A DNA stretch of 64,000 nucleotides from Desulforamulus reducens MI-1 (GTDB taxonomy: Bacteria; Bacillota; Desulfotomaculia; Desulfotomaculales; Desulfotomaculaceae). The notes below the pieces were generated by a model that was not told where the DNA came from, did not search any database, and was given only the letters and a program-made list of their open reading frames with translations. The stretch lies in contig NC_009253.1 in the NCBI RefSeq assembly GCF_000016165.1, positions 2,018,332 through 2,082,331 of the forward strand, written 5' to 3'. Made by a program: the position numbers and the translations under genes. How positions within the stretch are numbered: the first letter of the stretch is position 1; each line of letters begins with the position of its first letter. Below, in pieces: positions 1-64,000 of this stretch.

Positions 1-618
1 AGTATTAACATGATACTAGTATCGCTTTCAGAAATAGCGGTTATTACATTTGTAAACCGATTTGGTTCCGATGCCACCGCAGCTTATGGCGCTGTAAATC
101 AGGTCGTAAGTTATGTACAGATGCCAGCGATAAGTCTGGGCATTGCCGTATCCATCTTCGCCTCACAGTCCATCGGGGCAAATCGGCTTGATCGGCTAAA
201 AGATGTGATTAGAGCCGGGGTTTTACTCAACTACTTTATCGGCGGAATAATCGTTTTATTGGTTTATCTGTTTTCCCAAGATATTTTATCCTGGTTTTTA
301 ACAAGTAAGAACACTTTGCAGATTGCCCATAGTCTCCTTATTATTACTCTATGGAGCTATTTAGTCTTTGGACACGCTCAGATTATTACTGCTACCATGC
401 GTGCCAGCGGAACTGTCCTCTGGCCAACAGTGTTCAGCGTGCTTTCTATATGGTGTGTCGAGGTGCCAGTGGCCTACGGCCTGTCCAATTTTACTAGCCT
501 TGGCATTCAGGGAATATGGATAGGTTATCCTGTGGCATTCCTTGTCAATCTAGTTTTACAATATACGTACTATAGGTGGTCATGGAATAAGAAGCGTATT
601 ACAAGACTTATCCATTAA
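1..618 (+). CDS. MATE family efflux transporter, C-terminal part (cut by window edge)
   Basis: The reading frame is open from the first base, so this is the 3' part of a longer gene. MATE exporters are about 450 residues and this is about 205. It shows the repeated hydrophobic helices and the family-like stretch around residues 30-60 (GAVNQVVSYVQMPAISLGIA, then ASQSIGANR). The protein would be a multi-pass inner-membrane antiporter that exports drugs or metabolites using a cation gradient. Substrate cannot be told. It is followed by a strong hairpin and faces the convergent signalling operon. The first ATG in the window is internal, not the start. Confidence 0.85.
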   Translation, partial: SINMILVSLSEIAVITFVNRFGSDATAAYGAVNQVVSYVQMPAISLGIAVSIFASQSIGANRLDRLKDVIRAGVLLNYFIGGIIVLLVYLFSQDILSWFLTSKNTLQIAHSLLIITLWSYLVFGHAQIITATMRASGTVLWPTVFSVLSIWCVEVPVAYGLSNFTSLGIQGIWIGYPVAFLVNLVLQYTYYRWSWNKKRITRLIH

Positions 619-625
619 AACCATG

Positions 626-657
626 GGGCACTTTAGCTATCAATAGCTAAAGTGCCC
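626..657. terminator. Strong hairpin between convergent genes
   Basis: A perfect 15-bp inverted repeat with a 2-nt centre (GGGCACTTTAGCTAT and its complement) starts 8 bases after the MATE stop codon. The following T-tract is weak, but position and stem strength fit a terminator shared by the convergent genes. Confidence 0.75.
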
Positions 658-710
658 GTTGATTAATATACTGATGCATTTTTAACATTAAATCCTACAT
701 AAGCCAGGCC

Positions 711-2333
711 TTATTGTTCATATATATTAATAAATTTTTCTAAGAAGGTTTTTGTCAGAAACGGGTCAAATTGTGTTCCGCTGTTTTGTAAAACCTCTCT
801 TTTGGCTTCTTCCACACTAATGGAACGCTTATAAATCCTATCGTGTGTCATGACATCAAAGGAATCCACAATTGCCAACAATCTGGCCATATAAGGGATT
901 TCTTCCCCCTTTAACCCTCTGGGGTAACCATTACCATCCCAGCGTTCTCGCAAGGCCAAAATCGCTTCGGCAGCAACAGCTTCGCCTATGGACTGAGCCA
1001 TTCTATAACCAATTTCACTATGTGACTTTATGATTTCCCACTCTTCGTGTATTAGACTACTGGGCTTTAAAAGTATTTCTTCGGGAATTGCAACCTTACC
1101 AACATCATGGAGGGATACTAATAGCATAAGATGGTTCATTTCCGGCGAGCCTGCCTTAACACCCACTAATTTAGCAAACTTTACGGCCATATCCCTTACT
1201 CTCTCAACATGTCCCTGGGTTTCAAAACCTCGCTCTTGCTGTACTTTTTCAATATTCATGATGATCTTATGGCGAACAGCCTTGCTTTCCAGTAATTTAT
1301 TTTTGTACATTTTATTTTCTGCCTGGCCAAAGATCTTACAGAAATTAGTATCTAAAGAATCTACCGTTGCCGTTCCCATTGCCACACTAATGGCAATAGG
1401 ATTCCTCCCGGAATGCTGGCAAAGATTATTAATCCTAGTGACAACCTCCTGACAAAACTTCTCGTTGGTGTTGGGGAGAATAATGAGAAATTCATCCCCA
1501 CCCCAGCGGGCCACGACGTCTGTTTTGCGACAGCTCTTTTTCAATACATTGGCTGTATCAATAATTAGTTGATCACCTTTTTCATGTCCAAAAACATCAT
1601 TAATTAACTTTAGGCCGTTTATATCTGCCAGAATAATGCTAAAGGGAAGATTCTCGGGATGAAGCATCTCAGGAATCACTCTGTCGATGTAGGCCCGGTT
1701 ATATAAACTTGTAAGACTGTCATAAAAGCTTAAATATTCTATCTGAGCATCTGACTTAATTTTTTCGGTGACGTCCGTAAGAATTAGAAACAGGATCTCC
1801 TCGTGATTATCCTCCTGGCCGATAAGCTTGTATTCAACATTGATATTTTTATCATTGATAAACAGTGTATGGGGAAGTTTGCTTAGAAGAGAATCTTTTT
1901 CTTCAACGTCATTGGAATTAAAGATGGATGATAAAGTTTTCTCAATTTGTATTCTGGTAGGGAAATCACTCCCAGTATCAATTAACAAATCAACTATATT
2001 TAAATTGCAAATTTTTCTACAAAAAATCCGAATACACTCCGCACTGTATTCCTTATCTACTATTAAATCTTTCCCACAGGTTAAGAAACCTTGATTTGCG
2101 TTATCCAGTAAATTTTTAATCTCGTATTCACGTTTCTTTAATACCCTTCCTTGGGTGTCACTTATCTTAAAAATTTTTTTAGAGACTTTTAGAAGCTTTT
2201 CATACTCCAATATCAGTTCTTTATACTTGGGTAGTAAAACACTGTCCTTATAAGCTGGGTTATTAAGATCTTTTTGACACGTCAGGAGAAGTTGCATTTC
2301 ATTTTGAAACACTTGTTCATAGTGGCCTCTCAT
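711..2333 (-). CDS. SiaD-like c-di-GMP protein: SiaC-target-like N-terminus, GGDEF and HD-GYP domains
   Basis: This 540-residue soluble protein is predicted to make and/or break cyclic di-GMP. Residues 31-69 form a helical module shared with the histidine kinase two genes upstream. A PAS-like stretch follows (about 75-190). The GGDEF domain has an intact GGDEF motif at 278-282 and an RxxD inhibitory-site motif (RKTD, 269-272), five residues upstream. The HD-GYP domain keeps HD at 409-410, KSH at 436-438 and GYP at 469-471. However, the usual HHE before the GYP loop reads LRE, so two expected metal ligands are missing. The protein is therefore more convincing as a cyclase than as a phosphodiesterase. 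It is the last gene of the six-gene operon, starting at ATG with GGGATGAT upstream. In Pseudomonas aeruginosa, SiaD is the cyclase activated by SiaC; the equivalent role here is inferred. Confidence 0.88.
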   Translation of the reverse strand: MRGHYEQVFQNEMQLLLTCQKDLNNPAYKDSVLLPKYKELILEYEKLLKVSKKIFKISDTQGRVLKKREYEIKNLLDNANQGFLTCGKDLIVDKEYSAECIRIFCRKICNLNIVDLLIDTGSDFPTRIQIEKTLSSIFNSNDVEEKDSLLSKLPHTLFINDKNINVEYKLIGQEDNHEEILFLILTDVTEKIKSDAQIEYLSFYDSLTSLYNRAYIDRVIPEMLHPENLPFSIILADINGLKLINDVFGHEKGDQLIIDTANVLKKSCRKTDVVARWGGDEFLIILPNTNEKFCQEVVTRINNLCQHSGRNPIAISVAMGTATVDSLDTNFCKIFGQAENKMYKNKLLESKAVRHKIIMNIEKVQQERGFETQGHVERVRDMAVKFAKLVGVKAGSPEMNHLMLLVSLHDVGKVAIPEEILLKPSSLIHEEWEIIKSHSEIGYRMAQSIGEAVAAEAILALRERWDGNGYPRGLKGEEIPYMARLLAIVDSFDVMTHDRIYKRSISVEEAKREVLQNSGTQFDPFLTKTFLEKFINIYEQ

Positions 2334-2360
2334 GCAATCATCCCTTCAATTTAGTTTGTA

Positions 2361-4211
2361 TTAGCTTATTCTAAAACCTATTACCGTAATATCATCTCTT
2401 TGAGGCTTTTCACCCATGTAATTCAATAATTCATTAAGAAAGACTTTGCCCTGTTTAGATAAATCCCTGTTGTTACAATGCTCTATCATGTTCAGAAAAC
2501 GATTTTTCCCAAAGGAATAGTCTTTTAAGCCACCGTTTTGATCAAGGTAGCCATCCGTTGTCAGGTAGAAAAGATCCCCGCTCTCTATATCTATTTTGGA
2601 ATTAGTATAGGGGTAGTCCGGAGCAGTACGAATATAGCCGATACTCTTTTTATTTCCTTGAATAATCTCTATGCCTTTACTGTTTCGTATAAAAAGGGAC
2701 ATTTTAGCTCCCGCAAAGATGAGGTGGTTAGAACCATCAAAATAGCATAGACCAATATCCAACCCATCGTCAGTAAGGGCATCCTCCGTTTCCTGATTCA
2801 ATGTCTGTTTGATTAAAACATTAAGCTTCTTAAGAAGTAAAGCCGGGTCGCCCTTAGTGTTAAGGTCGGCAATCTGATTTAGTATCGAAACAGTTAGCAT
2901 AGTCATAAACGCCCCGGGGACACCATGTCCGGTACAGTCTCCAACAGCCACAAGGTAGTCTTTATTGAATTTTTTAGTCCAGTAAAAATCTCCGCCCACC
3001 AAGTCCTTTGGTCGCCACAGCAAAAAGTGATCTTTAAACAAGTCCGTCAGTTTCCCGGGAGAAGGTAGAGTGGATTCTTGAATTCTTTTAGCGTAATCTA
3101 TGCTGTCCATTAGTTTACTATTTTTTTCAAACAGCTCTTTGGTTCTTTCAGTTATCTTTGCTTCAAGTTCCTGATTTAACTGCAATGTCCTTTTATAAGG
3201 ATTTGCCAGGTAGCGTGAGATTAAGAAAAAGAAGATCGTGATAGCAATAAGGGTAATTCCCGTTGCGGATAAAGTATTGAATTTGATAGTATTTAACAAG
3301 GAAACTGATTCACTTCTGGGGATTTGTACCAACAGTTTCCAATCGGAAGATTTTATCGGATAGCTTATGATATCAACGAGGGCCCCCTTAGAATCTTGGT
3401 ATTCCAGTGTAGAGGAAACTTTATGACTTGAATCTATATTCCTAAGGAGTGTGCTGGCAATCTTCATAGGTAAAATCTTACTAATATTTTTGCCATTATG
3501 ATTAATATTATCAGAGAGATAAATATTCCCTTTATTATCTACTAACCATAGATCACTCTTTTCACCGTACTTAAAACTTTGAAAGTCCTTGGACAACTCC
3601 CCGAGACTCAAACCCACACCTACCACTGCCAGTGGTTTTTTAACATCACCCATTAAAGCGTTGACAAAGACAAAGGTATCTTTTCTTTCGTTATTGTAGT
3701 CTATCACCAAAGAAACCGGTTTGTTTGATTTTGTTACATCAAAAAACCAACTATCATCAGGATCATTTTCTAACATGGTATCAATTATTTGGCAGTTCTC
3801 ATCCCAGTAGTGTTTTGTAACATTGCTGACTATAAAGGAATTGCTGTAGTCATGTTCCCTGGCCAGTTTTGCTATTCTTAACAATGAGTTTTGTTCAGCA
3901 ACCTTATTTTTTTCTGCACTTGAAACCCAGTTGATTATTTCGGGATCCTTTGCAAGTAAAATAGACGTTTCCTTAGCCCGTTCAATTCGTCCATCTATTT
4001 TAGCAGAAATTGCTTCGGCAATATTAACTAAGTCCTTTGTTTTAAGTTTGTTGACTATTTCCTTTTCTGTAATAGTATAGGCAATGGCCCCTACCAGCAA
4101 CATAGAAAATACTATAATCACCGTAGCAAAAATAGTAATCTTCATTACACTGGCATCCAGCATAGAACTTATTCTGACAAATTGGTCCTTTTCATTAAGC
4201 CCTTTGTTCAT
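2361..4211 (-). CDS. SiaA-like PP2C (SpoIIE-type) phosphatase with extracytoplasmic Cache-type sensor
   Basis: A 616-residue membrane protein. One transmembrane helix lies at about 15-42, then an extracytoplasmic region of about 260 residues that looks like a double Cache sensor, a second helix near 315-335, a coiled coil, and a SpoIIE/PP2C phosphatase domain. The phosphatase signatures VGGDFYW, VGDCTGHGVPGAF and the terminal RDDITVIG carry the metal-binding aspartates. In the known Sia pathway, SiaA dephosphorylates SiaC in response to outside signals, and the same role is inferred from the neighbours. The start is placed at the ATG with GGGAG eight bases upstream. A TTG five codons earlier overlaps that ribosome binding site and is less likely. 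The gene lies between the kinase and the GGDEF gene in the operon. Confidence 0.88.
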   Translation of the reverse strand: MNKGLNEKDQFVRISSMLDASVMKITIFATVIIVFSMLLVGAIAYTITEKEIVNKLKTKDLVNIAEAISAKIDGRIERAKETSILLAKDPEIINWVSSAEKNKVAEQNSLLRIAKLAREHDYSNSFIVSNVTKHYWDENCQIIDTMLENDPDDSWFFDVTKSNKPVSLVIDYNNERKDTFVFVNALMGDVKKPLAVVGVGLSLGELSKDFQSFKYGEKSDLWLVDNKGNIYLSDNINHNGKNISKILPMKIASTLLRNIDSSHKVSSTLEYQDSKGALVDIISYPIKSSDWKLLVQIPRSESVSLLNTIKFNTLSATGITLIAITIFFFLISRYLANPYKRTLQLNQELEAKITERTKELFEKNSKLMDSIDYAKRIQESTLPSPGKLTDLFKDHFLLWRPKDLVGGDFYWTKKFNKDYLVAVGDCTGHGVPGAFMTMLTVSILNQIADLNTKGDPALLLKKLNVLIKQTLNQETEDALTDDGLDIGLCYFDGSNHLIFAGAKMSLFIRNSKGIEIIQGNKKSIGYIRTAPDYPYTNSKIDIESGDLFYLTTDGYLDQNGGLKDYSFGKNRFLNMIEHCNNRDLSKQGKVFLNELLNYMGEKPQRDDITVIGFRIS

Positions 4212-4242
4212 TACGGTTACTCCCAAAATTTTAAATTATAGT

Positions 4243-5217
4243 TTAATACGATTTATGCTGCACAGATATCGGAAGAGAAAAATAAAAGGTACTTCCTTTG
4301 TTGACCATGCTGTCTACTCCAATGTAGCCACCATGTTTAATGATTATTTGCTTGGCAATGGCTAAACCTAAGCCAGTACCACCAACCTTTTGGGACTGAG
4401 TTCCTTTAAAGAAACGATCAAAGACAAAGGGGAGGGACTTTTCATCAATTCCGGACCCGCTATCTATTACTTTTATGATGACTTCTCCATCTTTTTCAGC
4501 GTTCTGTATTTGACACTGAATGCGAATAGTACCGCCTGTGGGAGTGTATTTAACTGCATTATTTATTAAGTTGACCATCACTTGATCAATGCGGGCAGGG
4601 TCAACATTCATTATAATGTGATTGTCTGGGGTAAGGTTTTCTATGGGGTCAATCATAAAGTTTATACCTGAATTTTTAAAGTCTAAGGCAAATTTCCGTG
4701 TTATATTTGCCATTAAATCTTGTATAGTAACTTCCTTAAAATTAAAACTTACCTGGTTAGCCTCCAGCTTCGATAACTCAAACAGATCTTCAACCAACTG
4801 GTTAACAAGCAAGGTCTTATCATAAATTAAATTTAAGTATTGCCTATCGGGTTCTATTACGTTATCAAGCATTGCCTTAAGATATCCCTGAATGGAGGTC
4901 ATAGGGGTACCTAATTCATGAGAAATATCAGAAACCAGTTGGCGCCGGGATTCTTCCAGTTGACGTAGATTTTCATTTACTTTGTTTAAATGGCTTTCAT
5001 GATTTTTTAAAACCCTACCCTGAATATCACTGATTTTAAATATTTTAGCGGTAACCTTTAACAGTTTCTCATAACTCTCTACTAATTCTTTGTATTCTGG
5101 GTATAAAGCACTCTTTTGTACCTGCTCGCGGTTCAATTTCTCTTTGGCTACCTTTAACACATCAAACTCTTTGTCAAAAAGTACTCTTGTATTATCCTGT
5201 AATATTTTTTTAGCCAT
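4243..5217 (-). CDS. Soluble sensor histidine kinase with SiaC-target-like N-terminal module
   Basis: A 324-residue histidine kinase without membrane segments. Residues 36-74 match residues 31-69 of the GGDEF/HD-GYP protein at 28 of 39 positions. A coiled coil then leads to the H-box SDISHELGTPM, with His100 as the phosphorylated residue. The ATPase domain has the N-box NLINNAVKYT, the G1 motif IDSGSGID and the G2 motif GGTGLGLAIAKQ. All catalytic boxes are intact. The start has GAGGGAGA upstream. It likely phosphorylates the OmpR-type regulator encoded first in the operon. Having no sensor domain of its own, it is probably controlled through the shared N-terminal module, plausibly by SiaC; that last step is inference. 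Confidence 0.9.
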   Translation of the reverse strand: MAKKILQDNTRVLFDKEFDVLKVAKEKLNREQVQKSALYPEYKELVESYEKLLKVTAKIFKISDIQGRVLKNHESHLNKVNENLRQLEESRRQLVSDISHELGTPMTSIQGYLKAMLDNVIEPDRQYLNLIYDKTLLVNQLVEDLFELSKLEANQVSFNFKEVTIQDLMANITRKFALDFKNSGINFMIDPIENLTPDNHIIMNVDPARIDQVMVNLINNAVKYTPTGGTIRIQCQIQNAEKDGEVIIKVIDSGSGIDEKSLPFVFDRFFKGTQSQKVGGTGLGLAIAKQIIIKHGGYIGVDSMVNKGSTFYFSLPISVQHKSY

Positions 5218-5236
5218 TTACAATCTCCCTCTACAA

Positions 5237-5626
5237 CTAATTATCCTCCCGAGGAATAATGTAGAAGGGTAAATTTAAGTCCTCTTTAAATTCCTCCGCA
5301 CATTCAAGCTCACTTTCGTTATCTTGGTTATAATACCAATTGAGGGATAACTGCTTGCCAGCCAGATAAGCCTTATCTAGTTTTTCTAGCAGCATCATAA
5401 TACACTTGGAACTACTGGTATTAATATAGGGTAATATAAAATCTACTTTTACCACTACCTCAGTATTTAATTGTATAAGATAATTATCAACCCAATTAAA
5501 GATAGGCTCATAGAATTTAAAAGCGTTTTCGGGATAAGATTGCCCTTGCAAAAGAAGTATGTTTTGTTGAGGGTCAAAGTACACCTCTGGGGTGCTTTTA
5601 GAACCCTCTATGAATAATTTATCCAT
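5237..5626 (-). CDS. siaC: SiaC family phospho-switch protein (DUF1987)
   Basis: A 129-residue cytosolic protein matching the DUF1987/SiaC family in length and motifs: the KSTPEVYFD and QSYPENAFKFY segments, the phospho-site region YINTSSSK, the NWYYN segment and the LPFYIIP end. Thr70 in the NTSSS stretch corresponds to the phosphorylated threonine (Thr68) of P. aeruginosa SiaC. In that system SiaB phosphorylates it, SiaA removes the phosphate, and the unphosphorylated form activates the cyclase SiaD. Here it sits directly after siaB and before two genes encoding the shared target-like module. The ribosome binding site is GGGGGG, seven bases before ATG. Confidence 0.9.
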   Translation of the reverse strand: MDKLFIEGSKSTPEVYFDPQQNILLLQGQSYPENAFKFYEPIFNWVDNYLIQLNTEVVVKVDFILPYINTSSSKCIMMLLEKLDKAYLAGKQLSLNWYYNQDNESELECAEEFKEDLNLPFYIIPREDN

Positions 5627-5638
5627 GTATTTACCCCC

Positions 5639-6187
5639 CTAAACCACAGCCTTTAATGTAAAAAATAAGAAATTGTCATCAATGGTTGTAATTGAATATT
5701 CAAGGGGCAGACTTGCCTTTCTGGCAATATCAACAAGACCAATACCTGCACCCAAGCTATCCGGAGAAATGTCTTGTCTCAATTTCTCTTTATAAAGCTT
5801 CTTTAATGCTACTTTGTCCAATGGAATCAGTTCATCAATAATCCCAGTTAGCACTACTGCATCTTTCTGCTCAACGATATTCCCAGAGCAAATATAATTG
5901 CCAGTTTCGGTTTTGCCAATGGTTACCATACATGAGTTAGCAATTCGTTCGTAATGGGGTGATTCTTTTTTGATTTCGCAATAGTTTTTAATGTTTTGGG
6001 TTTGTTCGATGAAGATGGAGAAAACATTATACACATCATTCTTGGGACGATCTTCTGTTTCAAGATATTTCTTTACTGCTTCACCCAGTTCCTCAATAAT
6101 ACTCTGCGAAAACCTTCCCGAAAAGCTAATAAGAAGACCATTATTGCTAAGAATTTTTTGCAGCTCAAATAAGTTGTTACTAATCAA
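5639..6187 (-). CDS. siaB: SiaB family protein kinase (anti-sigma-factor-like ATPase fold)
   Basis: A 182-residue protein resembling SiaB/DUF6272 kinases, which carry a divergent GHKL ATPase fold. An N-box-like segment (FIEQTQNIKNY) lies near residues 57-67 and a glycine-rich lid (GAGIGLVDIARKAS) near 144-157. The predicted reaction is ATP-dependent phosphorylation of Thr70 of the adjacent SiaC. The start codon is TTG, eight bases after a GGGGGG ribosome binding site. The next gene begins 12 bases after its stop, which suggests coupled expression with siaC. Confidence 0.85.
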   Translation of the reverse strand: MISNNLFELQKILSNNGLLISFSGRFSQSIIEELGEAVKKYLETEDRPKNDVYNVFSIFIEQTQNIKNYCEIKKESPHYERIANSCMVTIGKTETGNYICSGNIVEQKDAVVLTGIIDELIPLDKVALKKLYKEKLRQDISPDSLGAGIGLVDIARKASLPLEYSITTIDDNFLFFTLKAVV

Positions 6188-6232
6188 CTGAAATACCCCC
6201 CTGTTTTGTTAATTAACTGGAAATATAAAATG

Positions 6233-6937
6233 TTAACCAATAAATTTATAGCCAATACCACGTATATTTAAAATTCGTTCTGGCTGAGAAGGATTAGACT
6301 CTATTTTTTTACGAATATTACTAATATGAACCATTACCGTCCTATTGTCACCGATACTATCTAATCCCCATACTTTTAAGTAAAGCTGTTCAGTGGAGAA
6401 TATTTGGTTCGGGTGTTGGACCAGAAAGATAAGTAGTTGGAGTTCCTTAGCAGAGAGGGTTACTAGATTGCCGTCTAGCCGAACCTCAAAATTTGCCATA
6501 TCAATTTCTAAATTACCATATTTTATGACCTGACGATTCACTATTTTGCGAGATGATGCTATCCTACGGAAGATGGGTGCGCGCCTGAGACTGGCCTGCA
6601 CCCTAGCCATTAGAACGTCTGGGTCAAAGGGTTTAGTGATAAAATCATCTGCACCCAACTCTAAGCCTTCAATGATGTCTTTAGAATCTTTTTTACAACT
6701 GATAAATATTATAGGTACATTTGAATACTTTCTTAATTCCTGACAAACAGAATAACCATCTACACCTGGCAAGAGTATATCCAATAAAATTAAATCTGGC
6801 TGCTCAAGCTCGTATATTTCTAATGCTCTTATACCGTCCTGGGCCATAACAACTTGGTAGCCATGCTTACTCAGGTAAAGTCTTAGAAGTTCCCTAATGC
6901 CTAGGTCATCTTCCACGATCAGAATCTTTTTAAGCAT
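6233..6937 (-). CDS. OmpR/PhoB-type response regulator
   Basis: A 234-residue response regulator with a receiver domain (acidic pair VEDD near the start, phospho-acceptor Asp in LILLDILLPGVDG, conserved Lys in ITKPFDPD) and a C-terminal winged helix (LSAKELQLLIFLV, NRTVMVHISNIRKKIE, RGIGYKF). It is the first gene of the signalling operon and the likely partner of the histidine kinase three genes downstream. It probably also regulates its own operon. The start is set at the ATG eight bases after GGAGG; a TTG five codons earlier overlaps the ribosome binding site. Confidence 0.93.
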   Translation of the reverse strand: MLKKILIVEDDLGIRELLRLYLSKHGYQVVMAQDGIRALEIYELEQPDLILLDILLPGVDGYSVCQELRKYSNVPIIFISCKKDSKDIIEGLELGADDFITKPFDPDVLMARVQASLRRAPIFRRIASSRKIVNRQVIKYGNLEIDMANFEVRLDGNLVTLSAKELQLLIFLVQHPNQIFSTEQLYLKVWGLDSIGDNRTVMVHISNIRKKIESNPSQPERILNIRGIGYKFIG

Positions 6938-7293
6938 TTGAAAGGCCTCCAAAAAATTCTACAACATGTGACTAGTTACTTTATTTTACATTTATATTTA
7001 ATCTCCTTTATAAAGAAGGGCTTTTTATAAATATCTTAGAATACATGGTGTGCTAAGAGTATATAAAAATAGTTTAAAATAAATTTAAACTATTTTTAAA
7101 GATTATTTTAAGTTTTTTTTGCAAGAGTTTTACAAAAAACAGTATTTTTCTCGGCAAAGGATGTCAGCTAGGGGATTGGGTCCATTGGTTTATTGTGCAC
7201 TCATACATAGGGTGGGTTTCGATAGTCTAATTATGTTGGCTGGGCAGGGAGGGTACTCCTGTTAACATAAATATTTATGATTGTGGGTTGGAG
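6938..7293. other. Promoter-bearing gap upstream of the signalling operon
   Basis: This gap between the response regulator and the ArsB-like permease is AT-rich and holds no convincing gene. It must contain the promoter of the six-gene operon. The clearest element is the 14-bp inverted repeat listed separately. A GC-richer stretch near 7160-7260 shows nothing recognisable. Confidence 0.5.
7065..7097. promoter_or_regulatory. 14-bp perfect inverted repeat upstream of the Sia-type operon
   Basis: AAAAATAGTTTAAA is followed after 5 bases by its exact reverse complement, about 130 bases upstream of the first gene of the operon. It could be an operator, perhaps for the operon's own OmpR-type regulator, or a terminator-like hairpin. 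The role is inferred from position only. Confidence 0.45.
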
Positions 7294-8568
7294 TCAATAA
7301 ATAAACACTACTAAATATATCATGGCTAAAAATATTGATAAAATCATCAACGGGAAGGCTATTTTCATGAATGCCAGGAAACCAAGATGATAGCCTCTTT
7401 TTTCAACCATCCCGGCCACAATTACGTTGGCAGCAGCCCCAACCAGTGAGCCATTTCCACCAAGGCAGGCCCCCAAGGCTAAGGACCACCACAGGGGATC
7501 TAAATTTGCAATACCACCGATCTTACCCATTTGCTGCAAAAGCGGGATCATTGTTGCTACAAAGGGGATGTTATCAACAAAGGTTGAAGCAATGGCAGAA
7601 AGCCATAGTATTAGAAAGCCGGTAGTTACGATTTCACCACCCGTTAAGTGTAAAGCAGATTCAGCTATCCAGTGAATAACTCCTGCCTCTTCCAAAGACC
7701 CCACAACCACAAACAATCCCACAAAGAAGAAAATAGTGGGCCATTCTACGGCTTCCAGTACATGTTCTGGTTCTTCTCTAGTCATTAGAAGCAATAGCAC
7801 CGCTCCCCCAAGGGCAATTGTTGCAGTGGGCATATGAAGAATGGAATGAAGCGCAAAACCAAGTATTGTTAACCCCAATGCTAGCAGGCATTTGGTTAGG
7901 AGTTTTCTATCCTTTAGCTCATCCTGAGGGTTAAATTTCATAATTTTAGCCATTAATTCTGGGGCTGCCTGTATTTCCTTACTGTAAACAAAGCGTAATA
8001 TCAATATTGTAATGATAAAAACAACCACCGCGATGGGAGCTAAATTAAAGATAAAATCCATAAAAGACAAGCCTGCAGGGCCACTGATCATAATATTGGG
8101 CGGGTCACCAATCAACGTGGCGGTTCCTCCAATGTTGCAGGCTAAAATCTCAGATACGATAAAAGGAACAGGATTCACCTGTAATTGCTTACAAATTGAG
8201 AAGGTAACAGGGACCACCAGCAGTACTGCAGTGACATTATCCAAAAAAGCAGAAGCAAATGCTGTGATAATTGATAAGGAAACCAGTAGTTTCGTAGGTT
8301 CTCCCTTTGCTAAAATGGCAGCTTTGATAGCAAGATACTCAAATACACCGGTTCTTCGTGTAATGGCCACTATAATCATCATTCCCACCAGCAGACCTAT
8401 GGTGTTCCAGTCAATATATTGAATTGCCTTTTCCTGGCTTACCAAGCCGGCGAAAAGCACAACCACTGCCCCAGCCAGGGCAACAACGGTCCGGTTAATT
8501 TTCTCTGATACAATAAAAGCATAGGTTAGAATAAAAAATGTTGATGCCAGGATAAACTGACTTCCCAA
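7294..8568 (-). CDS. ArsB/NhaD-superfamily ion transporter
   Basis: A 424-residue polytopic membrane protein of about 11-12 helices. It carries superfamily hallmarks: FLDNVTAVLLVVPVT, the GGTATLIGDPPNIMI loop, and a second-half copy, FVDNIPFVATMIPLL with GACLGGNGSLVGAAANVIVAG. The two halves are an inverted repeat typical of this group. Members export arsenite or exchange sodium for protons, and related Firmicute copies have no proven substrate. No arsenic genes lie nearby, so a general anion or Na+/H+ role is as likely. It is monocistronic. Confidence 0.85.
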   Translation of the reverse strand: MGSQFILASTFFILTYAFIVSEKINRTVVALAGAVVVLFAGLVSQEKAIQYIDWNTIGLLVGMMIIVAITRRTGVFEYLAIKAAILAKGEPTKLLVSLSIITAFASAFLDNVTAVLLVVPVTFSICKQLQVNPVPFIVSEILACNIGGTATLIGDPPNIMISGPAGLSFMDFIFNLAPIAVVVFIITILILRFVYSKEIQAAPELMAKIMKFNPQDELKDRKLLTKCLLALGLTILGFALHSILHMPTATIALGGAVLLLLMTREEPEHVLEAVEWPTIFFFVGLFVVVGSLEEAGVIHWIAESALHLTGGEIVTTGFLILWLSAIASTFVDNIPFVATMIPLLQQMGKIGGIANLDPLWWSLALGACLGGNGSLVGAAANVIVAGMVEKRGYHLGFLAFMKIAFPLMILSIFLAMIYLVVFIY

Positions 8569-8803
8569 AACTATCCCCCCAAGTTAATCTAATAGAAAAG
8601 AACATTTTAGTTGTTATTGTTTGATTACTTTCAGATGCTTATACAGGTACATATATGGATAGTTGTCATAGACATCCTAAAACAATTAGCTACCTGGAGG
8701 AGGAAACCTCTGACAAGTTATAGAGATAATTTTCAATATTCATTCCTCAAAAGAATGATGCTCCCCCAATAAATCTATTTACATTAAAAAGGAGTTTAGT
8801 ATA

Positions 8804-9136
8804 GATGCCAAGACGAATAAAAGAAAAATCAAAATTAACCCTGGTGGTTCTCAACATATCAACATAGCACAGAAAATGGAATCTTTGAAACAAAGCAAAG
8901 AATTATACCGAATATTAGTAGATCAAGCTGGCGTAGGCATATTTGTAACTGACTACGATTACCACCTAACAAACGTAAATCCTTGGATTTGCATAATGTT
9001 TGGATATACCAAGGAAGAACTCATAATGGGCCTTGGTATGTCTATTGTTCATTCCATTGTAATGTCAAGCAACGGTACAATTTCTGTAGCTAATAATCCA
9101 GGTGGTCCTGTGCGAAAAACTTCTTTAGTTGTTTAA
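8804..9136 (+). pseudogene. Gutted PAS-histidine kinase: N-terminus and PAS fused to the kinase C-terminus
   Basis: A GGAG ribosome binding site precedes an ATG at 8804, but that frame stops at 8864. The continuing frame (from about 8830) encodes an HK-like linker and a PAS domain (KELYRILVDQAGVGIFVTD, then FGYTKEELI). It jumps without a gap into GLGMSIVHSIV and GTISVANNPGG, the end of a histidine-kinase ATPase domain. The H-box, N-box and most of the ATPase domain are missing. This is a frameshifted, internally deleted relic. The C-terminus runs into a transposase remnant. Confidence 0.75.
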
Positions 9137-9270
9137 AATGTGAATGCACTAATTTCTATCATTTCAAAAATAGAGATGAAGCCAAACAAACAATTTTTGA
9201 ATATATAGAGGTTTATTATAACCGGCAAAGGCGGCATGCAGCCTTGGGTTGGTTTACTCCATTGCATACA
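9121..9270 (+). mobile_element. IS3-family transposase C-terminal remnant
   Basis: In the frame beginning at 9121 the DNA encodes the C-terminal signature of IS3-family (IS150-type) OrfB integrases: FKNRDEAKQTIFEYIEVYYN followed by RQRRHAALGWFTP. The catalytic core upstream is absent and the frame soon decays, so only about 50 codons of a dead element remain. It overlaps the end of the kinase relic, suggesting that insertion and later deletion shaped this region. Confidence 0.8.
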
Positions 9271-9279
9271 AGAAGCAAT

Positions 9280-9475
9280 TATGTTTGGATCTTGCGGTAT
9301 AGGTTTAATTTGTGCATAGGGAAGCCATAAATAGCGTTTATGCCGCGAAAGCCTCTTGATGTGGGGTAGCACCCCTCTGGTAGAATCTTGAAGGTGGAAA
9401 ACCGCCTTAGCAATAAGGTTATTTCCACCTGATATAAGGGTGTCCAGAAAACCGAGAATGCCTCAGTGACCATGT
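9280..9475. other. Structured non-coding stretch, possible mobile-element end
   Basis: This stretch holds strong hairpins and no good gene. GGGGT-AGC-ACCCC lies at 9363-9375. At 9392-9430 a 9-bp outer stem (AGGTGGAAA/TTTCCACCT) encloses a 5-bp stem closed by a GCAA tetraloop (9405-9418). Combined with the GAAGCC/CGAAAGCC/GGGGTAG pattern upstream, it loosely resembles the 3' end and guide-RNA scaffold of IS200/IS605 elements. That reading is tentative, and an unrelated RNA or IS end is possible. Confidence 0.3.
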
Positions 9476-9487
9476 TTTAAAAAACAT
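9472..9487. promoter_or_regulatory. Candidate PadR operator (ATGT-N8-ACAT)
   Basis: ATGTTTTAAAAAACAT is a 7-bp inverted repeat and fits the ATGT-N8-ACAT pattern known for PadR-family operators. It ends 10 bases before the -35 box of the padR-like gene, where a repressor could block its own promoter. Confidence 0.55.
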
Positions 9488-9497
9488 ATTCACAATA

Positions 9498-9526
9498 TTG
9501 AAAAGAGAAATACACTGTGCTATAGT
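9498..9526 (+). promoter_or_regulatory. Sigma-A-type promoter of the padR-like gene
   Basis: TTGAAA (9498-9503) and TATAGT (9521-9526) are separated by 17 bases, near-consensus for the vegetative sigma factor. The downstream ATG at 9575 follows a GAGGTG ribosome binding site. Confidence 0.65.
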
Positions 9527-9574
9527 AACACAAAATCTATTTGCAACATGAATATAGTTGAGGTGTAGTTATAT

Positions 9575-9928
9575 ATGACTAACAATATAAATATAAGCCT
9601 TCCAAGTGACCGGCTTATTGAAGCTCAGTTACTTCTGTTATTGCAGTTAAAACCTTCTCATGGTTATGAACTTATTCAGAGACTAAATGATTCAGATTTT
9701 ACCCTTGGAGAAGTAGATCCAGCAACAGTATACCGACACTTAAGACGTATGGATAAGGATGAACTTGTTAAATCTCACTGGGAGACTGGTCCATCAGGAC
9801 CTGGAAGGCGCCTCTACACCATCACAAATAATGGAGAGGCATTGCTAGGCCAATGGACAGAAAGCATTAGGCACCAGAAGGAAAAACTAGAGAAGTTCAT
9901 AAAAATATATGAACAATATAACTCGTAG
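9575..9928 (+). CDS. PadR family transcriptional regulator
   Basis: A 117-residue winged-helix regulator with the PadR pattern: ILLLLQLKPSHGYELIQRL-like N-terminal helices, PATVYRHLRRMDKDELVKS as recognition helix and turn, and GPGRRLYTIT as the wing. A C-terminal helix for dimerisation follows. PadR proteins usually repress neighbouring genes until a small molecule binds. The next gene starts 20 bases downstream, so the two are probably cotranscribed. An ATGT-N8-ACAT site precedes the promoter. Confidence 0.9.
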   Translation: MTNNINISLPSDRLIEAQLLLLLQLKPSHGYELIQRLNDSDFTLGEVDPATVYRHLRRMDKDELVKSHWETGPSGPGRRLYTITNNGEALLGQWTESIRHQKEKLEKFIKIYEQYNS

Positions 9929-9948
9929 GTCAATGGGGGTAACTGGAG

Positions 9949-10773
9949 ATGGCTAACAATAATTGCTCTTTAAAGATAATTAATGCTGGGGCGTTACACA
10001 GGGTTATTGGAAATTGCATAGAGCTATTCTTATCAAAAAATCCTAGGATAACACTAGAAATGGAAGTGGTTGGTTCAAGGGAAGGTGCTAAAAGGTTACT
10101 CTCCGGTGACAAATATGACATAGTAGCTCTTGCTGATCAAGCCCTATTTGCAGAACTATTAGTGCCCGAGCAAGTTGATAATTATTTTGTTTTTGCTACG
10201 GATCAAATTGTGATTGGGTATGACCGCTTTTCTAAAGGCAGCAAAGAAATTCGCCCAGAAAACTGGGCTGACATCTTACTTCAACCCGAAGTAAGATTTG
10301 CCCGTTCGGATCATAACCTTGACCCCTGTGGCTATAGAGCTTTAATGGTTTGGCAACTGGCTGAAAAATTCTATAATCGGCCCGGTCTGTCCAATGAACT
10401 GGAGAAAGCCTGTATTCCCTACACTACCTACCCAAAATCAATGGATTTAGCTGGAGCTTTACTTGAAGGAAAAGTTGACTATGCTTTTCTATATTCTTCA
10501 GAAGCAAAGCAACTTGGTTTTCCCTACATAAACCTGCCTTCCAAGATTAATCTTTCTAACCCAGCACATGCAGATTATTACGACCAGGCTTCTATATCTG
10601 TTGAAAGTAAAATTCCTGGCAAAAACATAATTATTCATGGTAAACCAATAGAGTTTGCCGTGGGACTTGTTAAGACAACACAGAATCCAGAGTTAGCTCA
10701 AGCCTTTATTGACCTTCTTGCCGGGCCGGAAGGACATGCCATATTAGAGGAATGTGGTTTGATTCCCTGCTAA
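9949..10773 (+). CDS. Cytoplasmic tungstate/molybdate-binding-protein-like (WtpA/ModA family)
   Basis: A 274-residue protein resembling periplasmic oxyanion-binding proteins: IINAGALHRVIG at the N-terminus, the EVVGSREGAKRLLSGDKYDI segment, RSDHNLDPCGYRALM in the middle and a late AFIDLLAGPEGHAIL. It has no signal peptide or lipobox, beginning MANNNCSLK, and no permease or ATPase gene follows. It may therefore be an intracellular ligand sensor or a stranded transport component rather than a working ABC receptor. Pairing with PadR suggests ligand-dependent regulation, which is inference. Confidence 0.8.
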   Translation: MANNNCSLKIINAGALHRVIGNCIELFLSKNPRITLEMEVVGSREGAKRLLSGDKYDIVALADQALFAELLVPEQVDNYFVFATDQIVIGYDRFSKGSKEIRPENWADILLQPEVRFARSDHNLDPCGYRALMVWQLAEKFYNRPGLSNELEKACIPYTTYPKSMDLAGALLEGKVDYAFLYSSEAKQLGFPYINLPSKINLSNPAHADYYDQASISVESKIPGKNIIIHGKPIEFAVGLVKTTQNPELAQAFIDLLAGPEGHAILEECGLIPC

Positions 10774-11801
10774 GTATGAGTAGATTCAAAAAACATTTTT
10801 TGACAGGTGCCAATTGAATAGAATGAACTCAGAGAATTCACTAGAAAAGAGATCTAATTCAAAAAGGGCATAGCAACATCTACAAGTTGTAAGCGGACAC
10901 GAAATCCACTCATTCGTAATACAAACTTTTACCAGAAAGTGTCTACCACAGAGGGATAGAATTATTAATTAACTATTCTGATAATTTAAAAATGGTATAA
11001 CTTATATTAGTTTTTATATATATGTAAGTAAGCTTAATATTTATTTTGTATGTGTTATATTATTAATTTTTATTTGCAATTAACGCTGCGGTATTTAATT
11101 ATTTATTAATGCCATTGAGTAATTCAATGGCATTTTACTGATTTGCAGTTAAAAGGAGGGGGGGAGGGGTATGAAATACATTAACGGAAAATAGGCTTTT
11201 CTTTCAATGAATTTTGTTTAATATTAACATTATATATAAAATAGAAACTAATATTATCAGATTACACGATGCAAATATAAAGCTATATAGACAATATTTA
11301 TTAAAATAATTCCAGAAAGCATACTGTGTTGTAGAGTGAGATTATTCTAATAAGTAGTAAGGATATATTTATACTTAACTAATTGATAGTATCATGCAAG
11401 TTAAATTAATTAACATAATCTTACAAATGGCCCGAGATATTATTAGGATAGGTTTATACACATTAAAATAGAACTCAACACAAACGCTAACGAATTAGCA
11501 AAGCAAACCAGAAACCGACTATTATCTTTATTAACCATAGATAATTGATACTAGAATCCCATAAGCTAAAGGGCTAACAACATAGACAAAAGAGTTGGCA
11601 GCCGAGCCCCCCTTAAAGCCTCTTTTTTACTCTAGTTAACATAATATGTATTATCGGAACCAATTTAACAAAAAAGCCTTTCTACTAAAAGCCCTATCTT
11701 CCAAGGTTATCAGGCTTTAAGAAACCTATTCATTTGATTAAAGTGCCCCTCAAAGCAGAATCGGTAATAAAAGCACCGTTTGGACTGAAATCCCTCGAAA
11801 A
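10774..11801. other. One-kilobase AT-rich gene desert with remnants
   Basis: No convincing gene is present. A terminator-like hairpin lies at 11108-11134. A very strong AAAGGAGG ribosome binding site at about 11153 leads to an ATG at 11170 that stops after seven codons, probably the vestige of a lost gene. On the minus strand, 11531-11626 encodes a 31-codon open stretch (GGSAANSFVYVVSPLAYG in its middle) that looks like the tail of a membrane protein. The rest is simple AT-rich sequence. Confidence 0.45.
11108..11134 (+). terminator. Hairpin in gene desert
   Basis: AATGCCATTGA, a 5-base loop and TCAATGGCATT form a perfect 11-bp stem followed by TTTT. It is about 330 bases past the binding-protein gene, so it may end that transcript or be left from a deleted gene. 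Confidence 0.5.
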
Positions 11802-12881
11802 TTATAAATCCTTTTGATAAACCCGATATCTTTTACTTACTTGGCCTCCCACGGCTGAAGTAATAATTCTGTTCATATCTTTATTTGTATCCATAATCAG
11901 AGATAACTCAGCCTGTTGATAGCCCTTTCTCAGCATGGTTCTTCTTGCTCTGTCTATTAATAAAGCCACTACTCCACGGCGCCTGTATTCCGGACTAACT
12001 CCCAAAACCCCAACACGTAAGAGTTTACTCCTTGTAAAAGGAAGATTGAAACCTGAACGTCTGGCTGCACGTATCCTAGGCCCTGCATCAGGCATCATTA
12101 AGCATACTCCTACAGGCTTGTTGTCAACCTCACAAAAGATTAATAGCTCAGGGTCAGTATTACCCCTGAGACCGGCTATAAAGCTTGCTGCTTCTTCCTG
12201 GTCCATGGGAACAAATCCCCACTGATTGGTCATGGTTTCGTTATGAATAGCTGCTAATTTTTCCCCTTCTCTCCAGGGATTATTTAAATTAACAGGACGT
12301 ATCCTTATATTGGGAATCCTGGCTGCCCTTTTGGCTACAGAGGCCAGTTTAGCATCTATTTTTGTAGAATAGGAATAAGAGTAAGAGTAAAGTCCTAATA
12401 TTGAATAAAATCCATTTTCCTCCATGAGTCTTATATAATATGGTGGATTATACGGCATCATAAATAAGGGAGGTTTTTCAAACCCCTCTACCAAAAACCC
12501 GACCTGCTGTGAAGTATTTAACGTTGCCGGACCCTGAATTATATTTTTTCCCCTATCAGATAGACTTTGGCTAGCTGCTTTTATTAACTCCCCTGCTACC
12601 TCGGAACTATCAATAGACTCGAAACAACCAAACAAGCCCACCCTTTTATCTGCCAAAAGATCATCTGTAATTGCCGCGATACGGCCAACAGGCTTATCAT
12701 TATCTAAGGCCAAAAAACACTCATACCGAACGTGACGCAAGATAGGATTAGACTGAGGGTCAAACATTCTGCCATGGTCCGCCCAGGGGGTCCAAAGTGG
12801 ATCCTTGCGATATATTAGCCAGGGTAATTCCAAGAATTTTTGCCAATGGCCAGGTTCCTTAACTTTGATAATTTTTAACAA
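11802..12881 (-). CDS. GNAT-like N-acetyltransferase, large form
   Basis: A 359-residue cytosolic protein. The C-terminal half holds a GNAT fold with the acetyl-CoA-binding pattern LRVGVLGVSPEYRRRGVVAL near residues 285-305. The N-terminal half (from YRKDPLWTPW through GPATLNTSQQVGFLVEGFE) matches the long YghO-like family of uncharacterised acyltransferases. The substrate is unknown. Residues around 165-172 read YSYSYSYS, encoded by a near-perfect TACTCT-type hexamer repeat that could change length by slippage. It stands alone next to low-gene-density DNA. Confidence 0.8.
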   Translation of the reverse strand: MLKIIKVKEPGHWQKFLELPWLIYRKDPLWTPWADHGRMFDPQSNPILRHVRYECFLALDNDKPVGRIAAITDDLLADKRVGLFGCFESIDSSEVAGELIKAASQSLSDRGKNIIQGPATLNTSQQVGFLVEGFEKPPLFMMPYNPPYYIRLMEENGFYSILGLYSYSYSYSTKIDAKLASVAKRAARIPNIRIRPVNLNNPWREGEKLAAIHNETMTNQWGFVPMDQEEAASFIAGLRGNTDPELLIFCEVDNKPVGVCLMMPDAGPRIRAARRSGFNLPFTRSKLLRVGVLGVSPEYRRRGVVALLIDRARRTMLRKGYQQAELSLIMDTNKDMNRIITSAVGGQVSKRYRVYQKDL

Positions 12882-12904
12882 AATGATACCTCCAAAATTC
12901 TAGT

Positions 12905-13180
12905 TGCTTCATTTTATGTATCACCCTGCAGTATTGTGCAGATAACCCCTTGAGGAATTCCAATAACCGTCCCTAAATTATGATAAAACCCTTCTGTACC
13001 TCCGCATATCATGATTTCCAAACAAGGTACCCGCACTAAATGTAACCGGAAACTGACCATGCACATGCCTGTAGTACCATATCTTACCCCTGTAACGGAG
13101 CTCTGTAGGAGGTAGTTTCGTAAAAGTATCATTTACCCGGTTGCTGGCAGCTACTACTCTATTATAATTATAGGTAGCGG
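12905..13180 (-). other. Possible decayed coding stretch upstream of the acetyltransferase
   Basis: Two overlapping minus-strand frames are open here: one of 72 codons beginning with ATG, and one ending in LFGNHDMRRYRRVLS without an ATG. Neither is recognisable and the intact-looking product has odd composition. It may be a frameshifted relic or plain non-coding DNA. It is noted only so that the gap is described. Confidence 0.2.
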
Positions 13181-13202
13181 CAAAGTATCACAACAAAAAG
13201 GA

Positions 13203-13229
13203 TAGCCCCCCGAAAGACCTAGGGGGCTA
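13203..13229 (-). terminator. Terminator of the small YjcZ-like gene
   Basis: TAGCCCCC and GGGGGCTA pair across 11 bases. Reading on the minus strand the stem is followed by TCCTTTTTG, and it lies about 30 bases after the stop of the 39-residue gene. Confidence 0.65.
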
Positions 13230-13260
13230 CCTAATGGTATTTTTTTGATAACTAAAATAA

Positions 13261-13380
13261 CTATTTTTGAACGTCACAACCGCCGTAGCCGTAACCACCA
13301 CTACCAAAGAGTAACAGGATCAGAATTAAGAAAATGATGAAAGAGGAACTGGTACCATATCCTCCAAATCCATAACCCAT
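13261..13380 (-). CDS. YjcZ-like small Gly/Tyr-rich sporulation protein
   Basis: A 39-residue ORF with Gly-Tyr-rich ends around a hydrophobic core: MGYGFGGYG, then SSSFIIFLILILLLFG, then a GYGYGG tail. This matches the YjcZ family of tiny sporulation/coat-associated membrane peptides of Firmicutes. The ATG has a GGGGG ribosome binding site and the gene ends at a terminator hairpin. A second, opposite-strand member lies at 13866. Function of the family is not established. Confidence 0.75.
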   Translation of the reverse strand: MGYGFGGYGTSSSFIIFLILILLLFGSGGYGYGGCDVQK

Positions 13381-13865
13381 AATATAACCCCCTTTCTAAT
13401 ATTTCTTATTGTGGTAACTTTCGTTACCTCTCCTTTATAATATGACTGCTTCCCAAAAGTGTTACTTTTCCCTTACGATGACTTCCCAAAGTATCCTAGA
13501 CCATAATAGGTGAAATCATCCGGGGCCTCCGAGGTTATACCATAAAACCAGTGCTTCTGGGGTGGGCTACCAGCCACTGAGACAACACTAGAAATCCAAT
13601 GGATTCACTCACTTGATTTAGTATATTACCGTTCCTTTTAGCGTGACACTTAAAAGTATAAGGAAATTATTATATTTTTAAGCTGAAATAAATTCTCTTT
13701 CTCTTAAAGCAGAGGAAGTTGAGAGAATAATTATATTACTCTATTCAAAAGTTAGTCAGCTTTTTCTAACCAAATAAAAAAGGCTGATTTTGTAACAAAT
13801 ATTTTATAGCTGCATAGGATGAATTATGGCAAATGCCAGAATAAATATGCAGAGGAGGAATTTAT
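13381..13865. other. Gap between two divergent YjcZ-like genes
   Basis: No assigned gene. A minus-strand open stretch at about 13478-13600 ends in DDFTYYGLGYFGKSS but lacks an ATG and is preceded by a stop. It overlaps GC-richer DNA with short stems (CCTCCGAGG), so it may be a remnant or an RNA structure. The right part is AT-rich and should hold the promoter of the plus-strand gene. Confidence 0.35.
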
Positions 13866-14015
13866 ATGGGTTATGGTCATGGCGGTGGTTATGACAGCGC
13901 AGGCTGTGGCGGGTTCTTAAATCCCTATTCCCCATCCTTCATCATTTTCTTAGTGCTAATCCTGCTGTTCTTTGGCGGTTTTGGCTATGGTGGATACGGC
14001 TCTTACGAAAAGTAA
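13866..14015 (+). CDS. YjcZ-like small Gly/Tyr-rich sporulation protein, second copy
   Basis: A 49-residue ORF built like the gene at 13261: MGYGHGGGYDSAGCGG, a hydrophobic core with SFIIFLVLIL, then GGFGYGGYGSYEK. The central SFIIFL segment is shared by both. A strong GAGGAGG ribosome binding site lies 7-8 bases before ATG, and a 13-bp terminator hairpin follows. It is probably a sporulation-associated membrane or coat peptide; this is family-level inference only. Confidence 0.78.
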   Translation: MGYGHGGGYDSAGCGGFLNPYSPSFIIFLVLILLFFGGFGYGGYGSYEK

Positions 14016-14042
14016 ACAATCCGGTCCATTCATGTAACTCCA

Positions 14043-14073
14043 AAGAAACCCAAACCGCCAGTTTGGGTTTCTT
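14043..14073 (+). terminator. Terminator after the second YjcZ-like gene
   Basis: AAGAAACCCAAAC, a 5-base loop and GTTTGGGTTTCTT form a perfect 13-bp stem, 28 bases after the stop codon. It also lies just past the end of the converging GMC remnant. Confidence 0.75.
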
Positions 14074-14083
14074 ACGTTATGTG

Positions 14084-14434
14084 TTATGCATAGGCATACT
14101 CTCTTTTTGCCGCCATTTCAGCAATATGGTCCGCCATTCTGGCCGCAATGGCCATCACCGTTTCAATGGGATTACACCCGCCGGAGTTGACAAAGACACT
14201 GGCGCTGCAGATATACAGGTTCGGGATATCATGACTGCGGCAGAAACCGTCCACGACTGAAGTAGACGGATCATTACCCATGCAGCAAGTTCCCAGCATG
14301 TGACCGGTATCTGGGATGACAAAGGCCGGTTCGCCGCCCATCGCTCCCAATATCTCCTCAGCTTTTTTTACCCCATAGGCAATCAGCTTATTGTCATTCT
14401 CACCATAGCTGAAAGTAACAATCGGCCTTGGCAT
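14084..14434 (-). pseudogene. GMC oxidoreductase C-terminal remnant
   Basis: The 116-codon frame encodes only the C-terminal substrate domain of a glucose-methanol-choline-type flavin oxidoreductase: DTGHMLGTCCMG with the catalytic-type His, and SGGCNPIETVMAIAARMADH near the end. Full-length members exceed 500 residues and start with an FAD-binding GxGxxG motif, which is absent. Upstream DNA is non-coding, and the ATG lacks a good ribosome binding site. It is a 5'-truncated relic. Confidence 0.8.
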
Positions 14435-14539
14435 TCAATACATTTACTTGTATGAAGTCCTATTTATTTATCTAAAGGCTTGGCATAAGTCAAGTTTTCT
14501 TTATTTGGAGCTTTTGAAACTTTTAGATTAGAAAATAAG

Positions 14540-15856
14540 TTACGAACCCCTTCTCGTCTTGGAACTTACTGCACTTCTGTTTGGTACTTTCTTTGATTTT
14601 GATTTGGAAGATTTGTTTGAATAATTAGCAGAATAATTCTCTTTTTTACTGATACTCCCCTTAGTAGTGCTTTTGCTCAGTGCTTTATCTCGTTTTTTAG
14701 TGAATGAGGATTTACCTCTAACTGGATCTACAAGAACTCCTTTAAACACATTCTTCTCTTCAATGATAATTTTAAATTCTCTCTCATACTTCTTGAGTAA
14801 TGCTGTTTCTCTTTCCGTAACAATGGAAATAGCTGTACCTAACTTACCTTTCCTACCAGTTCTGCCAACTCTATGTAAATATTCTTTAGAATCCTCGGGT
14901 AAATCTAAATTAAAAATATGCGTTACGCCATTGATATCCAACCCTCTGGCAGCCATGTCGGATGCTACCAAAAGTTGCCCTTCACTCCGAAAGCCCTCCA
15001 TTGCTTTTTGGCGTTCTTCCTTTGCTGCCTTACCATATATTTCGCTTACTTTAAAATTGTGATACTGGAGTTTTAATGCAGTAGTTTGAATATCTTCCAT
15101 CTTATTTACAAATATAATCGCCTTTTTCGGTTTGGTAGCAGCTATTAACTTCCTTAAGACCTTCATCTTATCTCTTTGCTCTGCTATCAAGTATAGATGG
15201 GTTATATTCGGATTAACTAATATTTCATCTTCTATAATAATAACTTCCGCATCTTTGGTTAATTCCTTTGACTCAGCCATAGCCCTTTGGTTCATGTAGG
15301 CCGAAAAGATCATTAATTGCCTATCCCTCATAGTGGTCTTAATAACATCTTTTACCCCTGCCAAATTGTTTTGATCCAGCAACATATCCGCTTCATCAAT
15401 AACAATAGTTTTAATAGTGTGACTGCTAATCTTCTTTCTTTTTATAAGTTCAAGAACTCTTCCCGTTGAACCGACGATGATATGCGGTTTTTCTTTCAGT
15501 TTTTCAATCTGTCTTACAATATTAACTTCCCCAATCATTACAGTAGAATTTATTGTTAAACCAGCATTCGAGGATAAGGTCTTTATCTGTTTATCTATCT
15601 GCATGACCAGTTCGTGGGTTGGTGCTAATATCAGGGCCTGGGTTTCTCTTTTACTACTATCGATCTTTTGAAAGATAGGTAATAAATAGGCTAGGGTCTT
15701 TCCACTTCCTGTTTGCGACTGCCCGATTATGTCTTTGTTTTTCAAGGCCAGAGGTATCGCCACCTTTTGAATGGCAGTGGGGTTTTTTATCCCCTGCTTG
15801 CTTAAGCCTTCTGCTATATCTGCATCTATTTCTAATTTATCAAACGAAGTTACCAT
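14540..15856 (-). CDS. DEAD-box RNA helicase with altered motif III
   Basis: A 438-residue helicase that should unwind RNA duplexes using ATP, with likely roles in ribosome assembly or RNA decay. Motif I is SQTGSGKT (47-54), motif II is DEAD (154-157) and motif VI is HRVGRTGR. Several canonical motifs are modified: PTREL reads PTHEL, TPGR reads STGR (130-133), and motif III SAT reads SAY (185-187). The last 60 residues are a Lys/Ser-rich basic tail that would help bind RNA. It resembles the CshA/DbpA-like group but is not a close match. It is a single gene with GGGAG before the ATG. Confidence 0.92.
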   Translation of the reverse strand: MVTSFDKLEIDADIAEGLSKQGIKNPTAIQKVAIPLALKNKDIIGQSQTGSGKTLAYLLPIFQKIDSSKRETQALILAPTHELVMQIDKQIKTLSSNAGLTINSTVMIGEVNIVRQIEKLKEKPHIIVGSTGRVLELIKRKKISSHTIKTIVIDEADMLLDQNNLAGVKDVIKTTMRDRQLMIFSAYMNQRAMAESKELTKDAEVIIIEDEILVNPNITHLYLIAEQRDKMKVLRKLIAATKPKKAIIFVNKMEDIQTTALKLQYHNFKVSEIYGKAAKEERQKAMEGFRSEGQLLVASDMAARGLDINGVTHIFNLDLPEDSKEYLHRVGRTGRKGKLGTAISIVTERETALLKKYEREFKIIIEEKNVFKGVLVDPVRGKSSFTKKRDKALSKSTTKGSISKKENYSANYSNKSSKSKSKKVPNRSAVSSKTRRGS

Positions 15857-15937
15857 GATAATCTCCCTAAGTAAGGATTATTTTCACTGCTATAGATATT
15901 GTCTCTTTGTTCAATGAATTATATGTGAGCTTAACAT

Positions 15938-18025
15938 TTATGAAAAATCAAAGGAAACTTTTCCATCCTTAAGAACTAAGGCCGCATCAAATTTTTTCCC
16001 TGTCTTAGAAGATGTGAATCCTTTAATCAGTACTTTACCGTTAGTTAATAACTGTTTTGCCTGTTTGACTGTTATTTTTTTCTTCAAAATTTGTTTGCCA
16101 AATGAAAAAGCACAACCCTCACGGAATCCTCCACAGCCAAATTTTTTTGCATATTCCACAACTTCTCTGCCACATAAGGGACATTTTCCTACTACTTCCT
16201 TTGTTGATTCGGGCATATATCCATTTGTTTTTTGTTCTTTAGCTAGGTTAACTATCTTTTTAGTTAGACTAATAATCTCAGACATAAAGCGTTTGGGATT
16301 AACTTGACCTGCTTCTATATCTGCCAATGCTTTCTCCCATTCGCCGGTCATTTGAGGGCTAGAGACCACTTCTGGCACCAAACTAATAAGTGTTTCACCC
16401 TTTTGGGTTGGTATTAAAGTCTTGCTCTTTCTCTCTACGTATCCCACTTTAATTAATCTTTCAATTATTGCCGCCCTGGTTGCACTTGTTCCCAGTCCGT
16501 GTCCTTTCATGGCATCCTTCAATGCCTTATCATCTACAAACTTCCCTGCCCCTTCCATAACCGCCAGTAGTGTTCCCTCTGTATACCTTTTCGGAGGCTC
16601 CGTTTTCTTCTGTTGCAATTTAGCTTTGGTTACTGCAACATTCTCCCCCTTCGTTAAGGGAGGGAGCAAGACTTCCTCGTCACTTTTTTCCTTATTCTCA
16701 CCTTTTAATGGAGGTATTACTTCCTTCCACCCTGGGCTTAGTTCAATCTTGCCTGATGTTAGAAATGTTTCGTCTGACACAGAAGTCATGATTTTTGTCT
16801 GCTTGTATTCCGCCGCAGGAAAAAACATTGCTAAAAATCTACGGGCCACCATATTGTAAATTTTAGCTTCATTGGGGGACAGCGCGGCGGTTGGCTTAAC
16901 ATTTGTCGGAATCAATGCATGGTGATCTCCGACCTTGGCGTCATCGATGAACCTCTTCCCCGGTTTCGGGGCACTTTGGGCGTAGGCCACAAACTTAGAA
17001 TAGCCAGACACTGACCCCAGGGCTGATAACCGAGAAGGAATTGTCTTAGCCAATTCGTTCGTAAGGTGTTTAAACTCTGTTCTAGGATAACTTAATAGTT
17101 TGTGTTTTTCATATAATGCCTGGGCTATTTCTAAGGTCTGGCTTGCAGTAAAGCCAAACTTTTTATTGGCTTCCTTTTGTAAATCATTCAAGTTAAACAA
17201 GGTGGGCGGTGGTTCAGACACTGCTTTTTCCTCGACCTTAATGACCGAGCCATCTTGTCCCACAATTTTATTTTTGATGCTTATGCCGTCTGCCTCCTGG
17301 TTAAATCGGTTTTTGTTTTTATTTTTAAACCACTTGCCACGATAAACCTGACCATCAGTTGTGACAAAATCTGCATATAATTCCCAGTAATGGGCGGGTA
17401 TAAACGTTTTAATCTCTTTTTCTCTGGCTACAATAAGTCCTAAGGTTGGAGTTTGTACACGTCCTATTGAAAATAAATCTCCGTGCTTTTTGGTAAAGGC
17501 TCGAGTAGCATTGATACCAATTAACCAGTCTGCATGGGATCTGCACTCCGCTGCAGCAGCCAGTAGATCCTTAGCCTGCCCTGGCAACGGATTGGCCAGT
17601 CCTTTTCTGATGGATTCTGGTGTTGTCTCTGACAACCAGAGCCGTTTAAAGGGCCTGCTGTATCCTGATAAACGCATAATATATCTTAAGATCAGTTCTC
17701 CTTCACGCCCTGCATCCGTCCCAGCAATTAGTTCCACATCAGGCCGGTTGAGAAGTTGTTTAACTACTTTGTACTGTTTAATTGTTTTAGGGTTGGGTTT
17801 TAGTTTGAAGCATTCTGGAATAATGGGTAAAGCTGAGAGAGTCCATTTTTTTAAGTTAGGTTGATAATCCTCTGGTTCACATAATTCAACCAGATGCCCG
17901 ATGGCCCAACTAATAATATACTGACTATTTTCATAATACCCATCCCTTTTTTCAAAATGACCACCAATGGCATTTACAATATCCCTCCCCACTGATGGCT
18001 TTTCCGCAAGAATTAGCTGTTTCAT
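15938..18025 (-). CDS. topB: DNA topoisomerase III
   Basis: A 695-residue type IA topoisomerase that relaxes or decatenates DNA through a covalent 5'-phosphotyrosine. It shows the Toprim domain (MKQLILAEKPSVGRDIVNA at the start, then AGTDAGREGELILRY) and the active-site segment KLLSYPRTEF with the catalytic Tyr. SIGRVQTPTLGLIV and the HALIPTN region are also present. A C-terminal module has CPLC and a later Cys pair, a degenerate zinc-finger-like repeat. The start is set at ATG with GGGGG upstream; the frame extends 22 codons further but those codons do not resemble the family. It is a stand-alone chromosomal copy. Confidence 0.95.
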   Translation of the reverse strand: MKQLILAEKPSVGRDIVNAIGGHFEKRDGYYENSQYIISWAIGHLVELCEPEDYQPNLKKWTLSALPIIPECFKLKPNPKTIKQYKVVKQLLNRPDVELIAGTDAGREGELILRYIMRLSGYSRPFKRLWLSETTPESIRKGLANPLPGQAKDLLAAAAECRSHADWLIGINATRAFTKKHGDLFSIGRVQTPTLGLIVAREKEIKTFIPAHYWELYADFVTTDGQVYRGKWFKNKNKNRFNQEADGISIKNKIVGQDGSVIKVEEKAVSEPPPTLFNLNDLQKEANKKFGFTASQTLEIAQALYEKHKLLSYPRTEFKHLTNELAKTIPSRLSALGSVSGYSKFVAYAQSAPKPGKRFIDDAKVGDHHALIPTNVKPTAALSPNEAKIYNMVARRFLAMFFPAAEYKQTKIMTSVSDETFLTSGKIELSPGWKEVIPPLKGENKEKSDEEVLLPPLTKGENVAVTKAKLQQKKTEPPKRYTEGTLLAVMEGAGKFVDDKALKDAMKGHGLGTSATRAAIIERLIKVGYVERKSKTLIPTQKGETLISLVPEVVSSPQMTGEWEKALADIEAGQVNPKRFMSEIISLTKKIVNLAKEQKTNGYMPESTKEVVGKCPLCGREVVEYAKKFGCGGFREGCAFSFGKQILKKKITVKQAKQLLTNGKVLIKGFTSSKTGKKFDAALVLKDGKVSFDFS

Positions 18026-18330
18026 TTTTAACCCCCAGTAGAAAAAAGCCATATATCTATCAAACCTATTTACTATCCATTCATCTAGCATTATACACTA
18101 AAACTTAAAAGGACTCCTTCAATGCTACAAAAATCATCTACCACACCATTACCATTACAGTCTATTGACGAACCCCTAAGTATTAATTTATAGTGTATTT
18201 GAAAATACATTAAAGCAAATCGGCTGACAGACAAATCTTTTTGGGTTGGTAATTATCATCCAGAAAGTATAAAAAAGAATAAAATATCCCCCAATGCTTT
18301 TTTTCAAACTTTAACAAAAGGAAAAATCAA
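18026..18330. other. Intergenic region between topB and the TVP38-like gene
   Basis: The region separates divergent genes and must hold both promoters. It is AT-rich and shows no gene, strong hairpin or recognisable operator. Confidence 0.4.
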
Positions 18331-19002
18331 ATGAGAAAACATCCCATATTATTGGTTATATTTTTTACAGTTTGCTTCTTTTACCTATGGGGAAACGAAG
18401 TCCTTAATATCTTTAAAATTGTCTTTTCTAGCGATATTCAGAAGGCAGTTGAATTAATTAGAACAGCTGGTTCCAAGGCCGTTCTAATTAGCATTTTTAT
18501 AAATGTTGCAATCAGTCTTATGGGGGTCATGCCATCTGTCTTTCTCACCGGAGCAAACCTCATCATCTTTGGTTTAAATAAAGGTTTTCTTGTTTCCTGG
18601 GCCGGAGAGGTAATCGGAGCAGCCATCTCTTTTCTATTATATAGATGGGGAATAACTTCAGTTGCCAAACTGTCTACCGAGCAATGGAAACTCTTTAAAA
18701 CAATAAATTCCCTGCCCCCATTGAAGCAGACATATTTTTTATTTATTCTACGAATGGCTCCCTTCATTCCTTCTGGGCTAATCAACCTCTTTGGTGCCAT
18801 TACATCTGTTTCGTTATTAAACTTTTTAATAGCAACCACTGCAGGTAAATTCCCTGCTCTGCTACTCGAAACAGCCTTTAGCTACCACCTAATTACCTTG
18901 GGTAGAAATTACATTTATGTTGGCATTAGCATTCTAATTGCTTTGCTTCTTTACTTAGGTATTAAAAAGGAAATGCGCCGCCTCGAAAAACAGTATGAAT
19001 AA
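18331..19002 (+). CDS. TVP38/TMEM64 (DedA-like) family membrane protein
   Basis: A 223-residue protein with about five to six transmembrane segments. The family core is visible: NVAISLMGVMPSVFLTGANL, GFLVSWAGEVIGAAISFLLYRW, then FILRMAPFIPSGLINLFGAI. Relatives are thought to transport or scramble lipids, but the exact function is unproven. It stands alone between topB and the formate dehydrogenase operon and ends at a strong bidirectional hairpin. Confidence 0.88.
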   Translation: MRKHPILLVIFFTVCFFYLWGNEVLNIFKIVFSSDIQKAVELIRTAGSKAVLISIFINVAISLMGVMPSVFLTGANLIIFGLNKGFLVSWAGEVIGAAISFLLYRWGITSVAKLSTEQWKLFKTINSLPPLKQTYFLFILRMAPFIPSGLINLFGAITSVSLLNFLIATTAGKFPALLLETAFSYHLITLGRNYIYVGISILIALLLYLGIKKEMRRLEKQYE

Positions 19003-19052
19003 TAGAATACCTAACTCCCAGCACCCGTATAACTGGTCCTGAGCAAAACGAT

Positions 19053-19087
19053 AGCAAATAACCAACCAAACAGGTTGGTTATTTGCT
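19053..19087. terminator. Bidirectional terminator
   Basis: AGCAAATAACCAACC, a 5-base loop and its exact complement form a 15-bp stem between the TVP38-like gene and the converging formate dehydrogenase gene. Confidence 0.75.
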
Positions 19088-19098
19088 GTGTCGACAAT

Positions 19099-21810
19099 CT
19101 ATGTTACCTTCTCCACCTTTACCGCACATGCTTTTAATTCAGGAACCCTAGAAATAGGATCACAGGCTGCATTGGTTAACTGATTCACCGGAACCAGAGG
19201 ATAGTGGAAAGAAGTAAAGACAAATCCAACAGGGGTTACATCCATAACTCGAACTACCACTTCTACTGAGCCTCGACGGGAGGAAACTTTAACCCTGTCT
19301 CCATCTTCTAAACCATATTTTTCTGCATCCATCGCATTCATTTCTAAATATTCGTTAGGGTAGTGTTGCTCTAGGGCAGCAGATCGTAAGGTCATGGTCC
19401 CCGTATGGTAATGATACAATCTCCTACCAGTACTTAATATCAGTGGGTATTCATGATCTGGCGTTTCTGATGAAGGCAAATATTCTATTGGATGAAATTT
19501 TCCAAGCCCACGCAGAAAAACACCCCTATGCAGCAGGGGGGTACCAGGATGATCGGAAGTTGGACAAGGCCACTGCAGGCTTTCCTGTTCCAGCCGAGTA
19601 TAGGAAATACCCCCGTAGGAAGGTGTAAGACTGGCAATTTCCTTCATGATTTCTGCCGGCGATTCGTAACTCATGGAAAATCCCATGGCATTGGCAACTT
19701 TGCAAAGTATTTCCCAATCGGCCTTAGCCTCTCCCACTGGTTCAATGGCTTTGCGCACCCGCTGGACACGCCTTTCGGTATTGGTAAAAGTTCCGTCCTT
19801 TTCTGCAAAACTGGCTGCCGGCAATACCACATCTGCCATTTGGGCAGTTTCTGTTAAGAAGATATCCTGTACCACTAGAAAGTCTAGCTTGCTCAAAGCT
19901 TCCTTGATATGATTGGCATCTGCATCGGAGAGTACGGGATTTTCCCCCATAATGTACATTCCTTTTACTTTCCCCTCAGCGGCGGCTTTCATCATTTCAC
20001 CTATGGTTAGTCCAGGTTGAGGGGGTAGCTCAGGAACATTCCAGACCTGGGCAAACTTTGCCCTAACTAAGTTATCGGTTATTTTTTGATAACCTGTCAA
20101 CACATCGGGCAGGGCACCCATATCACAGGAGCCCTGCACATTATTTTGACCACGCAGAGGATTCACTCCACTATGTTTCTTGCCAATTTGTCCGCAAAGC
20201 ATAGCTAAATTGGCCACCGCAAAAACATTATGGGTGCCATTAACATGCTGAGTTAAGCCCATTGTATACAAAATCGTGGCATTCTGCGCCCTTGCATAGC
20301 CCCGGGCCACCTCACGCAAAGTTTCAGCCGGCACCCCTGTAATCTCTTCCACATAGTCGGGCGTATATCTTTCTGCTAATTCCTTCAATGCCACAAACCC
20401 TTCGGTACGCTTATCAACAAATTCTTTGTTCCAAAGGCCTTCATCGATAATTACATGGGCCAATCCGTTCAATAATGCCACATCTGTACCCGACTTCACC
20501 CGAAGGTGATACTGAGCTAATTGAGCCACTTCCGTTCTGCGCGGGTCTACCACTGCCAGGGTAGCCCCCTGACGCAGTGCCTTTTTCACTTGTAATGCGA
20601 TTATGGGGTGGGTCTCGCTGGTGTTTGTCCCAATGGCTAAAATAAAATCTGCCCCCGCCACTTCATTAATGCTGTTAGTCATTGCACCGCTGCCAAAGGA
20701 TGCCGCCAGACCGGCGACAGTGGGAGCATGTCAAAGACGTGCACAATGATCGATATTATTGGTGCCGAAAACCGTACGAGTAAGTTTTTGCAATAAGTAA
20801 TTCTCTTCATTGGTACAGCGGGCCGAACTCAACACCGCCAAAGCATCATTACCATGGTCATTTTTTATTGCACTCATTTTCTTGGCTACCAGGGCGATGG
20901 CCTCTTCCCAGGTGGCTTCAACAAATTTTCCCTTGTGTTTAATTAATGGTTTTTTTAATCGATCAGGGTGATGAATAAAACCATAACCAAATCGTCCCTT
21001 AATACAGAGCGCCCTGCCATTAACCTCTCCCTGACAGGAGGTAACACCAACAACCTGACCACCCTTCACATTGAGTTCCAAACTGCAACCTGTTCCACAA
21101 TAGGGACAAGTGGTCTTTACTTTTTTCACTTCCCAGGTCCGTGCCCGGCTGCGTAAACCCTTTTCTTGTAGGGCGCCCACCGGGCAAACCGCTACACAGT
21201 TTCCGCAATAGACACATTCCGATTTAGATAGGGGCAGATCCATAGCTGTGGTGATCTTGGTGTGGAAGCCCCGGTAGGCAAAGTCCAATACATGGTTACC
21301 TTGTATTTCATCGCATGCCCTTATACATTTGCCACATAAGATGCACTTGTTCATATCCCTCAAGATAAAAGGGTTATCTTTTTCAATTTCATAATTGTGG
21401 CGCTGGCCAGAAAAGCCTGGTCCAGTTACGCCGTAACGATAAGCATAATCTTGCAACCTGCAGTCCCCGTTTTTCCCACAGGTAAGACAATCCTGGGGGT
21501 GATTGGCCAATAGCAATTCCAAGATGGTCCTGCGGGCCTCTAGAACGCTTGGAGATTCTGTATCTACCACCATGCCTTCTCTAACAGAGGTGGCACAAGA
21601 TATTATCAGTTTTCCGGAATCTTTGAGCTCCACAACACAGATTCGACAGGATCCCTGGGAAGTCAATTCTGGGTCATGGCAAAGGGTAGGAATGAAAATA
21701 CCCACTTGCGTAGCCGCCTCTAGTATAGTGCTGCCAGCGGGAACTAATATTTGCTGCCCATTTATATTTATGTTAACATTTGACAAACTCTTCACTCTCC
21801 CAAAAGCCAT
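19099..21810 (-). CDS. fdhA: NAD-linked formate dehydrogenase alpha subunit, selenoprotein (UGA = Sec360)
   Basis: The gene encodes one 903-residue protein interrupted only by an in-frame TGA at 20731-20733. The context CARL-U-HAPTVAGLAASFGSGA matches the selenocysteine site of formate dehydrogenases. A bacterial SECIS-like hairpin follows directly. Domain order: a [2Fe-2S] plant-ferredoxin-like domain (CHDPELTSQGSCRIC), a His/Cys cluster (HPQDCLTCGKNGDC), two [4Fe-4S] motifs (CILCGKCIRAC, CVYCGNCVAVC) and the formate-type CPYCGTGC cluster. The Mo/W-bisMGD catalytic domain and the dinucleotide-binding C-terminus follow. It oxidises formate, or reduces CO2, at Mo/W-selenium. Electrons pass to the NuoF-like subunit encoded immediately upstream, whose TAG stop abuts this ATG. 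Confidence 0.95.
20687..20733 (-). promoter_or_regulatory. Bacterial SECIS element after the UGA codon
   Basis: Downstream of TGA on the coding strand, GTCGCC and GGCGGC can pair around the apical loop GGTCT. The loop matches the SelB-recognised GGUCU loop of E. coli fdhF, and the distance from the UGA is similar. It would direct selenocysteine insertion. Confidence 0.8.
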
Positions 21811-23616
21811 CTACCTCTTTTGAACTGCACCAAATTTACATTTTTGCAGGCAATTGCCACATTTTATGCAAGCTTTGATATCTATGGAATGTGGTTGTTT
21901 TTTCTCCCCGTCAATGGCTCCAACAGGACAGGAGCGGGCACAAATACCACACCCAATGCATTTTTCCCTATCGATGGTATAAACCAGTAGATTGGGACAA
22001 ACACCGGCTGGACAACGTTTATTGTAAATATGCTCTTCATATTCATGCCGGAAGTAGCGCAGAGTGCTAAGGACCGGGAAAGGTGCACTTTGGCCAAGTC
22101 CACACAGTGATGTACCACAGATAACCTTTGCTAATCGTTCTAGGTCATCGATATCCTTGGGTTCCCCTTTCCCTTCACAGATACGAGTAAGGATTTCCAA
22201 CATACGCAGGGTACCTTCACGACAGGGCGTACATTTGCCGCAGGATTCATTCTTGGTAAAGTTTAAGAAAAACCGTGCAACATCCACCATGCAGGTGGTA
22301 TCATCCATAACGACAAGGCCGCCCGAGCCCATCATTGCTCCGACCTTTCCCAGGGAATTATAGTCCACAGGCAAATCCAGGTATTTTGCCGGAATACATC
22401 CTCCAGACGGTCCCCCGGATTGTACAGCTTTAAATTTTCTATTATTTGGTATCCCACCACCGATATCAAATATAATTTGGCGGAGGCTAGTTCCCATCGG
22501 CACTTCCACTAAACCTGTATTAACAACTTTACCAGTTAACGAAAACACTTTGGTTCCTTTACTATTATCCGTACCGATGGAGCTATACCATAAAGCTCCC
22601 TTGACAATAATGGTTGGAATGTTGGCAAAGGTTTCAACATTATTCATTGTTGTTGGTTTATCCCAAAGACCCTTCTCGGTGGATCGACTTGCTTTGAATC
22701 GTGGCATCCCCCGGTTGCCTTCTATGGAAGCCATCAGGGCAGTTCCCTCACCACAGACAAAGGCCCCTGCACCGGCTTTAATTTTAATGTGAAAGTTAAA
22801 GCCAGAATTAAGAATGTTATTCCCTAGGTAACCTGCGGCTTCAGCCTGAGAAATAGCAATCTTTAATCTTCGAATGGCCATGGGGTATTCCGCCCGCACA
22901 TATATATATCCCTCATCCGAACCAGTGGCATAACCACAGATAATCATCCCTTCCAGGACTTCATGGGGATTCCCCTCTAATATGCTGCGATCCATAAAAG
23001 CACCAGGGTCACCTTCATCTGCATTGCAAATCACGTATTTTTTATCTTTAATCTTGGCATGAAGGGCACCTTCCCACTTTGTACCAGTGGGAAATCCTGC
23101 ACCACCGCGGCCCCGAAGACCCGAGCTTTTCACTTCATCTACCACCGCTTGTGGTGTCATGATTGTTAATACCTTTTTCATAGCCCGGTAGCCTCCTAGG
23201 ACAAGATAGTCCTCAATCCTTTCCGGATTAATCTTACCGCATTTTGCTAAGACAATTTTCTGCTGGCGGGCATAAAAGGGAACGCGTTCATAATTGGTGA
23301 CTCTTTGGTTATTCTCCGGATTTATATATAAAAGCCGATCCACTGGTGACCCTTTCGCTATAGATACTACAAGGGCAGGTACATCATTCTCGCTAACTCG
23401 GGTATAAAATAATTTTTCTGGTTCAACCGTAACAATAGGTCCCTGTTCACAAAAGCCATGGCACCCCACAGGCTTAACCACAATTTTATCTGCCAGTCCC
23501 CTTTGTTCTATCTCAGTTTGAAAACGTTCTAATATTTTCAAGGAACCGGAGGAAGTGCAACCACCAGCGCAAATACAAACCACTTTAGGAGTATTATTAT
23601 CAATGTTTTTCACCAT
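21811..23616 (-). CDS. NuoF-like NAD(P)-binding subunit of formate dehydrogenase
   Basis: A 601-residue flavo-iron-sulfur subunit. It starts with a thioredoxin-like [2Fe-2S] domain (CAGGCTSSG, then CHGFCEQGP). The FMN/NADH-binding NuoF core follows (GLRGRGGAGFPTGTKW, CNADEGDPGAFMDR, the GAGAFVCGEGTAL loop), then the [4Fe-4S] site SCGKCTPCREGT. Two C-terminal ferredoxin motifs end it (CIGCGICARSCP, CIKCGNCLQKC). This layout equals the beta subunit of trimeric NAD-dependent formate dehydrogenases and [FeFe]-hydrogenases. It passes electrons between the alpha subunit and NAD(P), or possibly ferredoxin. The stop directly precedes the fdhA start. Confidence 0.93.
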   Translation of the reverse strand: MVKNIDNNTPKVVCICAGGCTSSGSLKILERFQTEIEQRGLADKIVVKPVGCHGFCEQGPIVTVEPEKLFYTRVSENDVPALVVSIAKGSPVDRLLYINPENNQRVTNYERVPFYARQQKIVLAKCGKINPERIEDYLVLGGYRAMKKVLTIMTPQAVVDEVKSSGLRGRGGAGFPTGTKWEGALHAKIKDKKYVICNADEGDPGAFMDRSILEGNPHEVLEGMIICGYATGSDEGYIYVRAEYPMAIRRLKIAISQAEAAGYLGNNILNSGFNFHIKIKAGAGAFVCGEGTALMASIEGNRGMPRFKASRSTEKGLWDKPTTMNNVETFANIPTIIVKGALWYSSIGTDNSKGTKVFSLTGKVVNTGLVEVPMGTSLRQIIFDIGGGIPNNRKFKAVQSGGPSGGCIPAKYLDLPVDYNSLGKVGAMMGSGGLVVMDDTTCMVDVARFFLNFTKNESCGKCTPCREGTLRMLEILTRICEGKGEPKDIDDLERLAKVICGTSLCGLGQSAPFPVLSTLRYFRHEYEEHIYNKRCPAGVCPNLLVYTIDREKCIGCGICARSCPVGAIDGEKKQPHSIDIKACIKCGNCLQKCKFGAVQKR

Positions 23617-23627
23617 GACACCTCTGT

Positions 23628-24110
23628 CTATTGATACTGTTTTAAAATATTTAAAGCTTTGACCGGAGTAAGGCGCCCGTAAGTATCTTCGTTAATCATC
23701 ATGGCGGGAGCTAGTCCACAGGCACCTAAACAGGCTACTGTTTCCAGTGTGTAGCGCAAGTCTTCAGTTGTCCCTTCGCCTTCCAGACCGGTTGCCTCTC
23801 GTACGGTTTCCAGCAAGCGGTCTGCCCCCTTCACATGACAGGCTGTACCAGTGCAAATACGGATAATATTTCGCCCCCGAGGTCTAAGATGAAATTGGGC
23901 ATAAAAAGTAACCACTCCATAGACCTTACTATAGGGAATATTTAACTCTCGTGCTATCTGCTGCATCACTTCACCAGATAAGTAACCATATATTTCTTGG
24001 GCTTCCTGTAGTATCGGAATTAATGAACCCGAAGTCCCCTGATAGCGGGCAAAGGTCTCCTTTAATGCTTTTTGTTTTGGGTCTTTAAAACTACAACAAC
24101 TTGTACACAA
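23628..24110 (-). CDS. NuoE-like [2Fe-2S] subunit of formate dehydrogenase
   Basis: A 160-residue thioredoxin-fold [2Fe-2S] protein of the NuoE family. The cluster cysteines are visible in ICTGTACHVKG and in TVACLGACGLAPAMMIN, and the N-terminal helical region contains SLIPILQEAQEIYGYL. It is the gamma subunit that completes the NuoE-NuoF-FdhA formate dehydrogenase. The start is TTG after GGGGGGAG; the first residues include extra cysteines (MCTSCC). It is the first gene of the operon, and the promoter must lie in the 300 bases upstream. Confidence 0.92.
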   Translation of the reverse strand: MCTSCCSFKDPKQKALKETFARYQGTSGSLIPILQEAQEIYGYLSGEVMQQIARELNIPYSKVYGVVTFYAQFHLRPRGRNIIRICTGTACHVKGADRLLETVREATGLEGEGTTEDLRYTLETVACLGACGLAPAMMINEDTYGRLTPVKALNILKQYQ

Positions 24111-24410
24111 GCTATACTCCCCCCGGTATTATTCTAAGATAAGCAAACTAGTATGGACGAGTTTTACTTAGTAATTAATTTTATCAATAAATCGACATAG
24201 TACAACAGCTTTAACTAAAAAGACTATTACTTTCTCGATTGTTGTACTTAGCTTTTTATAGATTCATGATATAATATTTCAAATACGTACAATTCATAGA
24301 ATAAAAGCTAGTAACTTCAGAGCTAAGGATACTATTACCAACCTATATGACGGTTTTCACAATCCTGTTTCATGTTCTGGACTTTCATAAATTACTAGGG
24401 GGTATGTAAT
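24111..24410. promoter_or_regulatory. Divergent promoter region with spaced inverted repeat
   Basis: Between the formate dehydrogenase operon and fapA, AGTACAACA (24199-24207) and its exact complement TGTTGTACT (24240-24248) are separated by 32 bases, a possible looping operator. An extended -10 element (TGATATAAT, 24267-24275) reads toward fapA. No gene is present. Confidence 0.5.
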
Positions 24411-26222
24411 ATGAAAGCTAAAAATACTGGGGATCAGCATGTACCCAAGTCATCCCCCATCCCTATCGGTTCTGGCTCTGGTATGGCCTGGGTATCATCT
24501 GGCAAGATTATTGTTAGAAATCCCCAAGAAGGCGCCAGTAAGGCTACCATTACCACATGTAAGGAGATTCAGCTTCTTATCAATAGTCTTCCTGTCTCTG
24601 ATTCCGTTGAAGTATCCCAGGAAGACCATCTAGAAACCATACCTTTGAGCTATACCGACCAAGGGTTTATTAAAGTTCAGCTTTCTCCTGATAGGATGTC
24701 CGCTTTCCTTGAGATCAAAAATGAATGTTTGAAAAGTTACGAACTAATTGATTGTCCTCCAAGTACAAACTTAGTGCTCCAGGCCCGTCAGACAAAACAA
24801 CGTATTTTTCGAGAAACTAAGGATACAATTATAAATCTATTAAATCAAAATCATATTTCATTCGGCATTGATCTCCAAGCCCTAGAAGATATCATAACTC
24901 AACAGTTAGAAGGGCTTCTATTGGTGGCCCAAGGTCTGGCCCCTGGTGAAACTATTGATGATGATGTAGAACTCCTATTTGAGCATAAAATTGACTCAGA
25001 CTTATCAAATGCACTGGATACTATCGATTTTAAAGAAATGCATAGTATTCCTTCTGTAAACGCAGGGGAAACACTGGCCCAAAAAATAATTGGTAAAGAA
25101 GGAACTCCAGGAACTACGGTAACGAATCAGATCTATAAGGCCCGGGAAGCCAAAAGAATAACCCTCCTTGCCGGACCTGGTGTGGAGATCGTAGACAATG
25201 GTTTAAGGGCAATCGCTAATATTGAAGGTCTTCCACGTGTTCAAAAATCCCATAATAACTGGACTATCTCCGTTGACCCCGTTTTAAATTTGTCCGGCGA
25301 CGTGGATGTTAAAACAGGTAACATCCGGTTTAAAGGCAATGTTAACATAATGGGTTCAGTGGAAACTGATATGAATGTAAGTGCCAGTGGCAATATTACC
25401 ATTTCCAACATTGTTACCAGGTGTAAAATTACCGCTGGTGGCAATGTAACCATCAAGGGAAATATTGTTAATTCAGAAATTATCAGTGGTGGTTTTATTG
25501 TCATATGCAATGCCATCAAGCCACTTCTCTCTGAATTATTAAAAACCCTTGAGGACCTCCTAATCTCAGCTAACTTGATGTTAGAGAAACTGCCTACTAA
25601 CAATAAGATTCTCTTTGGCAATATTCTCATGTTACTCATTGAAAAGAAATTCACCAATTTTGGCACAATTATTGATAAGGTAAGTAAAAAGCTAAAGGAA
25701 GTGGATTTAAAACTACTGGGAACCTACGGAACACTATTAGAAAAAGCATTAGTAAACCTTACCGGCATAAATATTTTAAATTTTAAAAGTTCTCTGGAAT
25801 ATCAAGCCCTGCTAACAGATTTAAATAACTTCTACTACTATATTGAGAGTCAGGTGACAAGCCGTAGTGAAATCCATATTAAGGTTGCCCTGAATTCAGT
25901 CATCAAGAGCTCTGGTGATGTTATAGTAACCGGTGGCTGTTTTAACACCCATATCCTAGCTGAGGGTAGTGTACACATCGACGGTATTGTACGAGGAGGT
26001 ATCATACAGGCCCATGATGATATTTTTATTCAACAAATCGGATCAGAAATGGGCACAAAGTCTGTGGTTATTGGATCCAAAGATAAAAAAATAAAAATTA
26101 ATCAAGCCTTCGATGGTGTTACGATAAAAATAGGAAATATGAGTAGAATTATTGATCGAACCATGAAGAATATCGTGGTTCTTCTTGACGAGGACGGTTA
26201 CTTACAAATCAATTCCTTTTAG
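24411..26222 (+). CDS. FapA (DUF342) family protein
   Basis: A 603-residue cytosolic protein. The N-terminal domain (to about residue 230) is followed by the DUF342/FapA right-handed beta-helix core, with short repeats rich in Gly-Asn-Val such as VKTGNIRFKGNVNIMGSV and ASGNITISNIVTRCKITAGG. A helical insertion (about 365-480) precedes a second beta-helix piece (SGDVIVTGGCFNTHILAEG). Family members are annotated as flagellar assembly or polymerisation proteins with little direct evidence. No flagellar genes are nearby. The ATG follows AGGGGG, and a terminator ends the gene. Confidence 0.85.
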   Translation: MKAKNTGDQHVPKSSPIPIGSGSGMAWVSSGKIIVRNPQEGASKATITTCKEIQLLINSLPVSDSVEVSQEDHLETIPLSYTDQGFIKVQLSPDRMSAFLEIKNECLKSYELIDCPPSTNLVLQARQTKQRIFRETKDTIINLLNQNHISFGIDLQALEDIITQQLEGLLLVAQGLAPGETIDDDVELLFEHKIDSDLSNALDTIDFKEMHSIPSVNAGETLAQKIIGKEGTPGTTVTNQIYKAREAKRITLLAGPGVEIVDNGLRAIANIEGLPRVQKSHNNWTISVDPVLNLSGDVDVKTGNIRFKGNVNIMGSVETDMNVSASGNITISNIVTRCKITAGGNVTIKGNIVNSEIISGGFIVICNAIKPLLSELLKTLEDLLISANLMLEKLPTNNKILFGNILMLLIEKKFTNFGTIIDKVSKKLKEVDLKLLGTYGTLLEKALVNLTGINILNFKSSLEYQALLTDLNNFYYYIESQVTSRSEIHIKVALNSVIKSSGDVIVTGGCFNTHILAEGSVHIDGIVRGGIIQAHDDIFIQQIGSEMGTKSVVIGSKDKKIKINQAFDGVTIKIGNMSRIIDRTMKNIVVLLDEDGYLQINSF

Positions 26223-26244
26223 CCACATTTGATGTGGCTTTTTC
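26221..26244 (+). terminator. fapA terminator
   Basis: AGCCACAT, loop TTG and ATGTGGCT are followed by a T-run, a classic intrinsic terminator overlapping the fapA stop codon. Confidence 0.85.
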
Positions 26245-26306
26245 TTGTCTTAAAAAAACCAAAACCACCCCTGCGGGATGGTGACTTAACGATTTATTAT
26301 ATATAA

Positions 26307-26501
26307 TTAGTCCTTTGGTGGATCACAAAAAAATGTATATAACACGAAAATACTCAGGGATATTGGAATTAGAATAATCAAACTATCAAAATTATAGCAA
26401 TGGACAATACAATAAAATAATAAAAATAGCAGCAAACATGGCAATACATTGCTTAAATAGGATAAGAACTCCCTCATTGTGGGATCGGTAAACTTTAACA
26501 T
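26307..26501 (-). CDS. Small hypothetical membrane protein
   Basis: A 64-residue ORF beginning MLKFTDPTMREFLSYLSNV, with a ribosome binding site of GGGGGGGCGG just upstream. Two hydrophobic segments (about 18-36 and 41-57) predict a small two-helix membrane protein. I do not recognise a family. An upstream in-frame ATG would give 84 residues but has a poor start context. Confidence 0.5.
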   Translation of the reverse strand: MLKFTDPTMREFLSYLSNVLPCLLLFLLFYCIVHCYNFDSLIILIPISLSIFVLYTFFCDPPKD

Positions 26502-26616
26502 AGCCGCCCCCCCGTTTCCAAAGCCTTGTGAATATTTTAACACATTCTCCTTTGGAAACAAGTGGGGACAATAGCTGGTTTGAAAGTTTGACCCCTAGGT
26601 TTTGTCATTTTTTCTA

Positions 26617-27060
26617 TTATTTAATAACCAAAACTGACGTGGCTAAATCCCTCAAAACACTCTCTTTTACTTTACTGGAGGTATTACCCGGTGCCTTTGG
26701 CTTTGTTCCAAGAATTAATAAATCATAACTCCCCTCGTTTAATTCTTGTAAAATCTCTTTATGTGGCTTACCTTCCTTCACCTTCCATTGAAAACCAATT
26801 TCCATCTCCCTAACCTTTTTCTCAAAATGAGAAATAATCTCTTCTTGTTTCTCATTTGCCATACGATAAATATAATTGATGAATTGATCCTTTGAAATGC
26901 CGCTTGCCAACTGATCTACATAACCATAATGGGCCAAGTTAGTTTCCACCACATGCATTAGAGTTATCTCTGGCTTTATGTCCTTACAGAATTCCAATAC
27001 TTTTTCTAAAAAGCCACTTTTTTCATCACCATGTACGGCTAACAGAATATGTTTAAACAT
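26617..27060 (-). CDS. Universal stress protein (UspA family)
   Basis: A 147-residue cytosolic protein with the UspA fold: KHILLAVHGDEKS at the N-terminus, ITLMHVVET after the first helix, and the late YDLLILGTKPKAPG with a C-terminal SVLVIK strand. The usual ATP-binding GxxGxxxxxxxxxG(S/T) pattern is degenerate here, so ATP binding is uncertain. It may be the non-nucleotide-binding type. It stands alone beside the YeiH operon. Confidence 0.85.
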   Translation of the reverse strand: MFKHILLAVHGDEKSGFLEKVLEFCKDIKPEITLMHVVETNLAHYGYVDQLASGISKDQFINYIYRMANEKQEEIISHFEKKVREMEIGFQWKVKEGKPHKEILQELNEGSYDLLILGTKPKAPGNTSSKVKESVLRDLATSVLVIK

Positions 27061-27140
27061 AAGATTACCCCATTTTTTCCTTTATAGTAGTATGACAGGG
27101 TAAGAATCCTTTTAGACTCTACCCTGCCACTAAGATTTTG

Positions 27141-27266
27141 CTATGCAACAACCTTGGCCACGACGATCAAGAAGATTCCTAAAATAATAACCATATAATC
27201 CTGTTTTCTAACTTTGATGTCAGCTGCTCTTTGTGCTTCCATTGCAGAACTATTGTTTTCAGACAT
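27141..27266 (-). CDS. Tiny membrane protein paired with YeiH exporter 1
   Basis: A 41-residue ORF with GGAGG nine bases before ATG. It has a polar N-terminus (MSENNSSAMEAQRAADIKVR) and one transmembrane helix preceded by a Lys-Gln-Asp-Tyr motif (KQDYMVIILGIFLIVVAKVV). It lies 35 bases after the YeiH gene in the same direction. The same arrangement and a similar (E/Q)DYxV-helix design occur at the second YeiH locus, so it is probably a small accessory subunit. That function is inferred. Confidence 0.7.
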   Translation of the reverse strand: MSENNSSAMEAQRAADIKVRKQDYMVIILGIFLIVVAKVVA

Positions 27267-27301
27267 ACTGTAACGCCTCCGCTTTTTTCTTTATGAGTTA
27301 A

Positions 27302-28375
27302 CTAAAAGGGTAAAAAGTATTTTACGACCAGTAGTGCAAAGACAGCCTTAGCTGCACCAACGATAAATCCTAAGATAATGCCATCCTTACCAGCTGCTTT
27401 CATATCTGAGAATTTAGTGGTCAAACCAATGCTGGCAAAACCTAAAGCAAAGCACCAATCCATCATCTCTTTAGCAATTTTTATTTCTTCTTTACTAAAG
27501 AAACCTGCTGTGTTAGCAAGTACAGCAATTAGAAAGGCTAAGATAAACATGGGGAATTTGTCTAAAACAAACTGTGTTTTGTTAATGTTGTTGGCAGCTT
27601 TGCTGTCATTTTTCAGAACCTGCATTACAACATAGAGTACAACAAAGGGCAACAGTACAACACGCCCCATATTATAGATACCTGCCATCAAACCTGCATC
27701 ATGACCATAGGCCATGCCAGCTGCCAATACCTGTGCAGAGTTAACGATACCTACACCCACCCAAGCTCCAAACTGATTTTCGGTTAATCCCATCATTTTA
27801 CCCAAAGCAGGAAAGGTGAATAAAGCTATCAAACCAAAGATTAAGATGGTGGCAATGGTGTAAGCCATTTCTTGACCCTTCGCCTTTACAGCCGGGCCAG
27901 TGGCTACAGTGGCGGACACACCGCAGATTGAAAAGCCAGCCGCCAAGCAACCTGCTAAAGAATCTGTCATTTCAAAACGCTTACGTAGCCAAAAGGTCAG
28001 TATAACTGTTGCAAATAATGTAATAGTAATAAAGGCCATACTTACTGAACCTACCTTAACCAATGAAGCTAAGGTGTATTTGGTACCCATAATAACAATA
28101 CCTGTTTTCGTTAAAATGGTGGAGTATTTTAGACCCGGCTCCAATACCGAAGGGACTCCAATAGTATTACGAATGATCATACCGAAAAGAATGGCTAATA
28201 AGATGTGGTTTAAAAGGGTCACCTCGTAAAAAACTTTGTGGTTTGTCTTAAGGTATCCTTCTCCCCACATGGCAACAATGGCAAGTATTGCTACCAGAAT
28301 TAAACCCGGGATTGCCTTTGCTATTTGAGCACCAACGCTCTGACTTTGTGCTTGGCTAATTTCTGTTTGGGCCAA
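27302..28375 (-). CDS. YeiH family putative sulfate/anion exporter, copy 1
   Basis: A 357-residue protein with about ten transmembrane helices, of the YeiH/UPF0324 family. Family motifs are TKTGIVIMGTKYTLASL, AAGFSICGVSATVATGPAV and VGIVNSAQVLAAGMAYG. Members have been linked to export of sulfate or related anions during organosulfur breakdown, but the substrate is not proven here. The start is TTG after GGAGG (nine-base spacing). It is followed by a tiny membrane protein and lies near a two-component system with a second YeiH gene on the other side. Confidence 0.88.
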   Translation of the reverse strand: MAQTEISQAQSQSVGAQIAKAIPGLILVAILAIVAMWGEGYLKTNHKVFYEVTLLNHILLAILFGMIIRNTIGVPSVLEPGLKYSTILTKTGIVIMGTKYTLASLVKVGSVSMAFITITLFATVILTFWLRKRFEMTDSLAGCLAAGFSICGVSATVATGPAVKAKGQEMAYTIATILIFGLIALFTFPALGKMMGLTENQFGAWVGVGIVNSAQVLAAGMAYGHDAGLMAGIYNMGRVVLLPFVVLYVVMQVLKNDSKAANNINKTQFVLDKFPMFILAFLIAVLANTAGFFSKEEIKIAKEMMDWCFALGFASIGLTTKFSDMKAAGKDGIILGFIVGAAKAVFALLVVKYFLPF

Positions 28376-28463
28376 GTAAAAGCACCTCCATTTAAATATT
28401 GTTTATTACTGATTATCCACACTAAATGGCTTTACAGCGCCTCCTTTCGTATAAACTCAATGG

Positions 28464-28928
28464 TTAATACACCGAAACCTGAGGTTCCGTCGTGTATACA
28501 TATTGATTGGATTGATTCTCAAGCTTTCTAATTAAAAAAACGTTATCCTCGTAGGTTCCTGTTAGTAGCAATTTATCTGTTTTATTGACAACTATTGTTT
28601 GATTGTGTTTTGGTCCTACGTATTTTTTAAATTTACAAAGAATCGGGGTATGGCCGTTTGTTTGTAATTCAATATCCCCTTCTATACACCCAAGATCACC
28701 ATCAGCATGTTTGTTCCATGTAATATTAGCAACATCACCTCTAATTTTAGTAGTTTCCGAAACAATGGATTCCCTTAAGATTTTGTTTATTCTTCCTACG
28801 TTAAGCATTAACTTAGGTAATAAGACAATAACTAAGGGCGTCATACAAAGAATAAGAATAACTATCCAACCATACCATTTTATAAGTTTCTCTTTTCTTT
28901 CAATCCTATCTACTCTTTTATGAATCAC
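28464..28928 (-). CDS. Membrane-anchored hypothetical protein
   Basis: A 154-residue ORF with one N-terminal transmembrane helix (about 19-43, WYGWIVILILCMTPLVIVLL) and a C-terminal region of mainly beta character (TYEDNVFLIRKLENQ). The start is GTG with AGGTGG upstream. No family is recognised. The C-terminal part could be a small outward-facing binding domain. It lies between the YeiH1 gene and the divergent histidine kinase, so it may belong to that locus. Confidence 0.7.
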   Translation of the reverse strand: MIHKRVDRIERKEKLIKWYGWIVILILCMTPLVIVLLPKLMLNVGRINKILRESIVSETTKIRGDVANITWNKHADGDLGCIEGDIELQTNGHTPILCKFKKYVGPKHNQTIVVNKTDKLLLTGTYEDNVFLIRKLENQSNQYVYTTEPQVSVY

Positions 28929-29302
28929 ACTATAACCACCTATCCTGGACTTTTGAAGATTACATTGTTACTAATATTACTTTCCACATTATTATTCTTC
29001 TTTTTTGTTAGCTAATTAATTTATATTCATCATATTTTCCCTAACTGCTTTGGTCAATGCATCTTGCCATTATTGAAAACTACAACTCACTCATATGACA
29101 CTTTTGTGTCATATGAGTGAGTATTTTTGTGTCATTGCCATTGCAATATCTATGTCATCCCATTGACAATAAAGGCAACTTGTTTGTCTAACCCCTATCC
29201 AAGATAATATTCACAATAACAAGGATTTTCACAAACTTATGTCGAAAACACATCTTTATATCTTAGCTTTACAGATTTAATAAAAATAATCGTGGTGAAT
29301 AC
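28929..29302. other. Divergent regulatory region before the histidine kinase
   Basis: This AT-rich gap contains no gene. It holds the 17-bp inverted repeat described separately and further TGTCAT-type half sites at about 29129-29136 and 29151-29157. These make it a likely control region for both directions. Confidence 0.45.
29085..29122. promoter_or_regulatory. 17-bp inverted repeat containing ATGACAC half sites
   Basis: ACTCACTCATATGACAC, a TTTT loop and the exact complement are followed by ATTTTTG. It looks like a terminator but lies between divergent genes. TGTGTCAT recurs at 29129-29136, so an operator for the adjacent LuxR-type regulator, or an attenuator, is a good alternative. Confidence 0.5.
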
Positions 29303-30946
29303 ATGACTATCAATAAAAAATTGTTAAATGTTTTTGTGCTTTTGCTGGCAATTACTTTTTTAAATTCCGTTTTTTTATTTAAGAAATTTAGTGATACCTA
29401 TGGACAAATTGATAAAATACAGTCATTCCAAAAACAATTGACAACCTTTGATGAATTATTTTTGGATATTGATGCTATGGCTACCAATCTTCAAGATTAT
29501 ATTGTATTGAGAGATCATAAGTATTTAGAAAATTATTATAGGGAGAGTTCATACATTGTTAAAAAGCAAACAGAATTATATAATTCTCCTACCCTATCGA
29601 AAAATCAGGATGTATTACAATTAATGGAGTTAAGCAAGTCCTACATGTCCTTTGCTTCTCTCGAAGTCATTCAGGTATTGCAAACCAATAATTTCTCTCG
29701 GGCTAATACCGAATATTTATATACGAGAAATAAGGAGTTAACCAATGAAATAATAAATAAACTAAACAGTATTAAAAAGGATAATGACAACCAGATAAGT
29801 AAGTACTTTCATAACACAATTTTAAATATTGATAATAAAATTATCCTGTTGCTGTTTATTCTTTTCTCTTCACTACTACTTTTACCTTACCTTTTATATT
29901 TAATGTTTAAGCCTTCTTTAACTAAATGTGTTTATACAAGTGAGTTAGCAGAGTATTCCAACGATGCGGTTATGTTTATCGATAGTATTGGAAATGTAAA
30001 ATATGTTAATAAATCAGCACAGGATTTATTTGGTTTACTACCTGAAAATGTCGTTAGCAAAAATGTTCAACAATTTCCTAAGCTTTTTCCACGGCTACAA
30101 AATGTAATTCAACCATTATTTCACTCCCTGATGCATCAAAAAGAATCATTAAAAAATAAGGTTACCTTCAAAAACGATGGCAGATCCATTGACTTAACCG
30201 TGGATTATATTTCTATTAATTTATTTAATCGTTTTATTGGTGTCATGATGGTTTCTAGATGTGCCAGCAGACAAAATGGTAAGCCACTTTTATTAGACAC
30301 TTTGGAAAAGGAAAGAAAAAGGATATCCATAGAAATACATGATTGGATTGCTCGCTATATGTCAACCATTATCCATTCCCTCGATTATAATCTTCGTTTG
30401 CATAAAAACGGCAATTTGAAGGGGGATCAATTGATGCATAATCTTAATGATCTCCGAAACCATTGTCAAAATGCAGCCATTGAAATGAGGGGGATCATGA
30501 ATGATATTCACCCTTACCTTATTGATAAAGTTGGACTGATTTCCGCTTTGGAATCCTATATTAATACCTTTGAAAAGTTAAATAATATTAAAGTGTACAT
30601 TTTTTATCATGACCGGGCCCTCAAGCTCAAAAAGAAAGACGAAATTATCATTTATCGTATTATTCAGGAAGCACTGAGTAACATAGTTAAACATGCCAGG
30701 GCATCTGAAGTCGATATTAATTTTACAAAAGAGCACGACACATTAAAAATTGAAATCATGGATAATGGCGGTACAGAAGGTGACTTTGTGGCAGGAAAAG
30801 GCCTTTGGGGTATGAAAGAACGTGCAAACCTAATGGGGGGAGATATTGTATTTGGTTTCTGCGAGACAGGATTTTGTGTCACCTTAAGTGTTCCTATTCT
30901 ATCAGGAGGCCAAAATGATGGAGAAAATCAAAATAATGCTGATTGA
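29303..30946 (+). CDS. Sensor histidine kinase, NarL-partner (HisKA_3) type
   Basis: A 547-residue membrane kinase. Helix one (about 7-27) and helix two (about 178-200) frame an extracytoplasmic four-helix-bundle-like sensor of about 150 residues. A PAS domain follows (about 210-320, with EYSNDAVMFIDSIGNVKYVN), then the HisKA_3 dimerisation domain (EKERKRISIEIHDWIARY, phospho-His in EIHDWIA). The HATPase has YRIIQEALSNIVKHA as N-box and GKGLWGMKERANLMGG as lid. The downstream response regulator gene overlaps its end, so the two form an operon. The signal is unknown; flanking anion exporters hint at an organosulfur or anion cue. Confidence 0.92.
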   Translation: MTINKKLLNVFVLLLAITFLNSVFLFKKFSDTYGQIDKIQSFQKQLTTFDELFLDIDAMATNLQDYIVLRDHKYLENYYRESSYIVKKQTELYNSPTLSKNQDVLQLMELSKSYMSFASLEVIQVLQTNNFSRANTEYLYTRNKELTNEIINKLNSIKKDNDNQISKYFHNTILNIDNKIILLLFILFSSLLLLPYLLYLMFKPSLTKCVYTSELAEYSNDAVMFIDSIGNVKYVNKSAQDLFGLLPENVVSKNVQQFPKLFPRLQNVIQPLFHSLMHQKESLKNKVTFKNDGRSIDLTVDYISINLFNRFIGVMMVSRCASRQNGKPLLLDTLEKERKRISIEIHDWIARYMSTIIHSLDYNLRLHKNGNLKGDQLMHNLNDLRNHCQNAAIEMRGIMNDIHPYLIDKVGLISALESYINTFEKLNNIKVYIFYHDRALKLKKKDEIIIYRIIQEALSNIVKHARASEVDINFTKEHDTLKIEIMDNGGTEGDFVAGKGLWGMKERANLMGGDIVFGFCETGFCVTLSVPILSGGQNDGENQNNAD

Positions 30947-31532
30947 AGACCATAATGTCTTCCGGGAAGGTTTAAAAAAGCTGCTAGAGCTAGAAGAAAA
31001 TATGAAGGTCGTGGCCGAGGCCGGCTCCTGTCAGGAAGCAATGACCAAAATATCAAACCAGGTCGACGTCATTTTGATGGATATTGGTCTGCCGGATGGA
31101 GATGGTTTAGATTTAGTAACTGTTATTAAGAAACAATATCCCCATATAAGGCATGTGGCTCTCACAACCTACGATGATCCTATATTTATTAAAAAAGCAA
31201 TGGAATGTGGTGTACGGGGTTTTGTTCCGAAGTATGCATTTTTTGATGAGATAAAGTCGGCAGTTTTAATGACTTTTAGGGGCGGGTCTTATCTTTATCC
31301 TGGACTAAATGCAGATACTCTGCTTAATTTATCGGATTCCGGTCTATCGGAAAAGGAGATTCAGCTTTTGCAGTTACTAACCAGTGGCAAAAACCAAAAA
31401 GAAATAGCATCCGATCTATTTATTAGTCTTTCTACCTTTAGAAGAAGACTAAAGGATATTTTCTCTAAATTAAATGTCCATTCAGTGCAAGAGGCCCTGA
31501 CAATCGCCGCAAAAAAGGGTATTATAAAGTAG
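30915..31532 (+). CDS. LuxR/NarL-type response regulator
   Basis: A 205-residue regulator with a receiver domain (LIEDHNVFREGL, phospho-Asp in VILMDIGLPDGDG, switch residues LTTYDD and a Lys in VPKYA). The LuxR helix-turn-helix (LSEKEIQLLQLLTSGKNQKEIA, then STFRRRLKDIFSKLNV) follows. The start is the ATG-ATG pair after AGGAGG, inside the end of the kinase gene. It is the likely controller of the two YeiH exporters on either side, which is inferred from position. Confidence 0.92.
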   Translation: MMEKIKIMLIEDHNVFREGLKKLLELEENMKVVAEAGSCQEAMTKISNQVDVILMDIGLPDGDGLDLVTVIKKQYPHIRHVALTTYDDPIFIKKAMECGVRGFVPKYAFFDEIKSAVLMTFRGGSYLYPGLNADTLLNLSDSGLSEKEIQLLQLLTSGKNQKEIASDLFISLSTFRRRLKDIFSKLNVHSVQEALTIAAKKGIIK

Positions 31533-31550
31533 CTTTCGGTGGAGAAAAAC

Positions 31551-33008
31551 ATGAAAAATCCTACTTATTATAAACCAGTATTTCAAACATTATTGTCTGT
31601 TTTTTTGGTAAGTGTGTTTATATTATTTGCCTTAATGGAATTTCGGCATACCAATAAAGTTCTAACCCAGTTTGAAACAGGGATAAAACAAATAGCTATC
31701 AACAAAACCAATCTGTACATTGATAACTTAAAATCCATTACTGTTAATGCAGCAAACAAATTTGAAAATGAAAGTTCATTACACAATTTTAACCTCAATA
31801 ATTTGTTGTTAATGGATTCTCGCATAACTAACTTATACATCTTTGAAAACAACGGGAAGGTTTTAAAGTCTACCAACAATAGTTTATCCAATGAGCAAAT
31901 TCGGCAACTTGTCATTAAGTCATCGGGCTTACACCTATTTGATGTCATATTATCTGGGATCTATAAAGATGAGGCAAAGTACGATGTGATTAGTTTAGCA
32001 ATCCCTTTGGGAAAGAAGGTTGAGTTCAAGAACCTTGTCATGGTTATTGAATTTAGAATTGATCAATATAGAAATGAACTTTTAGAGGAATTCTTAAGTC
32101 CAAACTATAAAATAGCTGTATTTGATTCCTTAGGCAATACGGTGATATGGCCCTTTGATGATATTGACTTAAAGTCCTTTGATCGAAGTGCAGAGACCTT
32201 CTATGCAGACAAAAGCAGATATAATGTTTCTTCAAATAAGTCAGATGAGAATTGGCAAGTAATAGTCTTTTTTAAATCTACAAATTTTGAGTTTTTTAGA
32301 GCCATCACCATCCTCTTTCTGGTGTTTGCTTTATACATTTGCCTTTACGAACTACTGGTGGAATTTTGGGGAGTAAATACAGCTAAAACCTATTTTGAGA
32401 ATATTGATTTTGCTATCTTTAATCAAATTAACGAAGGTGTCATTATCGCCAATAATGCCGGGAGGATCATCTTTGCCAATGAAGCCGCCCACCATATCTT
32501 TGCCGATCGCAAAAACACTTTACGCAACGTAATGTTAAAGGAAATTCTTGGCAATGCTGGAGATACTTCCGGCCAACAGGATAAATCCTTTACTTTTTCT
32601 GTGCTTTTTCAAGATAAACTATTAAAGGCGATCCACTCCCCCATTATTAAAAACAATAAAATTCTAGGCTCATTGTCAGTTATTCGAACTAATGAAGAAA
32701 ACGAAAGCATTGATAGTAATGTATTAAATACACTTGTGGAATCTCTGCCACAGGGAATTGTTTTTATTAATAAACATCACGACGTCATACTGGCCAATCT
32801 AATGGCAAAATGTTATATCAATAATTTGTTACCTGGTACAAGCATAGAAGTCGTAGACCGGGAATTAGCAAAAATTATTTATAACAATATAGACTCTGGA
32901 CTTTCCAAGCGGATTCAATTGTCTAACAACCGCATTTATGAAATTTCACCCATCTATGACGATGATGGCATCTACCTTGGCACCCTGGTGATTATTCTTA
33001 CGGAATAA
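31551..33008 (+). CDS. Output-less membrane sensor with Cache-like and tandem PAS domains
   Basis: A 485-residue protein. Helix one (about 10-30), an extracytoplasmic Cache-like region (about 35-245) and helix two (about 248-270) lead to two cytoplasmic PAS domains (FNQINEGVIIANNAGRIIFA, and LVESLPQGIVFINKHHDVIL). The protein ends in the second PAS domain, with no kinase, cyclase or other effector. It probably acts as a third component that feeds a signal to the neighbouring kinase. The start is the ATG six bases after GGTGGAG, 18 bases past the regulator's stop. Confidence 0.8.
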   Translation: MKNPTYYKPVFQTLLSVFLVSVFILFALMEFRHTNKVLTQFETGIKQIAINKTNLYIDNLKSITVNAANKFENESSLHNFNLNNLLLMDSRITNLYIFENNGKVLKSTNNSLSNEQIRQLVIKSSGLHLFDVILSGIYKDEAKYDVISLAIPLGKKVEFKNLVMVIEFRIDQYRNELLEEFLSPNYKIAVFDSLGNTVIWPFDDIDLKSFDRSAETFYADKSRYNVSSNKSDENWQVIVFFKSTNFEFFRAITILFLVFALYICLYELLVEFWGVNTAKTYFENIDFAIFNQINEGVIIANNAGRIIFANEAAHHIFADRKNTLRNVMLKEILGNAGDTSGQQDKSFTFSVLFQDKLLKAIHSPIIKNNKILGSLSVIRTNEENESIDSNVLNTLVESLPQGIVFINKHHDVILANLMAKCYINNLLPGTSIEVVDRELAKIIYNNIDSGLSKRIQLSNNRIYEISPIYDDDGIYLGTLVIILTE

Positions 33009-33054
33009 AAAGTTAAAACCCCTTACCTGTGGCGGTAAGGGGTTTTAACTTTTT
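33007..33054. terminator. 21-bp bidirectional terminator
   Basis: AAAAAGTTAAAACCCCTTACC pairs perfectly with its complement across 6 bases, with A- and T-runs at both ends. It serves the sensor gene from the left and the YeiH2 operon from the right. It overlaps the stop of the small membrane gene. Confidence 0.9.
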
Positions 33055-33187
33055 ATTGATGAACCATTAACACAATGATTAAAATTAGAAAGGCCAGCGA
33101 CAATACTGCATAATCCTCCATTCTCTCTGTGACAAACAATGAAAACAGTTTTGGTTCTTTATCCCTTGGCTTCTTCCTATTATTCAT
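33053..33187 (-). CDS. Tiny membrane protein paired with YeiH exporter 2
   Basis: A 44-residue ORF just after the second YeiH gene, with GAGGTGG before ATG. A Lys/Arg-rich N-terminus (MNNRKKPRDK) precedes a Glu-Asp-Tyr motif and one helix (MEDYAVLSLAFLILIIVLM). Its architecture, position and the DYxV-helix pattern parallel the 41-residue gene after YeiH1. It is probably a small transporter partner, which is not proven. Confidence 0.7.
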   Translation of the reverse strand: MNNRKKPRDKEPKLFSLFVTERMEDYAVLSLAFLILIIVLMVHQ

Positions 33188-33200
33188 CGAACCACCTCAG

Positions 33201-34325
33201 CTAAGGTTTCTCTGGAATAAACATTAGAACAAAAGCAAGTGCCAGTATGGCCTTTAGCAGGGCAGCTAAAGACCCTACTATTAATGGCTTTCCTCCTGCT
33301 TTTTTTAACTCAGAAAAGGATATTTGCATGCCTAAGCCAGTCAAGCCAATGGCAAAAAACCAGTTATACAATTTACGGATGGTTATTAACTCCGGCGATG
33401 GTGGTGATACCTGCCCCAACAGGCCGAAGGAAGTAAGAAAGACCATAATTAAAAAACCCAAAACAAACAGTGGGAATTTACTCCACAGTCCGGTATGAAT
33501 GGTTATGTGATCATCCAATAATTCAACTGAACGACTGGTCATTGCTGCTAAAGCAAGTACAACGAAGGGTAAGAAAAGGACTCGTGCCAAGTTATAAATT
33601 TCCCCAGTCTTTAAACTTACTGAGGCATGATGGGCCGTCCCCGGGTCAAAGATTAGACACACTGCCAAAACTTGGCCAGAACTTAGTATTCCTGTTCCTG
33701 ACCATACGCCAAACTGATGAGCGCTTAAATTTAACAGCTTGCCAACGACAGGAAATAAAAAAATAGAAACAACACCAAAGCTAAGAATTGTTGCAATAGA
33801 AAAGACAACATCCGTAGTCCTCGCCCTCACTGCAGGGGCTGTAGCTACAATGGCAGACACCCCACAAACAGATGTCCCTGCGGCTAAAACGGCAGCTGAG
33901 GCAGGATCCATATTGGCTCTTTTGCCCAGCCATAATGTAACAGTTAGGGTCATGATAACAAAGGTTAGAACAAGAAATATGGCCGTTCCTCCCAATTGGG
34001 CCACATCCCTAAAACTATAAAGTGAACCCAGTAAAATAACCCCTACTTTGATAAACAGGCGAGATGTTGTCACTCCTGCCATGATCCACTTAGGGATATT
34101 GATCAAGTTCCCGATGATAATTCCCAATAGAATACATAAAAGGATGTAATTCAAAGGTACAGCCTTTATAAATGTATTAGTTATATAAGGATTTGTTTTA
34201 AAGTATGTTTCCAACCCTTGCCAGGGAATACCAAGATCTTCTCCACCCATAGCAATTACCGCAATGGTAAACATTAAGAATATACCGGGCAATGTTTTGA
34301 CAATATCAGAGGTTTTGTTAGACAT
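33201..34325 (-). CDS. YeiH family putative sulfate/anion exporter, copy 2
   Basis: A 374-residue polytopic protein, paralogous to the 27302-28375 gene but clearly diverged. Shared motifs are RLFIKVGVILLGSLYSFRDV, AAGTSVCGVSAIVATAPAV and SGTGILSSGQVLAVCLIF. The longer N-terminus holds an extra loop (GIPWQGLETYFKTN). It converges on the two-component system and is followed 13 bases later by a tiny membrane protein. Having two related exporters around one sensor system suggests different substrates or affinities. Confidence 0.88.
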   Translation of the reverse strand: MSNKTSDIVKTLPGIFLMFTIAVIAMGGEDLGIPWQGLETYFKTNPYITNTFIKAVPLNYILLCILLGIIIGNLINIPKWIMAGVTTSRLFIKVGVILLGSLYSFRDVAQLGGTAIFLVLTFVIMTLTVTLWLGKRANMDPASAAVLAAGTSVCGVSAIVATAPAVRARTTDVVFSIATILSFGVVSIFLFPVVGKLLNLSAHQFGVWSGTGILSSGQVLAVCLIFDPGTAHHASVSLKTGEIYNLARVLFLPFVVLALAAMTSRSVELLDDHITIHTGLWSKFPLFVLGFLIMVFLTSFGLLGQVSPPSPELITIRKLYNWFFAIGLTGLGMQISFSELKKAGGKPLIVGSLAALLKAILALAFVLMFIPEKP

Positions 34326-34430
34326 TCGGTGCTTGCCGCTCCTATGGTAATATTTTCACACAACACTTAACATTATATCAGTTATTCGTATTAATAGGTA
34401 TTATTATATGAGCTAACTCCAATTATGAGC

Positions 34431-34458
34431 AAAAAACCTGTACAGAAGCACAGGTTTT
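34431..34458 (-). terminator. mdh operon terminator
   Basis: On the minus strand AAAACCTGT and ACAGGTTTT pair across 8 bases and run into a T6 tract, about 120 bases after the mdh stop codon. Confidence 0.75.
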
Positions 34459-34577
34459 GAGTTAAGCGACCTATTTAATTCGTTATTTCTTAAATCGGTT
34501 AAATTAATAGTAATTCCTCGAACTGTCTTTATATAGGTTGAGTTAGACTCAAGCGTTTAGAAACCTAACGTTTTTTA

Positions 34578-35504
34578 TCATCCTAATTTAGAAATATTGT
34601 TTCTTACAGAATTAATGGATTTTCTAAGGGCAGCCATTTCCTCATCGTCCAGATCAAGCTCAATAATCTTCTCCACACCATCGCCGCCTATGATAGCCGG
34701 CACACCAGAGAAAACATCTGATTCGCCGTACTCTCCTTGTAAGAAAGCAGAAACAGGAAGAATGCGCTTCTTATCTTTTAGAATACACTCTGCCATTTGC
34801 ATAACCGATGCACTGGGAGCATAATAGGCACTTCCAGTCTTTAGATAGTTAACGATTTCCGCCCCGCCCTTCCTGGCCCGTTCTACCATTGCTTCTAAAC
34901 GATCAGTGGGAATCAGTTTTTCAACGGGGATACCGCCCACATAGGTGTAGCGAACCATGGGAACCATATCATCACCATGACCACCTAAAACAAAGGATAT
35001 TACATCTTCAAAGGAAACATTTAATTCTCTGGCTATGAAAGTGCGAAAACGAGCTGAATCAAGAACCCCGGATAAACCAAAAACGCGGTTTGCTGAAAAG
35101 CCACTGGCTTTATAAGCGATATATGCGCTTACATCCACAGGGTTTGTCACTATCAGTAGATAGGCATTGGGAGAATACTTAACAATTTCTTCAGTGACCT
35201 TTCTTACAATTCCGGCATTGATATTCAATAAATCGTCCCGACTCATGCCCGGTTTTCGAGCTACTCCGGCGGTAATCACAACAACATCGGAATCAGCGGT
35301 ATCTGCATAATCATTGGTACCTATTATCACGCTGTCATACCCTTCCACTGGAGCTGCTTCCATTAAGTCCAGCGCTTTTCCCTGGGGTATCCCTTCAGCC
35401 ACATCGATAAGTACGATATCTCCTAATTCCTTTGCCGCAGCCCAATGAGCACAGGTTGCCCCTACATTCCCTGCACCCACAATAGTAATTTTCTTCCTTT
35501 TCAT
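34578..35504 (-). CDS. mdh: Malate dehydrogenase
   Basis: A 308-residue LDH-like malate dehydrogenase that interconverts malate and oxaloacetate with NAD. The Rossmann motif is [12 protein letters not shown]. The substrate-binding arginines occur in [17 protein letters not shown] and [10 protein letters not shown], and the catalytic His in [11 protein letters not shown]. Length and motifs are those of the tetrameric bacterial enzyme. The gene follows the succinate dehydrogenase genes in the same direction with GGAGGAG upstream, consistent with one C4-dicarboxylate block. Confidence 0.95.
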
Positions 35505-35573
35505 CTTGCTACTCCTCCTGTATTGAATAATTTCACATAGGATAGTGAACTTAAAATCCTTTTATTCTATTAT

Positions 35574-36320
35574 TTACCTGCCTAACCATCTTTTTATACC
35601 ATGTATTGTTGTATCTCTATTTAGTTGCGCAATGGTTTTAGCCAGCGGGATTTGTTTAGGACATACCTTTACACAATTCTGTGCATTCCCACAGTCTGTG
35701 ATACCACCCACTCCCATGATGGCATCCAGTCTTTCTTCTTGGTTCATGGCACCAGTGGGGTGAGAGTTAAACAGTTTAACTTGGGCCAACGGAGCTGGTC
35801 CAATAAATTTTGATTTGCTATTAACATTGGGGCAAGCTTCCAAACAACAGCCACAGGTCATGCAGCGGGAAATGGGGTAGGAGTCTTCCTGAACCCTTTG
35901 AGCCATACGGAGTCCCGGACCAAGGTCGTATGTTCCATCAATGGGAATCCATGCCTTAACCTTCTTTAAATGATCAAACATAATAGAACGATCAACCATT
36001 AAATCACGCACAAGGGGGAATTTACTTAAGGGTTCTAATACAATGGGTTGCTGAAGCTGGTCAACCAGAGCCGAACATGCCTGCCGTGCTTTTCCATTAA
36101 TAAGCATGGTACAAGCGCCGCATACTTCTTCTAAACAGTTGCACTCCCAAACCACGGGTGTTGTTGCTTCTCCCTTGGCATTCACTGGGTTCTTTTGAAT
36201 CTCCTTTAAAAGAGATATAACATTCATTTTTTCTTTATATGGAATCATAAATTCTTCCCAATAAGCCGCTGTGGATACATCAGACTGACGTTTAATCTTT
36301 AAGGACACCATTTTACTCAT
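35574..36320 (-). CDS. sdhB: Succinate dehydrogenase/fumarate reductase iron-sulfur subunit
   Basis: A 248-residue subunit with the [2Fe-2S] cysteines (CNCLEEVCGACTMLINGKARQAC) and the [4Fe-4S]/[3Fe-4S] motifs (CMTCGCCLEACPN, then CGNAQNCVKVCPK). It carries electrons between the flavoprotein and the membrane cytochrome. The start overlaps the sdhA stop in an ATGA, so the two are translationally coupled. Confidence 0.95.
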   Translation of the reverse strand: MSKMVSLKIKRQSDVSTAAYWEEFMIPYKEKMNVISLLKEIQKNPVNAKGEATTPVVWECNCLEEVCGACTMLINGKARQACSALVDQLQQPIVLEPLSKFPLVRDLMVDRSIMFDHLKKVKAWIPIDGTYDLGPGLRMAQRVQEDSYPISRCMTCGCCLEACPNVNSKSKFIGPAPLAQVKLFNSHPTGAMNQEERLDAIMGVGGITDCGNAQNCVKVCPKQIPLAKTIAQLNRDTTIHGIKRWLGR

Positions 36321-38077
36321 TTATTCAACGCCCCTTTATCAACATCATATCTCCGCGGCCTTGGCTTAATAAGCGAAGTATCTATATCTTCATAGGTTAA
36401 TTCTGGACCATTGAAAGTATATTTTGCCTTGGTTGTTTTTAACCAGTTTTGGTCATCACGATCTGGAAATTCCGGTTTATAATGGGCTCCCCTGCTTTCA
36501 TTGCGAGCCAGCGCCCCCAGCGTAATAACCCTGGACAACTGCAGCATATGCCACAAATGCCGAACAAAAGTCACTTCTTGATTCGCCCAGATGCTCTTAT
36601 CCGTTAATTTTATTCGATGCCATCTTGCAATGAGTTCCTGTATTTTTTGATCTGTTTCTTGAAGCTTTTTATTGTATCGTACCACTGTAACGTTTTCTGT
36701 CATCCATTCCCCTAACTCTTCATGCAGTTTATAAACATTCTCTGTACCATCCATTTTATAAGTTTTCTCTACCCAAGCTTGTTGACGCTTTTCTTCTTGT
36801 GTAAATATACTTTGGCTAACATCCTGTGCTGTCCTTTTCAGAGAATGAAGGTACTTTACTGCATTGGGTCCGGCAACCATTCCGCCATAAATTGCTGATA
36901 ATAATGAATTAGCGCCAAGGCGGTTTGCACCATGGTACTGATATTCACACTCACCACAGGCAAACAAACCGGTAATATTTGTCATTTGATCATAGTCCAC
37001 CCAAAGACCGCCCATGGAGTAATGAACCGCTGGAAAGATTCTCATAGGAACTTTTCGTGGGTCATCCCCCACAAAACGTTCATAAATCTCCAGAATACCT
37101 GCTAGTTTTTTATCCAATATTTCTCGCTCAACGTGTGAAACATCCAGATAAACCATGTTTTTTCCTTCAATACCAAGTTTCAACTCATAGCATACCCTAT
37201 AAATTGCCCGGGTTGCAATATCCCGCGGAACCAAGTTGCCATAGGCAGGGTACCATTCCTCCAGGAAGTACCACGGCTTGCCATCCTTAATGGTCCACAG
37301 ACGCCCCCCTTCGCCCCGGGCCGATTCACTCATTAATCTCAGTTTGTCATCCCCAGGGATAGCGGTGGGGTGAATTTGGATCATTTCGCCATTGGCATAG
37401 TAGACCCCCTGCTGATAAACTGCACTGGCAGCAGCCCCTGTATTAATGGTGGAATTGGTACTCTTACCATACACAATGCCACAACCACCAGTGGCCAGAA
37501 TCACAGCATCACCTGAAAAAGACTGGACTTTCATGCTTTTTAGATCTTGGGCTACTATGCCTCGGCAAATGTTTTCACTATCCATAACGATGGATAAAAG
37601 ATCCCAGCCTTCATATTTTTCTACAAAGCCAGCCACTTCCCAATGTCGAACCTGTTCATCAAGGGCATATAATAATTGTTGTCCAGTAGTAGCCCCAGCA
37701 AAGGCTGTCCTGTGATGTTTACTGCCACCAAACCTTCTAAAATCTAATAAACCTTCGGGAGTTCGATTAAACATAACACCCATCCGATCCATTAAATTAA
37801 TAATTGCCGGGGCTGCCTCACACATATTTTTTACTTGGAGTTGGTTGGCCAGAAAGTCCCCGCCGTAAATTGTGTCATCAAAATGTATCCAGGGAGAATC
37901 GCCTTCGCCTTTGGTGTTTACAGCTCCGTTGATTCCACCCTGGGCACACACCGAGTGGGATCTTTTAACCGGAACCAAAGAAAACAGCCGAACCTTCACA
38001 CCCATCTCCGCAGCTTTTATGGTTGCCATTAAACCAGCCAGACCACCGCCAACCACAATGATTTTATTTTGCATCAT
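36317..38077 (-). CDS. sdhA: Succinate dehydrogenase/fumarate reductase flavoprotein
   Basis: A 586-residue flavoprotein. FAD binding uses VVGGGLAGLMATIKAAE, covalent attachment uses the His of RSHSVCAQGGINGA, and the active-site region includes HPTAIPGDDKL and SARGEGGRLWT with FPAVHYSMGG. It interconverts succinate and fumarate. The organism type and the neighbouring fumarase and mdh make both directions plausible. The second of two ATGs fits the GGAGG spacing best. sdhC lies just upstream. Confidence 0.95.
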   Translation of the reverse strand: MMQNKIIVVGGGLAGLMATIKAAEMGVKVRLFSLVPVKRSHSVCAQGGINGAVNTKGEGDSPWIHFDDTIYGGDFLANQLQVKNMCEAAPAIINLMDRMGVMFNRTPEGLLDFRRFGGSKHHRTAFAGATTGQQLLYALDEQVRHWEVAGFVEKYEGWDLLSIVMDSENICRGIVAQDLKSMKVQSFSGDAVILATGGCGIVYGKSTNSTINTGAAASAVYQQGVYYANGEMIQIHPTAIPGDDKLRLMSESARGEGGRLWTIKDGKPWYFLEEWYPAYGNLVPRDIATRAIYRVCYELKLGIEGKNMVYLDVSHVEREILDKKLAGILEIYERFVGDDPRKVPMRIFPAVHYSMGGLWVDYDQMTNITGLFACGECEYQYHGANRLGANSLLSAIYGGMVAGPNAVKYLHSLKRTAQDVSQSIFTQEEKRQQAWVEKTYKMDGTENVYKLHEELGEWMTENVTVVRYNKKLQETDQKIQELIARWHRIKLTDKSIWANQEVTFVRHLWHMLQLSRVITLGALARNESRGAHYKPEFPDRDDQNWLKTTKAKYTFNGPELTYEDIDTSLIKPRPRRYDVDKGALNK

Positions 38078-38090
38078 GAAACCTCCTGAA

Positions 38091-38756
38091 TTACTGGATA
38101 AAGGCCCGAATTGCTGCGATACCTAGGATAGAAGAAAAGATAAAGAATAGCATACACAACTTCCATAAAAAATTCTGGGCGTGCTCCCCTACCACAATTC
38201 CCCAGCTAACAGAAAAATTCCAAAGTCCATTGGCAAAATGAAAGGTAGTTGTCAGTAAGCCTATAATATAAAAGGTTAACCACAGGGGATCTGCCATTTG
38301 ATTTTGCACCGATAAAAAATTTATATCTAGTCCATATAAAGAATGGGCCACTCGCAAATGCCAAACATGAATCAATATAAATACTAAAGTTACCAATGCA
38401 GATCCCCTTTGCAGGTAAAACATCCAATTTCTTAGATAGGGGTAGCGAAAAGTATTATTCTCTGCAACATAAACAATATATAATCCGTACAATGCATGCA
38501 AGGTAAGAGGAAGGGCAATAAATAGAATTTCTATTGCAGCTAAGTAAGGAATGCTTTGCATATAGCTCACTGCTGTGTTAAACATTCTTGGGCTTATGGT
38601 CGCCAATGAATTCGTGATTAGGTGTTCAATAAGAAAAATACTGATTGGAAAGACTCCTAAAAAGGAGTGAAGTTTTCGAACAAAGAAGTGATATTTGGCC
38701 AGTTTATTATCATCTGTCTGCACTGCACCCACTAACAACATCAACCCCTTCATCAT
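38091..38756 (-). CDS. sdhC: Succinate dehydrogenase cytochrome b558 subunit
   Basis: A 221-residue membrane anchor with five transmembrane helices of the B. subtilis SdhC type. Candidate haem ligand histidines occur in RKLHSFLGVFPISIFLIEH, LTLHALYGLY, FILIHVWHLR and TTFHFANGLWNF. It binds two b-type haems and links succinate/fumarate chemistry to menaquinone. It is the first gene of sdhCAB. Two ATGs stand in tandem and the ribosome binding site is weak. Confidence 0.92.
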   Translation of the reverse strand: MMKGLMLLVGAVQTDDNKLAKYHFFVRKLHSFLGVFPISIFLIEHLITNSLATISPRMFNTAVSYMQSIPYLAAIEILFIALPLTLHALYGLYIVYVAENNTFRYPYLRNWMFYLQRGSALVTLVFILIHVWHLRVAHSLYGLDINFLSVQNQMADPLWLTFYIIGLLTTTFHFANGLWNFSVSWGIVVGEHAQNFLWKLCMLFFIFSSILGIAAIRAFIQ

Positions 38757-38939
38757 AAACTTCCAGGGAAATTATACCACAATTTTCCCGCAGGTATTAG
38801 GGAAATAGCAATGGTGAACATGTATACAAGGCTCACTACTTTTGGCAGCTTACTCGGAAAATAAAATAACTATCAGGGTTTACTATTTTCGCTTCGGCCA
38901 ACAATAGGATTTGTTTCGTGTTTTTACATTGGGAAAGGA

Positions 38940-38975
38940 ATGCGATAGAGTAAACCTTTGTTTACTCTATCGCAT
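38940..38975. terminator. Hairpin overlapping the fumarase beta stop codon
   Basis: ATGCGATAGAGTAAA, a 6-base loop and the exact complement give a 15-bp stem. The last codons of the fumarase beta gene form one arm. The T-run is weak on the minus side, so it may stabilise mRNA as well as terminate. Confidence 0.6.
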
Positions 38976-39519
38976 ATATTTTTCTACCTTCTTGATATAA
39001 ATCTCCACCAAAGGCATCATTAACAACAATAGCCGGAAAGTCTTTTACCACTAACCGATAGATAGCCTCTGGACCTAAGTCTGAATAAGCAACAATTTCT
39101 GCCTCTTGCACACTTCTTGAAATAAGGGCAGCCGCTCCACCAATGGCAGCAAAGTATACAGCTCCATGTTTCTTCATGGCATTGGTTACATTTTCTGTCC
39201 TGGCACCTTTACCAATCATTCCCTTAAGTCCCCGCTCTATCAAGCGGGGTGCATAGGCATCCATTCGCCCTGCGGTGGTAGGCCCAGCAGAACCAATTAC
39301 TCTACCCGGAGGCGCCGGTGAGGGACCCACATAATAAATAATCTGTCCCTTCAAATCAAAGGGTAGTTCTTTCCCTTCATCCATCAGTTGCACTAGCCTT
39401 TTATGAGCTGCATCCCGCCCTGTGTAAATCACCCCACTGATTAAGACTTGTTGACCGATACAAAGGCTTTTCACAACATCCTCCACAAGGGGTGTTGATA
39501 TATGAACTTTTGTCATCAT
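38962..39519 (-). CDS. Fumarate hydratase class I, beta subunit
   Basis: A 185-residue protein equal to the C-terminal domain of class I fumarases and L-tartrate dehydratases. Signatures are VLISGVIYTGRDAAHKRL, YYVGPSPAPPGRVIGSAGPT and VVNDAFGGDLY. With the alpha subunit it hydrates fumarate to malate using an oxygen-sensitive [4Fe-4S] cluster. It starts 6 bases after the alpha stop, with GGAGG upstream. Confidence 0.95.
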   Translation of the reverse strand: MMTKVHISTPLVEDVVKSLCIGQQVLISGVIYTGRDAAHKRLVQLMDEGKELPFDLKGQIIYYVGPSPAPPGRVIGSAGPTTAGRMDAYAPRLIERGLKGMIGKGARTENVTNAMKKHGAVYFAAIGGAAALISRSVQEAEIVAYSDLGPEAIYRLVVKDFPAIVVNDAFGGDLYQEGRKIYAIE

Positions 39520-39525
39520 ATCCTC

Positions 39526-40368
39526 CTAAATAACAACAGATTTATGTCTTGCAGCATGGCAATTAAGGTTAACTGCTACAGGTAAACTAGCAATGTGAGA
39601 ACCAAATATTTCAATATGGACGGCCAAAGCGGTGGTTCTCCCACCTAGGCCAGAAGGCCCTATTCCCAAGTTGTTTATTTTACCCAGTAATTCTTGCTCC
39701 AACTCTGCTATATCCGGCATAGGATGAGGTTCCCCAACGGATCGCAATAAAGCCTCCTTTGCCAGCAGTGCGCATTTTTCCATTGTCCCGCCGATCCCAA
39801 CTCCCACAATCAGTGGCGGACAGGGGTTGGGACCTGCATTTTCGACTGTTTCAAGGATAAAATTCTTTACTCCTTCTACCCCTTCGGCTGGTTTTAGCAT
39901 TTTTAAGGCACTCATATTTTCACTGCCCCCACCCTTGGGTGCAACGGTTATCTTAACTTGGTCCCCTGGTACAATCCTGGTATGTATAACAGCAGGGGTA
40001 TTATCCCCGGTATTAACCCTTTCCAGCGGGTGCGCAACCATTGATTTTCTTAGATAACCCTCTTGGTAACCCTTACGTACACCTTCATTAATAGCTTTAT
40101 ATAAATTGCCGTTGATAATATGCGTATCCTGTCCTAATTCTAGAAACACCACCGCAACCCCTGTATCCTGACACATAGGGATGGATTCGTTAGCTGCTAT
40201 GGCAGCATTTTCAATAAGTAGATTCAGGATTTCTTTACCACTTTGTGAAACTTCAGTTTCATAGGAACATTTAAAGGATTGAACAACATCGTCCTCCAAC
40301 TTGAAGTTAGCTTCCTGGCATAAGCGGGCTACTTCAGATATAATTACTTCACAGTCTATTGTCCTAAT
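39526..40368 (-). CDS. Fumarate hydratase class I, alpha subunit (probable AUU start)
   Basis: The protein of about 280 residues equals the N-terminal domain of class I fumarases. Cluster-binding cysteines are expected in PMCQDTG, NAGPNPCPPLIVG and the later Cys-containing segments. The motifs NTGDNTPAVIHTRIVPGD and GPSGLGGRTTALAVHIE are typical. The only canonical start is a TTG that touches the GGGAGG ribosome binding site. The ATT three codons later lies at the ideal nine-base spacing and yields (M)RTID, close to how homologues begin. The start is therefore placed at ATT; TTG at 40377 is the alternative. Confidence 0.88.
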   Translation of the reverse strand: MRTIDCEVIISEVARLCQEANFKLEDDVVQSFKCSYETEVSQSGKEILNLLIENAAIAANESIPMCQDTGVAVVFLELGQDTHIINGNLYKAINEGVRKGYQEGYLRKSMVAHPLERVNTGDNTPAVIHTRIVPGDQVKITVAPKGGGSENMSALKMLKPAEGVEGVKNFILETVENAGPNPCPPLIVGVGIGGTMEKCALLAKEALLRSVGEPHPMPDIAELEQELLGKINNLGIGPSGLGGRTTALAVHIEIFGSHIASLPVAVNLNCHAARHKSVVI

Positions 40369-40609
40369 GATAAGCAACCTCCCTGTTAAGATTCTTAATA
40401 TTTTTATAACACATATAGCAATGTATATGCCAAATGCAACTTCAATTTTTTATCTAAAAAAGCCTTCTAATTTTTAATATATTCTGGGCATTTGCAATAA
40501 AGTATATCTAATTCTTTTAAATATAATCTACTAACCTACCAAAAGATTTCCTCCCCCCCTAGAGCCTATTCGACTAGCAAAATGGAAAACCTTCTTTGTT
40601 TCAATAGTT

Positions 40610-40623
40610 CGAACAAATGTTTT
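40610..40623. promoter_or_regulatory. SOS box (LexA operator) of lexA
   Basis: CGAACAAATGTTTT matches the Firmicute LexA consensus CGAACRNRYGTTYC at every position but the last. It overlaps the -35 region of the lexA promoter, consistent with autorepression. Confidence 0.88.
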
Positions 40624-40650
40624 GCGCATATTCTTGAAAGGTGTTATAAT
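40622..40650 (+). promoter_or_regulatory. lexA promoter
   Basis: A consensus TATAAT at 40645-40650 lies 17 bases after a weak TTGCGC -35 box that overlaps the SOS box. Transcription would begin near 40657. This rules out the ATG at 40582 as the lexA start. Confidence 0.7.
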
Positions 40651-40692
40651 ATACCAAATTATATATCATTATTTTGTTTGACACGAAAGGTT

Positions 40693-41346
40693 GTGAACCC
40701 TTTGTTAAACGCCCGAGAAGAAGAAGTTTTAAATGTAATCATAGAAAACGTAAAGCTGAAGGGTTATCCTCCATCAGTTAGAGAAATAGGCGAAGCTGTG
40801 GGTCTTTCATCTAGTTCTACTGTTCATTCTTATTTAAAAAGGTTGGAGCAAAAAGGTTATCTAAGGAGAGATCCAACAAAGCCCCGGGCCATTGAAGTGA
40901 TTATGTCGGAGTTGTCGAAAAATCCTTCCAGTCACCCCCTAACTTCAGAGCTTTCAAGATATTCTGACGAGGAATTAATTAGTATACCTTTATTGGGAGA
41001 AGTAGCGGCAGGCGTTCCTCTCCTGGCGGTGGAAAACTATGATGAAAAAGTAACCCTGCCCAGGAGTTTTACTGGTTACGGGGAATTCTTTATGCTATCC
41101 GTGCGCGGCGACAGTATGATCGAAGCGGGTATTTTGCCCGGAGATCTTGTCCTGGTGCGTAGACAAGAATCGGTAAGCAATGGGGATATTGCCGTAGCCC
41201 TCCTGGAAGATGAAGCCACGGTGAAAAGATTTTATAAAGAGAAAAACAGAATAAGGTTACAGCCTGAAAACAGTTTGTTATCACCTATCTATGTTCAGGA
41301 AGTCAAAATACTTGGCAAAGTGGTTGGATTAATGAGAAAAATATAA
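40693..41346 (+). CDS. lexA: LexA repressor
   Basis: The 217-residue SOS repressor. The N-terminal winged helix covers [22 protein letters not shown]. The self-cleavage site is the Ala-Gly of [10 protein letters not shown], and the Ser/Lys dyad lies in [10 protein letters not shown] and EATVKRFYK. After DNA damage RecA filaments trigger cleavage and derepress repair genes. The start is set at GTG because the longer frame from 40582 would begin upstream of the promoter and SOS box and does not match the family. A terminator follows directly. Confidence 0.95.
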
Positions 41347-41369
41347 AAAGGTCGCATAGCGACCTTTTT
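41345..41369. terminator. Bidirectional terminator between lexA and the MerR gene
   Basis: AAAAAGGTCGC, loop ATA and GCGACCTTTTT form a perfect stem with A- and T-runs, serving both converging genes. Confidence 0.9.
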
Positions 41370-41373
41370 ATAT

Positions 41374-41793
41374 TTACTGAACACAATCTCTATTATAATG
41401 CGGGCAGGCACTACACTGATCGGCCTTGTCCTCTATCACATAACAATAGGTACCTTGTTCTTTCCAGCAAGGTTTATTGATGTTAACCTTTTCATCCTTA
41501 GATTGATTGCCCCCTGCACAATGCTTTGTGCTCCAGCAAGGATACATACTAATAATTTGAAGTACCCCAGCAATATTCAATCCCTTTTCATTAATAAGGA
41601 AATGAATAAACTGCAGTCTCTTAACGTCGTTATTGCTGTATAAACGCTGTTTGTTACGACGAGATGGCTCAACCAGACCATGTTTTTCCCAAATACGCAG
41701 GGTTTCCGGATGCACCTTTAAAAGTTCGGCAATAACTCCTATGTTAAACATAGGTTGATCATCATTACAAAACAAAGGTTTATCTCCTCTCAT
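41374..41793 (-). CDS. MerR-type regulator with Cys-rich C-terminus
   Basis: A 139-residue regulator. A MerR winged helix lies at about 14-75 (FNIGVIAELLKVHPETLRIWEKHG, then RLYSNNDVKRLQFI). The C-terminal 55 residues carry seven cysteines, spaced PCWSTKHC, PCWKEQGTYC and QCSACPHYNRDC. That tail could bind a metal or an iron-sulfur cluster and sense redox or metal state. The GTTGTATTTACAAC palindrome just before its start may be its own operator. It is transcribed alone. The family function is unknown to me. Confidence 0.85.
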   Translation of the reverse strand: MRGDKPLFCNDDQPMFNIGVIAELLKVHPETLRIWEKHGLVEPSRRNKQRLYSNNDVKRLQFIHFLINEKGLNIAGVLQIISMYPCWSTKHCAGGNQSKDEKVNINKPCWKEQGTYCYVIEDKADQCSACPHYNRDCVQ

Positions 41794-41801
41794 TATAAAA
41801 T

Positions 41802-41815
41802 GTTGTATTTACAAC
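41802..41815. promoter_or_regulatory. Palindrome at the merR-like gene start
   Basis: GTTGTA-TT-TACAAC lies 9 bases before the start codon. It is a candidate autoregulatory operator of the Cys-rich MerR protein. A related TTTGTAAATTTGC lies 25-35 bases further upstream. Confidence 0.45.
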
Positions 41816-41946
41816 TTATTATAAAGTCTATAAACTAAATTTGTAAATTTGCTAAATCGCTGTAAATCACAAGGATTTTTTCGATTTTCTAATAGAATTG
41901 GGACAAACCTCGAAATTTTGTAGATTTTGCCGAAACTGGTATGGCT

Positions 41947-42270
41947 TTAATTTAATTCCACTTCCAAATCTAACAAAGGTGCATGTTGTTGTGCGCCATA
42001 AACATCGGTTTCCCCCAGCGCACCCGAAGGATATGGCCTTACAATGGTAGCCTTTATGGCATTAGCCGGAGAAAATTCGACAATGCCAATGACATCATCT
42101 TCCTGAATACCGTAGAGTTCTGCAATGGTGGTTTTATTGATAACCCTGGCTTTACAGGCTGCTTCATAGGACTCTTGATCTTTAAAAATAACATCCAGAG
42201 TCAATTCATAGGGACCAGAATTCTTACTTCTAATAACTGTGGCCAGTTGTGGTAGCTTCACTTTTGACAT
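41947..42270 (-). CDS. DUF4387 family protein
   Basis: A 107-residue protein with the DUF4387 pattern: VIRSKNSGPYELTLDVIF near the start, GIQEDDVIGIVEFSPANAIKAT in the middle, and the DVYGAQQHAPLLDLEVEL end. Members are regularly encoded next to AtuA-type proteins. Here the ATG overlaps the AtuA stop (TAATG), so the two proteins probably act together. The biochemical role is unknown. Confidence 0.85.
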   Translation of the reverse strand: MSKVKLPQLATVIRSKNSGPYELTLDVIFKDQESYEAACKARVINKTTIAELYGIQEDDVIGIVEFSPANAIKATIVRPYPSGALGETDVYGAQQHAPLLDLEVELN

Positions 42271-43637
42271 TATCCTTCCTCCCCTGTTTGAATAATTTCA
42301 GATGGAAAAAGCGTAACGGGGTTATCAACATAAAGTAAATGATAAATATTAAAGTTATATACAGCCCCAGCCTTAAAATCCGACGGAGAATAGGGGAATG
42401 CTAAGTTGCCAGCGGTAGCTACCCGGCCGGGATAACCATAATGAAGCATGGTAGAGCGAGCAAAGCTGCAAATAGTATTGGCAATTTCTTGGGTCTCTGC
42501 CACGGCATCTATGACAACCCCCAATTCATGAGAAGCACCAGAAGCCAAGGGTTCAAGATTACCCATCACACCATTTTTACCATAAATATTAAAATGTAGG
42601 AAATATTCATACCCGTAACGTTTGAAATTATCCTTAACACGTTCCCTCACAGCTTCAACAATTGTATCAATTTGTCCAATCATAATGGGGTCCCGACAAC
42701 CTGCTATGGAAACTGTGCGGAAACCTACCCGCTTTGCCCCTTCCAGTTTAATTGTATAAGACTCACTGGGGACAAATTTACTTCCCGCTACCCTTACAGC
42801 TTTTTCATTTTCCTGTATAAAAGTCGTCCCCCGAAGATCCAATACCCCGCCAGGCCCCGGCAAGATATAGGGATTTGTTTTCTCATAAAGGGTATGGGCA
42901 GCCACTGAAGTAGTTGTACAACACCGATTAGGGTTTAAAGGTTCAACAATAAAGCAATCCTCTCTTAGGGTTCCCAGCAAACAATCACTGCCGCTCCCAG
43001 GCAAGGCGGCAATGGCACCGCATTCTAAAATCTTACCCATATGTATAGCTAGACCTTTATCAAAGCCAGCCATGATGGCCGAAGCGCTAAATACAGACGG
43101 ATCATAGGCTCGACCTGCCAGGACGACCTTTGCACCCTTTTCTAATACTGCCATCACTGCTTCCGGCCCCATCTGTCCCACAATTCTTTCTGTAGCTATG
43201 ATTTCCTCTTCAGTTAGGTCAGGGGCAGGGTGCAACGGCGATATTTTATTAGCTTTAAATTCCTCTAACACAAAGTTCTTACTTAGCTCTGCATGAATAA
43301 TTCCCAGGGGAAAGTTCCATTTCCTTTCCTTGGCCAGTTCTAAAATTATTTCCAAATTCCATTGTAGATGTGCTTCTGCACCACAACCACCCGCTGTTCC
43401 AATGACGACAGGGATGTCTCTTTCTATGCCAGCTTCAATCATCAACTCTAAATCTCGTTTAACGGCAGCTCGATCGGTAAAGGAAACACCAGCTCCTAAA
43501 TAGTAAGGGCCAGGGTCCGTGGACCCTGCATCAACTGCAATTAAATGTGGCTTGCGATCTAATCCCGCCTTAAAGGATTCCTCAGGAAAACCATAACCAA
43601 GAATGGCAGTCGGAGATAAAACCCTGTATTCTTTCAA
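42270..43637 (-). CDS. AtuA family protein (DUF1446)
   Basis: A 455-residue protein of the AtuA/acyclic terpene utilisation family. Family features are HLIAVDAGSTDPGPYYLG near residue 35, VVIGTAGGCGAEAHL, VLAGRAYDPSVFSASAI and VGFRTVSIAGCRDP. In Pseudomonas, AtuA belongs to citronellol/geraniol degradation, but anaerobe copies accompany DUF4387 and carboxylate transporters and are uncharacterised. The start is TTG nine bases after GGAGGG. A broken TRAP transporter gene lies upstream, suggesting uptake and breakdown of an organic acid that may no longer work. Confidence 0.85.
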   Translation of the reverse strand: MKEYRVLSPTAILGYGFPEESFKAGLDRKPHLIAVDAGSTDPGPYYLGAGVSFTDRAAVKRDLELMIEAGIERDIPVVIGTAGGCGAEAHLQWNLEIILELAKERKWNFPLGIIHAELSKNFVLEEFKANKISPLHPAPDLTEEEIIATERIVGQMGPEAVMAVLEKGAKVVLAGRAYDPSVFSASAIMAGFDKGLAIHMGKILECGAIAALPGSGSDCLLGTLREDCFIVEPLNPNRCCTTTSVAAHTLYEKTNPYILPGPGGVLDLRGTTFIQENEKAVRVAGSKFVPSESYTIKLEGAKRVGFRTVSIAGCRDPIMIGQIDTIVEAVRERVKDNFKRYGYEYFLHFNIYGKNGVMGNLEPLASGASHELGVVIDAVAETQEIANTICSFARSTMLHYGYPGRVATAGNLAFPYSPSDFKAGAVYNFNIYHLLYVDNPVTLFPSEIIQTGEEG

Positions 43638-43706
43638 TTGTTAAATCCCTCCATAACAAAATAAGGTAAGACCACTGTCTTACCTTATTATATACCCAAC
43701 TACCAG

Positions 43707-44962
43707 TTATTTCATTAAAACCCTTGGGACATATAGTGAAATATCCGGCCAGATAACAAAAGTAATGAGCATTATAATCATAAGTATAATAAAAGGTAAT
43801 ACTCCCTTCACTACATTTTCCAATCTATCCTTCGCCATGGCACTAACCACAAATAAGTTAAGGCCCACCGGTGGGGTTATCATGGCTAATTCCATATTAA
43901 CCGTCATGACAACGGCAAATTGAATAGGGTCAATACCCAACTGATGAATCATAGGTAATAGAATAGGTAAGGTTATCAAGGTGATGGATACAGCTTCAAG
44001 GAATGTTCCCATGATAAAGAACATCAGGTTTGTAGAGAAAAAAAACAAGTATTTATTAAGATCATTTTCCGCAATCCAATCAGCTACCGAGTTAGGAACC
44101 TGATTAGTGGTAAGGAAAAAAGCAAAAATCATAGCTACAGCAATTATTAAAAAGATCATTGAGGAAATATTTATGGATCCACAAAGATAGACCGAATATC
44201 TTTTATATGCAATTCTTTATATATAAAGGACGATACAGCAATGGTGTAAAAAACCGAAAGTACGGCGGCTTCGGTGGGCGTTACAACACCTAGGTAGATG
44301 CTGCCAAGTATAAAAATAGGTAAAAACCCTCCGGGCAAAGCCTTGATGGTAGTTTTCCATCGTTCTTCCCAAGGGGCCTTGGGACCACGACCAAAACCAT
44401 TTCTCTTTGCGGTTATAACTGCTGAAGTTAATAGTACCATTGCCATTAAAATACCTGGTAATAACCCTCCCATAAACAGCTTGCCAATGGATTCTTCTGC
44501 CACAACACCAAATACCACCATGGTGACACTTGGCGGAATCAAGATTCCCAGTGTACCACCCACTGCTACTAAGCCCATGGCATAGCGTTTCGGATAGCCA
44601 TTATCAATCATGGCCGGAATCATAATGGCTCCAATGGCAGCAGCTGTGGCAGGACTGGAGCCATAAATGGCTGCGAATACAGCACAGGCAAGGATAGTCA
44701 CCACCGCTAGGCCACCGGGCAAATGACCTAACCAAGCCCGCAAGAAATTAATCAGATATTTGGCAATACCTCCCCGGGACATTAAAACGCCAGCAAAAAC
44801 AAAGGCAGGGATAGCCATTAAAGTAGGTGATAATAAGGCTGCAAACATTCGTTGTATAATCATATAAAGGCTAAAGTCCATAGTAAGAGCCAGCACAACA
44901 ATAGCTGAGGTAGCCAGAGAAATACCAATGGGTACATTTAGCAAAAAAAGAATGATAAACAA
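43707..44962 (-). pseudogene. TRAP transporter large permease (DctM type), frameshifted
   Basis: Two adjacent frames together make a DctM-like permease. The first (44171-44962) has the N-terminal half, including FGVVAEESIGKLFMGGLLPG, and ends in SIFVDP at a TAA. The second (43707-44159) continues with FLIIAVAMIFAF and TPPVGLNLFVVSAMAKDRLE. A one-base shift at about 44170-44176 separates them: the continuing frame reads INISSMIF across the break. The N-terminus is short and no DctP or DctQ gene is nearby. The transporter is probably dead unless the break is a sequence error. Confidence 0.8.
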
Positions 44963-45017
44963 ACTAAAGATGTAAACGTATGCCTTATAATATTATGATG
45001 CATTCTATTTTATTATT

Positions 45018-45059
45018 AAAAAACCGTTAACGGTTCATTTTTTCCGTTAACGGTTTTTT
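45018..45059. terminator. Terminator after the methionine gamma-lyase-like gene
   Basis: AAAAAACCGTTAACGG, 10 bases, and CCGTTAACGGTTTTTT form a 16-bp stem whose arms are themselves palindromic. It lies at the end of the long minus-strand housekeeping run. Confidence 0.85.
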
Positions 45060-45071
45060 AAATAGTAACTT

Positions 45072-46313
45072 CTATTTTATTTTTAAAACATTTTTGGCTG
45101 CGTTAATAACCCCAATCCGTACATATTCCTTTGACAGACCACCTTGCAGATATACCGCATAGGGCTGCCGTAACGGTGCGTCCGCAGTTAATTCCAAGGA
45201 TGCACCTTGTACAAAGGTTCCTGCAGCCATGATAACATCGTCTTCATAACCAGGCATATAGTCTGGTTCCGGCAAAGCATGAGCATCCACCGGGGAGGCT
45301 CCTTGAATTCCTCTGCAGAAGGCCACTAATCTCTCCGGGGATTCCAATGCAATGGCTTGAATAATATCTGATCTTTGTTCATCATAGGCCGGAGAGACCT
45401 TAAATCCTAACCGTTCAAATAGCCTAGCCGCAAATACTGCTCCCTTTAGTGCCTCGGCAACAATATGGGGAGCAAGAAAGATCCCTTGAAACAGCAGTCC
45501 TTGATGCCCAAGGGATGGACCAACCTCAGCCCCAATACCGGGTGCTGTCCAACGATTCGCGGCCCGTTCCACCAAATCTTTACGACCCGCAACATACCCG
45601 CCGGTTGGAGCTAATCCCCCTCCGGGGTTTTTCATTAGAGAACCGGCAATTAAATCAGCTCCTATGGCCGTGGGTTCCAGCGTTTCCACTAATTCTCCGT
45701 AACAATTATCAACAAATACATAAACCTGGGGAGCGCGTTTTTTGATATAATTGATTAGCTTTTGAAGTTCTGCCATAGTTAAGGAAGGGCGCCAGGCATA
45801 ACCCCTGGACCTTTGAACAAGCATAACTCTTGTTCGGGGGTTTAATGCTGCTTCGATACCTTCCCAATCCAGCGTTCCCTCCGGTGTCAGTTCTACCTGA
45901 TTGTAACTAATCCCTAGATCTTTTAGCGAACCCGGTGCATTACCCCTTTTACCAATAATTTCCTCCAGGGTATCATAGGGTGATCCTTGTACCGCCAACA
46001 ACTCATCGCCAGGTCTTAACATACCAAACAAGGCAATGGCTATGGCGTGGGTCCCTGAGACAATTTGGCCCCTTACCAGTGCTGCTTCGGCTCCGAAAAT
46101 ATGGGCATATATTTTTTCCAGGGCCTCACGGCCAGTATCGTTATAACCATAGCCAGTTGTTCCCCGCAAATGGTAGTCGGAAGTCTTGGCCAGATGAAAA
46201 CCCTTCAGTACCCTCTGATGATTGGTCATTGCTCTGGCTTCAATTTCTCGATATACAGACTGTACTTCCATTTCTACTTCATTGGCTAACTTGTCCAAAA
46301 TATCTAGATGCAT
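45072..46313 (-). CDS. Methionine gamma-lyase-like PLP enzyme (YnbB/aluminium-resistance family)
   Basis: A 413-residue fold-type I PLP enzyme. The PLP lysine lies in AGSLMKNPGGGLAPTGG, the aspartate that holds the pyridine nitrogen in VFVDNCYGE, and the substrate region in GTTGYGYNDTGREALE. The family is labelled aluminium-resistance or methionine gamma-lyase-like, and its reaction is not firmly known. In many Firmicutes it sits near hfq and spoVK-like genes, as here. GGAGG precedes ATG by four bases. Confidence 0.9.
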   Translation of the reverse strand: MHLDILDKLANEVEMEVQSVYREIEARAMTNHQRVLKGFHLAKTSDYHLRGTTGYGYNDTGREALEKIYAHIFGAEAALVRGQIVSGTHAIAIALFGMLRPGDELLAVQGSPYDTLEEIIGKRGNAPGSLKDLGISYNQVELTPEGTLDWEGIEAALNPRTRVMLVQRSRGYAWRPSLTMAELQKLINYIKKRAPQVYVFVDNCYGELVETLEPTAIGADLIAGSLMKNPGGGLAPTGGYVAGRKDLVERAANRWTAPGIGAEVGPSLGHQGLLFQGIFLAPHIVAEALKGAVFAARLFERLGFKVSPAYDEQRSDIIQAIALESPERLVAFCRGIQGASPVDAHALPEPDYMPGYEDDVIMAAGTFVQGASLELTADAPLRQPYAVYLQGGLSKEYVRIGVINAAKNVLKIK

Positions 46314-46354
46314 AATTCCTCCGTTTTGTCAATTAGATTTAGGCCCTGAAGGTA

Positions 46355-47311
46355 TTATATTCCCTCCAGAGCCTCTGTCAAGTCTTCTTTATTGATAGCC
46401 ATTAGGTCCTGCCTGGTTATTTTTTTTCTTGCTATTAATCGAACAGCCTGCATTCGCATGGCCCTCTCTATTAAGTTACGAACTAACCTGGCATTGCCAC
46501 TATGCTCGTGTTTACGAGTCTGCTGCGCAACAATCTTATATAATTCCTCCCTGGCCATTGGAGCCAATACATATTGGCGCTGTTTTAACATAAGGTCAGC
46601 AATATCCATTAGTTGATCAATGGAATAGTCTGGGAAGGTAATATGTATTGGGAAACGTGAACGCAAACCGGGATTGGTTTCCATAAAGTAGTCCATTTCA
46701 TCTTGATAACCCGCCAGGATAATAATTAAATTATCCTTATTGTTTTCCATACTTGTTACCATAGAATCAATGGCTTCCTTGCCGAAATCCTTTTCGCCGC
46801 CTCTGGCTAATGAGTAGGCTTCATCAATAAAAAGAATACCGCCGATGGCTTTTTTTATTTGATCACGGGTTTTCGCCGCCGTATGACCGATGTATTCACC
46901 AACCAAGTCAGCCCGCTCAACCTCAATTAGATGTCCCTTCGGCAAAACGGCCATTTCTTTAAAGAGTCGACCAATAATCCTGGCCACAGTGGTTTTTCCT
47001 GTACCAGGATTACCCTTGAAAATCATATGCAGTACCATGGGTTCAAAAATTAACTTTTCTTTTTGTCTAAGCCTTTGAATCTCCACAAAGGCTTGAATTT
47101 CCCTAACTAGTTTTTTAACACTATCAAGGCCGATTAACTGGTCCAATTCTCCCAAAATCTCTTGGGTCGCTTTGCGGTCTATTTCTTCCAGTAACTGTGA
47201 TTTCTCCTGTTGGACTGATTGCCTGGTTGGTAAAGAAGGTTTTTTTATCATACCAACCTGCTTTGGCGGTTCAAACCTAGGCGGATATTTCCACATACTA
47301 ATTTTGACCAT
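46355..47311 (-). CDS. spoVK: SpoVK-like AAA ATPase (CbbX type)
   Basis: A 318-residue AAA+ protein. Walker A is KGNPGTGKTTVAR and Walker B is GGILFIDEAYSL. The pore-region and sensor segments include VGEYIGHTAAKTRDQI and GYQDEMDYFMETNPGLRSRFP, and the C-terminal lid has HEHSGNARLVRNLIERAM. SpoVK is made in the mother cell during B. subtilis sporulation; CbbX relatives remodel Rubisco. The start is the ATG seven bases after GGAGG; the ORF is open 24 codons further upstream, without family similarity. Confidence 0.9.
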   Translation of the reverse strand: MVKISMWKYPPRFEPPKQVGMIKKPSLPTRQSVQQEKSQLLEEIDRKATQEILGELDQLIGLDSVKKLVREIQAFVEIQRLRQKEKLIFEPMVLHMIFKGNPGTGKTTVARIIGRLFKEMAVLPKGHLIEVERADLVGEYIGHTAAKTRDQIKKAIGGILFIDEAYSLARGGEKDFGKEAIDSMVTSMENNKDNLIIILAGYQDEMDYFMETNPGLRSRFPIHITFPDYSIDQLMDIADLMLKQRQYVLAPMAREELYKIVAQQTRKHEHSGNARLVRNLIERAMRMQAVRLIARKKITRQDLMAINKEDLTEALEGI

Positions 47312-47386
47312 GGAAGCACCTCCGGGCAAATATAACTCGTTATCATTATACGCTCGGAGGTTGCAATAGTGACCAAAAATCAAGAA

Positions 47387-47406
47387 GCCCCTCCATCAGG
47401 AGGGGC
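47387..47406 (-). terminator. hfq terminator
   Basis: GCCCCTCC, a 4-base loop and GGAGGGGC lead on the minus strand into TTCTTGATTTTTGG, shortly after the hfq stop. Confidence 0.7.
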
Positions 47407-47418
47407 AATTGGGCCTGA

Positions 47419-47661
47419 TTATATCGGTTTATTTTCCGAAAAGGAGGTATTAACAGGACGAAGCGGGCTAATGGTAGAAATGGCATGTTTGTATACCATC
47501 AGTTGCTTCCCGTCACTTTCCAAAATAACAGTAAAATTATCAAAACCCTTAACCATTCCTTTTAATTGAAAACCATTAATAAGGAAAATGGTAACAGGGA
47601 TATTTTCCTTTCTAACTTGATTCAGAAAGGCATCTTGTAAATTTATCTGGGGTTTAGTCAT
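47419..47661 (-). CDS. hfq: RNA chaperone Hfq
   Basis: An 80-residue Sm-like protein that forms a hexameric ring and helps small RNAs pair with mRNAs. The Sm1 motif region is [20 protein letters not shown] with FDNFTVIL, and Sm2 is the YKHAIST segment. The start is the ATG after GGAGGGAACCCTC. It lies 48 bases after miaA, the order usual in many bacteria. Confidence 0.96.
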
Positions 47662-47709
47662 GAGGGTTCCCTCCATTGGAAAATATTTTCTATTTTTATT
47701 TAAATGTTT

Positions 47710-48657
47710 CTACAAAGTTAAAAAATCTCCTGCCATTTGCTTCATAATTTCATTCGCAACAGCCTTTTTATTTTCAAAACGATCCATTTCAATCCAAAAA
47801 ATTCTATTATCAGCTCGAAACCACGTAAGTTGGCGTTTGGCAAAACGTCTAGTATTTCGTTTAAGAATCTCTACGGCCTCCGGCAAAGAATACTCTCCCT
47901 TTAAGTAGCCGATAATTTCTTTATAACCCAGCCCTTGTAATGCAGTTCCCAGGCCATTGTATTGCTCCACCAATTCCTTTACCTCAGTCAGCAACCCTCT
48001 TGCCATCATCAGATCGACCCGCTGTTCAATCCTTTGGTATAGTAATTGCCGATCCATCGTTAACCCAAACATTTTTAAGTTATATTTCGGCTTCTCTACT
48101 TGATCTTTATACTGGTATTCCGCAATTGTTTTCCCGGTTTGATAATAAACCTCCAAAGCCCGGATGACCCGTCTCAGGTCATTGGGGTGCAGGCGTTCAG
48201 CTGATTGTGGATCAACCTCAGATAATTTTTTATGCATGGCTGCCGCCCCCACTTGTTCTGCTTCACGCTTAAGACACTCTCTCAACCGATCATCCTTCGG
48301 TGCTGTGGTAAAATCATAGTGATCAATTACAGATCGAATATAAAGCCCCGTACCACCCACCAGGAGAGGCAAATTGCCACGATCAATAATTTGGTTAATG
48401 AGTTCCTCCACTCTACTTTGATACGTGGCTACACTGAATTCTTCATTAGGGTTAACAATGTCAATCATATGGTGGGGAATGCCTGCCATCTCTTCAAGGG
48501 TGGGTTTAGCCGTTCCAATGTCCATGTCACGATAAACTAACATGGAGTCAGCAGAAATCACTTCCCCCTTTACTCTTTTAGCTAGTTCTATAGCTACATT
48601 AGTTTTGCCAGAAGCCGTAGGCCCTACAATGGCTATTAACGGCTTTAATGCTTCTAT
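47710..48657 (-). CDS. miaA: tRNA dimethylallyltransferase (probable AUA start)
   Basis: The enzyme adds an isopentenyl group to A37 of tRNAs reading U-starting codons. The P-loop GPTASGKTNVAIELAKRV lies upstream of the first canonical start codon (GTG at 48561), so the protein must begin earlier. In that frame no ATG, GTG or TTG exists before the family N-terminus. The ATA at 48657 gives an N-terminus of the right length ((M)EALKPLIAIVG) and overlaps the preceding TAG as ATAG, which fits coupled reinitiation. Other motifs: SADSMLVYRDMDIGTAKP, LVGGTGLYIRSVI and RQLTWFR. This gives 315 residues, the usual size. MiaB, acting next on the same base, is encoded at 57844. Confidence 0.92.
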   Translation of the reverse strand: MEALKPLIAIVGPTASGKTNVAIELAKRVKGEVISADSMLVYRDMDIGTAKPTLEEMAGIPHHMIDIVNPNEEFSVATYQSRVEELINQIIDRGNLPLLVGGTGLYIRSVIDHYDFTTAPKDDRLRECLKREAEQVGAAAMHKKLSEVDPQSAERLHPNDLRRVIRALEVYYQTGKTIAEYQYKDQVEKPKYNLKMFGLTMDRQLLYQRIEQRVDLMMARGLLTEVKELVEQYNGLGTALQGLGYKEIIGYLKGEYSLPEAVEILKRNTRRFAKRQLTWFRADNRIFWIEMDRFENKKAVANEIMKQMAGDFLTL

Positions 48658-49451
48658 TTTAAAACACCGCCTTTTATTACACCGTAGGCCACCGGGGAAT
48701 ATCTTCCCCCCTGGATCAGTTGAAAGTTTAGTCGTTGAAATTCTTGGCTTTCTCTGTTCTCCTTCATGACCACCCTCTTCCTAGCCACTCGGACTGCCTC
48801 TGCCACAGCTTCAATGGACAAAGGACTGCTATTGGCCAGATCTCGTAATGGAGCCATCGAACTTGATTTAACCTTTGGTACCCTGAACATAGGATCAAAA
48901 TAAACAACATCAAAGGTGTTGCTGGGTAGATTGCGAAGATAATGCAAATGATGTTGGTTAACCACCTGTATCCTACGCATAGCATTTATCAATTCCGGCT
49001 TTTCACCGGTATAACTTCTAAGGCCCCGAGCAATAATATGCGCCACTGGAGCAGCATCCTCTAACCCTACAATGATACCCTTGGTTCCCACCACATAACT
49101 GGCCACCAAGGCATCAGCAGCCAATCCCAGGGTACAATCCAACAGGGAGTCTCCTTCCTGGAGGTCCATTGCTTTTATCATTTGGTCAGTTTTCCCAGCC
49201 TGTAGTTCCTTTATACGTAATTTAGCTAATCCTGGATGAAAAAAGAATTCTTTTCCATTGGTAACTAAAGAAAGTTTCTGGTGGCTGACCAATAATATAG
49301 TGGAAGCACCTGTCATTTCTCTAATGAAATCCAGTGAATATTTCTCCCTTGGTTGATAGGGTATCTTCCACTCTCTACTTAATTCCAGGGCCTTTTCCTC
49401 CAGGTTTTTCCTGCTTCTAATTCCAGTGGTGATAACAAGGGAATCATTCAT
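48654..49451 (-). CDS. Class I SAM-dependent methyltransferase, RsmJ-like
   Basis: A 265-residue methyltransferase. An N-terminal region of about 90 residues precedes the SAM-binding motif LLDCTLGLAADALVAS and the catalytic-type VVYFDPMFRVPKVKS, where DPMF is typical of RsmJ (16S rRNA guanine-N2 methylation). The exact target is uncertain. The ATG overlaps the mutL stop as ATGA and its own TAG overlaps the miaA start, so mutL, this gene and miaA are translated in a chain. Confidence 0.85.
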   Translation of the reverse strand: MNDSLVITTGIRSRKNLEEKALELSREWKIPYQPREKYSLDFIREMTGASTILLVSHQKLSLVTNGKEFFFHPGLAKLRIKELQAGKTDQMIKAMDLQEGDSLLDCTLGLAADALVASYVVGTKGIIVGLEDAAPVAHIIARGLRSYTGEKPELINAMRRIQVVNQHHLHYLRNLPSNTFDVVYFDPMFRVPKVKSSSMAPLRDLANSSPLSIEAVAEAVRVARKRVVMKENRESQEFQRLNFQLIQGGRYSPVAYGVIKGGVLK

Positions 49452-51370
49452 CGTTTGAACCTTTTCTTCAACTCCTCTTGACTAATCTGAATCAAAGTTG
49501 GTCTACCATGGGGACAAGTATAGGGCTTTTGACACCTCGCCAAGCCATCCAGCAACGCTTTCGTTTCGACAGCACTAAAGTGCTGTCCGGACTTAACCGC
49601 ATCCCGACAGGCCATGGCTGCTGCCAGATGATCCAAAACCAGATTCTTTTCGACTTTTTGGGAAGGATTTTCTTGCAATCTTGCCAACAAGTCCAAAAAT
49701 ACCTCTTTGGGTTCTGTTATAGCGTTTGTGGGAACACCCCTCAACAAAAAAGTATCTCCACCAAAGTGCTCCAGTATAAAGCCAAGTTCATTAAAGTCCA
49801 CAATATGCTTGATAATCAATTGAGCCTCATGATGGGGAATTTCAAGGGTCAGGGGTTCCAGAAGCATTTGCGCTTCTACATAATTGCCTAAAAGATAAAG
49901 ATATTTCTCGTAAAGCACCCGTTCATGTGCCGCATGCTGATCAATGATATACAAGCCACCTTCTCCGTGGGCTAAAACATAGGTTGGCGGTACCTGACCA
50001 GCGGGTACTAAGACAGGAAAACCCAGTGTCTCTGCGGGTTGGTAAGTGTTCGGGTTTTCTTTCAATTGCTGTTCTTTAACATCCACTACCGGAGGGATCT
50101 CTTCTCTATTGATAGAACTTCCTTCATCGGGTAGAAGGCTATTTTTTCCCCTGACAGGAGCAATCCTTCGGGAAGAAAAATGAAGCTGTTCCTGGTCATG
50201 CCGGGGGGGCATTATTTTGCCGCTGGGTAAATCACAGGCAACCAATCTTGGATGCTGGGACTCTTTTGGTTGAAGTTCCTTTTCCTTACTATCCGGTTTA
50301 ACCTCCAGATTTTCTGCCCTTTGATCCGTTGCTGTGTTCTTTGTCCTGCCGGGCATGATTTCCCATAACCCGGTAATAGCTGTCGGTACATTGAGGGAGT
50401 CACTGAGGGCTGCCAACAACTCTTCCTGAATCTCCCCTTCCCTTGCCATACGAATCTCCATTTTGGTAGGATGTACATTGACATCAACCTGGGTAGGATC
50501 AATATCTATGTGTAATATGGCAATGGGAAAACGCCCCGCGGGAATCAAGGTATCGTAGGCCTGCTGTAATATAGAGGAAAGAAAACCACTTCGAATATAT
50601 CGTCCATTGATAAAGAAATTTTGATAATGCCGGGAGGCTCTAGTTAGAACAGGTTTTGAAATCAGTCCAGCTACTGAAAGCAGTTTCCCCTGATAGCCTA
50701 TCTCCAACATGCTTCTCACATTATCCAGCCCAAAGATCACCGCCGCCGTGTCTTTTAACGACCCGGTGCCCGGACTTGAGAATAGCACCCTGTTACCGCT
50801 GCGTAATTCAAAACGAACGTCTGGACGAGCCATGGCCAGCCTGGTTATTAAATCACTTACCTGACTGGTCTCTGCATTGGCTGTTTTAAGGAACTTTCTT
50901 CTGGCCGGAGTATTAAAAAATAAATCCTTTATCTCAATGATTGTGCCAACGGGACACCCCGTTGGCACAACATTTTGCATATAGCCACCTTCAATTTGCA
51001 TGGTTGTACCGGCCAGTTCATCTTCTGTTCGAGTGGTTAGGGTTACCTTAGAGACTGCAGCAATACTGGGTAGTGCTTCTCCTCGAAACCCTAAGGTTAA
51101 AATACTATTTAAATCCTCTGCCCTTTTTATTTTACTAGTGGCATGGCGCAGAAAGCAAAGCTGAACATCCTCTGCTGGCATTCCGTAGCCATTATCCACC
51201 ACTTTAATGCCAGTTATGCCACCCTGTGTTAACTCAACACTTATTCTATTGGCACCGGCATCCAAGCTGTTTTCCACTAATTCTTTAACAACAGAAACCG
51301 GACGTTCCACCACTTCTCCAGCTGCTATTTTGTTAGCCGTGGCTTCATCCAATATAGTAATGTTTGACAA
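49448..51370 (-). CDS. mutL: DNA mismatch repair protein MutL
   Basis: A 640-residue GHKL ATPase. N-terminal motifs are IAAGEVVERPVSVVKELVEN, DNGYGMP and GFRGEALPSI. A variable linker (about 330-450) leads to the C-terminal endonuclease domain with DQHAAHERVLYE, ACRDAVKSG and CPHGRPT, the metal-binding set found in organisms without MutH. It nicks the strand after MutS recognises a mismatch. The start is TTG with GGGGTG upstream, ten bases after the HDAC-like gene. Confidence 0.96.
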   Translation of the reverse strand: MSNITILDEATANKIAAGEVVERPVSVVKELVENSLDAGANRISVELTQGGITGIKVVDNGYGMPAEDVQLCFLRHATSKIKRAEDLNSILTLGFRGEALPSIAAVSKVTLTTRTEDELAGTTMQIEGGYMQNVVPTGCPVGTIIEIKDLFFNTPARRKFLKTANAETSQVSDLITRLAMARPDVRFELRSGNRVLFSSPGTGSLKDTAAVIFGLDNVRSMLEIGYQGKLLSVAGLISKPVLTRASRHYQNFFINGRYIRSGFLSSILQQAYDTLIPAGRFPIAILHIDIDPTQVDVNVHPTKMEIRMAREGEIQEELLAALSDSLNVPTAITGLWEIMPGRTKNTATDQRAENLEVKPDSKEKELQPKESQHPRLVACDLPSGKIMPPRHDQEQLHFSSRRIAPVRGKNSLLPDEGSSINREEIPPVVDVKEQQLKENPNTYQPAETLGFPVLVPAGQVPPTYVLAHGEGGLYIIDQHAAHERVLYEKYLYLLGNYVEAQMLLEPLTLEIPHHEAQLIIKHIVDFNELGFILEHFGGDTFLLRGVPTNAITEPKEVFLDLLARLQENPSQKVEKNLVLDHLAAAMACRDAVKSGQHFSAVETKALLDGLARCQKPYTCPHGRPTLIQISQEELKKRFKR

Positions 51371-51380
51371 GTTGTCACCC

Positions 51381-52736
51381 CTAACCGTCTGAGCGTATTT
51401 CTCTGTTGCCCAGCCGTTGATAAATCATAAAGGTATCAGTAGATTTATCTTGCAGATAAATGTAATCAAAGTGAGGGTCCCCTTTGGCCTGCTCATAACT
51501 TTCCCACGCCTCTGCCTGACATGATTTGCATGACTGGAAGGGGATGCTGATGGCACAAATCCTATAGTGCTTACCATTGGGATGGTATGCCTGCGAATCT
51601 AAACTAATAAACCCAGAGCACTGATCACAGACCCGAACCTTTTCAATTTGTTTTTCTTCTATATAATGTGTATCGTAAAAAATGGGCTTTGTTCTCTGAT
51701 AAAAACCAGTTCCCTTAGCTAGGGTGTATTTATCAAACTGGTGACGTTTAGCCCAAATTTCTTGCAGTTCCTCTACGACACGACCAATTTCCGAGGTCAC
51801 CTTAGGGCTTTCTTTAAATTTGGCAGGGTTATATTCCGGCTCAACTACAGACGTATAATCCTTCCCTGCCAGGGCCAGCAGGATTGCTAGATTTACATAG
51901 GGCAACGCCGTTTCAATGGCATAACCCCCTTCGAGGACTGCAAGATTTGGTTTTAATTTTTCCGTTAACCTTGCGTACCCCTGGGCAGTGATTTTCATTC
52001 GTCCCAGAGGATCAGTGAAGTGATTATCCTGTCCTGCCGAATTGACAACAAAATCCGGTTGGAAATCCTTCAAGATAGGAAGTATCAGATGATCCATCAC
52101 ATAGTGCAGACCGGAATCCGTTACACCGGGTGGTAGGGGTATGTTGATGGTAGATGCGTATGCGCCAGGACCCCCTAACTCATAGGTAAAACCAGTGCCC
52201 GGATAAATGGTGCGACCATCTTGATGAAAGGAAATAAAAAGCACATCGGGATCATGGTAAAAAATATCCTGGGTACCGTCTCCGTGATGAACATCCGTAT
52301 CCACAATGGCGATTTTTTTAACCCCGTAGGTTTTTCTAAGATATTCGACGAGAACAGCTTCATTATTAATATTGCAAAATCCCCGATTTCCGTGAACAAC
52401 CCGCATGGCATGGTGTCCTGGGGGTCGCACTAGGGCAAACCCATTGGCAATTTCCCCAGCCATCACTCTATCGCCTAAGTCAATGGCCGCTCCGGCTGCA
52501 ATCCGATGTGCATCTAAAACTTGCTCCTCTACATTGGGCACACAGAAATGAACCCGGGCGATGTCATGTTTTGAAGCCATGCGTGGAGCATATTGCTGGA
52601 TTTCCGGCAGATCTAAAATACCCTCTTCAAACATTTGATCCCTGGTATAAAGGAGGCGCTCCTCCCGTTCGGGGTGCGTTGGCGAAATTGCCCAATCGAA
52701 GGCAGGAAAAAAGATAACGCCGGTTTTTTTGCTCAT
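51381..52736 (-). CDS. Histone-deacetylase-family protein with C-terminal zinc-ribbon-like tail
   Basis: A 451-residue zinc hydrolase. Deacetylase motifs are RPPGHHAMRVVHGNRGFCN, IVDTDVHHGDGTQDIF, SFHQDGRTIYPGTG and the C-terminal VLEGGYAIETALPY. It probably removes acetyl or acyl groups from lysine or a polyamine-like substrate. The last 85 residues hold four cysteines (VCDQCSGF, then CKSCQAEAW) like a zinc ribbon, unusual for bacterial members. The start is the ATG eight bases after GGGGGGAGG. It overlaps the hydantoinase-like stop as ATGA, so both lie inside the mutS-mutL unit. Confidence 0.88.
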   Translation of the reverse strand: MSKKTGVIFFPAFDWAISPTHPEREERLLYTRDQMFEEGILDLPEIQQYAPRMASKHDIARVHFCVPNVEEQVLDAHRIAAGAAIDLGDRVMAGEIANGFALVRPPGHHAMRVVHGNRGFCNINNEAVLVEYLRKTYGVKKIAIVDTDVHHGDGTQDIFYHDPDVLFISFHQDGRTIYPGTGFTYELGGPGAYASTINIPLPPGVTDSGLHYVMDHLILPILKDFQPDFVVNSAGQDNHFTDPLGRMKITAQGYARLTEKLKPNLAVLEGGYAIETALPYVNLAILLALAGKDYTSVVEPEYNPAKFKESPKVTSEIGRVVEELQEIWAKRHQFDKYTLAKGTGFYQRTKPIFYDTHYIEEKQIEKVRVCDQCSGFISLDSQAYHPNGKHYRICAISIPFQSCKSCQAEAWESYEQAKGDPHFDYIYLQDKSTDTFMIYQRLGNREIRSDG

Positions 52737-54415
52737 GGTAAAAACCTCCCCCCGGTTCCGATATGAGCCAGAATCCCCCTGGGTGTTTGCACCGAAATGT
52801 GAAATAATCTGCCAGTGGTTTGCCAATCTCGAACCACATTAAAAACATCCTGATTGATTATTTCTATTTCATCAACATAACTACGCAAATTCATTTTCTC
52901 AGCCCGTTTTAACAACCAGGATTTTGTCAGTTCAACGGCAGAGAGTTCATCCAGTTTGCCGGCTAATTGGCCCTGGTACCCCTCCTCCTCCACAATGTAA
53001 ATCTGCCGCTCTGTATCGGCCATTAGATTTACTTGTAAGGTAGGCCGGGCAACCGCTGCTCCGATGGCATTGGCCACCGGGGCATGGGGAGGCAATATAG
53101 GGGTACATCCTAATCTTGCAGCGATTTGAGGAACAAAACCAGCGGCTCCTCCCCCTACCCCCACAACATTTTGCGGGCGCACTTTGCACTTTTGTATAAC
53201 CTCCCATACACGGTAAGCCGGTTCTTGCTCCCACTCCATATACATTCGCTCTATTTCAACAACCACCATGTCAATAACCAAATTTACAATGGCCTGGGCA
53301 ACTTCCCTGACACCCATGCCCAAGGGAGCTCCCAGGATAGTCATTGCCTCGTGGGCTCTATCCTCATCACCAATTTGGCTAATTCCCATGACCCGTAAGG
53401 CATCCGTTGGTGTAGGCATGGGCCCCCCCAAGCAATAGGCAGGACCCATTCTTTCTGAGTAAATAATAAACTCTTTTCCTACCCTTTCTACAACGCTATC
53501 CCCACCCACTGGAACTGAATGCACTGCTAAAGCTCTGACCTGTGTATAACGTTCTCCGATCTTTGCCCCCTTGGAAGCCAACAAAGGATTACCTGATAAA
53601 ACTAAAGCTAAATCCGTGGTGGTCCCTCCAATATCCACCACCAAAGAGGTTTCCCCCGGCGGTGTTAAGGCTTGTACGCCTAGGGTACTGGCAGCAGGTC
53701 CGGAAAAAATGGTTTCTACCGGAACTTCTTCCGAAGCGCTAAGAGGTAGTGTTCCCCCATCCGCTTTTAAGATAAAAACAGTTGCCGTTATATTTCTACG
53801 CGCCATAGCATCCCTTACAGCCTTAGTAAAATAACGATACTTCTGGCGGGTTGCACAGGTTAGAACCGTATTGGCTATGCGCCGAGGAAAGTTTAGTTTT
53901 CCCCCAGCCCTATGTCCCATTTCTACCTGCCAGTCTGGATGATGTTTGTTTATGAAGTCAGCGACCTTTACTTCGTGGCTATTGTTTCTAGTGGAAAACT
54001 TTCCGATCACAGCCACCTTGTTATAACCCTTGGCTTCCAACCAGGCAAGAACCTCCTCCATTTGGGAAGGTTGCAATGGTATGATCTCTCTTCCGCGATA
54101 ATCAATGGCCCCATTTAAACAAAACACATCGTCCTGATCCCGTAAGTCTGAAAAAGTTCTGCCGGGCCCAGGCATTATGACGACCCCAACCGGGTCATAT
54201 TTCTTTTCTGCAATTAAATTTGTAACCAGAGTTGTACTAAAGACAACTCTTTCTATCTTATGACTGGGTATTCCCTTTAGCAGGTTATCCAGTGCATCTC
54301 CCAGGGAAATTAATAAGTCATCCTGGGTTTCCACCTTGGCAGTTGCACAAACAGCACCGCCATCCAGCAACACAGCATCGGTGCATGTGCCGCCAACATC
54401 TATACCGATCAACAT
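52733..54415 (-). CDS. Hydantoinase/oxoprolinase family protein (HyuA-like)
   Basis: A 560-residue protein of the ATP-grasping actin-like hydantoinase A family. Key motifs are GIDVGGTCTDAVLLDGG at the N-terminus, FSTTLVTNLIAEKK, VVDIGGTTTDLALVLSG and VGVGGGAAGFVPQIAARLG. Relatives open 5-membered cyclic amides or carboxylate acetone using ATP, but no HyuB partner gene is present and the substrate is unknown. The ATG has AGGAGG upstream and the stop is coupled to the deacetylase-like gene, which suggests a joint function. Confidence 0.88.
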   Translation of the reverse strand: MLIGIDVGGTCTDAVLLDGGAVCATAKVETQDDLLISLGDALDNLLKGIPSHKIERVVFSTTLVTNLIAEKKYDPVGVVIMPGPGRTFSDLRDQDDVFCLNGAIDYRGREIIPLQPSQMEEVLAWLEAKGYNKVAVIGKFSTRNNSHEVKVADFINKHHPDWQVEMGHRAGGKLNFPRRIANTVLTCATRQKYRYFTKAVRDAMARRNITATVFILKADGGTLPLSASEEVPVETIFSGPAASTLGVQALTPPGETSLVVDIGGTTTDLALVLSGNPLLASKGAKIGERYTQVRALAVHSVPVGGDSVVERVGKEFIIYSERMGPAYCLGGPMPTPTDALRVMGISQIGDEDRAHEAMTILGAPLGMGVREVAQAIVNLVIDMVVVEIERMYMEWEQEPAYRVWEVIQKCKVRPQNVVGVGGGAAGFVPQIAARLGCTPILPPHAPVANAIGAAVARPTLQVNLMADTERQIYIVEEEGYQGQLAGKLDELSAVELTKSWLLKRAEKMNLRSYVDEIEIINQDVFNVVRDWQTTGRLFHISVQTPRGILAHIGTGGRFLP

Positions 54416-54565
54416 GACGGGCCTCCTAACTAATTTTTTATAGAGGGACCATATCCTTCGTCAACAAACACTTGACTCTCCCGCATGGACCCATATTTCC
54501 AGTTTAACACATTCTCTTTAATCCTTGCACCAAACAAATTAAAGTATATAAAAAAAACCTAAATA

Positions 54566-57172
54566 TCATTGCATTTCCCGCAATCTCTTTTGTAGATTGT
54601 CTAAAAAGTTCAAACTCTCTAACGGTGTCATATTTGTAAGATTTAAGGCCAAAATTTCTTCTTTCACTTGGTCTTCCTGGGGTGTAAACATAGCCAATTG
54701 TTCACTGGCAGCTGCAATCTGTGTTTTTCCTGCCACCACTTCCTGAGCCGCCCTTTGGTGAAATTCCAATTGCATTACCAACTCACTGGCTCTTCTGATA
54801 ATTGATGTGGGTAGTCCGGCCAGTCTGGCACAATGTACACCATAGCTTTTGCTGGCCTTTGACCGAACCACCTTACGCAGGAAAACCACTTCATCTCCTT
54901 GCTCCTTTACAGCCGTGGCATAGTTTTTAAGTCCCCTCAAAAGCCCCTCCAGTTCAGCCAACTCATGGTAATGGGTAGAAAAAAGAGTACGACAGCCCAC
55001 TTCATCATGTAAAAATTCAATAACCGATTGAGCAATGGCCATCCCTTCTAGATTGGAAGTTCCCCTGCCAAGTTCATCTATAATAACTAAGCTTTTGGCT
55101 GTGGCATGGTCAATTATTTGCTTGGTTTCGTACATTTCCACCATAAAGGTACTTTGACCCGAAGTTAGATCATCCGAAGCACCTACTCGAGCAAAGATTC
55201 GATCCACAATGCCAATCCGGGCACGTTGGGCAGGTACGAAACTACCCACCTGAGCCATTAAGACAATTAATGCCACCTGTCTCTGATAGGTACTTTTGCC
55301 ACCCATATTGGGGCCGGTTATTAAACATAAACGTTCCTCTTTTATGTCTAAATAGGTATCATTGGGGACAAACCCACCTAGGCCCTGGGTATTTTCCACC
55401 ACTGGGTGCCGACCATCTTTGATCTCAATAATGCCGTTGTCTGTTACCTCAGGACGAACAAAACCATTTCTAACTGCCACTTCTGCCAGAGAAACCAAAG
55501 CATCAATCTCTGATAACAGGGCCGCGGTTTTTTGAATGCTGGATACCTCCGCAGCAACTTTGGCACGAATAGCAACAAATAGGTTGTATTCTAGTTCCAC
55601 CAACCGATCCTCTGCCCCCAGAATCATGCTTTCATATTCCTTCAGCTCTGGTGTTATAAATCGTTCAGCATTGGCCAAGGTTTGTCGGCGCTGATAGTAT
55701 TCTGGCACCATACTTAGATTTGCACGGGTAACCTCCAGGTAATAGCCAAAAACCTTGTTAAAACCAACTTTAAGGTTCTTAATACCAGTATTCTCTTTTT
55801 CCCTGGCTTCCAAGCCCGCCAGCCAAGTTTTGCCATCCCTCGCAGCGTTTCTAAGCTGGTCAACTTCCTGGTCAAAGCCATCTTTTATTAATCCCCCATC
55901 CCTTAAGGATACCGGTGGATTTTCAGCCAAGGCCAAGTCTAATACTTTCCGTAAATCAGACAGCGTGTTAAACTCTGTATAGATCCTCTTTAACCGTGTG
56001 CTGCTAACCGCTGCTAGGGCGTCATGAATAAAAGGTAGCTTCTCCAGGGACCCTCGCAGGGCAATCATATCCCTGCCATTGGCACTGCCATAGGCCGCCC
56101 GAGCCGCCAGACGCTCCAGGTCATAGATTTGTTTTAAAGCACCGCTAATTTCCTCCCTTAGTAGAATGGAATTAACCAGTTCCTCCACTGCATCTAAGCG
56201 TTCCTGAATTTTTAACGTATCAATAAGGGGTTGCTCTAACCAATTCTTTAACATTCGCCCGCCCATGGCGGTCTTGGTTGCATCAAGCACCCACAAAAGA
56301 GTTCCCCTTTTATCTCCATCTCTGAGGGATTTAGAAATTTCCAAGTTGCGTCTGGCTATGCCATCCAGCATCATATAAGCCCTGGGGGAATAGGCTGTGA
56401 TCTCGGTAATATGATTTAATTGTCGTTTTTGGGTATTAATTAAATACTGCAATAAAATACCTGCAGCCATACAAACAGCCGGCCTATCTTTATATACTGC
56501 GCTTACTTTCTGGCCAAACTGATTATTTAGTAACTCTATGTAATCTGAAACCTGCTGAGTTTCTTCTAGGGTTGTAAATACTGTAGACGGCAGAAAATTA
56601 AAGGCTTGAACAGTCTTTTCGTGTTTTTTCAAATCCGGTGTTAGTAATACTTCCCGGGGAGTCAAACGCAGGATCTCATCCAACAAGCTCTCCAATGACC
56701 AATGGCCTTCCATTTCTGTCACCTGAAACAAGCCGGTAGATAGATCTGCCACAGCCATTCCACAATTATTAGAGCTTGTCTGACTGATGGCCACCAAGTA
56801 ATTGTTATCCTTTTCGCTTAGCATACTGCCGTCCATCAGAGTACCCGGGGTAATCACCCGAATCACTTCTCGTTTAACAATACCCTTCGTTACCTTTGGG
56901 TCCTCTACCTGTTCACAAATCGCAACTTTATAACCCTTTTCAATTAATTTACTGATATAGCTATCCGCAGCATGAAAGGGTACACCGCACATGGGAACTC
57001 GCTCAGGTTCCCCGGCATCTCGACCTGTGAGCGTTATTTCAAGTTCCTGGGATGCTAGCTTGGCATCCTCGAAAAACATTTCGTAAAAATCTCCTAATCT
57101 AAAAAACAAAATAGTATTGGGATGTTGCTTTTTAATATCCAAATACTGTTGCATCATTGGCGTTAAGGCCAC
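54566..57172 (-). CDS. mutS: DNA mismatch repair protein MutS
   Basis: An 868-residue mismatch sensor. The mismatch-wedging Phe-x-Glu lies in RLGDFYEMFFEDA near residue 28. The ATPase domain has Walker A GPNMGGKSTYQRQ, then DDLTSGQSTFMVEM and the Walker B region LVIIDELGRGTS. The ABC-type signature and helix-turn-helix near the C-terminus are present. It starts with GTG after GGGAGGGAG. It heads the run mutS, hydantoinase-like, deacetylase-like, mutL. Confidence 0.97.
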   Translation of the reverse strand: MALTPMMQQYLDIKKQHPNTILFFRLGDFYEMFFEDAKLASQELEITLTGRDAGEPERVPMCGVPFHAADSYISKLIEKGYKVAICEQVEDPKVTKGIVKREVIRVITPGTLMDGSMLSEKDNNYLVAISQTSSNNCGMAVADLSTGLFQVTEMEGHWSLESLLDEILRLTPREVLLTPDLKKHEKTVQAFNFLPSTVFTTLEETQQVSDYIELLNNQFGQKVSAVYKDRPAVCMAAGILLQYLINTQKRQLNHITEITAYSPRAYMMLDGIARRNLEISKSLRDGDKRGTLLWVLDATKTAMGGRMLKNWLEQPLIDTLKIQERLDAVEELVNSILLREEISGALKQIYDLERLAARAAYGSANGRDMIALRGSLEKLPFIHDALAAVSSTRLKRIYTEFNTLSDLRKVLDLALAENPPVSLRDGGLIKDGFDQEVDQLRNAARDGKTWLAGLEAREKENTGIKNLKVGFNKVFGYYLEVTRANLSMVPEYYQRRQTLANAERFITPELKEYESMILGAEDRLVELEYNLFVAIRAKVAAEVSSIQKTAALLSEIDALVSLAEVAVRNGFVRPEVTDNGIIEIKDGRHPVVENTQGLGGFVPNDTYLDIKEERLCLITGPNMGGKSTYQRQVALIVLMAQVGSFVPAQRARIGIVDRIFARVGASDDLTSGQSTFMVEMYETKQIIDHATAKSLVIIDELGRGTSNLEGMAIAQSVIEFLHDEVGCRTLFSTHYHELAELEGLLRGLKNYATAVKEQGDEVVFLRKVVRSKASKSYGVHCARLAGLPTSIIRRASELVMQLEFHQRAAQEVVAGKTQIAAASEQLAMFTPQEDQVKEEILALNLTNMTPLESLNFLDNLQKRLREMQ

Positions 57173-57305
57173 AAATATCTCCCTCCCGTACCAATTATAA
57201 CATAGCTATCCAGAGGGCTAAAGAAAACTTGGTTTACGCCCATACCCATAGGGAACAAGTATGCCTTAGTTGCCCTTATGCAAGTAGGATAGTTTTATAC
57301 AAAAG

Positions 57306-57347
57306 AAAAACCCCCTTGGTTCACTGTTCAATACCAAGGAGGTTTTT
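57306..57347 (-). terminator. Terminator of the miaB-ylbF-like operon
   Basis: A 14-bp stem with one mismatch (AAAAACCTCCTTGG on the minus strand) and a TTTTTC tail lies about 85 bases after the ylbF-like stop and before mutS. Confidence 0.8.
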
Positions 57348-57431
57348 CAGTATATTAACATTAGAAAGTTTGCTACTTTTTCCCATATGAACGCATATTA
57401 AATGTCGTAGACCTACGACAAGTAACTAGCC

Positions 57432-57806
57432 TCAACTGAAGGTGCCGCAGCTCGAACAACCCTGGGGCTCTTTAGGGCCTTCAATTCCCTCACTGATTTG
57501 ATCATTAACTTGATTTAGGAATTTTTGAAATTTCTCCTGAATTTCTGCAAATTCACGAATCAAGTTATTACCCATCATCTGATCTTCCATGGCGTGGGCA
57601 TCATTTAACTGCTCATCTGTTAGTTCTTTCCCCTGCATACGATACATTTGATGAGATTGTTGAAGTTGCTGAAATTTTTCAATTAATGCCAATGCGTCAA
57701 CATCTGCCATCATAGCAGCTTCTTTTGCCCGCATGGTTTTGTATTCCTCAGACTGGGCAATGAGTTTACCCAATTCTAAAGCTCTCTCTAAAACCACATT
57801 ACTCAT
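57432..57806 (-). CDS. YlbF/YmcA family regulatory protein with C-terminal CxxC
   Basis: A 124-residue mostly helical protein of the YlbF/YmcA (Ric) family: VLERALELGKLIAQSEEYK at the start and long amphipathic helices after it. It ends in GCSSCGTFS, a CxxC pair. In B. subtilis, YlbF, YmcA and YaaT form an iron-sulfur complex that promotes mRNA maturation and affects sporulation and competence. The start is the ATG after GGGGGAGG. It directly follows miaB, itself an iron-sulfur enzyme. Confidence 0.85.
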   Translation of the reverse strand: MSNVVLERALELGKLIAQSEEYKTMRAKEAAMMADVDALALIEKFQQLQQSHQMYRMQGKELTDEQLNDAHAMEDQMMGNNLIREFAEIQEKFQKFLNQVNDQISEGIEGPKEPQGCSSCGTFS

Positions 57807-57843
57807 ATTTTTCACCTCCCCCAAGGATATAAGAGAATTTATG

Positions 57844-59214
57844 CTAGGTACCATTGGGTACCACTTCTCCCTCTAACAAATTTGGACGTCCCTTTGTGAT
57901 TCTAATCTGCACCAGTTGCCCTGGCAAGTGACCAGACCCTTGAAAAACAACAAGTTTGTTTGTTCTGGTACGTCCCGCCAACAGATCCGGGTTGGTTTTG
58001 GTCTCTCCCTCTACCAGGACTTCTAAGACCCTGCCCTCTTCCCGTTGGTTATTTTCAAGAGAAATAAGGTTTTGTAGTTCAATTAACCTTTGTATACGTT
58101 CACTCTTGACCTCCTCCGAAACTTGTTCCAGCTTGGCCGCCGGAGTTCCGGAACGAATATTGTATACAAAGGTGAAGGCACTATCATACCGAACCTGCTT
58201 CACTAAATCAAGGGTCTCCTGAAAATCTTCCTCAGTTTCTCCCGGGAACCCAACCATTAGATCTGCAGTAATACTGGCATTGGGAACCCTCTCTTTGATC
58301 TTTCTAATTAACTCCAAATAATGTTCCCTGGTGTAACCACGGTTCATCATTTTTAATACTCGATTACTACCAGCCTGTGCAGGAAGATGGTAATGTTCAC
58401 AAACCTTTTTTGCGGATGCCACCACTTCTATAAGCCTCTGATCAAAGTCTCTGGGGTGCGAGGTCATAAACCTTACACGCTCCAGTCCCGTAATATCATC
58501 AATAGCCATCAGAAGATCTGCAAAACGGTAATTATTCTTAAAATCTTTGCCGTAGGAATTTACATTTTGCCCAAGCAAGGTCACTTCTTTATAGCCTTCC
58601 TGAACTAATTCCTTTATCTCATCAATAATATCTTCGGGTTGGCGACTGCGCTCTCTGCCTCTGACATAGGGCACAATGCAGTAGGTGCAGAAGTTATTAC
58701 ACCCGTACATGATGGTTACCCAAGCCTTTAGTTTATCCTTACGTTTTACTGGAATGCTTTCCGTGATTCCTTTTTCAGTGGCCCAAACTTCCAGCACTGC
58801 CTCATGGTTTTCCTGTACTTGATGAATCATGCGAGGCAATTCATGAATATTATGGGTGCCAAAAATCAAATCAACGAAGGGAAAACTACGTCTAATGCGC
58901 TTGGCCGCATCTTCCTGTTGGGACATACAACCACAAACACCTAAAATCAGATCTGGTTTCGCCACCTTCAGTTTTCTCAGACGTCCCAGTAGACCAAAGA
59001 CTTTGCTCTCAGCTGTCTCCCGGACACAACAGGTATTTAACAAAATAATATCTGCTTCTTCTTGAGCACTCGTAGGACAATAACCCAAATCCTCCAGCAT
59101 ACCAGCTAGGGATTCTGCGTCCCTTTCGTTCATTTGGCAACCAAAGGATTGAATAAGGTACAGTTTAGAATTATTCATTGCATTTGTCATTTTATCTTGG
59201 TGCTTTTCAGCCAT
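57844..59214 (-). CDS. miaB: tRNA-2-methylthio-N6-dimethylallyladenosine synthase
   Basis: A 456-residue radical-SAM methylthiotransferase acting on the i6A37 base made by MiaA. The N-terminal domain supplies cluster cysteines ([29 protein letters not shown]). The radical-SAM motif is [21 protein letters not shown], and the TRAM domain ends the protein ([13 protein letters not shown]). The first ATG lies 11 bases after GGAGG; a second start at MTNAMNN is possible. miaA and miaB lie about 10 kb apart on the same strand. Confidence 0.96.
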
Positions 59215-59571
59215 CTATCTGTTTTCCTCCAAAAAGCTAAAATGGAAAGTTCATGGCGAACAATAACATTTTCCCATATTTACTAAGGGATTGCAAACTA
59301 TTACTTTTAGTTTTAGAAAATTGTAAGGGAATAATACTATTTTGGTTAAGATAAAACTCATATAAAAATTATTTAACTTGTCCAAAAATCCAACCTCACA
59401 AATCACCAAAAATAGAGATACACCATCAGTTTTTATAAATGAGCGAAGAAGGCCCTTACCTATCGCGATTCTCCCCGCAGGTAAGAGCCCTTAAAATAGT
59501 ATATTCAAATTACAAGTTAATCAGCCAATTACAAATACTGTACATTCCTACGTTCTCTTTTGGGATTAATT
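59215..59571. other. Intergenic region upstream of miaB
   Basis: AT-rich DNA with no gene. It should contain the miaB promoter. An imperfect hairpin at 59449-59492 (AAGGCCCTTACCT with AGGTAAGAGCCCTT) may terminate the hbd transcript. Confidence 0.4.
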
Positions 59572-60429
59572 CTAACTTTTAGAATAATCGTAAAATCCCC
59601 TGCCGGTCTTGACACCAAGATGTCCTGCTCGGACCTTTTGTTTAAGGGCCTGAGAGGGACGGAACTTAGGATCGCCGAATTCCTTGTAGAAATACTCAAT
59701 TACCATTAATAGTACATCAATACCTATCAAATCACACAAGGCCAGCGGTCCTATAGGCATGTTGGCACCTAGTTTCATGGCTTCGTCAATTTCCTCCACA
59801 GAAGCCACACCTTCCTGGTAAGTGTGGGCAGCGTCATTTAGGTAAGGAACTAATATGCGGTTTACGATAAAACCTGGTGCTTCATTGGCCTTTATAGCAG
59901 TTTTACCAATTATTTTACATGCTTCTATAGCTAATTCTACTGTTTCCTGGCTAGTTTCAACGCCGGGAATTAACTCCACCAGTTTCATAACGGGTACCGG
60001 GTTAAAAAAGTGCATTCCCACAACCCTATCCGGTCTACCACTGGCTGCCCCGATTTCGGTAATACTAAAGCCTGAAGTATTCGAAGCAATAACTGTGTTG
60101 GGTGCACATATTTCATTTAATTCCTTGAAAACCTTTTTCTTTACGTCTAGGTTTTCAACTACCACTTCAATCACTAGGTCACAATCTTTGAAATCATTAT
60201 TATTGGTGCTTAATTTTATGTTTTGAAGGTAACTGGCCTTATCCTGATCAGTGATTTTCCCCTTGGTCACACTCTTTTCCCAATTCTTCATCATACCTGC
60301 CAGTGCCTTATCTACATATTTTTGTTCAATATCTACCAGTACAACCTGTAACCCTGACTGAGCACCTACTTGGGCAATCCCCGCTCCCATGGTGCCAGCA
60401 CCCAATACCCCCATCTTTTTAATGGCCAC
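59572..60429 (-). CDS. hbd: 3-hydroxybutyryl-CoA dehydrogenase
   Basis: A 285-residue NAD(P)-dependent enzyme interconverting acetoacetyl-CoA and 3-hydroxybutyryl-CoA. The Rossmann motif is GVLGAGTMGAGIAQ, the catalytic His lies in VVGMHFFNPVPVMKLVE, and the Asn/Glu region is NEAPGFIVNRIL. The start is set at GTG after GGGGAG because the 14 preceding codons do not resemble the family. It follows the CoA-transferase and thiolase genes in the same direction, forming a fatty-acid or butyrate-type pathway. Confidence 0.93.
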   Translation of the reverse strand: MAIKKMGVLGAGTMGAGIAQVGAQSGLQVVLVDIEQKYVDKALAGMMKNWEKSVTKGKITDQDKASYLQNIKLSTNNNDFKDCDLVIEVVVENLDVKKKVFKELNEICAPNTVIASNTSGFSITEIGAASGRPDRVVGMHFFNPVPVMKLVELIPGVETSQETVELAIEACKIIGKTAIKANEAPGFIVNRILVPYLNDAAHTYQEGVASVEEIDEAMKLGANMPIGPLALCDLIGIDVLLMVIEYFYKEFGDPKFRPSQALKQKVRAGHLGVKTGRGFYDYSKS

Positions 60430-60636
60430 AATAATCTCCCCTTTTTTAAACTTATATCCATAGGTGAGCATAATTAATTTGCAAATGTATCAAGCTATTT
60501 CACCGAAACATCTATAACAGTTCTTATAAAAATACTAAAACGCATCTGATTGAATATTCTGAATTAAATCCATAAAGAGGATTTAGTTACCTACTTAAAA
60601 CTATACCCAGTAACCAGTAGCACTTTAAAGATTACT

Positions 60637-61512
60637 TTACATTCCCTTTTCTTTCATCAGCTTAAGCATAGGTTTGTAACTATCTTCAAACATATTCATA
60701 AATGTCTCAAAGTCACCGGCCAAGAGGCTACGGCCATTCCCCAGGTAAACAGCCAGTGGGTCCAGCGTGCGCATTATCATTACTTGTTCTTCAGTAGGCA
60801 GTTCAGTTTCGCTAAGGTTAGGAGATATCGCTAAGTCCCATTTAACAGCGGCTTTAATATTTTCCAGTTTTACCCCGGGATGGATTTTTTCAAGGTACAT
60901 TTCCCTAGTATCAACATCAAATCGGTACACTCCCATGGTGGTTATGACAGCTACAGGACCTCCTCCACATAACCCTGCCTGTTCACGGGCACCAGGTCGG
61001 CCATCAAGATAACCCGGTGAGGTTAAATAATCAAGTTTCTCCACAAAATTCCTACCGTCCTGGCGCATCATTATTAAGATACGATTGGCAGATGAAGCTA
61101 GGTCATTGGCTCCTCCACTCCCGGCCAAGCGTACCTTGGGATTATAATAATCAGTACCAATAAATGTTGAATTCAAATTACCAAACTTATCTATTTGTGC
61201 TCCGCTTATGCAGGCTACATCCACAAAGCCAGCCTGTTGTGCACCCATGACTTCCCTTTGGTTCCCGGTGTAATAAGCCCGCTCATTATTTACAGCGCAA
61301 TTTACACACATTGGCAGACGCCTGGGTGACGGACCTACCGCCCCATACTCTACCATCATATTAAAGTTAGGAGCATGGGTAAATTTTGCCACCGTTGCTG
61401 CCATCAGAGGCATACCAACCCCAATAAATGCCAGTTCCCCATCTTGAATTTCTCTAGCCGCTGCGGCTGTCATTAATTCAGGCAGAGTATAATCCTTTGC
61501 GTAATTAATCAT
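60637..61512 (-). CDS. CoA-transferase family I, subunit B (GctB/PcaJ-like)
   Basis: A 291-residue beta subunit. Features are the ELAFIGVGMPLMAATVAKF strand, VEYGAVGPSPRRLPMCV with the family's conserved E-x-G pattern, and RLAGSGGANDLASSANR. Family I enzymes move CoA between carboxylic acids and need an alpha subunit. The alpha gene directly upstream survives only as a 50-codon tail, so activity is doubtful unless another alpha subunit exists. The ATG is eight bases after GAGG, within reach of coupling to that remnant. Confidence 0.85.
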   Translation of the reverse strand: MINYAKDYTLPELMTAAAAREIQDGELAFIGVGMPLMAATVAKFTHAPNFNMMVEYGAVGPSPRRLPMCVNCAVNNERAYYTGNQREVMGAQQAGFVDVACISGAQIDKFGNLNSTFIGTDYYNPKVRLAGSGGANDLASSANRILIMMRQDGRNFVEKLDYLTSPGYLDGRPGAREQAGLCGGGPVAVITTMGVYRFDVDTREMYLEKIHPGVKLENIKAAVKWDLAISPNLSETELPTEEQVMIMRTLDPLAVYLGNGRSLLAGDFETFMNMFEDSYKPMLKLMKEKGM

Positions 61513-61517
61513 ACCTA

Positions 61518-61670
61518 TCACCTCACTTCTCCAAAGCGCTGGTATTTATGTTCACTCAGCATCAAACGGTAAAGACGATCATATCCTATCATTTTGCAGT
61601 AATCATCCCAATCCTTTGTGCCAAGGACATACTTATTTAGCCAAGCTTCGTAGCCTTCTTGGGTGGCAAA
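61518..61670 (-). pseudogene. CoA-transferase family I, subunit A: C-terminal remnant
   Basis: Fifty codons with the typical end of the alpha subunit (EGYEAWLNKYVLGTKDWDDY and later EHKYQRFGEVR) remain directly in front of subunit B. An in-frame TAA precedes them and no start codon or catalytic part is left. About 200 or more codons have been deleted between here and the thiolase gene. Confidence 0.85.
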
Positions 61671-61705
61671 TTAACACCTCTAAACAATGATTTTTTTATT
61701 AAAGG

Positions 61706-62830
61706 CTATATTTCTCTGCTCCATAGGGAAGCCATCGCTGGTCCATCTCCAACACACAGGGAAGCTCCACCCAGAGTCAGTCCCAGGCGTTCCATTTCAT
61801 AGTATAAAGATACTATTAGACGTAGACCGGTACATCCAACCGGGTGTCCCAGAGCGATTCCAGAGCCATTATGGTTGACTTTATCCAATGTTAATTCCAT
61901 GCCATAATCTTCTTTTAGCATCCTGCCTACCCCCAAGAACTGAGCAGCAAAGGCCTCGTTAATTTCCCAATACTCTATATCTTCAAAGTTCAGGTTAGCC
62001 TTTTTAAGGACTTTAGGAATAGCCACTGCTGGACCCAATCCCATTACTGTAGGTTCTATTCCCTCACTGCAAATGTTGACTAATCTTAAAAGCGGCTTGA
62101 TACCCAATTCCCTTGCTTTCTCCTTAGACATTAGGATAGTTGCTGCTGCTCCATCATTGATACCAGAAGCATTGGCGGCGGTAACTGTTCCTCCTTTTTT
62201 AAAAACCGGGGGTAATTTACTCATTGCTTCAAGATTGGCATCAGCTATTAAATGCTCATCTTTTTCAAAATAAGTTACCTGTCCTTTTTTTCCTTTAAGC
62301 TCTACCGGCACTACCTCTCGTTTAAAAGTTCCCTCTTCAACTGCTTTGCTGGCACGTTGGTGACTAATAAGGGCCAGTTGGTCACATTCATCGCGGGTAA
62401 TTCCATATTTTTCGGCAACATTTTCTGCGGTTATGGCCATATGAGCACCCGTAAAAGGGCAGAATAAAGCATCACGAATCAGGCCATCCTCAACAGTTTG
62501 TGCATTCATCCTGTAACCCATCCTTGCATTTGGGAGCAAATAAGGAACGTTGGTCATACTTTCTGTACCTACCACCAAAGCAATGTCTGTATTACCAAGC
62601 ATGATATTATGAGCGGCAATTTCAAGGGCCCGCATACCAGAGGTACAATTTTGGTTAACATTAACTGCACTACTCTTAACATCTAGTCCGCAGGCCATTC
62701 CTACCCATCGTGCTGGCAACGAGCCTTGCATATGAGGATAAACCTGCCCCAGGGTAATTTCATCAACCATGGATGGATCAATTCCTGCCCGCTTGATGGC
62801 TTCCTTCCCTACAGTAATATCAACTCCCAT
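61706..62830 (-). CDS. Acetyl-CoA acetyltransferase (thiolase), N-terminally damaged
   Basis: A 374-residue thiolase body with all catalytic parts: the nucleophilic Cys in NQNCTSGMRALE, NEAFAAQFLGVGR, the His of GIALGHPVGCTGLR and the second Cys in ASLCVGDGPAMA. It begins at MGVDITVGKEAI, but normal thiolases have another 20-25 residues including the RTPFG strand. An in-frame ATG with GGAGG exists at 62863, but it is cut off by a TAG after five codons. Either translation starts at the internal ATG, which has no good ribosome binding site, or the gene is dead. Its product would condense two acetyl-CoA or cleave acetoacetyl-CoA. Confidence 0.75.
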   Translation of the reverse strand: MGVDITVGKEAIKRAGIDPSMVDEITLGQVYPHMQGSLPARWVGMACGLDVKSSAVNVNQNCTSGMRALEIAAHNIMLGNTDIALVVGTESMTNVPYLLPNARMGYRMNAQTVEDGLIRDALFCPFTGAHMAITAENVAEKYGITRDECDQLALISHQRASKAVEEGTFKREVVPVELKGKKGQVTYFEKDEHLIADANLEAMSKLPPVFKKGGTVTAANASGINDGAAATILMSKEKARELGIKPLLRLVNICSEGIEPTVMGLGPAVAIPKVLKKANLNFEDIEYWEINEAFAAQFLGVGRMLKEDYGMELTLDKVNHNGSGIALGHPVGCTGLRLIVSLYYEMERLGLTLGGASLCVGDGPAMASLWSREI

Positions 62831-63183
62831 ATTGCACCACAGTTCCTAACCCCTTAAATCCATTACTCATACCTCCTGTTTTTTGTAGTAATTACTTCTA
62901 CAAGTAGCTTTTAATAGCAAAAATCTCTCACTTTCTATAACGCAACTAATGTGCCAGAATATTAAGATATATAAAACCTTTATTTTTCTGGGTTTAACAA
63001 AGAACAGCATACCTATGTAATGTTTTAATATTTGTTTATTGGCCACAAGAACGGTAAATTTGGCAAGAAATATAATTACGGTTTTTAGAAAATATTGGGG
63101 CACTAAGTTTTTTGGGGCAAATTTTTGGCCATATTTCTATAGCTTTTTAATTATGTACCTCAATTAAGTGTAAAAAAAGAAAA

Positions 63184-63202
63184 AGGACCACTTGGTGGTC
63201 CT
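63184..63202 (-). terminator. Terminator hairpin
   Basis: AGGACCAC, loop and GTGGTCCT run on the minus strand into TTTTTCTTTTTTT, a strong intrinsic terminator for leftward transcription. Confidence 0.8.
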
Positions 63203-63279
63203 CAGACTTTCAAGAAACGGGCTCTTTATTAGTATACCGAATGAAACATATTTATTAAACCTTTTAAATAACAAGTTCT

Positions 63280-63314
63280 AAATAAAAACACAGCATTTTG
63301 CTGTGTTTTTATTT
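63280..63314. terminator. 16-bp A/T-flanked terminator hairpin
   Basis: AAATAAAAACACAGCA, loop TTT and its exact complement form a bidirectional terminator just after the small minus-strand ORF. Confidence 0.75.
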
Positions 63315-63327
63315 AGACTAATTTTAT

Positions 63328-63459
63328 TTAGACTAATAGGTTTTTATGCCTTAACAAAGTATCTATAATAGCATTGCTATCCAGTGTTACATTGGGAACT
63401 ACCCATAGGGCCAAAGCCACAATAGCCATTGACAACACTGTAATTATTATCTTTCTCAA
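63328..63459 (-). CDS. Small hypothetical membrane peptide
   Basis: A 43-residue ORF with TTG start and AGGAAGGG upstream. It has one hydrophobic helix after MRKIIITVLSMAIVALALWV and a polar C-terminus containing LDSNAIIDTLLR. It could be a single-span membrane or short secreted peptide. No family is recognised; terminators follow it. Confidence 0.4.
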   Translation of the reverse strand: MRKIIITVLSMAIVALALWVVPNVTLDSNAIIDTLLRHKNLLV

Positions 63460-63684
63460 CTTTTAGTCATCCCTTCCTCATTTTGTCTAAGTTAGTTCCA
63501 TTAAGTTTAATATTATAACAAAAACCTTATGTCATTTCCGCTAACCTGAAGTTTATACAAGTTATAAAATTTTGTAAACATTTTATAACTTGTTTTTTAT
63601 GATTTCTAGCGTCCAGATGACATGTATAAGATCCTATGACTTGGAGAATTTTATCTTAATACTTATAGAATGTGGGTGATTAAA

Positions 63685-63780
63685 TTGTTAAAAATGGGAA
63701 CCGTATTCTATGCACTGATTATTGGCTTTATCCTCCTGTTTCTGTTTGCCCTTGCAGCAACAAAAATAAAAATACGCTAA
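63685..63780 (+). CDS. Small hypothetical single-span membrane peptide
   Basis: A 31-residue ORF with a TTG start (or ATG three codons later) after GGGTGATT. It is almost wholly one transmembrane helix (VFYALIIGFILLFLFALAA) with a basic end, TKIKIR. The KdpF-like design suggests a small membrane subunit, but nothing in the surroundings supports a partner. Confidence 0.4.
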   Translation: MLKMGTVFYALIIGFILLFLFALAATKIKIR

Positions 63781-63809
63781 GCAGGGGCTTCATTCACTAC
63801 TATATTCAA

Positions 63810-64000
63810 TTAGTTTATTTTAGTCCCCGGAACCATAGTATCACTACTAATCACATCAATAATCGCTGGTTTCCTAAAAGATAACACACTTGTAAATACT
63901 TGCTCCAACTGATCGCATTTTTCTACCCGATACCCTACTCCACCACAGGACTTTGCAAACAAAGCAAAATCAGGGTTAAGCAAATCAACTCCCTGTGGGT
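63810..64000 (-). CDS. Thiamine-diphosphate enzyme, C-terminal end (cut by window edge)
   Basis: The minus-strand frame entering from the right edge encodes the end of a ThDP-dependent enzyme of the acetolactate synthase/pyruvate oxidase type: VDLLNPDFALFAKSCGGVGY, RVEKCDQLEQVF and KPAIIDVISSDTMVPG before the TAA stop. This is the typical C-terminal pyrophosphate-binding domain end. The precise enzyme (IlvB-like, sulfoacetaldehyde acetyltransferase-like or other) needs the missing part. Confidence 0.8.
   Translation of the reverse strand, partial: PQGVDLLNPDFALFAKSCGGVGYRVEKCDQLEQVFTSVLSFRKPAIIDVISSDTMVPGTKIN

Follow-up and report, generated by a model that had tools for sequence, protein, structure and literature searches.

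In Desulforamulus reducens MI-1, whose genome is a single contig of 3,608,104 bases, a gene for a short PadR-family regulator is followed by a gene for a cytosolic WtpA-fold binding protein (SBP), and this padR-SBP pair is real and conserved across related genomes. A 21-bp dyad in front of padR is likely to be the PadR operator. The same dyad recurs in front of anion transporter genes, and comparisons between genomes make a regulon consisting of the pair and of the tauE and chrA genes that share the dyad a well-supported prediction. We consider it probable that PadR and the cytosolic SBP act together as an autoregulated two-protein intracellular anion switch that controls anion transporters. 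PadR control of anion transporters was already known; the proposed separate binding-protein partner is what we call new here. Literature searches aimed at the pair or its parts, judged by title and the start of the abstract and with subscription papers mostly outside their scope, found no description of the pair.

Little is known about how sulfate reducers distinguish sulfate from the toxic molybdate, tungstate and chromate that mimic it, or about how they regulate their anion transporters. TSUP (TauE-type) proteins are abundant in these organisms, with functions that are said to be unpredictable in the available part of one comparative account (PMC5840216). With the regulator, its predicted operator and the candidate target genes now named, ligand and transporter function become directly testable. 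It may also show how a binding protein has become a separate sensor for a repressor that has no large ligand domain.

The padR-SBP locus of D. reducens

Coordinates refer to the window, the whole stretch of 64,000 nucleotides that was analysed, unless stated otherwise. A sequence-only reading of this DNA had placed a PadR gene next to a ModA/WtpA-like gene, and both assignments hold. The padR gene (9575 to 9928, forward strand; 117 aa) was identified by Pfam and by PadR structures found by sequence; its product matches the PF03551 winged-helix domain with 61.7 bits (E 6.6e-17; cut-off 27) and is of the short type, with no separate ligand domain in Pfam. The SBP gene (9949 to 10773; 274 aa), assigned by profile, structure matches and hydropathy, lies 20 bp downstream on the same strand. 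Its product scores 212.5 and 192.2 bits against the NCBIfam WtpA models, reaching neither cut-off (355 and 242.75, respectively), and its nearest solved structures are archaeal ModA/WtpA. An in-frame TAA is found just 5' of the SBP ATG (9949) and therefore excludes a longer N terminus; a hidden upstream start was ruled out on the same ground. Among the 13 neighbouring ORFs no ABC model was matched, in agreement with the claim that the protein lacks ABC partners. Neither protein matched a molbindin/TOBE domain, and only PadR or SBP models were hit in Pfam. The 20-bp spacing, taken with the overlap of padR and SBP genes in 28 of 41 pairs, suggests that the two are co-transcribed.

Upstream of padR, a pattern scan located a sigma-70-type promoter, TTGAAA-N17-TATAGT (9498 to 9526, forward strand), which is also present in the nearest relative, G008 (85% protein identity). 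The predicted operator, the dyad CTATTTGCA-ACA-TGAATATAG (9537 to 9557), was recognised by conservation and motif search and follows the -10 box after 10 bases, giving the layout TTGAAA-N17-TATAGT-N10-dyad; a likely ribosome-binding site, GAGGTG, was read at 9560 to 9565 on the forward strand. The scanned region contains 10 promoter-like sites where 6.8 are expected from shuffles, and position and conservation therefore outweigh the promoter match itself. The DNA of the locus is homologous to that of G008 in a single block (9493 to 10777, 86%), so that promoter, padR and SBP are common to both and the flanks differ. A putative transporter remnant downstream of the window pair was rejected in the same comparison.

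Several features of the flanks may be recorded. A remnant of an IS3-type transposase (rve_2, rve_3) is located at 9139 to 9285, just 5' of the padR promoter, and homology to G008 starts only at 9493. A CitMHS/ArsB-type anion transporter gene is found near the pair on the opposite strand (7294 to 8568), with no dyad of at least 15 bits beside it. A GMC oxidoreductase is represented at 14084 to 14434 by its C-terminal part alone, probably a gene remnant.

Conservation of the pair across genomes

Homologues were collected from 60 related genomes (37 with a match) and by a pattern scan of a species-genome collection (38 loci). In this survey of gene neighbourhoods, which the sequence-only reading had suggested, padR lies directly upstream of a signal-less SBP homologue at all 41 distinct testable loci and directly upstream of none of 35 secreted homologues; three loci of the latter kind (L054, L055 and L072) carry a padR elsewhere. 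One of the 41 (L076) has a broken SBP gene. Linkage is not assessable at L026, where the sequence begins 22 bases before the SBP gene. The signal-less label was first given by padR linkage (plus L026), and a simple hydropathy measure of the N terminus splits the rows identically, with a hydrophobic stretch in 0 of 42 signal-less rows, which count one contig twice (L032 and L065), and in 35 of 35 secreted rows. Together with the in-frame stop codon this bears out the claimed lack of a signal peptide, and the contrary prospect, in which every homologue would still have its signal peptide and ABC genes, did not hold. The pair and motif counts exclude L032 and L098, the latter being a copy of the window, L076 was left out of the alignment because of its broken gene, and the L032, L042 and L054 rows were left out of the tree.

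Phylogenetic analysis places the signal-less proteins on one side of a branch with 100/99 support that divides 41 from 33 rows, with a long-branch warning from the program. A search of 398 genomes of the phylum returned 12 signal-less matches (404 to 463 bits) in 11 genomes, which belong to the same order and one other family, and 14 other matches of at most 294 bits. In both genomes of the other family a padR lies upstream of the SBP gene, the pair adjoins ChrA, and padR is preceded by a dyad of 24.9 or 26.6 bits. Among 20 diverse signal-less SBPs, 58 positions are invariant by manual count. Sequences for dsrA were above the cut-off in 29 of 30 genomes with the pair and in 19 of 30 others (p 0.0025, ancestry ignored). 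This excess would fit organisms that take up sulfate together with its toxic analogues, with ancestry as a confounding factor.

Fold and pocket of the binding protein

A structure model of the SBP (pLDDT 89.6) was matched to eight WtpA/ModA structures with Z scores of 36 to 38 over 264 to 268 residues, most of these structures containing bound tungstate or molybdate. Judging by the titles of structure entries, the fold binds molybdate, tungstate, sulfate and chromate. Ala15, Ser43, Asp125, Ser164 and Tyr182 of the window SBP correspond to Ser42, Ser70, Asp153, Glu218 and Tyr236 of AfModA (3cij numbering), which we take to be the ligand shell of that protein. Three of these five presumed ligand positions are kept in the window SBP, and those of Ala15 and Ser164 differ. 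The concern that oxyanion-binding residues might be missing is thus borne out in part, and because two of the five positions are changed, tungstate/molybdate is a candidate ligand only.

At the position of Ser42 all 42 signal-less rows have Ala, and 34 of 35 secreted rows have Ser; the position of Glu218 is Ser in all 42 signal-less rows and also in 21 of the 35 secreted ones. Equivalents of Ser70 and Tyr236 are kept in 42 of 42 signal-less rows and that of Asp153 in 39. As judged from the alignment, the pocket is conserved inside the signal-less clade and is unlike that of the transport proteins.

A conserved dyad as the predicted PadR operator

An ATGT-N8-ACAT site at 9472 to 9487 had previously been proposed as the operator. 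ATGTTTTAAAAAACAT is indeed present there and is the genome's single instance of the exact 7-2-7 form. With up to two mismatches allowed, however, the pattern shows no clear excess over its control in the genome (78 versus 74), and the site is absent from the 85%-identical relative G008, lying outside the homology block that begins at 9493. This candidate was therefore rejected. Elsewhere, an exact ATGT-N8-ACAT was seen near a padR gene only at L025, where it falls inside the conserved dyad.

In aligned promoter regions of close relatives it is the dyad at 9537 to 9557 that is kept, and not the palindrome proposed earlier. The pattern drawn from close relatives was also met in distant ones, either before padR or before tauE in operons that begin with tauE. 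A motif search of 41 regions returned the palindromic motif CTATnTGCA-nnn-TGCAnATAG with 681 bits, compared with 385 to 391 bits in six shuffled sets; 10 of the 41 pair regions contain no dyad site of at least 11 bits. Over 18 sites, the gap between the -10 box and the dyad is exactly 10 in 8 cases and 7 to 13 in 15. The spacing TTGACA-N17-TATNAT-N10-dyad recurs at padR and tauE promoters, and the dyad sites of the two other-family genomes have no clear promoter at N10-type spacing.

A matrix was built from 21 padR-first sites only; an earlier matrix, which had also been exposed to tauE regions, served to choose these training sites. Across secreted-homologue loci (276,398 bases) the background maximum of the padR-only matrix was 12.5 bits. 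Sites before tauE-type genes score 28.0 (L060), 24.1 (L066), 27.4 (L086) and 27.4 bits (L094), and sites before chrA or tauE away from the pair score 26.7, 26.3 and 22.2 bits (L129, L137 and L138, respectively), the first two on contigs other than that of the pair and the third 1.09 Mb away. All seven of these tauE/chrA places, at 22 to 28 bits, are outside the training set of the matrix.

Half of the 60 related genomes carry the pair. A strict form of the dyad was found at 17 sites in 16 of these 30 and in none of the other 30 (Fisher p 1.9e-6, ancestry ignored; 0 sites for a reversed control). All 17 are at the pair, tauE or chrA, 14 of them being pair loci of the kind used to draw the pattern, with some genomes common to both. 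A relaxed search of ten named genomes gave 23 sites in nine of them (control, 10) and no new targets among the 16 loci examined, of which two (L161 and L168) are at the pair; 7 of the 23 sites are not among these 16.

A candidate tauE target in the D. reducens genome

The D. reducens genome has no strict dyad match because its own padR site carries TGAA in one arm. It does encode a TauE of 323 aa (genome positions 463976 to 464941), 1.56 Mb from the pair, and a weaker dyad of 17.3 bits ends 53 bp before the tauE ATG. This dyad stands behind TTGACA-N17-TAATAT-N10 when read by eye; the frame of the automatic scan is one base off, with a gap of 9. The protein and G008 TauE share 81% identity, and the G008 gene has a 22.2-bit dyad. 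Two rival intergenic sites, one of 18.4 bits before a dehydrogenase-like ORF and one of 17.5 bits beside a BipA/TypA-like ORF (names assigned by eye), lack the promoter spacing of the tauE site, and sites inside genes reach 17.5 and 16.4 bits. Besides the padR site, 18 relaxed sites were checked in this genome, where relaxed patterns are not enriched over controls (90 versus 114; 14 versus 11). From promoter spacing and homology, tauE of D. reducens is likely, though not proven, to belong to the PadR regulon. Because of the rival intergenic sites, the odds given to the anion switch are slightly lowered.

Transporter genes at pair loci

Genes for TauE/SafE (PF01925), chromate transporter ChrA (PF02417) or MOT1 (PF16983) families occur within four genes of the pair at 31 of 40 loci. 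Clustering of the neighbours of pair loci gave TauE in 22 loci and ChrA in 6, and MOT1 was found downstream of the pair in four rows representing three distinct loci; a MOT1-type gene is downstream of the pair in G008. TauE/SafE-type transporters are present in most genomes sampled, and ChrA in Desulfosporosinus and a few others. The nine pair loci with no family match include L084, with a truncated TauE-like ORF, and L094 (also labelled L134), in which TauE is found by tblastn. L083 and L095 show neither a gene of the TauE, ChrA or MOT1 families nor a dyad reaching 17 bits, and L021 has an ArsP-type permease upstream. No chrA is present beside the window pair, and elsewhere in the D. reducens genome only partial ChrA-like matches were found (a 210-aa frame); the padR-chrA arrangement is present in relatives, e.g. 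L022. A search for MOT1 in the same genome gave no match, an empty result that carries little weight.

Two further arrangements were seen in these loci. At L072 (1165 to 3948), a related padR without an SBP gene has as neighbours two ArsP-like permease ORFs of half length and a divergent ORF that is ChrA-like by eye. Small ORFs of 88 to 96 aa lie between the dyad and padR at L064 (6454 to 6744), L089 (11890 to 12156) and L096 (7148 to 7423), that of L089 having no Pfam match.

A proposed anion switch and its alternatives

In the proposed switch, PadR would bind the dyad just 3' of the -10 box, near the transcript start, and so block its own operon; at the same dyad elsewhere it would block dedicated anion transporter genes of the TauE/SafE or ChrA type. 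The WtpA-fold SBP would stay in the cytosol, bind an oxyanion after its entry into the cell and act through PadR on repression, so that cells produce the transporter as the anion level demands. We infer repression, contact between PadR and the SBP, anion binding, the sensor role of the SBP and the direction of transport. The SBP is linked to padR and not to one transporter, and is therefore well placed to report the anion. The likeliest ligand class is molybdate/tungstate or the related analogue chromate, which sulfate reducers would treat as toxic sulfate mimics. On the broader proposition, that an ABC-type SBP was retained in the cell as a separate sensor subunit of PadR and that one operator was re-used on TauE, ChrA and probably MOT1 genes across sulfate-reducing Firmicutes, our judgement is evenly balanced. 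The intracellular oxyanion sensor circuit imagined in the sequence-only reading thus gains indirect support from the conservation of the pair, its single clade and the dyad shared with transporters, and loses its operator and any support for a connection to formate dehydrogenase.

The same circuit could instead respond to sulfate or sulfite and tune the transporter to sulfate respiration, an alternative that we hold to be less probable. The accessible portion of PMC5840216 considers sulfite export or, putatively, sulfate transport as roles of TauE/SafE-type proteins. Sulfate-binding proteins also have the same fold, and the dsrA excess points in this direction too. The SBP is, however, closest to tungstate/molybdate binders and keeps the Asp153 equivalent in nearly all rows. 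A sulfate pocket would be less likely to contain a carboxylate.

It is rather doubtful that PadR senses the anion itself and that the SBP is a co-regulated cytosolic buffer or carrier. A proposed precedent is ChrI, whose conserved basic residues have been suggested to sense chromate directly; the part of that source at hand makes no mention of a binding protein (PMC2936356). Related padR genes without an SBP adjoin genes for ChrA or ArsP-type permeases, as at L072. Against this, the SBP gene keeps to padR, which it often overlaps, rather than to any one transporter, and PadR is short and without a separate ligand domain in Pfam.

A tungstate/molybdate sensor serving Mo/W enzymes, the nearby formate dehydrogenase among them, is improbable. 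The WtpA-type fold would suit this role, and a molybdopterin formate-dehydrogenase-like gene is found in the window at 19099 to 21810, as the sequence-only reading had said. But a scan of all 64 kb at a threshold of at least 15 bits detected the padR dyad as the sole site, which leaves the suggested link to this enzyme unsupported, and the strict sites in relatives are without exception at the pair, tauE or chrA. The formate-dehydrogenase-like gene is read as two ORFs with an in-frame TGA (HCARL-TGA-HAPT), probably encoding selenocysteine.

Secreted WtpA relatives do occur in related genomes, but decay of an ABC transporter to leave the SBP behind is very hard to reconcile with 42 intact rows in one clade, the invariant positions, strict padR linkage and the observation of just one broken copy (L076).

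Comparison with known systems

The two-protein switch that we favour resembles several known systems in part. With WtpA or archaeal ModA (WtpABC), the SBP shares the fold, most of the sequence core and, in most or all rows, the equivalents of Ser70, Asp153 and Tyr236. It differs in having a padR partner in place of a signal peptide and ABC genes, in the change of Ser42 to Ala, in Ser at the position of Glu218 and in scores below the NCBIfam cut-offs. One-protein regulators of the LysR or LacI type contain a binding-protein-like sensor domain. They likewise use a binding-protein fold as a cytosolic sensor, whereas here the DNA-binding and ligand-binding parts are encoded by separate adjacent genes. 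ModE and TunR/TupR-type proteins are Mo/W regulators. Regulation of how the cell handles Mo/W or a related oxyanion may be common to them and the present pair, which lacks molbindin/TOBE domains and belongs to another DNA-binding family in Pfam; TupR is named in the available text of PMC10102598. In Bacillus cereus SJ1, chromate induces ChrI, a PadR homologue whose gene adjoins chrA, and the portion of the report seen mentions no binding-protein partner for it (PMC2936356). Here too a PadR-family gene adjoins that of an anion transporter, ChrA being found in 6 pair loci and the two other-family genomes, but the dyad also marks tauE.
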